Virus record (IMG/VR): IMGVR_UViG_3300010297_000014
Location: 1-38,009 of that record
From: a virus
Reading direction: 5' to 3' (one strand)
DNA length: 38,009 nt
Shown in pieces: positions 1 to 38,009 of the stretch. A program made the translations under genes and the position numbers. Position 1 is the first letter of the stretch. Each line of letters begins with the position of its first letter. The notes beneath the pieces are model-generated. The model made no database searches and had not been told where the DNA came from. It saw nothing but the letters and a program-made list of their open reading frames with translations.

Positions 1-1
1 A

Positions 2-973
2 CTAAATGCAGATAAGCTTCACCGCTATAAAATGAGTGATGATATCTTTTCATCAGTAACTCGCTTAGCAGATGCCAAAAATCATGGTGTAATGATCATG
101 ATTGATTATTCAGGTTCAATGTCCTCGACCCTGCCAGCCCTACTTAAGCAATTGCATACTTTAGTAACCTTTTGTAGATTGATTAATATCCCATATGAAA
201 TTTATGGATTTACATCAATGTGGGGCTCCGGGGAGAAAAAAATGAGGTTAAACGTTGGTTACACCACTGTTAGAACAGAAGATGTAAAATTCTTTGAGCT
301 AGCTTCAAATCGAATGTCTGCAGCCGAACACAAAAGGGCATTGGCAGAAATGTGGTTAAAATCTATAGTATTTTCTTCAGGTTCTATGTTCGATTCTTTA
401 GGTGGAACACCATTGGAAAATGCTACATTTATGTCTTATCGATTGATTGAGCGAATGAAGGCTCAATATAATATTGATAATATGAATGTTATTTTCATGA
501 CAGATGGTGAAGGCTCTGGTTTGTCCACAACTAAAAGTTGCAGTTGGTTAAGTAAATATGTCTGTGAAATTGATGGAAAATTTATTACAATTGACAGAGC
601 AAAGATATATAATACCAATGTGGCCTTAAAAATTCTTGATGCCAATATAATTGGAATCTATCTATTAGCTGGACGTACGAATCCCAAAAAGAATTTACGG
701 TATGATTACGGTTTCCATAAAAATGATGTGATAAATAAGAAAATGAAATTCTATAGAAAAAATGGATTTGTTTCATCGAAGAGAGAATATCATAATGAAT
801 TCATCTATATGGCACCAGCTAGTGAATATAATGTCAAAGAAGTTATAATGAATGATATTGCAGAAGATGCTAGTAAAAGTGCTATTAAAAAGGTATTTGG
901 CGACTTTACCTCATCACTCAAAAAGAATCGTATCTTTGCTGAATACCTTGGCAGAATTATTGCGATCAATTAA
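2..973 (+). CDS. VWA-domain protein, CobT-like (5' end outside window)
   Basis: Probable partner of a MoxR/CobS-type AAA+ ATPase. The frame is open from base 2 to the first ATG at 32, and that ATG has no ribosome site, so the visible ORF is taken as the C-terminal part of a longer protein. Counting from the ATG at 32, a complete metal-ion adhesion site is visible: DYSGS (D25, S27, S29), T126 in GGTPL and D158 in MTDGE. The GGTPL form of the third motif is typical of CobT and magnesium-chelatase D-type VWA domains. Marine T4-like phages often carry cobS-like AAA genes, so a partner may lie upstream, outside the window. It is the only plus-strand gene here and converges on gene 46. The VWA assignment is firm; the CobT link and any substrate are inference. 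Confidence 0.8.
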   Translation, partial: LNADKLHRYKMSDDIFSSVTRLADAKNHGVMIMIDYSGSMSSTLPALLKQLHTLVTFCRLINIPYEIYGFTSMWGSGEKKMRLNVGYTTVRTEDVKFFELASNRMSAAEHKRALAEMWLKSIVFSSGSMFDSLGGTPLENATFMSYRLIERMKAQYNIDNMNVIFMTDGEGSGLSTTKSCSWLSKYVCEIDGKFITIDRAKIYNTNVALKILDANIIGIYLLAGRTNPKKNLRYDYGFHKNDVINKKMKFYRKNGFVSSKREYHNEFIYMAPASEYNVKEVIMNDIAEDASKSAIKKVFGDFTSSLKKNRIFAEYLGRIIAIN

Positions 974-988
974 TATTTCCTTATTACA

Positions 989-1025
989 AAGCGGGGCAGG
1001 ATTAATCCTGCCCTTAGCTTTTTAT
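989..1025. terminator. Shared hairpin between convergent genes
   Basis: An 8-bp perfect stem (994-1001 with 1006-1013) has a TTAA loop that could itself pair. Flanking AAGC (989-992) and GCTT (1017-1020) can extend it across a small internal loop. On the plus strand it is followed by GCTTTTTATA, a good U-tract for the VWA gene. On the minus strand the following GCTTTG is weaker. The hairpin begins directly beside the gene 46 stop codon, so it can serve both transcripts. Confidence 0.8.
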
Positions 1026-2735
1026 ACATTTTGAGAAGTTCTTTTCCTGTTTAAAGACAATCTTATCATTAAATGTTCCATCAATAACATCTTGCTTATG
1101 TGATATAATGAATAGGTTTGTGTCTTTATCAAATGATCGTATAATTGAGAATAAGTTATCTACGCCATCAGTATCTAAACTTGCATCTAATACTTCATCT
1201 AAGATTAAAAGGTTTGTTGCAACTGAATTCTTCATTCGAGCGATCTGCCTCCATGCAAATAGAATAGCCAAATCAATTCTCTGTTTCTCGCCTTCGGAGA
1301 ATGAAGCATAATTGAATGCTTCTCTATGACGGGACTTAATAACTTCATTAAAGCTTTCATCGAGATTGAATGATACGAAGAAGTCCAGCACCTGTAAGTA
1401 GTTATTCACTAGCTTATTAATAATAGGCAAATACTGTTTAATGACTTTTGTCTTAATACCAGAGTCTTTAAGCATTTCAGCAATTGCCATATTATATAAT
1501 GACTCTTGTTTAAATTCAAAAAGTGTATCTCTTTGTATGTTAAGATCTTTTGTCAATCTTTCTAATTCACTCTGAGCTTTTTTAACGTCCTTCTTTGATT
1601 TAGTATTATCGGTAGAGGTTTGTAGATCGTTAATCTGCTCTTGTAATGAAGATATTGTGTGGTTATTAGTTCGAACCGTAATGCTCAATTCATGTAGCTT
1701 ATGTAATTGATCATCAAGAGATGTATGTTTTTCTTTAATAGCCTTAAGCTCTTCCTTTAATTGAGTGTATTCATTATGAAGTTTTTTTGCATCATGCTTA
1801 CAGGCTTTAGCTTTTTTGTTCTTAAGTGTTTTAGTTATACGTTGTGAACATATTGGACAATCATCATTTTCTTCATAGAACTTAGCCTCCTTAACCAACG
1901 ATTGCATATCATTTTGAATTGTTCTAATAGTAGCACTCTGTGAAGCTTCATCCTTAGCACATTGCTGTTTATTTTCATTTATTCTGTTAATGATATCTTC
2001 ATCAAGTTTAAGTGTAAGCTTGTCATTTTCGGCCTGTAATTCACTTATCTTTTTCTCTAATAGCTTTACTTGTCGTTGATGTTTTGTAACTTGATTCTTA
2101 TCAACTTCCTCTAAATCCTCAATATACTTCCTTTGGATTCGAACCTTTTCATTAAGAATTGAGATGTTATAATCTACATCTAATATCTCCTGTTTAAGCT
2201 TGCCCATTTTTTCCTTTAAAAGCATATTCATTTTTGTGAATATGTTAATATCCAAAAGATCTTCAATTACTAGGCGGCGGTGATGAGCCGGTAATTGCAT
2301 AAATGGAATATATGAGGATGAGCCTAATACAACTACTTGGTGGAATGATTTGTGATTTAACTTAAGAATGTTTTGTTCAAGGATTTTTTGATAATCTCTA
2401 TTATGCGCAGATTGATTAAGCATTACCCCATCTTTCCAGATTTCAAACTTATTGGGCTTCATGCCTCTAACAATCTTATACTCGTTACTGCCAATATCAA
2501 ATTCTAATTCAACCAGCATATGCTTTTTATTAATTGAATTAATTAATTGAGGCTTATTGATACCACGATGTGGTTTACCAAATAGGCCAAATGATAAAGC
2601 GTCAATCAGTGTTGATTTACCGCTACCATTATGTCCGGTAATAAGTGTTGATTCACTTTTGTTAAGTTGTAATTCTGTAAATGAATTTCCAGTTGATAGA
2701 AAATTCTTCCATCGAATAGTTTTAAATTTTAGCAT
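1014..2735 (-). CDS. 46: Recombination endonuclease subunit gp46 (Rad50/SbcC-like)
   Basis: ATPase subunit of the phage Mre11-Rad50-type complex that resects DNA ends and feeds recombination-dependent replication. The protein has 573 residues, close to T4 gp46. Visible motifs are Walker A GHNGSGKST (34-42), a zinc-hook CPIC (C293, C296) in the middle of a long coiled coil (about 170-410), the ABC signature FSEGEKQR (479-486), Walker B LLILDEVLD (509-517) and the H-loop histidine H546 in ISHKQ. The start lies one base after the stop of gene 47, so the two are almost certainly translated together. Nothing is missing from the active site. Confidence 0.97.
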   Translation of the reverse strand: MLKFKTIRWKNFLSTGNSFTELQLNKSESTLITGHNGSGKSTLIDALSFGLFGKPHRGINKPQLINSINKKHMLVELEFDIGSNEYKIVRGMKPNKFEIWKDGVMLNQSAHNRDYQKILEQNILKLNHKSFHQVVVLGSSSYIPFMQLPAHHRRLVIEDLLDINIFTKMNMLLKEKMGKLKQEILDVDYNISILNEKVRIQRKYIEDLEEVDKNQVTKHQRQVKLLEKKISELQAENDKLTLKLDEDIINRINENKQQCAKDEASQSATIRTIQNDMQSLVKEAKFYEENDDCPICSQRITKTLKNKKAKACKHDAKKLHNEYTQLKEELKAIKEKHTSLDDQLHKLHELSITVRTNNHTISSLQEQINDLQTSTDNTKSKKDVKKAQSELERLTKDLNIQRDTLFEFKQESLYNMAIAEMLKDSGIKTKVIKQYLPIINKLVNNYLQVLDFFVSFNLDESFNEVIKSRHREAFNYASFSEGEKQRIDLAILFAWRQIARMKNSVATNLLILDEVLDASLDTDGVDNLFSIIRSFDKDTNLFIISHKQDVIDGTFNDKIVFKQEKNFSKCIKS

Positions 2736-2736
2736 G

Positions 2737-3798
2737 TTATTCTAATTCTATTGTCAAAGCTTCTTTATAAAGAGACTGTAGTTCACCTTTAATAGTATCT
2801 TTATTTAAATCGGTCGTAGTTGCATCAACATAATCATTTAACAAATCGGATGTATTTGCAATTGATATTTTCTCATCATTAACATTATCACCTATAAATT
2901 CATCAAATGTTTCAATAATCTTCACCTCATGAATAGGGCGGTTTTGTATAGCATTTATAAATTGATCAAATCCATAATGATCATTCTTATTTGAAACAAT
3001 AACCTTTATAAACTTTCCATCAACTTGTGATAAATCATATTTGCTATAATCATTTCTCTTATCGTCATAATAGATTTTATGAAAAATTGTTAATGGATTA
3101 CGTATTGGCGTTAATGTTCTAGTATCAGTATCGAATACATAAAAATACTTAGGATCATTATAATCAACCCATGTCATTTCGTAAGGTGCACCAAGATAGT
3201 GAATATTTTCATGTTCTGATCGTGTATGATAATGCCCCGACCATACATATTCGAACTTCTTAAATAGATCTTTCGACATACCATCATGGGATTTCATACC
3301 CTTCATAATGTCAAAGCCTTCTAGTTCCAAGTGGCCGCCTAAAATGGATGCTTTACACGAATTAATGAAATCCATTGACTGCTTATAATTCTCTTTATTA
3401 ATCCATGGCAATAACGCAATGGGACAGCCATCGTAATCAACCACTTTAGGTGACATTACAATATTCACATTATTCATAAAATGACCTAATAGCTCCTTTA
3501 AAGAACACAGCTCATTAGTTGATTTATATACTACATCATGATTTCCTGGAATGATATCCATTGTCATTCCCAGTTCCCTCATAGGTTCTAAGAAGTGTTT
3601 ACGATTATGATGTAGCGCTTTAAAATTGATGGTCTTACGATTATCATAAAAGTCGCCTAGATGTAAAATGTGTTTTATATCATGTTCTTTACAATATGGA
3701 AAGAATACATCTTTATAGAATTTAGCAAAATAAGTTAGGAACACATCAGAAGCGTTACGTGCACCTGCGTGCGTATCGGTAATTACGATTAATTTCAT
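2737..3798 (-). CDS. 47: Recombination endonuclease subunit gp47 (Mre11/SbcD-like)
   Basis: Calcineurin-type nuclease subunit that pairs with gp46. In 353 residues (T4 gp47 is slightly shorter) the metal-binding phosphoesterase motifs appear in order: DTHAG (D8, H10), HLGDFYDN (D49), PGNHD (N86, H87, D88), GGHLE (H156) and SGHYH (H189, H191). The gene follows gene 55 with a six-base gap and precedes gene 46 with a one-base gap, so 55-47-46 form one transcription unit. No late-promoter box lies in front of it, which fits expression before or apart from the structural genes. Confidence 0.97.
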   Translation of the reverse strand: MKLIVITDTHAGARNASDVFLTYFAKFYKDVFFPYCKEHDIKHILHLGDFYDNRKTINFKALHHNRKHFLEPMRELGMTMDIIPGNHDVVYKSTNELCSLKELLGHFMNNVNIVMSPKVVDYDGCPIALLPWINKENYKQSMDFINSCKASILGGHLELEGFDIMKGMKSHDGMSKDLFKKFEYVWSGHYHTRSEHENIHYLGAPYEMTWVDYNDPKYFYVFDTDTRTLTPIRNPLTIFHKIYYDDKRNDYSKYDLSQVDGKFIKVIVSNKNDHYGFDQFINAIQNRPIHEVKIIETFDEFIGDNVNDEKISIANTSDLLNDYVDATTTDLNKDTIKGELQSLYKEALTIELE

Positions 3799-3804
3799 AT
3801 GAAT

Positions 3805-4407
3805 TTACATGAAGGTTGTTAAACCACCCTTATCTTCTTTCTTCTTTTTCTTAAACTCTTTAATGGCATCGTCCTTTTTATGAACTTTATCTAAACGATT
3901 TTTAATTGTATTAATAACACCCTGTTCAATACCTCTCATTGCTTTATCTGATGATCCTTCAAATTCTGACATTACATCATCTATACCGGCATGTTCAATA
4001 TAAGCCATTCTAATGTCTTGCTGTTTCTTTTCCTTTGCAATTCTCCGAAGAAACGCAAAGAAACACATTTGAGTAAAATATGCAAATGCGTTTGGTGTTC
4101 CTGTGCGGGTAGCAACTTCAATATTATAATTCATTATGCGTTTAATACAATCTTCAACACCATCCATTACCATTTCTTCTCGGTAAGTATAACCTATAAA
4201 GTTAGGTTTATGTGACAAGCCTTCGGCAATACGAAGGAAACATCTACCAATGTAATCAGTTACAATCGGTACTTCTCTTTTTTCTTCCTTTGCCTTATTA
4301 GCTTCATTGACATAATCCATAACAGCTTGGGAAAACTCCTTGTTATTGACATAATGCTCTGGTGCTCTCTGAGTACGCTTTTTAGCTACTTTCTTTTTAG
4401 TTGTCAT
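3805..4407 (-). CDS. 55: Late-transcription sigma factor gp55
   Basis: Sigma-family protein that directs host RNA polymerase to TATAAATA late promoters together with the sliding clamp and its co-activator. The 200-residue protein is slightly longer than T4 gp55. It has a lysine-rich start (KKKVAKKR) followed by a helical sigma region 2-like core; the stretch around residues 100-125 (GTPNAFAYFTQMCFFAFLRR) matches the gp55 family as I know it. The C-terminus is lysine-rich (KEFKKKKKED), ending GGLTTFM, where T4 gp55 carries its clamp-binding tail. Identification rests on family resemblance plus position next to 47-46. The many NATAAATA boxes in this window are its expected targets. Confidence 0.9.
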   Translation of the reverse strand: MTTKKKVAKKRTQRAPEHYVNNKEFSQAVMDYVNEANKAKEEKREVPIVTDYIGRCFLRIAEGLSHKPNFIGYTYREEMVMDGVEDCIKRIMNYNIEVATRTGTPNAFAYFTQMCFFAFLRRIAKEKKQQDIRMAYIEHAGIDDVMSEFEGSSDKAMRGIEQGVINTIKNRLDKVHKKDDAIKEFKKKKKEDKGGLTTFM

Positions 4408-4533
4408 AATACTATATTATACTATTTGTAAGGATTTGTACACCATAAACTTATGCATTTTTTCCTGTACAATCGGTTACTATTTTGTTATAATATTCTA
4501 AGGAAACCACTAAGGAAGGCTAGTATATACAGG
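4408..4533. other. Gap between uvsW and gene 55
   Basis: The largest clearly non-coding gap in the window (126 bp). On the minus strand it holds a TATAAT (4421-4416) just before gene 55 but no convincing -35 at 16-18 nt. It also holds a 13-codon ATG ORF (4458-4417) with AGGA five bases upstream. Direct repeats of CTAAGGAA (around 4499-4516) and GGCTAG (around 4518-4537) are present. No late-promoter box and no GC-rich terminator stem were seen. Gene 55 is therefore probably read from upstream or from a weak local promoter. Confidence 0.5.
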
Positions 4534-6018
4534 CTAGAATTGAAGTTCATGTATTTTAAACTTAAATAATTCTTTAGTATAGATTTTAATTCGTTCCATA
4601 GCATGTTTAATAGTGTAGTTCTTTTTAGATTTCCATACCATATCATCAGCTATATCATATACTTTAGTATCTTTATTGTTATCAGCCTTTCTTAAACCTC
4701 TACCAATAGATTGTAATATTCTTATCTGTGATTTAGATGGAGCAGCAAATATGATAATATGGAGATTTTTAATATTTATACCTGTACTAAAGCATTGACT
4801 TGAAGCTACAATGATAGCATTGGTTTCTTTCTCTGTAATAGCTCGAATTATTTCTCTTTCCTTTGTAGGGACTTTCCCTGAAACATAGAAAATCTTTCTA
4901 TTATCTGCAGCTTTTTCTTTAATGGCATTATATAAAGGTACACCATGCTTATCAACATAATTGAATAATATAAGTGTATTCCCCTGTTGAGTTAAAGCTA
5001 GATTCTTTATAAAGTTATTTCTTTTTTCATGACTAACAATTAGATCCAATTCTTCTTGGTATGACAGCTTTTTACATTTCTTCCTATTTTCTTCTGAATG
5101 CTTAAGCAGTATAACATCAATTGATAATTGAGCTAAATCATTGTTATCCATTAACTTCTTTGTAGTAGTTACTTTATGTACAGGTCCAAATACACCTTCC
5201 AATACTAATCGATGCGTTTGTGTATCATCTATCGTCCCGGTTGTGCCAATTCGAACATAAGCATTAACCAACTTTTCCATAATGGATGTTAGTGATTTTG
5301 CTTTGAATGTATGTGCTTCATCACCAATGACCATACCAAAATTTTTAAACCAAGCCTTTGGTAACTTATATATAGATTGCCATGTTGTAATAGTAATACG
5401 TTGATCATAACCAGATTTATCTTTACCTGAATAAATTCTATGGCACATATCGGCTACATTAAATGAAGAGTCTTTTTGCGAATAATCTTCAAAGTCTGTA
5501 TACATCTGTTCAACAAGAGATGTGGTTGGAACAATCAATAAGATATTCTTTTGTGACATTAAAAGAAACCATCTTATAAGAATGTAGATTATAAGTGATT
5601 TACCAGATGCGGTGGGACTTAATAGCAACGAGTTAGTATGTGTTACAGCGTGTTTAACAGCTTCTAATTGATAATCTCTAGGGGTAATATCTTTTGTTCC
5701 AGATGTAAGAGGAATTTTCTTAATTAGTTTATCAATATATGATGCAACATACTTTGTGGAATCATCTTTATTAATGAACTTATACTTTCTTTGTTCACAA
5801 AAGTTTTCAATATAACGAGTTAATCCTGCATATATTGTGTTACTACGTCTATTGAACAAACGTACGTTACCATCCCAAAGCTTATTACGATAGGTTGGCA
5901 TAAATTGATAGCCGGGAACTTTAAACGTGAAGTACTCTGATAGCTCCATTGCAATGCCATCATCACATTCGACTTGAATGTCGACAGCATTAACTCGAGT
6001 TATAGTCACCTTTTCCAT
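4534..6018 (-). CDS. uvsW: UvsW helicase (SF2)
   Basis: RNA-DNA and branched-DNA helicase that removes R-loops and remodels recombination intermediates, helping the switch from origin- to recombination-driven replication. I chose the ATG at 6018 (494 codons) because it forms a TAATG overlap with the uvsY stop and its first residues (MEKVTITRV) line up with the start of T4 UvsW; an in-frame ATG at 6045 would add nine residues with no family support. Motifs: Walker A SPTASGKS (135-142), DEAH (233-236) and motif VI QSIGRGLRK (436-444). Length agrees with T4 (503 aa). Coupled to uvsY. Confidence 0.96.
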   Translation of the reverse strand: MEKVTITRVNAVDIQVECDDGIAMELSEYFTFKVPGYQFMPTYRNKLWDGNVRLFNRRSNTIYAGLTRYIENFCEQRKYKFINKDDSTKYVASYIDKLIKKIPLTSGTKDITPRDYQLEAVKHAVTHTNSLLLSPTASGKSLIIYILIRWFLLMSQKNILLIVPTTSLVEQMYTDFEDYSQKDSSFNVADMCHRIYSGKDKSGYDQRITITTWQSIYKLPKAWFKNFGMVIGDEAHTFKAKSLTSIMEKLVNAYVRIGTTGTIDDTQTHRLVLEGVFGPVHKVTTTKKLMDNNDLAQLSIDVILLKHSEENRKKCKKLSYQEELDLIVSHEKRNNFIKNLALTQQGNTLILFNYVDKHGVPLYNAIKEKAADNRKIFYVSGKVPTKEREIIRAITEKETNAIIVASSQCFSTGINIKNLHIIIFAAPSKSQIRILQSIGRGLRKADNNKDTKVYDIADDMVWKSKKNYTIKHAMERIKIYTKELFKFKIHELQF

Positions 6019-6461
6019 TATGCACCCGACGTAAAGCGATGCCATTCAATCATATTCTTAATTGTCTGATGTCGCCACTTCAAATTGTCGACAATCTCTT
6101 GTAATGTTTCAACCATGGTTTTCCAATATGTAATTGACGCATCATTTTTCTGTAAATCTGGATCAGCTTCGAAGTAATATGAATAATCCGACTTTAGTAC
6201 AGTCGCACCATTAAATGGATCATAATCCCAACCATGATCATCTATTTCATCCTTAGCAAGTTTTCCCGAAAAGTGCATCCACTTATCGCGCAATAATACT
6301 TTTTGTTCTTGCTGCTTCCTCTTTAACTTAAGTTTAGCAGACATAAGCATTTCTAAATACTTTGCGTGTAGAATTGGTGTGTTTCTACTCGATTCATCCA
6401 AATCCATTTTTTGGATAACTGAATCTTTTTTCCATTCGCTTAATACATCATCTAATTTCAT
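6018..6461 (-). CDS. uvsY: UvsY recombination mediator
   Basis: Loads UvsX recombinase onto gp32-coated single-stranded DNA. The 147-residue protein resembles T4 UvsY (137 aa) in its highly charged helical N-terminal half, with a conserved pattern around KRKQQEQKVLLRDKWMHFSG, and in the C-terminal segment from SITYWKTMVETLQ to the end. It is translationally coupled to uvsW through a TAATG overlap. A late-promoter box lies 10 nt upstream and no clear Shine-Dalgarno is visible. The adjacent uvsW supports the call. Confidence 0.92.
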   Translation of the reverse strand: MKLDDVLSEWKKDSVIQKMDLDESSRNTPILHAKYLEMLMSAKLKLKRKQQEQKVLLRDKWMHFSGKLAKDEIDDHGWDYDPFNGATVLKSDYSYYFEADPDLQKNDASITYWKTMVETLQEIVDNLKWRHQTIKNMIEWHRFTSGA

Positions 6462-6471
6462 AATATAATAC

Positions 6472-6479
6472 TATTTATA
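6472..6479 (-). promoter_or_regulatory. Late promoter box for uvsY-uvsW
   Basis: TATAAATA on the minus strand, 10 nt before the uvsY ATG at 6461. It overlaps the stop codon (6475-6477) of the upstream gene. It suggests that these recombination genes are also transcribed late. Confidence 0.7.
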
Positions 6480-6939
6480 GGAATTCAAAGTATGAATATT
6501 GAAGTGACATGTCACATTTGATATATTCAACATCTGTTAACGACGCATCAAATGCCAATGCACCTAATGATATAGGAAATGCATCTACATATTTTATTTG
6601 CGCAATTACATTATTATGAGAAGACATGACATGTACAATGGCATCAATTTTAATTGGGACGATATTATCTCTATTATATATCATCCAATCATACATCTCT
6701 TTATAATTCTCTATGTTTTCATCAACATTGAATTGGAATTCAAGTGTGCCAAATTCTAATCGATCACCTGGTTCGAAATTTTGAAACTTTTTATATGGAG
6801 CTGCTACCGATCCCATTGATATATTAGGATGATTCCATGTAGTTGAGAAATATTCGGTATTAGCAAATCTGCTTGAATCAAGTGTTAGTTTAAATGCACC
6901 TGGGGCTAAATAGTTTTTATTTTCAGTTAGTTCTGCCAT
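6475..6939 (-). CDS. Tail-tube-fold virion protein, probable tail completion protein (gp3 position)
   Basis: The likely start is the ATG at 6939 (154 codons). It sits 5 nt after a TATAAATA box, while the ORF extension to 6978 runs through that promoter. The sequence (start MAELTENKNYLAPGAFKLTL; later FGTLEFQFNVDENIENYKEMYDWM) has the pattern of gp19-like tail-tube/baseplate-hub proteins of contractile tails. In marine T4-like phages the gene between 23 and uvsY is usually called gene 3 (tail completion/sheath stabiliser); I rely on memory of gene order for that name. It is clearly distinct from the main tail tube gp19 encoded at 12494-13027. A structural role is likely; the exact number is uncertain. 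Confidence 0.65.
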   Translation of the reverse strand: MAELTENKNYLAPGAFKLTLDSSRFANTEYFSTTWNHPNISMGSVAAPYKKFQNFEPGDRLEFGTLEFQFNVDENIENYKEMYDWMIYNRDNIVPIKIDAIVHVMSSHNNVIAQIKYVDAFPISLGALAFDASLTDVEYIKCDMSLQYSYFEFL

Positions 6940-6943
6940 ATCT

Positions 6944-7069
6944 CTATTTATATATATCCATATACTGTATTTCCACAATCATATATACGATTCTATCCAT
7001 TGTATTGTAAACATCTCTCAGCTCGTTCTCTGACCAAATAGAATGAATCTTCTCATACACTGTCAACAT
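6944..7069 (-). CDS. Possible 41-aa small protein
   Basis: An ATG at 7069 opens a 41-codon frame, beginning MLTVYEKIHS and ending YMDIYK, that stops at TAG 6946-6944 inside the next late-promoter region. It fills the 165-bp space between the tail-tube-like gene and the 75-aa gene. The predicted peptide is helical and charged with no membrane segment. There is no Shine-Dalgarno before the ATG and I know no family, so this is a weak call supported mainly by how closely it fits the gap. Confidence 0.3.
   Translation of the reverse strand: MLTVYEKIHSIWSENELRDVYNTMDRIVYMIVEIQYMDIYK
6945..6952 (-). promoter_or_regulatory. Late promoter box, 5 nt before ATG 6939
   Basis: TATAAATA followed by GAGAT and then ATG. 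With T4 geometry the transcript would start at or next to the A of the start codon. The box decides the start of the 154-aa gene. Confidence 0.8.
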
Positions 7070-7104
7070 TAATGGGAGGATTATTATATAAAAAATTTCC
7101 AATC

Positions 7105-7332
7105 CTACAATATTTCATTATTTTCGTCCACCAAAAATCCCAAGACTGTCCAACCTACTACACAAGAGTCAGAAACTTGTAATGGATATTCGTCATTATC
7201 TGTCCAAGGCTGTTCTCTTTTGATATAATTAAACAATTCTTCTTCATTTTTGAATTCTATTGGAGTCTTATCTACAGTATTAGAATCTGCTTCTCTCCAA
7301 CACCCAATATCTCGTTTTCTAAATCTAATCAT
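7105..7332 (-). CDS. Hypothetical 75-aa protein
   Basis: Family not recognised. The protein is small and acidic, starts MIRFRKRDIGCWRE, and has aromatic residues near the ends (GCWREAD, VVGWTVLGFLVDENN). No signal peptide or transmembrane segment is evident. AAGGA lies about ten bases before the ATG at 7332. The start overlaps the end of an upstream reading frame (TAG 7327-7325), which hints at coupling. It lies in the unit downstream of the gene 23 terminator and the late box at 7433-7440. Confidence 0.6.
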   Translation of the reverse strand: MIRFRKRDIGCWREADSNTVDKTPIEFKNEEELFNYIKREQPWTDNDEYPLQVSDSCVVGWTVLGFLVDENNEIL

Positions 7333-7427
7333 ATTTTATTTTCCTTATAATATATTCAACCAATTCACCCAGTGCACCGAATAATAAAATTGTCCAAAGA
7401 ATAGATCCTGTTATTATAATAATTCAT
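7325..7427 (-). pseudogene. Possible small membrane protein broken by a one-base shift
   Basis: An ATG at 7427 stands 5 nt after a late-promoter box but reads only 20 codons before a stop. One base over, codons 7423-7325 give 32 residues with a clear membrane segment (TGSILWTILLFGALGELVEY), then a basic tail and a TAG overlapping the next gene's ATG. That frame has a TGA just before it and no ATG. Removing one A after the ATG would join them into a 33-codon protein. Either a sequencing or assembly indel, a decayed gene, a frameshifted gene, or an AUU start is possible. Confidence 0.35.
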
Positions 7428-7432
7428 AATAT

Positions 7433-7440
7433 TATTTATA
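7433..7440 (-). promoter_or_regulatory. Late promoter box downstream of gene 23
   Basis: TATAAATA on the minus strand, 43 nt past the gene 23 terminator stem and 5 nt before the ATG at 7427. It restarts transcription for the 75-aa gene and the tail-tube-like gene. Confidence 0.75.
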
Positions 7441-7477
7441 CTTAAATCATGTTCATGTTTAAACCCGAAAAATTATA

Positions 7478-7507
7478 AACAAAAAGGGAGTCCCGAAGGA
7501 CTCCCTT
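7478..7507 (-). terminator. Gene 23 terminator with C(UUCG)G loop
   Basis: A 10-bp perfect stem (7484-7493 with 7498-7507). The minus-strand loop is TTCG closed by C-G, the very stable tetraloop favoured in T4 terminators. It is followed by TTTGTTTATAATTTTT. It lies 22 nt after the gene 23 stop. Confidence 0.93.
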
Positions 7508-7529
7508 GAAATAATTATCTGTAATTAGA

Positions 7530-8861
7530 TTACAAGATGTTGGAAACTGCGAAAATGCGATAGTAAGGATTACTACGATTTGAACCAGCGTCAGAATCTG
7601 GAGTAGATCCAACAAATGGATTTGCAACAAGACCATAACGAGTCTTGAATCCGATACGAGGTTGGAAGTCTTCCTCACCGATAGCCTTAACCATAGTTAG
7701 TGGTACGTATGGGCAATAGAATAAACCAGCATCGTAAGGATTGTTTCCACGATAACCAACAGTGACATAGTCAACGGTTGCGTATGGGTCAATGAAGACC
7801 TTGGTACGACCATTAAGAACACCAGCGAAGGTATTTCCAGTATCATCAACATTTAGTTGTGTTGATAATGCAGGTGCGTGGTCAAGCATTCCAGAAGCTG
7901 AAAGTGCTGCAGCTACGTCAGAAGAACAGATAACAAAGTTACCCTTACCACGACGTGTTTGCTTAGCAATTGTATTAGCTTCACGTTCAAGCTGTACAAG
8001 CATTCCCTTGTAGCGTTCAACACTCCAACGACCATCTGCATCAGCATTCAAGTCGAAAGTACCAGCAGTTGTGATATTAGCTTGTTGACAACCAAGCTTA
8101 GCCTTAACATTAACGTTACGAACTACTTCACGATTCTGTTCAGCAAGAATTTCTGTTGAAAGAATGTTAGCCAATTCTGTTTCTGCATCTAAACCATGGA
8201 TAGCCTTAAGGTCTTGTGCAAGTTCCATAGTGTAACCTGCCTTAAGCGCACGAGTCTTAGCAGTTACAGTTGCCTTTTCAATGGTGAATGCCATTTCAGC
8301 AATTGAACCTGCGCCGGATGCGTCAGTATTAAGTACTTCACCATCAGCAGTTGCGAAACCTGCACCGATACCGAAATCATCGGCAACACCATCAGCATTA
8401 GAGTCACCAGTTACACCAGTTCCACCATGTTCAGTGTTAGTTGGAAGTGAAGAAGAATCACCACCGTGAGTGCCTGTACCAGAGAAGTCAGTGTCAGCTT
8501 CATTGAAGAGAGCTTCTGCACCAGCTTGATTTGTGTACTTGCTCTTCATAGCAAACACAAGACCAGTAGGACCATTCATTGGCTGTACACCAACAATGTC
8601 ATAAGCAATCATATTAGGCACAGTACGACGTACTAAGCTAATAAGTACTGGATCCCAGTTAGCTACTCCACCAGTTTGTGTGCTAGCTTCGGAAGCTTCA
8701 CTAAGGAAACCAGCTTGTGAACGCTCTTCCTTAAGAGCTTTTTGTTGCTGTTCAAGAACAACAGTAGTTACGGCCTTACGGTAAGAATCCTTAATCTCTG
8801 GAAGATCAGCATGTTCCAAGATTGGTTCCCACTTTTTAGCATATTTTTCTGAATTAAACAT
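7530..8861 (-). CDS. 23: Major capsid protein gp23 (precursor)
   Basis: Forms the hexamers of the head. The 443-residue precursor is shorter than T4 gp23 (521). A gp21-type cleavage site (L/I-x-E) is visible at L53-S-E55, followed by A56, just before the conserved stretch NWDPVLISLVRRTVPNMIAYD at 69-89; maturation would remove about 55 residues. The C-terminal half shows the usual VICSSDVAAALSASGMLD-like region. AGGAG lies upstream (8878-8874) but 12 nt from the ATG, a long spacing. There is no exact late box immediately before the gene, so it is probably read from upstream promoters; TATAACTA just before the ATG is one mismatch from consensus. A strong terminator follows. Confidence 0.97.
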   Translation of the reverse strand: MFNSEKYAKKWEPILEHADLPEIKDSYRKAVTTVVLEQQQKALKEERSQAGFLSEASEASTQTGGVANWDPVLISLVRRTVPNMIAYDIVGVQPMNGPTGLVFAMKSKYTNQAGAEALFNEADTDFSGTGTHGGDSSSLPTNTEHGGTGVTGDSNADGVADDFGIGAGFATADGEVLNTDASGAGSIAEMAFTIEKATVTAKTRALKAGYTMELAQDLKAIHGLDAETELANILSTEILAEQNREVVRNVNVKAKLGCQQANITTAGTFDLNADADGRWSVERYKGMLVQLEREANTIAKQTRRGKGNFVICSSDVAAALSASGMLDHAPALSTQLNVDDTGNTFAGVLNGRTKVFIDPYATVDYVTVGYRGNNPYDAGLFYCPYVPLTMVKAIGEEDFQPRIGFKTRYGLVANPFVGSTPDSDAGSNRSNPYYRIFAVSNIL

Positions 8862-8879
8862 AATAGTTATAATCTCCTA

Positions 8880-10076
8880 TTAGGAATGTTTTTTGATTGT
8901 AGAAATTGCATTAGCAATAGCAGCAATTTCAGGACTCAACTCATGGACTTCATCGATTCCATCAGCATCATCATTAAGTGTATCATTATCGCGTGAATCA
9001 TTGAAATATGATTCCTTAATTGCGCGAACCTTTGTTTCGAAAGATTCTGCATCTTCAAACTCAACATCTTCGACAAGAGAAGTTAAGCGATTGGTTTCAG
9101 AAAGAGTTAGATCTTCAGCAACAGTGTTAAGAACCTTTTCGCGCTTTAGAACAGCAAGCTCTTCATTAAGTGCAATATTATTCTCAGTTTGCTTAGTTAG
9201 ATCTTCTTCCAACTTATCTACTTCGTCAGACAACGATTCAACCATATCTTCCTTTCCTTCCGGAACTGAGATATAATTTTCTTCGAATAGATTACGTAAA
9301 CCTGTCATGAAGTCTTCTGCAATTTCTGTACGAAGGCCATTTTCAATAGCAACATTATTTTCGTTAATCCAATTTTGAATGGTGTAACTTAAATATGAAT
9401 CGATCTTTTCAACCAATTCTGCTGCTGCTGAATCAACACCTTCTTCTACGCGTTGCTCGAAGGATTCTTCTAAGTTTTCGATAGTTTCCTTAGTAGATTC
9501 GTTTACTTTTTCTTCAACCTGTTTTTTAACTGCTGCTTCGAAGATTTTTAAAGCTTCACCACGGAATTCCTCATCCATAGATTCTTGAGCTTCCATTAAA
9601 GCTTCAAGTTCTTCTTTAGATGATTCAATTACTTCGTTGGTTTCTTCTTCAGCCTCTTCAGCTTCTTCACTAATACCCATAAGTTTATTATAGGCAGCAG
9701 TTAGATCTTCTTTAGTTGCCATTTGTGACAAATGTTGATAAACAGCATTAATCAAGCCAGCTTTGGTACGAGGAGTAACGGATTCTTTCTTTTCTTCATC
9801 TTCCTCATCCTCGTCGTCGTCTTCATCAGCTTCTTCGTCCAACTCATCTTCTTCGTCGTCCTCTTTAGCTTCTTTAACTTCGTCGTCTTCGTCGGAATCA
9901 GAATATTCTTCAGAATCTTCGTCGTCTTCTTCCTTCATCTTTTTCTTGGCTTCATCAATGCGCTCATCTGACTGATCCTCAGATTCTTCCTCAATATCAG
10001 TATCTTCATCAAGGATTTCATCTTGAAGGTCTTCTGTAGTAATATCTTCAATTAAGTCTAGAAGTTCTTTACTCAT
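8880..10076 (-). CDS. 22: Prohead core scaffold gp22 with N-terminal acidic extension
   Basis: Scaffolding protein of the prohead core, digested by gp21 during maturation. At 398 residues it is much longer than T4 gp22 (269). The C-terminal half aligns by eye with T4, for example a WINENNVAIENGLRTEIAED-like segment near 235-255, then a coiled coil and a late LSETNRLTSLVEDVEF segment. The extra length is an almost pure Asp/Glu tract at about 20-100, before VTPRTKAGLINAVYQHLSQM. AAGGA stands just before the ATG. It is followed by gene 23 with an 18-base gap. Confidence 0.9.
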   Translation of the reverse strand: MSKELLDLIEDITTEDLQDEILDEDTDIEEESEDQSDERIDEAKKKMKEEDDEDSEEYSDSDEDDEVKEAKEDDEEDELDEEADEDDDEDEEDEEKKESVTPRTKAGLINAVYQHLSQMATKEDLTAAYNKLMGISEEAEEAEEETNEVIESSKEELEALMEAQESMDEEFRGEALKIFEAAVKKQVEEKVNESTKETIENLEESFEQRVEEGVDSAAAELVEKIDSYLSYTIQNWINENNVAIENGLRTEIAEDFMTGLRNLFEENYISVPEGKEDMVESLSDEVDKLEEDLTKQTENNIALNEELAVLKREKVLNTVAEDLTLSETNRLTSLVEDVEFEDAESFETKVRAIKESYFNDSRDNDTLNDDADGIDEVHELSPEIAAIANAISTIKKHS

Positions 10077-10095
10077 TTATTTCCTTTTTAGATAG

Positions 10096-10743
10096 TTAAG
10101 ACACATTTTTAGAGAGGAAATCTCTGAATACCTTAAGCTTAGCCTCATTAAGATTTTTGCTAGAGGTTTTCTTTATTTCAGTCTCATACTCTTCAATTTG
10201 CTGGGCCTTAAGCAAGCCATTATCATATACCCACTCAACTCCTTCCATAATACCATTAACAAATGCATCAGGAGCCGAAGGATCCTGTACAATATCAACA
10301 GTATTTAGAACGAAATCAGAACCGACATATGTATTGCCTTCACTTTGTTCCAGACTTCCCATACCACGACTAGAAACACCCAATTTGACGCCACCTTCAA
10401 CCAAACCTTTTACAATTTTACCCATAGGTGTGTCGAGAATGAGTGCTTTCCCGATCACATTATTACCTTGCCACTTGAGCTCAGTAATACGATGTGAAAC
10501 TTTATCTAAGTTAATTCCTGGACCAGATGGATGATTTAACTCACCGACTGCTCGACCAGTATTAACTTGTTCAGTGACGTACTTTTTAACTGCGTTTTTA
10601 AGTACATCTGCTCTATAAATTCTTCCATTACGATTACATTTTTCAGCTTGCATAAACACACCTTCAATGATCACGTTACCAGACTTGGCTTCTTTAATAC
10701 ATTGAAGATCGCTATTAAATGTTGTTTCTGTAATTAGTTTCAT
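10096..10743 (-). CDS. 21: Prohead core protease gp21
   Basis: Serine protease of the herpesvirus-assemblin-like U9/S78 type that cleaves the core and capsid precursor at (L/I)-x-E sites. In 215 residues the family motifs are present: NGRIYR (39-44), GELNHP with catalytic H71, and GVSSRGMG with the nucleophile at S124 or S125, followed by DFVLNTVDIVQDPSAPDA. Length is like T4 gp21 (212). Its ATG overlaps the TGA of gene 67 (ATGA), so translation is probably coupled. Confidence 0.96.
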   Translation of the reverse strand: MKLITETTFNSDLQCIKEAKSGNVIIEGVFMQAEKCNRNGRIYRADVLKNAVKKYVTEQVNTGRAVGELNHPSGPGINLDKVSHRITELKWQGNNVIGKALILDTPMGKIVKGLVEGGVKLGVSSRGMGSLEQSEGNTYVGSDFVLNTVDIVQDPSAPDAFVNGIMEGVEWVYDNGLLKAQQIEEYETEIKKTSSKNLNEAKLKVFRDFLSKNVS

Positions 10744-10889
10744 TTATTATAAATTTTTCCTGCTACTCTTACTTTTTCTTGTTCCAAAGCATCTGAAACT
10801 TTTTCAGACATAACATCGGAAAAAACAGAATTTGCAGAAGCTTTGTTTCCTGCACGTATTAAGTTAATTAATTCTTTTATCTTTTCCAT
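10740..10889 (-). CDS. 67: Prohead core protein gp67, 49 aa, lacking the acidic tail
   Basis: A 49-codon ORF begins MEKIKELINLIRAGNKASAN and ends KVRVAGKIYNK. The pattern (short amphipathic helix, an N-K-x-A segment, then E-K-V-x-x-A) resembles the first half of T4 gp67, the small prohead core protein encoded between genes 20 and 21. T4 gp67 (80 aa) has a strongly acidic C-terminus that is absent here. A TATAAATA box lies 8 nt upstream and AAGG precedes the ATG. The stop overlaps the gene 21 start. Gene position and sequence pattern agree; the protein is short, so some doubt remains. Confidence 0.75.
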   Translation of the reverse strand: MEKIKELINLIRAGNKASANSVFSDVMSEKVSDALEQEKVRVAGKIYNK

Positions 10890-10897
10890 AATACCTT

Positions 10898-10905
10898 TAT
10901 TTATA
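10898..10905 (-). promoter_or_regulatory. Late promoter box for genes 67-21-22-(23)
   Basis: TATAAATA, 8 nt before the gene 67 ATG, in the 33-base gap after gene 20. It is the nearest exact late box upstream of the core and capsid genes. Confidence 0.8.
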
Positions 10906-10922
10906 ATTTTGCGTTTTTACAT

Positions 10923-12455
10923 TTAAACATCTTCGTCCTCGTCTTCGTATTCACCGGCTTTCTTTTCTTCCTCTATTTCTTTCTTCATATTATCAATATC
11001 TTCATCTGACATCCGTAATACGTTTCGCTTAATCCAAGATTTTGAATAGAAATCACCAATATATTGTTCCATATCCTGAAGGATTCTAATACGTTCGGCT
11101 AATATTTCAGACTCTTTTAATTCAGAAAAATATGAATCACGTTGATAATCAACAGATATTTGCTCTCTAATTGCGGGCCATTCTGTGCTATTAATAATAC
11201 CTTTAAGAATTAATTGGGTTTTTAAAGCATCAATAAACATTACAGAAAATTTCTTTCTTAGTTTATTAACAAACTTTTGAAACTTCAACTCGTCTCTATT
11301 AATTTCATTGGCTCTACCCAATGTGAACTGTGATTCTGGTTCTAAACGCGATAAAGGAACATTTAGCGCTCGAGCCAATTTCTTTTTAAAGAATTCAACA
11401 TCTTCAATTTGACCGAGGTTTTCGCCACCACTTAGCGTATCAATTTCGGTACCTCTACCACCTTCACGCCTAGGAAGCCAATAGTCTTCCTGCATAGACA
11501 TGTGCTTAACTTCATCTTTAATTTCACCAGTGACCGCATCATAAGTAAGCTTATTCTTATACTTATTCATGATACTTTGCACATATGCTTCAGACTTACC
11601 CTTTGGTAAAGATCCTGTATCAATATAAAATATTCTACGTTCAGGTGCACGAGCTAATCTATAGATTACAAGTGCTTCTTCCATTAGCCTCAGCTGATTA
11701 ACAGGTTTAATAGCTTTATGTAATGGTGATAAGACCCTCCGGCGTGTATAATCACTATATCCAGATGGTGCATATATAATAGCATCTGGACTGATTTTTA
11801 TACCTTCAATTTCACCTCCTGATTGTGAAGAAGATCCGTTATAGGGTGTATATACAAAGTACTCCTTTATTTCCTTAATAATATCTACACCAGTTTTTGG
11901 ATCCTTCTCTTTTTCAACTTCTCGAACTTTTCGTATATTTAAAGGATCAATTGGTCTAAGTTGCAGTATGCCATTCTTAGGCTTTTTCTTATCTATAACT
12001 ACATGAAAATAAATTCTTCCATCAATATACCAACGGCGGAAAATATCAAACCCATTGAAATTGAAATTAAGTAAAGTAATACATTTTTCAAATTCTTCTT
12101 GTAAAGCCTTTTTAATATTATCAGGTTGATCTAAATTACTCGTATTTAAAGAAACAGGCGCATTAATATCGTCATCAAATACAATTGCTTCATTAACAAT
12201 ATCTTCAATTGCTTGTTCAACTTCAGGGTGTTCAGCAATTTGACGATACTTAATGATCATCTTATTGTCATCTTCAAATTTATCACCGTGAATATCTACA
12301 TAGTGGCCATAACAGCCTCCAGCGATGATTGTAGTAGTACCTTCTTCATCTGTAGGAAGAACGAAGGACTCTGCATTTTTTTCAGCAATTGATTTAGAGT
12401 CTTTTCTCTTAATTTCTAAACCAAATAAGTTTATTCCATTATCTAAATATGCCAT
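10923..12455 (-). CDS. 20: Portal protein gp20
   Basis: Twelve copies form the portal vertex through which DNA is packaged. The 510-residue protein is near T4 size (524). Typical gp20 stretches include YRQIAEHPEVEQAIEDIVNE (about 69-88), the FNGFDIFRRWYIDGRIYFH region, YRLARAPERRIFYIDTG and NVPLSRLEPES. The C-terminus is acidic (EYEDEDEDV). The ATG at 12455 has no Shine-Dalgarno: the sequence before it is the U-tract of an intrinsic terminator. No late box lies between genes 19 and 20, so it depends on readthrough. Confidence 0.97.
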   Translation of the reverse strand: MAYLDNGINLFGLEIKRKDSKSIAEKNAESFVLPTDEEGTTTIIAGGCYGHYVDIHGDKFEDDNKMIIKYRQIAEHPEVEQAIEDIVNEAIVFDDDINAPVSLNTSNLDQPDNIKKALQEEFEKCITLLNFNFNGFDIFRRWYIDGRIYFHVVIDKKKPKNGILQLRPIDPLNIRKVREVEKEKDPKTGVDIIKEIKEYFVYTPYNGSSSQSGGEIEGIKISPDAIIYAPSGYSDYTRRRVLSPLHKAIKPVNQLRLMEEALVIYRLARAPERRIFYIDTGSLPKGKSEAYVQSIMNKYKNKLTYDAVTGEIKDEVKHMSMQEDYWLPRREGGRGTEIDTLSGGENLGQIEDVEFFKKKLARALNVPLSRLEPESQFTLGRANEINRDELKFQKFVNKLRKKFSVMFIDALKTQLILKGIINSTEWPAIREQISVDYQRDSYFSELKESEILAERIRILQDMEQYIGDFYSKSWIKRNVLRMSDEDIDNMKKEIEEEKKAGEYEDEDEDV

Positions 12456-12456
12456 A

Positions 12457-12485
12457 AGAAAAAAATGGGGGAGAATACCTCCCCC
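12457..12485 (-). terminator. Terminator between tail tube and portal genes
   Basis: A 7-bp stem of GGGGGAG/CTCCCCC (12479-12485 with 12467-12473) with a five-base loop, followed on the minus strand by ATTTTTTTCTT. The U-tract runs directly into the gene 20 ATG. It lies 8 nt after the gene 19 stop. Confidence 0.9.
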
Positions 12486-12493
12486 GTATTAAA

Positions 12494-13027
12494 TTAGGTA
12501 GTAGTTCCTTCTGATTCCCAAAGAGTTACTTGTAGTTCAACAGTAAACTCTTCAATAGTGTTTTCAGTATCAGAACTTAATTCAATTGGACCAACATTAC
12601 TTGGCCAAGTGCCTTGAATATTATATCTCTTAATTACATTCTCAGCCTTATCCAGTTGTTCAACAATCATATCAGCTTCGTAATCAACCGGTTCAGATGA
12701 TCCACCATTAGTTGTATGATTATTGATTGCATTAGACCATTTTTCGAACGCATTCCTTACATCGAAAGTAGTATCATTAAGAACAGTAATAGTCCAAGGT
12801 TCGAATGTCCGATCTCCAGCGAATTGCGCCTGTCGACCACGATACGGCACGGTAATAGGTGCAATAATAGAAGAAGGTAACTGTGCACCTTTTACTAAGA
12901 ATGAGGCTTTTTCAGAAAGACCACCTCCCACACCAGCTAATGCTGGAAAGTTACAAATTACCCTGAAAAGGTTGGGGCGTGCCCCTCCACCTGTTAAGCG
13001 TGCTTTAAAATCATTAATACTTGCCAT
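12494..13027 (-). CDS. 19: Tail tube protein gp19
   Basis: Hexameric rings form the inner tail tube. The 177-residue protein begins MASINDFKARLTGGGARPNL, the usual gp19 opening, followed by FRVICNFPA and the YRGRQAQFAGDRTFEPWTI segment typical of the family, and ends with a beta strand (VELQVTLWE). Length is near T4 gp19 (163). It has its own late-promoter box 18 nt upstream and AAGGA before the ATG, and is followed by a strong terminator, so a short abundant transcript is expected. Confidence 0.96.
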   Translation of the reverse strand: MASINDFKARLTGGGARPNLFRVICNFPALAGVGGGLSEKASFLVKGAQLPSSIIAPITVPYRGRQAQFAGDRTFEPWTITVLNDTTFDVRNAFEKWSNAINNHTTNGGSSEPVDYEADMIVEQLDKAENVIKRYNIQGTWPSNVGPIELSSDTENTIEEFTVELQVTLWESEGTTT

Positions 13028-13045
13028 AATAGTTTTCCTTTATAT

Positions 13046-13053
13046 TATTTATA
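13046..13053 (-). promoter_or_regulatory. Late promoter box for gene 19
   Basis: TATAAATA 18 nt before the gene 19 ATG, with AAGGA between. It overlaps the gene 18 stop codon (13049-13051). This spacing leaves a normal leader. Confidence 0.82.
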
Positions 13054-14680
13054 CGTTTTGGCCAATGATTTCAGAAAAAGCCACATCTGTACGAGTTGCA
13101 ATGAAATTAAGCGTAATGTAATTAATTGAACGTGCAGGCTTAATATAGATATCAGCTACAAATTCGTTCCGGTCAACCACATCGCCGGTATTATTTGTTT
13201 CATCGCATACTACGTAGAAATCAGTGATACCACGACGTCCTTGTACTTCACGTAAGAATGGTTCTACCATATTACGGAATTGTGCTTGGGTGAAAGCGTC
13301 ATTGAATTCGAATAATTGATATTTTGCAGCAGTTGAAATTGCCTTTTCAAGAACAATGAATAGACGGCGAACATTAATTCGATCAAACGCACTTGGTTTT
13401 GATAATCCAGTCTTATCACCATAAAGAACAATACCCTCACCTGGGAATGTTACGATAGGATTAACCTTAGCTTTATATAGAGAATCCCTATATGTCTTAT
13501 TAGGTGTAAGTGCTAATTTAACAACACTACGTAGATTACCACGATTAAATCCTGCTGGTGAATACCATGGATCTGCAACATCATCCGTATTAGCACAGAG
13601 ACCTGCAACATGACCACACGCTGGAATCCAACGATATACGTCGTTATATTTATCGTATACATACAGCGCGGTTGAATCAATAACTACATAAGAAGAAGAT
13701 GTTAATCCATTTGCAAATCCAACTACATTCGTCACAGCAGTAGCAGTAGCAATATTAACTGTGTCTTCAGTTGGAGGTGAAACAAATCCCACAATGTCCT
13801 TACGATCTTCTGCTACTTCAATTACCTTTTCAGCCAAGACATCACTCGCATCAGCATCAGCAATGGTAAAGAGTAAATTGATATCAACTGTTTCTGAATT
13901 ATTTAGTAAATCTAATCCAGCAGTAATATCACCTTCAGTAATTGTGGATGCATCTACACCCGATGCTAAAACATATGTTCCAGCAGTAGGTACAACATTT
14001 CCATTCGAATCTTCACTTGCAGTACCTAAGTAAATATATGATGAATAACGCTCAATTACTTCTGGGAGATAATTTGTAGATCCATCAGCCTTTTTTGTAC
14101 CACTTACTGTAGAAACATACTCGAACGTTTCTAATACAGTATCTTCAGTACCGGTAATTGCACCACCACGATCAACTACAACGATATGTACTTCATCTGA
14201 ATCGGGTGCCGAATCAAACAATGAAGTAAAATCAGTATCGCCGGTTGTTGGGCTTGCAAACTCAGTTGGGTCATATACAACTACATCAAGGGAATTTCCT
14301 AATGCGCCTGGATATTTAGCAATCCAATCAAATGAACTCTTTGTTCCAAAAATTTCCCATGCATCAGAATTCTTAATTAATGGTGCAGTACCACTATCCA
14401 CAGCATTCTTCAGTGCAGTATTTGTAGCACGAAGAACTTTAAGTGCATTACCATACTTTAAGAATGATGATGCGATAAAAAATGATTCCGCAGTAAAGGA
14501 GTCAGGCTTACCGAATAGGTTAACCAAGTCCTTTTCAGACGAAATTAAAGTTAAATCTTCAACTGGACCCCAGTTGAAATATCCAACCATACCACCAATT
14601 GATGTAGCTACGGCTGGGATGATATTCGTTAGGTCTTTTTCAACGACCTGAACGCCAGGTGAAACTTGAAATGCACACAT
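13049..14680 (-). CDS. 18: Contractile tail sheath protein gp18
   Basis: Forms the contractile sheath. In 543 residues (T4 gp18 659) the N-terminal region reads SPGVQVVEKDLTNIIPAVAT with SIGGMVGYFNWGPVED, the typical sheath opening. The C-terminal domain includes the conserved RINVRRLFIVLEKAIS and a REVQGRRGITDFYVVCDETNN-like segment. The middle (about 150-270) is the variable outer domain. A late box lies 63 nt upstream and AAGGA precedes the ATG. It is the first gene after the packaging genes. Confidence 0.97.
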   Translation of the reverse strand: MCAFQVSPGVQVVEKDLTNIIPAVATSIGGMVGYFNWGPVEDLTLISSEKDLVNLFGKPDSFTAESFFIASSFLKYGNALKVLRATNTALKNAVDSGTAPLIKNSDAWEIFGTKSSFDWIAKYPGALGNSLDVVVYDPTEFASPTTGDTDFTSLFDSAPDSDEVHIVVVDRGGAITGTEDTVLETFEYVSTVSGTKKADGSTNYLPEVIERYSSYIYLGTASEDSNGNVVPTAGTYVLASGVDASTITEGDITAGLDLLNNSETVDINLLFTIADADASDVLAEKVIEVAEDRKDIVGFVSPPTEDTVNIATATAVTNVVGFANGLTSSSYVVIDSTALYVYDKYNDVYRWIPACGHVAGLCANTDDVADPWYSPAGFNRGNLRSVVKLALTPNKTYRDSLYKAKVNPIVTFPGEGIVLYGDKTGLSKPSAFDRINVRRLFIVLEKAISTAAKYQLFEFNDAFTQAQFRNMVEPFLREVQGRRGITDFYVVCDETNNTGDVVDRNEFVADIYIKPARSINYITLNFIATRTDVAFSEIIGQNV

Positions 14681-14743
14681 AGATATTCCTTTTTTATGTA
14701 ATTATAAGATTTTTAGCATAATACGACTTTATTTCAATAATAT

Positions 14744-14751
14744 TATTTATA
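14744..14751 (-). promoter_or_regulatory. Late promoter box for gene 18
   Basis: TATAAATA in the 83-bp gap after gene 17, 63 nt before the gene 18 ATG. The surrounding TATTTATAAATA is palindromic, so the plus strand carries the motif too (14748-14755), but no plus-strand gene follows. Confidence 0.75.
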
Positions 14752-14763
14752 AATATATGCATT

Positions 14764-16338
14764 TTAGCCGACCTCTTGCCAAACCAATCCATCTGCTATA
14801 ATATAATTATTATCCTCTTCACCACCAAGAAATCCAGCAGGTGGTAAATCATCTTCAATTAATTTTAGCTTTTCATTATATAACATATCCTTGAATTCTA
14901 CATTTGATATTTCTGAAAATATATCAGATGCTACAAACCATGCAAATATAACTAGAGCCATAACTAAATCATCATGATTTCCAGCCGATGCCTCAAATGA
15001 AGTTCCTTTTGCTTCGAATGTACTAAGCTCTCTAATTATTTCAGCATCAAGTATTTCTAATTTGCTCTGTTCTACTATATCTTTTAAATTTGAACAGCCA
15101 ATTCGTTTCACCCTTTTATTCATATTAAGACCAATTGAACCGGCCTTAATAAATGATTCTACGAACATATTCTCATATTCATACTCATAGTATATAGCAT
15201 TACACACAACAACACCCTGATCATTAGATTCTATAACCAAATATGCCTCATTATATAAATTTGCGTATCGATATATGATATCAGGGAACAACAAAGGCGA
15301 AATGAGATTATCTCTATAGACTGCACATATCTTCATGACATCCCCAGTAACATCGATAATCATAAATGTAGAATAATCCTGTCCACGACCTTTGCATACA
15401 TCAACTGTCATAACATATTGATGATTTTCTTCTGGCTTATAATAGATATTAACGTTATTATGAATAGAAATAGGATTCTGCGCCTGTAAAGCTAATAACT
15501 TATCGGATGATATAAGAGTAGTACCTCTAGATAAAAATGAATTTCCATATTCCTGATCGAATTGTAATTGGGACGTATTAGCAATTGTTTCTTTTTTCCA
15601 TGCTTCATCACGGCCTGGTACATCCCACCAATCAACTCTAAAGGGAACATACGAATTAGTTTTTTGCACAGCACCCTGATACAATCTGTAGAATACATTA
15701 CCTACACCATTCGCAGTAGATGTAATAATAACCTTCGTATTTTTACCCTTAGTAACAACCGGATATGTTGACGTATAAAACACTTCATCATTATCAACAA
15801 ACGCAAATTCATCAAGGAAAAGTAAATTGATACTCATACCACGAATTGATGAAGCGGAAGTTGATCGAGCTATAATTTTTGAATTATTTGAAAAATGAAT
15901 TGAACCTTTATTGAGAGCCTTACATCCGGGTTGTAAGAAGAAAGGTAAATTTTCTAGTGCCAAAGTAATGCGGCTTAACATTTCCCTTGCAGTATCGCCT
16001 TTATTAGCTAGCACTGCAACAGTTTTATCGGGATTAAATATCGCATAATGTAAAATGTAAACTACAGATGTAATTGATTTTCCTGACTGCCGACAAGCTA
16101 ATACGATATTAAATCGATTATCTTCGAAGTGTTTAAACATCTTAGCTTGATATGGATATAAATTGAATTTAACAAGCCCTTCATCCAAATCAACAATCTT
16201 AATGTAATTACGTGCAAAGTACTCACACGACATTAAGCATCTCTTATATTCAATTAACTCATGGGGTGTAAATTGATGTTGTACACCGTCACGCTTAACT
16301 AAAATATTGCCAAGATAACTATCACTTCTCTGTGTCAT
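14764..16338 (-). CDS. 17: Terminase large subunit gp17
   Basis: Packaging ATPase and headful nuclease. In 524 residues (T4 610) the ATPase domain shows Walker A ACRQSGKS (81-88) and Walker B LLFLDE (172-177), with a coupling STAN motif near 207-210. The RNase H-like nuclease shows D313 in MTVDVCKGRGQDYST, E370 in LVIESNDQG and H455-D456-D457 in NHDDLVMAL. The start overlaps the end of gene 16 by 17 bases, so the pair is co-translated. All catalytic residues are present. Confidence 0.98.
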   Translation of the reverse strand: MTQRSDSYLGNILVKRDGVQHQFTPHELIEYKRCLMSCEYFARNYIKIVDLDEGLVKFNLYPYQAKMFKHFEDNRFNIVLACRQSGKSITSVVYILHYAIFNPDKTVAVLANKGDTAREMLSRITLALENLPFFLQPGCKALNKGSIHFSNNSKIIARSTSASSIRGMSINLLFLDEFAFVDNDEVFYTSTYPVVTKGKNTKVIITSTANGVGNVFYRLYQGAVQKTNSYVPFRVDWWDVPGRDEAWKKETIANTSQLQFDQEYGNSFLSRGTTLISSDKLLALQAQNPISIHNNVNIYYKPEENHQYVMTVDVCKGRGQDYSTFMIIDVTGDVMKICAVYRDNLISPLLFPDIIYRYANLYNEAYLVIESNDQGVVVCNAIYYEYEYENMFVESFIKAGSIGLNMNKRVKRIGCSNLKDIVEQSKLEILDAEIIRELSTFEAKGTSFEASAGNHDDLVMALVIFAWFVASDIFSEISNVEFKDMLYNEKLKLIEDDLPPAGFLGGEEDNNYIIADGLVWQEVG

Positions 16339-16750
16339 CCTTTAGACTTTTCAATAACATTTTCTGCAGATCTGCAGTTGTCATTAACAATCCACCATTT
16401 CCGTTTGAAGCAGGCCCTTGCGAATTATCATCTGTATTAATGTTCTTTTTCTTTTGTTGAAGATCCATTAGACGATCAGTAATATCGGCAGTGTTCTTTA
16501 ACATGTTAGATAATACCTCAAACGCTCGAGGATGTTCAGCATCTTCAGCTAAAGCAATTAGCGTAGCTAAAGCTGAGGTTGAATCATTTATTAGTTGCTT
16601 ATATGTTTTACGGGAAAATTCATAATCATCTTCAATATCTCGTTGATCATCGGTTAAACCCAACTTATCATGTTTGACATCTTTTTGATGTTTATTTAAT
16701 CCAGCATTTAGTTTTTCTAAAATATCTTCTCTTTTATCATTCATCATCAT
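16322..16750 (-). CDS. 16: Terminase small subunit gp16
   Basis: Regulates gp17 and recognises viral DNA. The 142-residue protein is helical and charged; the central YEFSRKTYKQLINDSTSALA and ALAEDAEHPRAFEVLSNMLK segments (about 43-87) form the coiled-coil hairpin typical of T4-type small terminases. T4 gp16 is 164 aa. The frame starts with three consecutive ATGs (16750, 16747, 16744) overlapping the end of gene 15; which one is used cannot be decided. Gene 17 overlaps its 3' end. Confidence 0.92.
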   Translation of the reverse strand: MMMNDKREDILEKLNAGLNKHQKDVKHDKLGLTDDQRDIEDDYEFSRKTYKQLINDSTSALATLIALAEDAEHPRAFEVLSNMLKNTADITDRLMDLQQKKKNINTDDNSQGPASNGNGGLLMTTADLQKMLLKSLKDDTEK

Positions 16751-17714
16751 TTAAATAATCATGGTATACGAATATAGTATCATCTACATTACTAGGTGGT
16801 GCATCAATAGTCACAGTTGCGGTGCTATATCCAGATCCTCCATCTGTAACTTCTATAGAAACGACCTGCGAATCATCAAGAGTTGCAACAGCGGTTGCAC
16901 CTACACCGTCACCAGTAATAGTTACATTAGGCACAGACGTATACCCTGCACCTTCTTCAGTAATATTAATAGATTCAATTACGCTGCTATTAATTACAGC
17001 ACTCGCCTCAGCCTGCACAGGTATAACTGTGTGTGTAAGAGTTTTCATAGTTTCTAATGAATCTGTATCGTTAAAATTAACAATGGCTGTTTTGATTTGA
17101 GCAGTATTAGTTACTGGACCATAATAACGAGCCTTTAACTCAAATCCTAATGTATATAACACAGCTTTCCGTGAAAGGAAATCACCTTCATATTCTTCAG
17201 CTGGGCTAACACTCTGCAGGGTGATTGATACATCATCTTTCACATTGTCTAAATCGCCTAAGCTTTTAATTGTAACATTATAATCAGGCTGAAAATACGG
17301 TACGATTTGCTCTAATATCTGAAGTGCATCATCTGATTTATTTGCCAAAATGTTTAAATCAATATTTAAACGGTATGGTGCATATGTTCTAATATTAGCC
17401 CTATTAGTGCCAGCAGTATTTGTATGTGCAATTCTGTTATACTTATTCTGTTTGGTATTACTATCATATGAAAATCCTGTAATTTCAAATGATAAGCGTG
17501 GTAATTTTATAGCAATTTGATTTTCGGATATATCAGATTGTTGATCTAATCGTGCTAAAAACTTTTCCTTCGGGCCATATGCTAAAGGTACTCTAATAGT
17601 ATTTAATACTTTACCATTCGTATCTTTTTTCTGTATTTCAATATCATTAAATAGTGTACCGAATACAGATATTAATTTACGAGTAGTTGCGTGATAAAAA
17701 TAATCGCCTAACAT
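16737..17714 (-). CDS. 15: Tail terminator / sheath stabiliser gp15
   Basis: Caps the tail and joins it to the neck. I chose the ATG at 17714 (325 codons): it makes a TAATG overlap with gene 14, has GGAGAAG at good spacing, and gives MLGDYFYHATTRK, matching the T4 start MFGYFYN. The upstream in-frame start at 17729 is GTG. T4-like landmarks are QILEQIVPYFQPDYNVTIK and FLSRKAVLYTLGFEL. The last 80 residues are extra compared with T4 (272 aa) and contain a GYTSxPxVTITGxGxGA-type beta module (about 246-306) also found in gp8 of this phage. Confidence 0.93.
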   Translation of the reverse strand: MLGDYFYHATTRKLISVFGTLFNDIEIQKKDTNGKVLNTIRVPLAYGPKEKFLARLDQQSDISENQIAIKLPRLSFEITGFSYDSNTKQNKYNRIAHTNTAGTNRANIRTYAPYRLNIDLNILANKSDDALQILEQIVPYFQPDYNVTIKSLGDLDNVKDDVSITLQSVSPAEEYEGDFLSRKAVLYTLGFELKARYYGPVTNTAQIKTAIVNFNDTDSLETMKTLTHTVIPVQAEASAVINSSVIESINITEEGAGYTSVPNVTITGDGVGATAVATLDDSQVVSIEVTDGGSGYSTATVTIDAPPSNVDDTIFVYHDYLNDDE

Positions 17715-18601
17715 TATACTTCTCCCCACGGATTATTCTCAGTGAAGTCTATAATAGTATCACCTTCTGTTTCAAATTCGGGATTTTGTGCCGCATCATC
17801 ATTGACAAAACTATCATCATCAACTACTGTAATATCTAATGATGTAGCAGAATCTAAACCAACTAATGGTAATTCAGAAGATACTATAAATGATGATGCA
17901 GAATCATCTGAAGCTGTTATATTAACAACTGTGATAGTATCTGCATCTTTAGCACCCACTTCAGCTTCAACATATGTAGATGTATCGATATACTGCTGTA
18001 CTCTTTCTCCTACCTCATATGTATTACCATTTGAATCTAAATCAATTGTTAATACTGTGGCATTAGCAAATTTACGTTCAATATCATCAATGTCTTCAAT
18101 ATCTGTATCAAATACTTGATCATTATATTCGAATAATTCAGCCTGTAGTCTATAAATTGGCAAATCTTGTAATTGATAAAACGGTCTTTGTGCTTCAACT
18201 AATTTGATTTCAAAGAATGATTTAGACATTGGAACATAAATCAAATCCCCTTCGGAAGGCTGGAATGTTTTTAAATCGCCCTTTTCATATGATCCTACAC
18301 TATTTTCCCATTCTCGTTTAGCCACAATGAAGGTTGCTTGATCACGTAGTTCTAAACCAAACTTTGAAAGTAGAACACCTTCACCTTCAAACCCATCAAC
18401 ATTTTCAACATACATTTCGATAACATATGCATCATCAAAGCGAGCAGCATCCTCTTCATTTAGTATAGTATCACGGGAAACTATACTACGGGGTAGATAA
18501 TACATGTCTATCCCATATATCTTTATAGCCTCGATTATTAAATCTTCATATAATCGTTGCTCTGGTCTGTGTCCTTCACTAAAGTATAAATTTCTTGGCA
18601 T
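17714..18601 (-). CDS. 14: Neck protein gp14
   Basis: Head-completion and neck protein that binds gp13 and the tail. The ATG at 18601 (295 codons, MPRNLYFSEG) is preferred over an in-frame TTG at 18613 because GGAT precedes it. Family landmarks are IIEAIKIYGIDMYYLPR, FGLELRDQATFIVAKREWE and GDLIYVPMSKSFFEIKLVE with PFYQLQDLPIYRLQAE. T4 gp14 is 256 aa; the extra length is an acidic, Ser/Thr/Val-rich C-terminal third. It overlaps gene 13 and abuts gene 15 within a 13-17 operon. Confidence 0.93.
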   Translation of the reverse strand: MPRNLYFSEGHRPEQRLYEDLIIEAIKIYGIDMYYLPRSIVSRDTILNEEDAARFDDAYVIEMYVENVDGFEGEGVLLSKFGLELRDQATFIVAKREWENSVGSYEKGDLKTFQPSEGDLIYVPMSKSFFEIKLVEAQRPFYQLQDLPIYRLQAELFEYNDQVFDTDIEDIDDIERKFANATVLTIDLDSNGNTYEVGERVQQYIDTSTYVEAEVGAKDADTITVVNITASDDSASSFIVSSELPLVGLDSATSLDITVVDDDSFVNDDAAQNPEFETEGDTIIDFTENNPWGEV

Positions 18602-18605
18602 AATA

Positions 18606-19349
18606 TTATCCAATAAAAAAATCTGCTGGTTCAGAAAATCGTTCAGTTGCTTCTTCCTTTAATCTTTCCAAATCAGTTAATGCTTCTTCATAGATAACTT
18701 GACCATTCATAGTCACACCGCCTGGAAGTTGCATACCTTCGAATTTCTTAAGATTAGTTCCCCACTGCTTCTTGAGTAATGCAGTCAAATATTCTTTTAA
18801 AAATTCATCATTATATACATCAGGATATGCATTTGGATCTAGTGTTTCATAACCATCTACAATTACATAATCACCTTCCTTTATATCTGTACCCCATTCT
18901 AAATCGATCATTACACGATTCATATGACGATTAAATCTAATTGAAGGTTTGCCAACTAACTTTTCATCGACTAAAGACAGATACTGTTGAGTCATGTCAT
19001 ATGTAGTCAAATCCATACAGCCAAAGGATATGATATCATTTGCAAACATTTGATATTTACTAGAAAACCATCCGCCTTCTGTTAATTGACCTCCCATTGG
19101 GAAAATACGTCTAACAAAAAGCATTGAATCAGGAACATCAATATATTTGTTATTAACGTCAGTAGCTGAAACCTGATGTTTTCTATATGTACGAATTACA
19201 GAATCAGAAGTCCAATTCTGAAAAAACTGAATTGCTTGATCTGTACGATCTTCAATTTGATCTTGATCAATATTAATTTCAAGAACGGGTGCACCTAATT
19301 CTCTTAAGCAATATTCTTGTAATTCTTGTCTAGTTGATGGAGCTGCCAT
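18606..19349 (-). CDS. 13: Neck protein gp13
   Basis: Connector protein under the portal. The 247-residue protein contains the expected RQELQEYCLRELGAPVLEIN (7-26) and DQIEDRTDQAIQFFQNW segments, SFGCMDLTTYDMTQQYLS and the C-terminal LLKKQWGTNLKKFEGMQLPG. T4 gp13 is 309 aa. It is the first gene of the 13-14-15-16-17 overlapping operon. The ATG has no Shine-Dalgarno and stands 5 nt after the second of two tandem late boxes. Confidence 0.94.
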   Translation of the reverse strand: MAAPSTRQELQEYCLRELGAPVLEINIDQDQIEDRTDQAIQFFQNWTSDSVIRTYRKHQVSATDVNNKYIDVPDSMLFVRRIFPMGGQLTEGGWFSSKYQMFANDIISFGCMDLTTYDMTQQYLSLVDEKLVGKPSIRFNRHMNRVMIDLEWGTDIKEGDYVIVDGYETLDPNAYPDVYNDEFLKEYLTALLKKQWGTNLKKFEGMQLPGGVTMNGQVIYEEALTDLERLKEEATERFSEPADFFIG

Positions 19350-19354
19350 ATATC

Positions 19355-19370
19355 TATTTATATATTTATA
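19355..19370 (-). promoter_or_regulatory. Tandem double late promoter for genes 13-17
   Basis: Two abutting exact copies of TATAAATA (19363-19370 and 19355-19362); the proximal copy is 5 nt before the gene 13 ATG. The distal copy contains the stop codon of the sulfotransferase gene (19366-19368). Confidence 0.85.
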
Positions 19371-20163
19371 GATTATTTATCCAGTCAAACTTTTCCCTCA
19401 AAACTTCTGATATATTGCGTCCTAATACATTATTCCAATCAGGTTTTACTGGTTTAATATCTGAGCGAATAGTATGATCACCATAGGGCCAACCTAGTTC
19501 ATGCTCATGAGTATATTGCTCAATATTATTAAAATCATGAGTTGGGCCATCTATTTCGAGATACTTCCAAATATTTTGCATAGTTGAAGTAGGGTCTTGT
19601 ATAAGATCTTCCATGTGTACAAAATGAACTTTATCTTTATATAATCGAACCAATTCATGAAGACGTTGTATAGCAATTCCAATTGGTGGGTGTTGAAGCC
19701 AAAACTGTACGCGACCTTCAACAGTTTGAATTGCAGCAGTATCCTGTTGATTCATTTCAAGTTGAAATTCGGGATGCTTTTGATATTTTTTTTCCATTGA
19801 TGATATTACACCCCTAATATCACGAATAGGAACAATCATCTTACCATTTGGAAATAATTTAAAGAATAATCCTGCACTACCAATCCATGATCTACATTTA
19901 TCGGCAATTATTGATCGATCTGTAATTTTATTATTGGCATTAATTAAGCCCGCGCGCATAAAATCATACCATAGATTCTCACCATCATTAGGATTAGTTA
20001 ATGAACGAAATTCATCGGTCTTAAAATACGCCTTTGATAGGTACATGATTTCATGTAGACCGCTGGTTGCAGTTGAATGTACAAGCGGATGTTGTGCTAG
20101 CACATTCATCAATAATGTAGACCCAGACCTAGGAAGGCCTGACACAGGTATTATAGTTTTCAT
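19366..20163 (-). CDS. PAPS-dependent sulfotransferase family protein
   Basis: Predicted to move a sulfuryl group from PAPS to a hydroxyl or amine of a sugar or protein. The 265-residue protein opens with the 5'-phosphosulfate-binding loop SGLPRSGSTLL (8-18) and has the 3'-phosphate-binding motif VPIRDIRGVISSM (R114, S121/S122) at the usual distance. Later landmarks are RVQFWLQH, VHFVHMEDLIQDP (typical of Sulfotransfer_1/3 families) and a tryptophan-rich end. No signal peptide. It is not a virion gene in T4. It stands alone, with its own late box 5 nt before the ATG, between the adsorption cassette and gene 13. The acceptor is unknown; candidates are fibre proteins or a host glycan. Confidence 0.88.
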   Translation of the reverse strand: MKTIIPVSGLPRSGSTLLMNVLAQHPLVHSTATSGLHEIMYLSKAYFKTDEFRSLTNPNDGENLWYDFMRAGLINANNKITDRSIIADKCRSWIGSAGLFFKLFPNGKMIVPIRDIRGVISSMEKKYQKHPEFQLEMNQQDTAAIQTVEGRVQFWLQHPPIGIAIQRLHELVRLYKDKVHFVHMEDLIQDPTSTMQNIWKYLEIDGPTHDFNNIEQYTHEHELGWPYGDHTIRSDIKPVKPDWNNVLGRNISEVLREKFDWINNL

Positions 20164-20168
20164 AAATA

Positions 20169-20176
20169 TATTTATA
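20169..20176 (-). promoter_or_regulatory. Late promoter box for the sulfotransferase
   Basis: TATAAATA, then TATTT, then ATG: 5-nt spacing, no Shine-Dalgarno. It lies in the 13-bp gap directly after the stop codon of the protease-like gene. Confidence 0.82.
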
Positions 20177-21415
20177 TTAAGAAAAATCAGTAAATCCAGA
20201 TAAATCAGCCTCAGTCAATGTATATCCAGTTCCACCATTTCCAGCAGCAGTATCTGAGTCAGCAATCATTTGATTAAGATCGGATATAAAGGGAGTGACA
20301 AATGTTCCTGATCCACCACCCCCATATGTCCATACTGTAAGCAAAACAAGTTCTGGGCCATTACCTAGATCAAGAATCAAGAAGGCTGGATTGCTGGAAT
20401 CATATAAAATAATATCTTCATAAAACTCTTGTCTATTTGAATCAATTGGAGCAGTGAATGCTATTCGTTTAGGATCTAAAGTTGAGATCGAATATAAATC
20501 ACCAACCAAAGCTTTTTCTTCTTGATCCAACCGCAATGCAGCAGCACGACCTTTCACCAGTTCTACAATATAGTTTGAGTAATTGGATGGAAGAACTTTA
20601 CACGGGGTAATGTTTGCTGGTAAATCCTGATCTAAACAATAGATAACCAAATCTGGATAGTAAGGATTATAATCTGGATGAATGATTCTAGATAGAACTG
20701 TTCTTTCATAAACAGTGTTATTTCCATCCTGTGAAACAAAATAAACCTTTGTTCCAACTCCGTAAGTATAATGTGCAGAAGCTAAAACATGCCGTGGGGT
20801 GACTAGTGTTCCAGCCTTCTTATTATTCGAATTGGAGTTGGATGGTGAAATACAGGTTAGGTCTATATCAGAACACCATACATCTGGATTACGAGTATAT
20901 ATATCATTCGTATGATCTTGAGATGAGTATATACTACCATTAGCGGATAGAGTCTTTCCAGCAATTCTCGAATCTATATTATCACAAGCGTCTTTTCCTA
21001 AAGAACCAGAAACAAAAGAACCAGATAGAAATTGAGTGGTTGGAGTAGATTCAGCTACATTCACTGAAGTCTTCTTACGATAACCGTCAACTTCTACAAT
21101 TATGTTAGTCGTTCCATCTGATACCTTTATTACTTGCCCTTGGGAATCTACCGTAGCTATTGATTCGTCTTCACTAATAAAAGTTGGAAATGATATAAAA
21201 TCGTTTGTAAGAATATTGATCTGATAATTATTATAACTAGTTGGAGATAATTGAATATATTCAAGTATATCATTTACTTGTTGAGTTGATTCACCACCAG
21301 CAGAAGCAATGACGGGAATAGGTATAGATTGAAGAGTAAAATCCTTATTTTGATTTATGAGTGACTTAAAAGACCTAAGCGTAGGTGCAGATAATGACTG
21401 ACGAATACTTACCAT
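20177..21415 (-). CDS. Virion-region protein: Ig-like (BIG2) plus trypsin-like serine protease domain
   Basis: 412 residues. Residues about 65-120 match the bacterial Ig-like BIG2 pattern (SEDESIATVDSQGQV ... VNV). From about 200 on, a chymotrypsin-fold protease is visible: AGTLVTPRHVLASAHY with H215, PYYPDLVIYCLD with D255, and YDSSNPAFLI with S340 where GDSGNP would be expected, followed by ELVLLTVWTYGGGGSGTFV, the usual strand pair after the nucleophile. The triad is present but the Gly residues flanking Ser are Tyr and Ser. There is no signal peptide. The gene overlaps the DUF4376 gene by 7 bases and lies next to fibre genes. A tail-associated protease acting on host surface proteins, or a self-processing factor, is inferred; activity is unproven. 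Confidence 0.72.
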   Translation of the reverse strand: MVSIRQSLSAPTLRSFKSLINQNKDFTLQSIPIPVIASAGGESTQQVNDILEYIQLSPTSYNNYQINILTNDFISFPTFISEDESIATVDSQGQVIKVSDGTTNIIVEVDGYRKKTSVNVAESTPTTQFLSGSFVSGSLGKDACDNIDSRIAGKTLSANGSIYSSQDHTNDIYTRNPDVWCSDIDLTCISPSNSNSNNKKAGTLVTPRHVLASAHYTYGVGTKVYFVSQDGNNTVYERTVLSRIIHPDYNPYYPDLVIYCLDQDLPANITPCKVLPSNYSNYIVELVKGRAAALRLDQEEKALVGDLYSISTLDPKRIAFTAPIDSNRQEFYEDIILYDSSNPAFLILDLGNGPELVLLTVWTYGGGGSGTFVTPFISDLNQMIADSDTAAGNGGTGYTLTEADLSGFTDFS

Positions 21416-21912
21416 TGAATCTGATTAAGCTCTTGAATTGAATTTGCGTTCTCAACAGCTTCTACTAGAATCTTTCTTTTAGTAAATGCTGCTACCTTTC
21501 TTGCAATACCCTCATTTAGAGCTGTCTCAAATTGTTCTCTTGTGATATCTCTAAATATACCATCAGCACACTTATAACCAATAAATGTTTGTTCGGGAGC
21601 AAGCATCTCAACAAGTGTCTTAACATCAATGATTGCCTCAATGTGTGTTCTGAATGGGATACCATCTGATGTTATCAAATCTGACATATACTCAGTGTTA
21701 CAAAAATCAACAATTTGTCTTATCTTCTTAGCTTTTAATATCTCACTTTGTTCTACCCATCTTTCTTGTTGTTTTACAAATTTATTATATTGAATATATC
21801 CATTATCATTCGCATATTGAAATGGTAATTGTGTATCGTTTTTTTCTTTGATGATATCATATCTTTCACCATCTTTATAAAACCTACCTTCATTGTTTTG
21901 TGTTACTTTCAT
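21409..21912 (-). CDS. DUF4376-like tail-associated protein
   Basis: 167 residues. The C-terminal part (from about KKIRQIVDFCNTEYMSDLIT to the end) has the DUF4376 pattern: a helix, a short beta segment with a GIPF-type turn, a FIGYKCADGIFRDITREQF segment, then two helices ending NSIQELNQIQW. DUF4376 proteins lie beside or within phage tail-fibre genes and some resemble fibre-assembly proteins. Here the gene sits directly after the LRR fibre gene (1-base gap) and overlaps the protease-like gene, so a role in assembling or tipping that fibre is plausible. No late box of its own. Confidence 0.6.
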   Translation of the reverse strand: MKVTQNNEGRFYKDGERYDIIKEKNDTQLPFQYANDNGYIQYNKFVKQQERWVEQSEILKAKKIRQIVDFCNTEYMSDLITSDGIPFRTHIEAIIDVKTLVEMLAPEQTFIGYKCADGIFRDITREQFETALNEGIARKVAAFTKRKILVEAVENANSIQELNQIQW

Positions 21913-21913
21913 A

Positions 21914-23515
21914 TTATAAATCCTTAATTACAGTTATTCCTGTTTTTCCTCCAATAGTCTGCCCAGCACCAGCAGACCATGTTCCATCAGATGACTGTGC
22001 ATGAAGTGTTGTGATACCTGTGTTAACAAAACAATTTGTTGCAGCATCTATAATTGTTTTTGTTATATAACAATCAACTGTAGTAAGTCCAGAACAATAA
22101 TAAAATGCACTGCTTCCAATACTTGTTACAGAATTTGGTATAGTTAATGATCCAGTAAATCCATAACAATTAGAAAATACATAGTTTCCAATACTTGTTA
22201 CGGAATTTGGTATAGTTAATGATCCAGTAAATCCAGAACAATAAGAAAATGCATAGCTTCCAATACTTGTTACGGAATTTGGTATAGTTAATGATCCAGT
22301 AAATCCTAAACAACTGGCAAATGCACCGTCTGCAATACTTGTTACAGAATTTGGTATAGTTAATGATCCAGTAAATCCAGTACAATAAGAAAATGCATAG
22401 TTTCCAATCGTTGTTACAGAATTTGGTATAGTTAATGATCCAGTAAATCCAGTACAAGAGTTAAATGCATTGCTTCCAATACTTGTTACGGAATTTGGTA
22501 TAGTTAATGATCCAGTAAATCCAGTACAACTGTAAAATGCACTGCTTCCAATACTTGTTACGGAATTTGGTATAGTTAATGATCCAGTAAATCCAGTACA
22601 ACCATAAAATGCACCGTCTGAAATACTTGTTATAGAATTTGGTATAGTTAATGATCCAGTAAATCCAGAACAATAAGAAAATGCATAGTTTCCAATACTT
22701 GTTACAGAATTTGGTATAGTTAATGATCCAGTAAATCCTGAACAACTGGCAAATGCACCTTCTGCAATACTTGTTACAGAACTTCCAATTGATAAGCTAG
22801 TAAGTCCAGTACAATAATAAAATGCATAGCTTCCAATCGTTGTTACAGAATTTGGTATAGTTAATGATCCAGTAAGTCCATTACAATTGGAAAATGCATA
22901 GGTTCCAATACTTGTTACAGAATTTGGCATAGTTAAACTAGTCCACAGAGTTTCAGATCCAAATTTATTATCATCTATTTTCTGTGGAAATCCAACAGCA
23001 GGTATATTAAGCGCAGTAGCTGATTGTGTTGGTGAGGTATCTAATACTCCAACCCCACTAGAGAATGTCCAATTCCAATCATCTATAGTTAATTTTTCAC
23101 CATCGTTATGTTTAGTTACAATTTGATTTCCACCAGTGGTAACACCATCACCAATAGCTAACCTTCCATCAACTTGACCTAGAACATTGTCACCTAGAAC
23201 TTGACCTGTTGCATCAGCAAGTTCTATGTTGGCTACAAATACACCATCTGTTGAGGTGAGAATTAGTTCCCAATCAGTATCTGTTGCTCCGACCTTCTTA
23301 TAAAATTTTGGTGGTGACTCTGTATTATATCCTTCTGTACCGATAGGTGCAGTATAGCCGGTTATTGAAGGATCGATGACGAGCAATTCTATAAAATCTT
23401 GTTTTACTAAATATAATTCATCGAAATTATCATTGACCTTATCCATTCCATCCCGCAATGAATCACCGGTACCATCATTAGGCACTGCACCAATATTTAA
23501 AGTTTGTTTTGCCAT
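21914..23515 (-). CDS. Tail fibre with BspA-type leucine-rich repeats
   Basis: 533 residues. The N-terminus ([20 protein letters not shown], then [10 protein letters not shown]; 6-35) is the virion-anchor type also used by the gene at 36844-37647. Residues 193-479 are twelve LRR_5 (BspA/TpLRR) repeats of 24 residues (one of 23), consensus [19 protein letters not shown]-x-GFTG, each with one conserved Cys. A short non-repeat cap ends [19 protein letters not shown]. Such LRRs bind proteins or glycans in bacterial and protist adhesins. The late box is 5 nt upstream. The gene heads a unit with the DUF4376 and protease genes. Receptor-binding fibre is inferred from anchor, repeats and position. 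Confidence 0.82.
22079..22939 (-). repeat. Twelve tandem 72-bp repeats encoding the LRRs
   Basis: The core GAATTTGGTATAGTTAATGA (plus strand) recurs every 72 bp (for example 22131, 22203, 22275, 22347), with one 69-bp step between 22779 and 22848. Central copies are nearly identical at DNA level while the block coding the variable face (such as SYAFSYC, DGAFYGC, SNAFNSC) differs. Outer copies, mainly those toward 22939, are more diverged. Copy-number change by recombination is expected. Confidence 0.95.
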
Positions 23516-23520
23516 GTTTC

Positions 23521-23528
23521 TATTTATA
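23521..23528 (-). promoter_or_regulatory. Late promoter box for the LRR fibre unit
   Basis: TATAAATA, GAAAC, ATG: 5-nt spacing and no Shine-Dalgarno. It contains the stop codon of the 117-aa gene (23524-23526). Confidence 0.82.
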
Positions 23529-23877
23529 TATTAGGTGTTATTATAGCTATACCTTCTTGTACTCGAGTGATATCTTCTATGCCAGATTCTGCAGAGTCTT
23601 TATAAATTTCAATATCATAGACATAACGATTAATATTAAATGTATTTAATGCTAATGTTTCTGCTGAGTTTAATGAGAACGTAATTTCTCCGGTTGCAGC
23701 ATCAGTAATTACACAAGTAAAATCTATAGGTGATGCATCGGTATATGATTTACCAAGTGTTCCTCTCACAGCATAAGTACTTAAATCAACAGGGTCACCA
23801 TTTCGATCTACTACATTTAGTGTAGATGAAAACGTAGCACCTTGTTCAATTAGAATATTTTTATAAATTGCTTTCAT
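23524..23877 (-). CDS. Small Ig-like virion protein (BppU-N-like)
   Basis: 117 residues, all-beta. The opening ([20 protein letters not shown], then [19 protein letters not shown]) follows the pattern of BppU N-terminal-like or fibre-adaptor Ig domains in marine T4-like phages: an E-Q-G-A-T-F strand, a D-x-x-G-D-P-V-D-L turn and a later [11 protein letters not shown] strand. It lies between two fibre genes with gaps of two bases upstream and a late box downstream, so it is probably a collar or adaptor piece of the neighbouring fibre. Family assignment is by eye only. Confidence 0.6.
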
Positions 23878-23879
23878 TT

Positions 23880-26291
23880 TTAATATGCTACAGAAGTATC
23901 AACTTTATATGTCCATGCAATAGTTTTAGCTGCTTCACCTGTTAATGTTAATACCAACGTGTCAATAGCATCATTAACAGTAATATTTGCATCCCATGCA
24001 GCAGTATCTTCTGCAATAACTGTTTTGCTCACCGGTGTAACAAAATCAACAGTACCAGAATTATTATCAATACATCCTTCAAATTTATATGCTGCTGCTT
24101 CGCCATCTGCGTCTGTTCGTTTAGCAACAACATGAACAGTAAATACCATAGCACTAGCAGGAAAACTTAATAATCCTATATTAAATGTAGCTGGTGTAGC
24201 ATCTGTTGTAGTAATCTCAGAATCACCATTAATAGAAATTCTTTCTTTTACATAAAGAGCTTCAGACCATAAACTTCCGGCAGCCCTTAATGATGATCCA
24301 GCATTATCTAAATCTAAATAGTATGTTGTACCAGATTCTGGATAATAAATTGGTGACTTTACAGATATTCCCGCAAGAATATCACCATCTGCAGATATAT
24401 CAGCTTTATCAAAATTAATAGACCCCTGAATAGCTTCAGCACTATCAACATTTCCACCAGAAGTAAATTCTATAGAAACAATTGATTCACTATCGTCTAA
24501 ATTTGCGCCATCATTATAGTATATTATTTTCTTAGCAGTCACACCGGCATAATCGTCGATGATCATATTACCATTCATCTTAAGAGACGTGGTATTATTA
24601 TTTAGATCAAGATAATAGTCAGTACCAGTTTCTGGATAAATGATAGGAACAGTTAATGACGTATCGACTTCTAACTTAGGTGTATAAAAAATATCGATGT
24701 TCGGATTAAAGTAAAAATCAGCACCAATACCACCAGTCCATGATTCTATATATCTATATCCATCTGAACCGTCTGTTGCAATCCAAGCTGGCCTTATTGC
24801 CGAATATGGTCCGAAGTCGTCTGTCAATTCATTAACAAATACTTTACCATTAAGATCTCCATCAATAACACCTGCAATCTTAAGTGATGTTCCGGAATTA
24901 TCTAAATCTAAATAGTATGTTGTACCAGATTCTGGATAATAAATCTCAGCTCTTGAATAAGTACCTTTAATTGTGCCAGCTGCGTTTAAGGACGTTCCAG
25001 CATTATCTAAATCTAAATAGTATGTTGTACCAGATTCTGGATAATAAATCGGCGCACTAAGATTTCTATTTAAATACATTAAATTTGCAATACCATCATA
25101 ATAAAGATCAGCGCCTGTTGCAGTATTATCATCAAATGATTGAAGAACACCACCTCCACTTGCAGCCATGGTTAATCTATTTCCGCCGCGAATATTTCTA
25201 CCGGCAACAATATCTCTACCAACCGTTAAATTATAAATTTCCAGTTCTGCGTTTCCGTATGTGGGGCCATAGAAATAGTATTTGCTTTCACTTTGTACAT
25301 ATGAAAGATGAGGATCATCGGTTAGATATTGTACATCTTCAATAGTTACACCTGCGGTATTAATTTCAGCATAAGTAACATCTAATAAATTACCAGGCAA
25401 TCCAGTTGCTGTAACTTGGAAAGTTTCATCATTGGCTTCAATAACATTGATTAACCTTACTAAATCATTATCACCCGATTGTAGAGTAATTCCTCCAGCA
25501 TCAATTTCACCAATTACATATGTCCCAGATGAAATTTCCTGTGTAACAGTATCACCATCATTTAAATCCGATGCGTCAGATACTTCTAATTGTAATTGTG
25601 ATGAACCAAAAATAATTTTCGTATCATCCGTATCATTTGAAAAAGATACACCGTTAATATTAAATTCTAATACATCCCCATTAAGTATTTCATTAATAGA
25701 TGTTACTAAATCAATATTAGCGGTTTCAATTTCATAACTTGTTGAACCATTTCCAGCTCTTTCACCACGATATGTATCAGTATAACCATCTTCAACAACA
25801 CTGCTAATAACTGCACCTACACCAGACGAATCATCATTAACTAAGGTTTCATTTGGCAAAAATTGACCATCTGCACCATATACAATTACTAAGTTATTTC
25901 TGGTAGATATTGCATATACCTTTCCGGTTATTCCAGACGTTGAACCTGAAACATTATCGCCTGCAGTAAATCCTGTAGGATCATCAACATATACCATATC
26001 CTTTTGTGTATTACTATCTAAGAATTCACCAGTAATATTTGTCAGTAAAACAGTGCTGTCAGTACTATTAAATGATAATACTGTCCCAGTAGCACCAGAT
26101 ATAGTCCCAGTTATAACATCACCTACATCAAAAACTCCACCACCACTTATAGTTGTAGGCTTAAGCCTTAATGTAACATTGCGAAATAGTGAATCTAATT
26201 TTGTTAAATCACCAACTTCCCGCAATCCTACATTTGTATTTTTGCGCCAGGTGTCGAATGTGTCCAGTTTTGTTGTACGTAATACGCTCAT
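23880..26291 (-). CDS. Large tail fibre protein with YYPESGTTYYLDLDN repeats
   Basis: 803 residues. The start (RTTKLDTFDTWRKNTN) is a fibre-anchor type seen in marine T4-like phages. The first 150 residues contain glycine-rich beta motifs (GDVITGTISGATGTVL and GDNVSGSTSGITGKV). From about 410 to 670 four copies of IYYPESGTTYYLDLDNAGTSL-like repeats appear, one of them diverged. The C-terminal 110 residues (from TTTDATPATFNIGLLSFPAS) form a beta domain shared by many such fibres. It follows the coiled-coil mini-gene with a 1-base stop/start overlap and has no late box of its own. Distal fibre or whisker role inferred. Confidence 0.75.
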   Translation of the reverse strand: MSVLRTTKLDTFDTWRKNTNVGLREVGDLTKLDSLFRNVTLRLKPTTISGGGVFDVGDVITGTISGATGTVLSFNSTDSTVLLTNITGEFLDSNTQKDMVYVDDPTGFTAGDNVSGSTSGITGKVYAISTRNNLVIVYGADGQFLPNETLVNDDSSGVGAVISSVVEDGYTDTYRGERAGNGSTSYEIETANIDLVTSINEILNGDVLEFNINGVSFSNDTDDTKIIFGSSQLQLEVSDASDLNDGDTVTQEISSGTYVIGEIDAGGITLQSGDNDLVRLINVIEANDETFQVTATGLPGNLLDVTYAEINTAGVTIEDVQYLTDDPHLSYVQSESKYYFYGPTYGNAELEIYNLTVGRDIVAGRNIRGGNRLTMAASGGGVLQSFDDNTATGADLYYDGIANLMYLNRNLSAPIYYPESGTTYYLDLDNAGTSLNAAGTIKGTYSRAEIYYPESGTTYYLDLDNSGTSLKIAGVIDGDLNGKVFVNELTDDFGPYSAIRPAWIATDGSDGYRYIESWTGGIGADFYFNPNIDIFYTPKLEVDTSLTVPIIYPETGTDYYLDLNNNTTSLKMNGNMIIDDYAGVTAKKIIYYNDGANLDDSESIVSIEFTSGGNVDSAEAIQGSINFDKADISADGDILAGISVKSPIYYPESGTTYYLDLDNAGSSLRAAGSLWSEALYVKERISINGDSEITTTDATPATFNIGLLSFPASAMVFTVHVVAKRTDADGEAAAYKFEGCIDNNSGTVDFVTPVSKTVIAEDTAAWDANITVNDAIDTLVLTLTGEAAKTIAWTYKVDTSVAY
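24298..25049 (-). repeat. Repeated 53-54-bp unit in the fibre gene
   Basis: Near-identical copies at 24298-24350, 24892-24945 and 24997-25049, with a diverged copy near 24589-24642. They encode YYPESGTTYYLDLDN-A/S-G-x-SL. The two right-hand copies are close together, while the outer ones are separated by unique sequence, so this is a dispersed intragenic repeat rather than a tandem array. Confidence 0.85.
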
Positions 26292-26491
26292 TATTTTTTA
26301 ATTAATTGTGAAAGTATATGCTTTAATTCGACTAATTCATTTTTTAAAAGATTAATCTCATTTTCACGTTCTAAATTTTTTCTTTTCTTGGCTTTCCGTC
26401 TTTTATAATTATCAACATCATTATTAACAATGGCTTGTGACTCAGTGTCCTTTATATAATATTGTTGATCTTTTATAGCAATTTTTGACAT
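26291..26491 (-). CDS. Small coiled-coil protein between virion genes
   Basis: 66 residues. It starts MSKIAIKDQQYYIKDTESQA, then has a lysine/arginine block (YKRRKAKKRKN) and a C-terminal heptad helix (EINLLKNELVELKHILSQLIK). Similar short proteins sit at this place in marine T4-like phages, but no function is known to me. Its start shares a base with the stop of the 611-aa gene and its stop overlaps the start of the 803-aa fibre, so it is translationally coupled in the middle of a fibre/baseplate operon. It could be a fibre trimerisation or adaptor peptide. Confidence 0.65.
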   Translation of the reverse strand: MSKIAIKDQQYYIKDTESQAIVNNDVDNYKRRKAKKRKNLERENEINLLKNELVELKHILSQLIKK

Positions 26492-28326
26492 TATGTAACG
26501 GCAATAGATTTGAAATTTTGAATACGTGGAATCTTAGACGAATTTTCTGATCTAAATTCTATCTTTACAGCGAAGGCAGTAAACTCTTCATCAGGTGTAT
26601 ATACAAATTTAACGGGATTCCATTCGTTAAGACCATTTGATGCAGGGAATTCTATATCACCTTCTAATTCAATTTTGGTCCATGACAATTCATCAAAAGC
26701 GGTAGCACCATCAATTGATGATTGCAATTTAACATACACATCTATATAAGACCCATTTGGTCTATTCGAATCAAACATAACATATACTTTATCAGCTGCC
26801 GTGTCCATTTCAACCTTTTTTGTAATGTATTTTGATAATACAGATCCATATTCAGGCAATGTTCCTGCACCGTAATTTTGATTGTATGTATATCCTGCAG
26901 TAACCGGAATAAATCTTATAATAGTTCCACTTGGAATATCGCCGGTTACAGAATTACTAAGTTCAAGATTTGGTGCGCTTATACTATCTACTACAGTGCC
27001 TTCTGGAATTTCAGGGCCTCTAACAATATCTCCAACGGATACACCTGTAACATCTGCAAATTGCAATTGTGTATCAGGGGCTGCTGGGTCATTTGTCAAT
27101 TCCAGCGAAGTGATAGCAGCAGGATTATTTAATCGCATACTAATACCAAGTAATGAAGCGGTTTCTAAATCAATTACCGGTGATAAATTATTTTTGTTTG
27201 AGCTCAAATTAGCTTTTAGATATACAGATTTGTCATTAACATCATTAGCCTTTGAACATGTATGAGTAGCAGCATTTAAAACAACCTTTGGAGTGATTGT
27301 ATAATTTGTATCATTAATAGTAGTTTGTGAATATTCATTCTCAATATTTAATAATTTACTATCATCATTCAATGTTTTAGCATCTGTTAATTTAATTTGC
27401 CAATCTATATCAGTATCAGGAAATTCTTTAGCATTAATATTAGGTTGATATACATTTACCAATACATTGGTTTTACATAGCCAACCTAAATCACCGCATA
27501 CTCCAGATGATGTAGCCTTGGTGGCTACTCTAATAGTAAAATAATCTCTTTCAACATCTAATACATCATGTGTGGTATTTAAAAATGCGTTTTTTGAAAT
27601 TCCATTTAAATCATCAGCGATATTATTGTTTGTGTCTAATGCAAATATCATCTTTGAATTAACGACCCCTGAAGCGTCTGCGGCAAAGAAACCATGATTA
27701 AGTAATTTAATACGAACAATATCAGATCCGCTAACTGTTTCAAATGGATCATCTTCTAATATTCTTAATGTCGTATTACTATCATTTAATAATACACTTC
27801 CACCTGACTCGGTATCAAATCGTGCACGATTTAAATTAAACTTAATAATGTTAATAGAATCTTTTTCCCATTGTTCACCCGATGATCTATACAAGTTTGA
27901 CACATTGCTAGATCTGGTTACAATAGTATTTGTTGATATATCATACGATCCAAGTGCGGCAAACCATAATCTAGCAGCAGTAGATGTAGATTTTATGGTA
28001 AAGCAATATTGTTGATTTTGTTCTAAATAAACTGGTGCCGGAAACGAAAATGTTGTTGAAGCAGTTCCGTCATCAGAAACGTTTACATTGTTGGCAGATA
28101 GCGAACTCACACCAAACGGTAATACACTAACATCTGGTTTATCGTCTATAACTTTTCGAATATCTAACTGTACGCTGGTTGAACTTAAACCAATTTCTTT
28201 AAAAAATAAATCGATAGATGTAGCAAATAAGCCACCTTCTTCGCGGACAATAAATGATTGCGCAAAAGGTTCTAAACTTCTACTGATGCCATTTGTTCGA
28301 ACAAATTCTGAAATTTCAATGCTCAT
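26491..28326 (-). CDS. Virion structural protein, fibre/baseplate type (611 aa)
   Basis: The N-terminus (SLEPFAQSFIVREEGGLFAT, then SIDLFFKEIG) is the D/E-P-x-A-Q-S/T-F-x-V motif module common in large structural proteins of marine T4-like phages, followed by a lectin-like beta region (VYLEQNQQYCFTIKST). The C-terminal third (from SKYITKKVEMDTAADKVYVM) is another beta domain ending in KIPRIQNFKSIAVT. No enzyme motif was seen. It has a late box 5 nt upstream and follows the DUF4815 gene. In relatives, as I recall, this module is often part of the same polypeptide as DUF4815, so this may be a split version. Confidence 0.65.
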   Translation of the reverse strand: MSIEISEFVRTNGISRSLEPFAQSFIVREEGGLFATSIDLFFKEIGLSSTSVQLDIRKVIDDKPDVSVLPFGVSSLSANNVNVSDDGTASTTFSFPAPVYLEQNQQYCFTIKSTSTAARLWFAALGSYDISTNTIVTRSSNVSNLYRSSGEQWEKDSINIIKFNLNRARFDTESGGSVLLNDSNTTLRILEDDPFETVSGSDIVRIKLLNHGFFAADASGVVNSKMIFALDTNNNIADDLNGISKNAFLNTTHDVLDVERDYFTIRVATKATSSGVCGDLGWLCKTNVLVNVYQPNINAKEFPDTDIDWQIKLTDAKTLNDDSKLLNIENEYSQTTINDTNYTITPKVVLNAATHTCSKANDVNDKSVYLKANLSSNKNNLSPVIDLETASLLGISMRLNNPAAITSLELTNDPAAPDTQLQFADVTGVSVGDIVRGPEIPEGTVVDSISAPNLELSNSVTGDIPSGTIIRFIPVTAGYTYNQNYGAGTLPEYGSVLSKYITKKVEMDTAADKVYVMFDSNRPNGSYIDVYVKLQSSIDGATAFDELSWTKIELEGDIEFPASNGLNEWNPVKFVYTPDEEFTAFAVKIEFRSENSSKIPRIQNFKSIAVT

Positions 28327-28331
28327 AATTC

Positions 28332-28339
28332 TATTTATA
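28332..28339 (-). promoter_or_regulatory. Late promoter box for the 611-aa gene
   Basis: TATAAATA, GAATT, ATG: 5-nt spacing, no Shine-Dalgarno. Confidence 0.82.
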
Positions 28340-28346
28340 TTATATT

Positions 28347-31300
28347 TTATACTTTAGCATTTCCTACATCATTTACGAATGTGCTATTAATAAGAGTATT
28401 GTTAAAAGGATTGGATATACCCAATCGCACATGATTATGATGATTATATATACCAATTCCAGCAGTTGGTGTAATTATAGCTCTATTATATAAATCGCTA
28501 ATAATTATTGGCCAACCCAAGCCTTCATCTAATGCTACATATTGGACAATATCATTATCCAATCCTAATCCATTACGAATAGTTTCTTCAGCACCATTGA
28601 GTGGTGGATTAATCACAGCTGCCTCAGTGGCCTCAAGAGTATTATTAATGTTACGATCCACATTTGATCGATCAAATGTATTAGCACTATATATAGAATT
28701 TGTAAAACTAATATTTTCTACACCATTTGATGTATCTAACAATTCAACATTTATATCTCCCGCTTCAATCTTATGTTCATCATTATTTGGAATGATAAAT
28801 GAACCATGGATATCTCCATTAGCATCCGCAATTAATTTTGTTGAACCATCGGGATGAGAAGTATATCCCTTATAAGTTTGTTGATCACTATCATCTGCAT
28901 AATAATTAGTTAATGCAACATTAGATTGTCTTGCATATGCGCTTGCATTAAAGTCATCAATAAATAACCAATGGCGTGTATATGGCTTTAACCCTGAAGC
29001 TGTAAAATGAATCATCCGCGATCTTATATACGGTGTCGCATCTAATGAATGATCATGTGGATTATGATAATGATGTTCGTGTTCAGCGAGTGCACGAGAT
29101 ACATCTCTACCACCATTTGATGTATAATATATTATTTCGCCTCTTCGCACACCTTTTGTTTTTGCTTTAACGTGGGTAGTTTTATTTACCCATCTTTCCC
29201 AAAGTGAACACCACATTAATTCGGGAAGCTCTTCATGAGCCATACCATCATAAACACCGTGCGGATCATCATGATGAATATCAGGTAGTGTTGTCGTATC
29301 GTACCATTCGTCAATACCAGGTGACAATGTAAGATCACCTTGCCAGTATATCAGTTCCGAAGTATTAATACGTTCTGAATAAGAAGCAAACTCCTGTTTA
29401 ATTTGTGGAATTTGATAATAGTTTAATGTAACTAATGGTCCTGTTTGTCTATAATTTACAGACTCACCTGAAGCAGCATTAAATAATAACTTAACATTAT
29501 TTTGGTAAAAATGTGGATATATAATATTATTATCAATATCAAATGATACTGCATAATCCAATGAATCAGTAGATCCCACAATGTGTCCTAATATTGGATC
29601 TACAACAGTACCATTTTTAAATTCATCATCACCGTTATCATCTAATAATTGTTGTGATAAAGCTTCTAATTCTAATTGATGCAATTCATATTTATTTTCT
29701 AAAATGGTTAATCGATTATCTAATTCACCAATATCTCTCATCGTATATCTACGATGTTCATGCCTATTTAATGTTACGTTACTCTTAGAAAAGGTATATG
29801 CATCTACCTTTAATGTATATAGCGTCATTGTTTCAGGAATATCTGCAGGAATAGTTGGATTTAATGAAGGAACCCCATATTTAATACCAACCTTTCCATT
29901 TTGTGTTAAATATACCTTATCATAACGAGGTAAGAAATATTCCAAATCTAATGTAATATTTGGATATCTTGATAGCGTTACACCTGTGCCAGCGTTAATT
30001 TCAATAATTGTTGGTCTAAAATCTAAGCTATCACGTAATTCAACACCATTATATGTTGGTATTAAATCATATTCAGCTGCATCAATTGCTGTGTCCAAAT
30101 CAATATATGAATTGGTTGCAAAATAATCACCCGATCCAGTATGCTCATAATATTCATATTCAACTAGTATTTGCCCTGTTGGAATTGGCTTATCATTTAA
30201 TAATCGAATACTACCATAATCGTAATAACTATCCCGTTGCCCATTGTCTAATACATAACTGCTTGTAATATTAGTATCACTAGAATTTGGTGTAGCTGAA
30301 TCGGAACCAGACGTATATACACCAGTAATTGATATGATATCAACTCTATTTAATTGATCAGATTGACCAACTGTTTTGTTGGAACTTGTTACAATATATG
30401 ATCCGGTTTTTCTAGTTTTAGATTTTCCCGGGCCCCCAGAAGTTGAACGTCGAACATTACTAATAACCGTAGTTGAACCATTTAATGTTTGAGCATATAA
30501 TAGCGTCGCGGTTTTTTGATCCAAGCTTAATGAAACTGTAGTAGGATATATTAAACCATGTGAATCGGATTCGAGTGTTGGATAATCATTAACATTACTA
30601 CTAATGAATGAATCATTGCCAGTTAAAACCCATGTATAAGTATTACTTAATGGAATTGTTTGTGTATTTTCAGCACGAATATAATATTCAACATTTTCTA
30701 CTTCCCGCGTAACATTGCTCGGAAGCTTAAATACGTATGAATTAAAACCTGCCTCAAATAATTCGCTGGTATTTAATGATGCGCTAAAACCTCCACTTGT
30801 TTCAATATAATCAACATCAGCAAAAGTATCAGAGGTCAATGAAATATTGGCTAGATATACTTTAAGCTGATTAGCATCATGATATTCTATATTACGTACA
30901 TATGCAGTACCAATTAAAGTAGTGTCAGCCTTATGTAAATTGATATTTTCATATTTGATACTAGGTAATAAATCCGGACCAGCTGTAGGTATTGCACCAT
31001 AATCGATAACGATATAATTACCAACACGCGAATATGTTGCTATTGAAGTTTCAGCATTATATGTTCGTGCCTTTTCTAAAGTGACTAAATGCTCATCGTT
31101 AAATTCAATTCGACGACCTTGAACATAAGCAGTCGACCCACGTCTACCTACATATAAACCCAAGCGGTCTTGGCCATAATCAATTGCCGATTCACCTGAA
31201 GAAATTTCTTCATAATAAATATTATTCAATTGATCTTCAGTATATAAGCCATCATGATAATCTGAATCCAATGATGTTGTATCTTTATATAGCTCCTTTA

Positions 31301-32309
31301 TTTTTAAATCAAAAGGTTTAAGCCAATAGTTACCTGATTCTTCGTACGTGCGTTTGGCAATAGTATTATCTAAATCTGAATATTCGCTTATATCTTTTGT
31401 TTTAACTAAGCCATTTTCAATTATTAATACATTTATATATTCAGAAACTCTAGCATCGCTTTCACGGTAATTGTCTAAAGCTAATTCTAAATCAATCTGA
31501 TATCGATGAGCACCTGGTGCACCTGCGTTAGGCGTATTTAACGAATTATCTAATAAGGATACATCATCTGCAGATGTAATAATATTTTCATTAATTTTAT
31601 AAATTACACGAACAAAAGGATTAATTACATACTTTGAAGTAATAATTGATTCTGCAGGCGCATGTACAAAACAACCATTTACAAAATAAATTGCTTCTGG
31701 TACATATGCTCGAGAACCAAAACCAGTTGGATATATCGTATTGCCTAGGGAATCAGTTTCAGTAGATTCTACCACTACTTCAATTTCATCCTCATCATCA
31801 GTAACCAAAGTTTCATCTGCTCTAAATGCAGCGACAACACCTTCATCATCAGCATTAGTTATACCACCTGATTTAAGATATTGGACAAAGAATGTTAAAG
31901 GATCTGTTTCAAGCCCAGAATCATCATATGTAGGAGGTGTAATATTTAGAATGGTAGCAGTAACATTTCCAACGTCAGTATCTTCAGCACCATTAGCAGT
32001 ACCTCTTAATGTCTTACCAACAAATACATAATTACCATCTGAATCCTTTTCCAAGTAATCAACAGCGCTATTCTCCTTTATCTTAACATATGATACTCGA
32101 TTATCAAACTTAGGAGCATCACCCAATACCCTTGCACCATTTTTTAATATGGCACTGCCAAACGTATCAATTTGATTTTGTAATGCTGATTGTAATTGAT
32201 TTAGTTCTCTTACTTGTGCTGAATAACCAGGACGAAATAATACACGAAAATAATTTTTCGTTTTATCAAAATCGTCAAAATAAGGTTCCTGAGATTGTGT
32301 AGTAATCAT
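28347..32309 (-). CDS. DUF4815 structural protein, baseplate periphery (1320 aa)
   Basis: The opening (PYFDDFDKTKNYFRVLFRPG, then a YSAQVRELNQLQSALQNQID segment; about 8-48) is the DUF4815 signature found in very large virion proteins of marine T4-like phages. Middle parts include VGRRGSTAYVQGRRIEF and a helical segment RDIGELDNRLTILENKYELHQLE. Near 1074-1091 is a histidine cluster HEHHYHNPHDH, and after it PYTRHWLFIDDFNASAYA, a motif common in such proteins. It lies between gp8 and the 611-aa gene. The start has an AATAAATA box 5 nt upstream. The position suggests a baseplate wedge or fibre-attachment component; no experimental role is known to me. Confidence 0.85.
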   Translation of the reverse strand: MITTQSQEPYFDDFDKTKNYFRVLFRPGYSAQVRELNQLQSALQNQIDTFGSAILKNGARVLGDAPKFDNRVSYVKIKENSAVDYLEKDSDGNYVFVGKTLRGTANGAEDTDVGNVTATILNITPPTYDDSGLETDPLTFFVQYLKSGGITNADDEGVVAAFRADETLVTDDEDEIEVVVESTETDSLGNTIYPTGFGSRAYVPEAIYFVNGCFVHAPAESIITSKYVINPFVRVIYKINENIITSADDVSLLDNSLNTPNAGAPGAHRYQIDLELALDNYRESDARVSEYINVLIIENGLVKTKDISEYSDLDNTIAKRTYEESGNYWLKPFDLKIKELYKDTTSLDSDYHDGLYTEDQLNNIYYEEISSGESAIDYGQDRLGLYVGRRGSTAYVQGRRIEFNDEHLVTLEKARTYNAETSIATYSRVGNYIVIDYGAIPTAGPDLLPSIKYENINLHKADTTLIGTAYVRNIEYHDANQLKVYLANISLTSDTFADVDYIETSGGFSASLNTSELFEAGFNSYVFKLPSNVTREVENVEYYIRAENTQTIPLSNTYTWVLTGNDSFISSNVNDYPTLESDSHGLIYPTTVSLSLDQKTATLLYAQTLNGSTTVISNVRRSTSGGPGKSKTRKTGSYIVTSSNKTVGQSDQLNRVDIISITGVYTSGSDSATPNSSDTNITSSYVLDNGQRDSYYDYGSIRLLNDKPIPTGQILVEYEYYEHTGSGDYFATNSYIDLDTAIDAAEYDLIPTYNGVELRDSLDFRPTIIEINAGTGVTLSRYPNITLDLEYFLPRYDKVYLTQNGKVGIKYGVPSLNPTIPADIPETMTLYTLKVDAYTFSKSNVTLNRHEHRRYTMRDIGELDNRLTILENKYELHQLELEALSQQLLDDNGDDEFKNGTVVDPILGHIVGSTDSLDYAVSFDIDNNIIYPHFYQNNVKLLFNAASGESVNYRQTGPLVTLNYYQIPQIKQEFASYSERINTSELIYWQGDLTLSPGIDEWYDTTTLPDIHHDDPHGVYDGMAHEELPELMWCSLWERWVNKTTHVKAKTKGVRRGEIIYYTSNGGRDVSRALAEHEHHYHNPHDHSLDATPYIRSRMIHFTASGLKPYTRHWLFIDDFNASAYARQSNVALTNYYADDSDQQTYKGYTSHPDGSTKLIADANGDIHGSFIIPNNDEHKIEAGDINVELLDTSNGVENISFTNSIYSANTFDRSNVDRNINNTLEATEAAVINPPLNGAEETIRNGLGLDNDIVQYVALDEGLGWPIIISDLYNRAIITPTAGIGIYNHHNHVRLGISNPFNNTLINSTFVNDVGNAKV

Positions 32310-32314
32310 AAATT

Positions 32315-32322
32315 TATTTATT
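32315..32322 (-). promoter_or_regulatory. Late promoter box (AATAAATA) for the DUF4815 gene
   Basis: AATAAATA, AATTT, ATG. It differs from T4 consensus only in the first base, matching the NATAAATA form described for marine T4-like phages. It has the same 5-nt spacing as the exact boxes. Confidence 0.65.
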
Positions 32323-33767
32323 TAGAATTCAATAACAAAACGAATGTCTTCAGTTTGTGATGCATGCCTAGCAACAACAGTCCGATTTTCTAATAGTAAA
32401 ATTTCACCAGAGTGATGATCATATTCAGAATCAATTATTGTAGATTCAGATAATGTTCCGGTTGCTGCAGTAAGATTAACACCATTTGATTCTGTAAATG
32501 GACCAACCCATGTTGTATCATATCCAGTTTTATCATTTTGATGAATATGAACATGATAAATATCATCATCAACACCTGTTGCACCGGTTTGATCTTGTAC
32601 TATTACAGCATCAATATATGCTTGGCTTCCTGATTGGTCAATTAATATATTACCAACTGTAAATGGTGTACCACTTTTCATCTGAATAGGAACGATAGTG
32701 GATCCACTTAATGTTTCGTCTGTTGCGGGCGAACCACTTGAATAAGGATCTTTAATAATACCAAGTTGTCTAAAACGTGTATCCAAATCTGAAAAGTCTA
32801 ATGAAGTTCCATCGTTTTCTAATATACTCGAAATAGCAACGTAATAAGAACCAAGTTGGCTTACTGGGTCGAAGCCATGGCCGTTCTTTGGCGTAAGGAC
32901 TAAATGCGCTTCTGCACCAGAACCTCCACCACCCGAAATAGTTACATAGCCATTTGTATAATTTGCACCAATATCAGTTACTTCAATCGCAGTAACAGCT
33001 CCTCCAACTACTGTTGCTGTTGCTGTTGCACCCGTACCATTTCCTGTAATAGTTACTGTAGGTGCTGATGTATATCCAGTTCCACCATCAGTAACAACGA
33101 TATTATAGATTTGACCTGTTACTTGATTGGACGCGTATTGAACATTATAATTAAATTCATCTTCATCATCCATTCCTGTTATAACTGCATCCCATTTTCT
33201 AACTGGTACATATGAATCAGTAACAAAATTACCCTCAAGAGATGTTACATTATACATATATTTCCAGGTATATCCATCAGAATATTCAGTTGGATCAAGT
33301 GGATTTCCGGCAGTATCTTCTTCGAACTCTCCATCAGAATCAAATGTTGGAATGTGTGTTGGTTCTACAGTAGATCCAGCATCACCCGCTTTAAGGCACA
33401 TGTACACATCCAAATTTGAATTAACCACGAAGAATGGTGTTACTGAATTTGTGTATAAATCCGTTGCCGAATCATCCCATGCAGTATATGTTTGTCCATA
33501 ACCCCAATTATAACGAGGAATAACATGACATACATCAGTAGCATTAATTTTCTTTAATGCAATAATATGTTGATCTGCGTCATACATATCTTCTTGATTA
33601 TTATTGGCCGTCATTAAAGATATATCTTCAGTCGATTCTCCCAATACTTCATTCCATGGATCTGATTTACCAATGAATGAGTATAAAATTTGGTGAGCAT
33701 TCTCAATAGAATCAATGAAGGCTGCTGCAGCAGCAGTTTTAAATTTGGTTGTTGCAATTGTAGTCAT
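32322..33767 (-). CDS. 8: Baseplate wedge protein gp8
   Basis: Dimeric wedge component linking gp7 and gp10 in T4. In 481 residues (T4 334) the N-terminal half follows T4 gp8 by eye: ATTKFKTAAAAAFIDSI, YSFIGKSDPWNE (T4 has a TFGRSEPW motif), VIPRYNWG (T4 VIPRRDWG), VYMCLKAG and DGYTWKYMYNV (T4 DGYVWEYLFEI). Residues 221-291 are an inserted beta module (GYTSAPTVTITGNGTGATAT ... VTDIGANYTNGYVTI) missing in T4 and similar to one in gp15 here. A late box lies 9 nt upstream. Confidence 0.88.
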   Translation of the reverse strand: MTTIATTKFKTAAAAAFIDSIENAHQILYSFIGKSDPWNEVLGESTEDISLMTANNNQEDMYDADQHIIALKKINATDVCHVIPRYNWGYGQTYTAWDDSATDLYTNSVTPFFVVNSNLDVYMCLKAGDAGSTVEPTHIPTFDSDGEFEEDTAGNPLDPTEYSDGYTWKYMYNVTSLEGNFVTDSYVPVRKWDAVITGMDDEDEFNYNVQYASNQVTGQIYNIVVTDGGTGYTSAPTVTITGNGTGATATATVVGGAVTAIEVTDIGANYTNGYVTISGGGGSGAEAHLVLTPKNGHGFDPVSQLGSYYVAISSILENDGTSLDFSDLDTRFRQLGIIKDPYSSGSPATDETLSGSTIVPIQMKSGTPFTVGNILIDQSGSQAYIDAVIVQDQTGATGVDDDIYHVHIHQNDKTGYDTTWVGPFTESNGVNLTAATGTLSESTIIDSEYDHHSGEILLLENRTVVARHASQTEDIRFVIEF

Positions 33768-33776
33768 AGATGTATA

Positions 33777-33784
33777 TATTTATA
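33777..33784 (-). promoter_or_regulatory. Late promoter box for gene 8
   Basis: TATAAATA 9 nt before the gene 8 ATG, overlapping the stop codon of the spike gene. Confidence 0.78.
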
Positions 33785-35702
33785 TCTGATACACAAGTTT
33801 ATCAGATGTTTTTACGAATGTGGCTTCATCGCCCGGATTTAAAGTTATATCTGATATCAAAGTATTCCAGCTGGCATCAGCTTGAATGTCCATACTATGT
33901 GATCCACCTGCTTTAATTGTGGTAGTAAAACCTTCAGGTAATACATCCATCGACGCGACAATTGTCGGATCTAATTGAATAGGTAAATTTGCTGAAACAT
34001 AATTATTTAATTTAATATAATCATCTTCAGGTTCCCATTCATATTCACCCGATGTGTTTAATGCTATAGGAAAAATATCAGCTTTATCTTCAATGGATCG
34101 TGTACCCCAATCATTACTATACCAAAGTGCTTTTACTTGCGATGCTAATGTAGTAGAACCATCGACGCAACTTTGTAATTCATTATTATAAATTTCATAT
34201 CCGGTTCTATTTGCAACACTTGCGTTATGATTATCTGATATTAATAAATTCCAATTACCCGTTAAAGTATTATCATGGATTTTGAAATTCTTATTTGTAA
34301 TATCTGTTCCAACCTGAACATAAATTACCTGACCGCCTGAAGGACCAGATCTTATAAATTCATTATTGGAAACTGTTACATCATCATAAGATTCAGGATC
34401 AACGTAAAGACTTAAATTAGTCATTCTAATTGGTGACGCACATTCATTATATTCGTTATTATCTATAGTAGTATCTTCAGCTGATTCAGCTAAATATGTT
34501 CCAACCTGCCAATTGGTAATAGTATTATTTGAGATATTAGTTGCTCCAGCACTAGCTAAACTTAATACTGCTATAGCGTTAAATTCAGCATAATCTGCAT
34601 TGGCTGTTGATGTAAATGTATTATTAACTATAGTTATAAAATGAGTTGAAGTCCTAGCAAAATTCTCAATTCCATTATATCCATAACGGACAATTGAATT
34701 TGACATTTCTAAACTAGGTACAGAAATCATCGATCCATTACAATATTCAAATACTGAATTTGTAATTACGACATGAACTGCAGAATCACCACCTTGGTGA
34801 ATGATTTCTCCTCTCCAGCGATCAAAAATACAATTTTGAATTCTTAATGGTGAATTAACATCACAACCTGCTGAGAATATAGCTTTATGATGCCAATCCC
34901 AACCATCTCCATCTGTTGCATAAAACGTTATACCCGGATCAGTCAATGTTTGAACTTCTCCTCCTTCAGATGTAGATACTTGAAACGTATCAGTTAATGC
35001 ATTAATAACATAAAATGGTGTAGTACCATCATTAACTTCGGTTGGTGCAGTATTACCAAATCTTAAAATTGTTCCATTAGCCAATCCATGATTTGTGCTT
35101 TCTATAACATCATCAACTATAATTTCACATGCATAATTTACACCACCATTCGACGCATCCCCCGTCGCATTAGCATTCCCTGTAACTCTAATACTATCAA
35201 ATTGTATATTTTCTAAAAATCCCGAAATATGAAATCCGCCACCTCTTCTAATTCTATCGCTACCATTACCAGAACCATTTACATACCAATTAGTTTCTGG
35301 ATCTGTAAAGTCAACTGCTAAAAATGATATGATAGAATTATCAGGACCATCACCTAAAAATTTAATATCATCATGATCTAGTACAAAACAACCTGGTGTA
35401 GATGTTAACCAATTCGAATCACCCGATTTTATACTAGCTTTATATGTACCAGTTGGGAAATATATGGTAGCTACATTACCTGGATTATTATCAACAAATG
35501 AATTAGCTGCAGATATAGCATTTCTAATCGCATCGGTATCATCAGTAGCATCATCACCTAACGCCCCGTATAACTTAACATTGAATAAACCAAATCCAGC
35601 GGTAGGATCACCTGTTCTTTCTATAGTTGCAACCTTTTTAGGATACAAATTATAAACAGAAAATCCTTTCCATGAAACACCATTAATTTTTGTAAATGCC
35701 AT
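33780..35702 (-). CDS. Tailspike-like protein, pectate-lyase-3 beta-helix
   Basis: 640 residues. After a short anchor (MAFTKINGVSWKGFSVYNLY) comes the Pectate_lyase_3 opening FNVKLYGALGDDATDDTDAI with YFPTGTY (40-87), the standard start of right-handed beta-helix spikes. Repeating N-N-x-F/I rungs follow (NCIFDRW, NSVFEYC, NNTFTST, NNTITNW, NNEYNEC, NNEFIRS). Residues about 193-263 are an inserted 'NHGLANGTILRFGNT' module. The C-terminal 100 residues are a separate beta domain. Such spikes bind or cleave host polysaccharide. The catalytic acids cannot be named from sequence alone. No late box; it follows the lectin gene by one base. Confidence 0.85.
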   Translation of the reverse strand: MAFTKINGVSWKGFSVYNLYPKKVATIERTGDPTAGFGLFNVKLYGALGDDATDDTDAIRNAISAANSFVDNNPGNVATIYFPTGTYKASIKSGDSNWLTSTPGCFVLDHDDIKFLGDGPDNSIISFLAVDFTDPETNWYVNGSGNGSDRIRRGGGFHISGFLENIQFDSIRVTGNANATGDASNGGVNYACEIIVDDVIESTNHGLANGTILRFGNTAPTEVNDGTTPFYVINALTDTFQVSTSEGGEVQTLTDPGITFYATDGDGWDWHHKAIFSAGCDVNSPLRIQNCIFDRWRGEIIHQGGDSAVHVVITNSVFEYCNGSMISVPSLEMSNSIVRYGYNGIENFARTSTHFITIVNNTFTSTANADYAEFNAIAVLSLASAGATNISNNTITNWQVGTYLAESAEDTTIDNNEYNECASPIRMTNLSLYVDPESYDDVTVSNNEFIRSGPSGGQVIYVQVGTDITNKNFKIHDNTLTGNWNLLISDNHNASVANRTGYEIYNNELQSCVDGSTTLASQVKALWYSNDWGTRSIEDKADIFPIALNTSGEYEWEPEDDYIKLNNYVSANLPIQLDPTIVASMDVLPEGFTTTIKAGGSHSMDIQADASWNTLISDITLNPGDEATFVKTSDKLVYQI

Positions 35703-35703
35703 A

Positions 35704-36840
35704 TTATGTAAAGTCGTCGTAAAATTTAGTTTGTAATTCAGCTACTTGACTAACCGATCGGCGTTTATTCCATACATGAAAAGGTCCATATAGTCCAGAT
35801 TGATTATACTGGTTACCATTTGAATCAGCCGAATTTAACGTAATGGTACCATCACAGTGTGTAGCAATTGATGCTGAAGAAATTGTTCTAGAATAAAATG
35901 TGCCTCCATCTAAGGAAACTTCTATAACCAAATCGGAACCTGAATTATAAACATTGGTAATTAAATTATGCCAACCAGATGCATCTGTTGGTCCAACTAA
36001 ACCTGTAAATTTTTGGAAGTTTCCACCATCGTAAGCATGTCCTAATGTAGGATCGCTATTCCAATATACTGTAAATCCTCTAACTGCAGTATCACAGCAC
36101 CATAATGAATTGGCGTTTATATATGATGGAATATTAAACCATTGTTGTGTAGAAAATTCAGTATATCCGCCAACACTAATAGGAGTTTCTATTCTATTTG
36201 AAACATCTATTGCTAAATTGGCTTCATCCACTATAACCATATTGAAATTAGATACTTCTACTGTAGCACTTGCTTCATTAAAGATGAACTTTGGTTTAAG
36301 TTTGTCGAATGTTAATGAGGCAGGAAAAGTAACATCAACTGATACCGAGCCTGTTGCTATAATATCAAATACGTTTGAATTATCTACTCCTCCAACTAAA
36401 TTGCTTAATGTTCCAACAGTTGTTCCACTTCCAGTCCAGTCATTTTCTTCATCAAATAAAAATCGAAGAGTTCCGGCTGTTAATTGATCTACATCGAAGG
36501 TTATTCGTACGGTTTTATTTAAGAAAGATGCATCAAAGTCTTCTCTTATAATAGCTCTACTATTGCCATCAGAGACTCCAGTAAATCCAGACTTACTAGC
36601 TCCTGAGTAAGAGGTCCATGGATAGCTAGCTCCATCCGGAACAGACCAACTCTCAGTATAAGGCACATAAGAAGTATTAGGTCCTGTTTGTGAATACGTC
36701 CAACCTGCACCAGCAGTAATTGATTGGGCTGAGACTTCGTCAATTAAATTTCCAGAAGCCTCGTCCATTTTCCAAGAACCAATTATATTCTCTAAAAGGC
36801 CTGCAGAGCCTTGATTAACTATACCAAATGCTAATCTCAT
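35704..36840 (-). CDS. LamG/concanavalin-like lectin protein with internal insert
   Basis: 378 residues. The first strand of a LamG fold (IIGSWKMDEASGNLIDEVS, 19-37) is separated from the rest (VSNRIETPISVGGYTEFSTQ to FHVWNKRRSVSQVAELQ, about 213-370) by about 160 residues that look like a second beta-sandwich (RAIIREDFDASFLNKTVRIT ... VSVDVTF). The end motif (GPFHVWNKR-x-S-x-x-V-A-E-L) is the usual LamG closing strand and helix. It is probably a glycan-binding tip or accessory protein of the fibre in the preceding gene, which ends three bases before its ATG. No late box of its own. Confidence 0.72.
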   Translation of the reverse strand: MRLAFGIVNQGSAGLLENIIGSWKMDEASGNLIDEVSAQSITAGAGWTYSQTGPNTSYVPYTESWSVPDGASYPWTSYSGASKSGFTGVSDGNSRAIIREDFDASFLNKTVRITFDVDQLTAGTLRFLFDEENDWTGSGTTVGTLSNLVGGVDNSNVFDIIATGSVSVDVTFPASLTFDKLKPKFIFNEASATVEVSNFNMVIVDEANLAIDVSNRIETPISVGGYTEFSTQQWFNIPSYINANSLWCCDTAVRGFTVYWNSDPTLGHAYDGGNFQKFTGLVGPTDASGWHNLITNVYNSGSDLVIEVSLDGGTFYSRTISSASIATHCDGTITLNSADSNGNQYNQSGLYGPFHVWNKRRSVSQVAELQTKFYDDFT

Positions 36841-36843
36841 AAA

Positions 36844-37647
36844 TTATGCTCCGCCATTAACAACCCATTCATCAGCAGCTCGTTGATATGCAACCATGCC
36901 TTTCCATTGACCCTGTGATACAACATCAGATTCACCTCCGCCGGCTTCATCGGTACCATTGATTTTTACTGCTTCTCCACTTGCAACATCTCCACGTATT
37001 GTAGTTGATCCAGCACCAGTTTGTTCAATATTAATAGTAGTTCCAACAGGGAATGCAATTGAAGAATTTAATGGAATTGTAAGAACATTGGCTGCTCCAT
37101 TTTCCATTTCAATTAATTTACCAGCATCACTTAAAATAAGAGAATATGCTGTTCCAGTTTGTTTATTAATAGTAACAGGATCCGATCCATCACCAACTTC
37201 AATATATGTAATATCAGGTTTTATTACAAAATTTGTTGATGAAGTAGCGTATCCAATTGGACGAACAATTTCACCGACTGCAGATGGTGCAGTAGCTGTC
37301 ATTTGTCCACCAACTATACTAAGATAATATATACTGCCTACAGTTAAACCGACGGTTGTATAATTTCCAGATATTTGCACCACCGCACTATTTCCTGTCA
37401 ATGCGCCTGTCGTAACAATCCCTATTAGAACAGGACCTGCAGTGGCTTCTGCAGATGCATCGGTTTTCCAGAATTTACCGTCTGATTTAACATATACTAC
37501 ATCACCAGCAACTAAATCTTCTCCAGCTATTAACGAAATAGAAATTATATCAAGAAAGTTATCGTTGGTTTTATCAAAAGCGTCGCGAATGGTATCACCT
37601 GTACCATCATTTGCAACTGTACCAATATTAATTGTTTGTAATGCCAT
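36844..37647 (-). CDS. Short tail fibre protein with NIGTVANDGTGD anchor
   Basis: 267 residues. The N-terminus INIGTVANDGTGDTIRDAFD, then KTNDNF (6-31), is closely similar to that of the LRR fibre at 21914-23515. The body is beta: a module from LIAGEDLVAGDVVYVKSDGK with GSIYYLSIVGGQMTAT, then a C-terminal domain with NVLTIPLNSSIAFPVGTTIN and QWKGMVAYQRAADEWVVNGGA, a common fibre tip pattern. A late box lies 5 nt upstream. It heads a unit with the lectin and the spike genes, so these three may form one fibre complex. Confidence 0.78.
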   Translation of the reverse strand: MALQTINIGTVANDGTGDTIRDAFDKTNDNFLDIISISLIAGEDLVAGDVVYVKSDGKFWKTDASAEATAGPVLIGIVTTGALTGNSAVVQISGNYTTVGLTVGSIYYLSIVGGQMTATAPSAVGEIVRPIGYATSSTNFVIKPDITYIEVGDGSDPVTINKQTGTAYSLILSDAGKLIEMENGAANVLTIPLNSSIAFPVGTTINIEQTGAGSTTIRGDVASGEAVKINGTDEAGGGESDVVSQGQWKGMVAYQRAADEWVVNGGA

Positions 37648-37652
37648 GGTTA

Positions 37653-37660
37653 TATTTATA
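37653..37660 (-). promoter_or_regulatory. Late promoter box for the fibre-lectin-spike unit
   Basis: TATAAATA, TAACC, ATG: 5-nt spacing, no Shine-Dalgarno. It contains the stop codon of the upstream partial gene (37656-37658). Confidence 0.82.
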
Positions 37661-38009
37661 TTGAATGGTTATCAGCAGTGTAATTAGTTGTGTCTGCTGT
37701 GAAATTAGTTGTGTCTGCTGTGAAATATGATGTGACAACTGGAGCTATTCCACCTTCATTTAAAAGTTGTACAGCAATATATATTGCACGATTTAATACG
37801 TTTTGTTCAAATTGGCTTATTGACTGACTAGTGAAAAATTTATTATGCTCAAGCATCGACAATAAATTATATGCGAAAAATACTTCAATATCATACATAA
37901 ATTGAACTTTAGATATGTCTGATAATTTAGTACCAATAAAATCCTCTAAATAAAAATCTGTGTATGTTGTATCAAGCGTAATAGTATCCCAATCAAGTGT
38001 GATATCACC
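37656..38009 (-). CDS. C-terminal part of an unidentified virion-region protein (cut by window edge)
   Basis: The frame is open without interruption from base 38009 to the stop at 37656-37658, 117 codons visible; the internal ATG at 37898 is unlikely to be the start because the upstream codons (for example LDWDTITLDTTYTDFYLEDF) read as protein and no promoter or ribosome site precedes it. The segment is mostly helical in the middle (EQNVLNRAIYIAVQLLNEGG) and ends with a heptapeptide repeat FTADTTN, FTADTTN, YTADNHS. I do not recognise the family. By position it belongs to the structural region. Confidence 0.7.
   Translation of the reverse strand, partial: GDITLDWDTITLDTTYTDFYLEDFIGTKLSDISKVQFMYDIEVFFAYNLLSMLEHNKFFTSQSISQFEQNVLNRAIYIAVQLLNEGGIAPVVTSYFTADTTNFTADTTNYTADNHSI
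37682..37723 (-). repeat. Two exact 21-bp tandem repeats
   Basis: Two identical copies (37682-37702 and 37703-37723) with degenerate flanks. They encode the FTADTTN heptads at the C-terminus of the partial gene. Confidence 0.9.

Follow-up and report, generated by a model that had tools for sequence, protein, structure and literature searches.

Phages carry enzymes on their particles that remove barriers at the host surface. The passages on virion enzymes in one review describe carbohydrate enzymes together with the poly-gamma-glutamate peptidase of Bacillus phage NIT1, and mention no trypsin-like virion protease (PMC5380687). No report of such a protease was found in a limited literature search either. 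The protein described here, in the role proposed below, resembles these depolymerases as a phage enzyme that would remove a surface barrier; it differs in that the enzymes of those passages act on polysaccharide or poly-gamma-glutamate (PMC5380687). By fold, its closest described counterparts are the S1 peptidases of the PA clan. In these enzymes, Gly193 gives one NH of the oxyanion hole, and a side chain at this position usually costs activity. By genomic position, the counterpart is the region of phage T4 that holds gp9-12 and wac; no protease domain is known in T4 gp15 or in that region.

The DNA analysed here (the window) is a 38,009-nt T4-like phage stretch. Its minus strand carries homologues of gp46/47, gp55 and UvsY, a UvsW-like helicase, homologues of the gp23, gp20, gp18, gp15, gp14 and gp13 types, and a terminase identified by its sequence and place; baseplate- and tail-type proteins lie further up. 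The protease gene (20177-21415, minus strand, as are all features below) starts with ATG and encodes 412 aa. Four genes lie between the fibre genes and gp13: a BspA-type LRR fibre with a T4 gp9/10-like N-terminus (21914-23515; PF13306, E 1.3e-78; PF07880, E 1.1e-8), a DUF4376 gene (21409-21912; PF14301, E 5.8e-6; tail-fibre PHROG 1348, E 5.9e-8), the protease and a sulfotransferase gene (19366-20163; PF13469, E 1.2e-18). The DUF4376 gene overlaps the protease gene by 7 nt, and the gene order agrees with the first-pass annotation, which had described the protease gene as coupled to it downstream of the LRR fibre gene. The sulfotransferase gene begins 13 nt downstream of the protease and is followed by genes for neck proteins like gp13 (18606-19349; PHROG 211 head-tail adaptor, E 8e-38; named gp13 by gene order) and gp14 (17714-18613; PF11649, E 3.6e-29) and for a gp15-like tail sheath stabiliser (16737-17729; PF16724, E 9.8e-73).

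Several features of this neighbourhood deserve separate mention. The gp15 homologue is extended at its C-terminus by ~85 aa matching repeats of many phage structural proteins. Two unrelated kinds of sulfotransferase, Sulfotransfer_3 and galactose-3-O-sulfotransferase-like, occur within about 10 kb of, or beside, the protease gene in ~15 percent of the family loci, a share counted within the family alone (the window gene at 19366-20163 and loci L003, L070, L052, L053, L062, L086, L087, L122, L071, L075, L076, L057 and L065). A conserved pairing of DUF4376 and protease genes was considered and found unsupported, the profile of the window DUF4376 gene having recovered only a near-identical copy in L001. 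In one relative, L038, the gene before the protease matches the same tail-fibre PHROG 1348 as the window DUF4376 gene.

An Ig-like domain followed by a chymotrypsin-type domain had been claimed for this protein, and the layout was borne out. The N-terminal domain (residues 24-121, 21053-21346) is assigned as Ig-like of Big_2 type on a sub-threshold Pfam match (residues 78-116, E 0.0019; 18.6 bits, below the PF02368 cut-off of 22.8), on beta strands at about residues 27-120 of the predicted model, and on BFVD matches to phage BIG2 proteins. No obvious signal peptide is present in the sequence. The protease domain (residues 139-410, 20186-21001) is defined by an AlphaFold2 model (mean pLDDT 89.6, pTM 0.78) and its structure matches: residues 156-396 match S1 peptidases (thrombin, Z 18.8, rmsd 3.3 Å over 204 residues), and the best Foldseek match is activated protein C (E 1.1e-7). 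A close relative with an intact GDSGNP loop, L050 (63% domain identity), gave a domain model of the same fold (pLDDT 94.4; chymotrypsin, Z 18.8, rmsd 3.1 over 190 residues); its N-terminal part has no recognisable solved relative. On these predicted structures, the window protein almost certainly has a chymotrypsin fold. Just before the domain lies a moderately conserved R-I/L-x-G/N-K stretch (residues 150-154, 20954-20968), which resembles a zymogen cleavage site, has Arg in 51 of 84 family rows and begins at a helix end in the model.

Sequence libraries were less revealing. Single-sequence scans never called the second half of the protein a trypsin, so the first-pass annotation, made from the sequence alone, had caught something that profile libraries overlook. 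For PF00089 (Trypsin), the window protein gave no match and two of 26 relatives gave weak ones (best E 2.6e-4). A profile built from these 26 relatives matches solved trypsins (5dk1, E 7e-4), and H215, D255, D339, S340 and P343 are common to all of them; the shared residues and the profile match together argue that the resemblance is not due to chance. By hhalign, His57, Asp102, Ser195 and Trp215 of bovine trypsin fall on H215, D255, S340 and W362, although with a single template sequence the probability is low (15.6%, E 0.0017). This supports the catalytic triad named in the first-pass annotation; the hhalign register is clean, whereas a sequence-profile alignment to Saccharopolyspora erythraea trypsin places the Asp off by two.

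The protein thus shares with S1 peptidases the double beta-barrel fold of the predicted model, the His, Asp, Ser order, the positions of the catalytic residues relative to the strands, and a Trp362 comparable to Trp215. It differs in its low identity (11-18% among the matches listed), in lacking Cys191, in its family signature DQEEKAL, and in having YDSSNP where the S1 motif is of the GDSGGP type with Gly193 and the family norm is GDSGNP. Because it lacks the GDSG motif and falls below the Pfam cut-off, we stop short of assigning it formally to S1. Most likely it nevertheless works like an S1 peptidase.

Inspection of residues and codons confirmed H215, D255, S340 and the replacement of GDSG by YDSS. 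His215 (CAT, 20771-20773) and Asp255 (GAT, 20651-20653), equivalent to His57 and Asp102 of trypsin, are each present in 86 of 86 rows of the non-redundant family set. The nucleophile loop EDIILYDSSNP (residues 333-343, 20387-20419) places Tyr338 (TAT) at position 193, Ser340 (TCC) at 195 and Ser341 (AGC) at 196, with Asp339 encoded by GAT. In the non-redundant family alignment around S340, a comparison suggested in the first-pass annotation, this residue is Ser in 84 of 85 rows and Cys in one. All three triad residues lie outside every family search pattern, and the triad was not required by the patterns. The Cys row is a protein of an uncultured bacterium (isolate RUG10884; L048, 2029-2907), with GDCGDP at the nucleophile.

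Gly occupies position 193 in 78 of the 85 rows, the others having Tyr (four), Phe (two) or Asn (one); at position 196, 79 rows have Gly and six have Ser. The window member carries both replacements. On a quick maximum-likelihood (ML) tree, from which seven long-branched rows were left out, each position has changed at least four times, and L051, the sister of the window on this tree, has GDSG. Judging by the codons, the Gly-to-Tyr change takes at least two base changes. Further scans for members with Tyr or Phe at position 193 gained little. Pairwise dN/dS was about 0.22 for the Phe193 pair (0.011/0.051; only 17 substitutions), 0.28 for the Tyr193 pair (0.008/0.028; only 16 substitutions) and 0.13 for the Ser196 pair (0.089/0.674); by these ratios, the altered-loop lineages are under purifying selection where it is measurable.

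The altered loop could mean that the fold has been kept for recognition and that catalysis has ended, a binding-only role that the first-pass annotation had raised. The window protein has neither Gly193 nor Gly196, and its ten-residue nucleophile block is modelled with lower confidence than that of L050 (pLDDT 82 versus 91), which is a weak sign, on the predicted model, of a disturbed loop. A decaying enzyme, however, should lose His, Asp or Ser in some lines, and none does: wherever Gly193 or Gly196 is altered, the triad is whole, and at least four independent changes of Gly193 have never been accompanied by loss of a triad residue. In addition, thrombin G193A and G193P have been solved with the inhibitor PPACK, according to the structure titles, which suggests that such a site can survive. 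We accordingly rejected a dead branch as the first choice and regard a pseudo-protease as unlikely. The intact triad, the recurrent changes at position 193 and the purifying selection argue for retuned catalysis rather than decay, and the window member, judged from its sequence and those of its relatives, is probably still catalytic. With Tyr193 and Ser196 beside a retained triad, it would likeliest be a slower or more selective enzyme, its oxyanion hole perhaps forming only on the proper substrate.

A whole-protein scan of viral contigs returned only the near-identical L001, and the family opened up when the protease domain alone was used as the query. The domain recovered 36 viral relatives and the 26-row alignment 163, of which 80 were kept, along with 12 genome loci; the family thus spans 163 viral contigs and the genomes of 12 bacteria, chiefly of Verrucomicrobiota and Planctomycetota. 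Its signature comprises W180, CISPWNS, AGTLITPRH...AAHY, PD..IG.LDSD.P, DQEEKAL (residues 297-303 of the window protein, 20507-20527), E333, GDSGNPAFLI and VWTYGG; since DQEEKAL and AGTLITPRH were in the search patterns, their conservation is biased, partly by construction. PHROG gave no match for any of 26 members, and NCBIfam returned nothing accounting for the protease domain. By its shared sequence features, this is a coherent, unnamed and divergent S1-like group. Deposited phages contain no full match to the window protein or to two relatives, the sole trace being a short match between one relative and an uncultured fosmid phage, and searches of these phages found no cultured phage with a family member. 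Two arrangements stand apart: L037 (4876-7572) has a tandem pair of protease domains in one ORF, and L102 and L131 appear, from contig coordinates, to be two different protease genes ~2.5 kb apart on one 159 kb phage contig (3300002835_000015).

The domain was present in 10 of the 195 genomes sampled from the phylum of a Kiritimatiellae MAG (seeds G009 and G001 included), in 2 of 199 Planctomycetota (seed G007 included) and in 1 of 198 from the phylum of a Bacteroidales MAG (seed G003 included). Four MAG relatives, mostly from Verrucomicrobiota and Planctomycetota (L040, L044, L046, L047), share the domain at 38-46% identity to the window with the triad intact; unlike the window protein, they lie on bacterial contigs, have signal-peptide-like N-termini and keep Gly193 and Gly196. 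Since several bacterial members begin with such a stretch and resemble secreted proteases, adsorption need not be the ancestral role.

The first-pass annotation had placed the gene in a virion cassette, and its place after the fibre genes and before gp13, in the slot corresponding to the T4 region, supports this, as do fusions in relatives. In L088, a gp15 sheath stabiliser (PF16724, E 4.5e-13) and the protease share one 646-aa ORF; in L035, a baseplate-wedge domain (PF23786, E 5.4e-9) is joined to the protease in a protein of 1454 aa; and in L099 and L116, fn3 and BspA-LRR repeats are fused to it. L015 has a collagen-like N-terminus and L050 a Pro-Glu linker. In four further loci (L003, L011, L017, L117), the protease lies ahead of homologues of the window gp13, gp14, gp15, TerS and TerL genes, and in a Puniceicoccaceae MAG (L038), it is flanked by genes for a tail fibre and a tape measure. 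Location in a fibre cassette does not in itself make a gene product part of the virion, and a late-operon protease could work in the cell or at lysis, for example on host envelope proteins; in one lineage, an amidase/endolysin gene is close by (L066, +1). The gp15 and baseplate-wedge fusions, the fibre-type N-termini and the absence of an obvious signal peptide from the window protein make this very unlikely. By joining the domain to tail and fibre proteins, the natural fusions point towards virion display, and there is good reason to believe that the window protease is attached to the particle.

An attached protease could also serve assembly, making a single cut in phage fibre or neck proteins or in itself, as in chaperone-shedding fibres. 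The gene adjoins the fibre genes and overlaps one, a slow site with Tyr193 would fit an enzyme that cuts only once, and the R-I/L-x-G-K stretch resembles a zymogen cleavage site. The Arg of that site, however, is not invariant, the place of the domain within the ORF varies among relatives, and the domain persists across loci whose neighbouring genes are very different, so that no conserved phage substrate is seen. Self-processing thus seems improbable and, given activity, a host-surface substrate is slightly favoured.

The best explanation, to which we give about an even chance, is a virion-attached, S1-like serine protease of the chymotrypsin fold that is displayed on the tail or neck and cleaves a protein of the host surface at adsorption. 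The Ig-like N-terminus would dock the protein to the particle, and the protease domain, carried by the tail or neck, would face outward and cut a protein of the host envelope or surface layer, helping the tail to reach its receptor or the membrane. A broader reading is tentative and, in our judgement, rather doubtful: chymotrypsin-like proteases displayed on virions might form a widespread family in uncultured phages and, carried by several tail architectures on neck, baseplate or fibres, cut host surface proteins, with repeated replacement of the oxyanion Gly by an aromatic residue making the enzyme substrate-gated.

The recurrent natural change of Gly193 to an aromatic residue offers a ready test of how far the S1 oxyanion hole tolerates alteration without loss of function. 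The enzymes for which phage particles are known cut sugars and the cell wall, and a common protein-cutting domain on the tail would be a different route past the host surface. If true, this hints at hosts with proteinaceous coats, perhaps among the Verrucomicrobiota or Planctomycetota.
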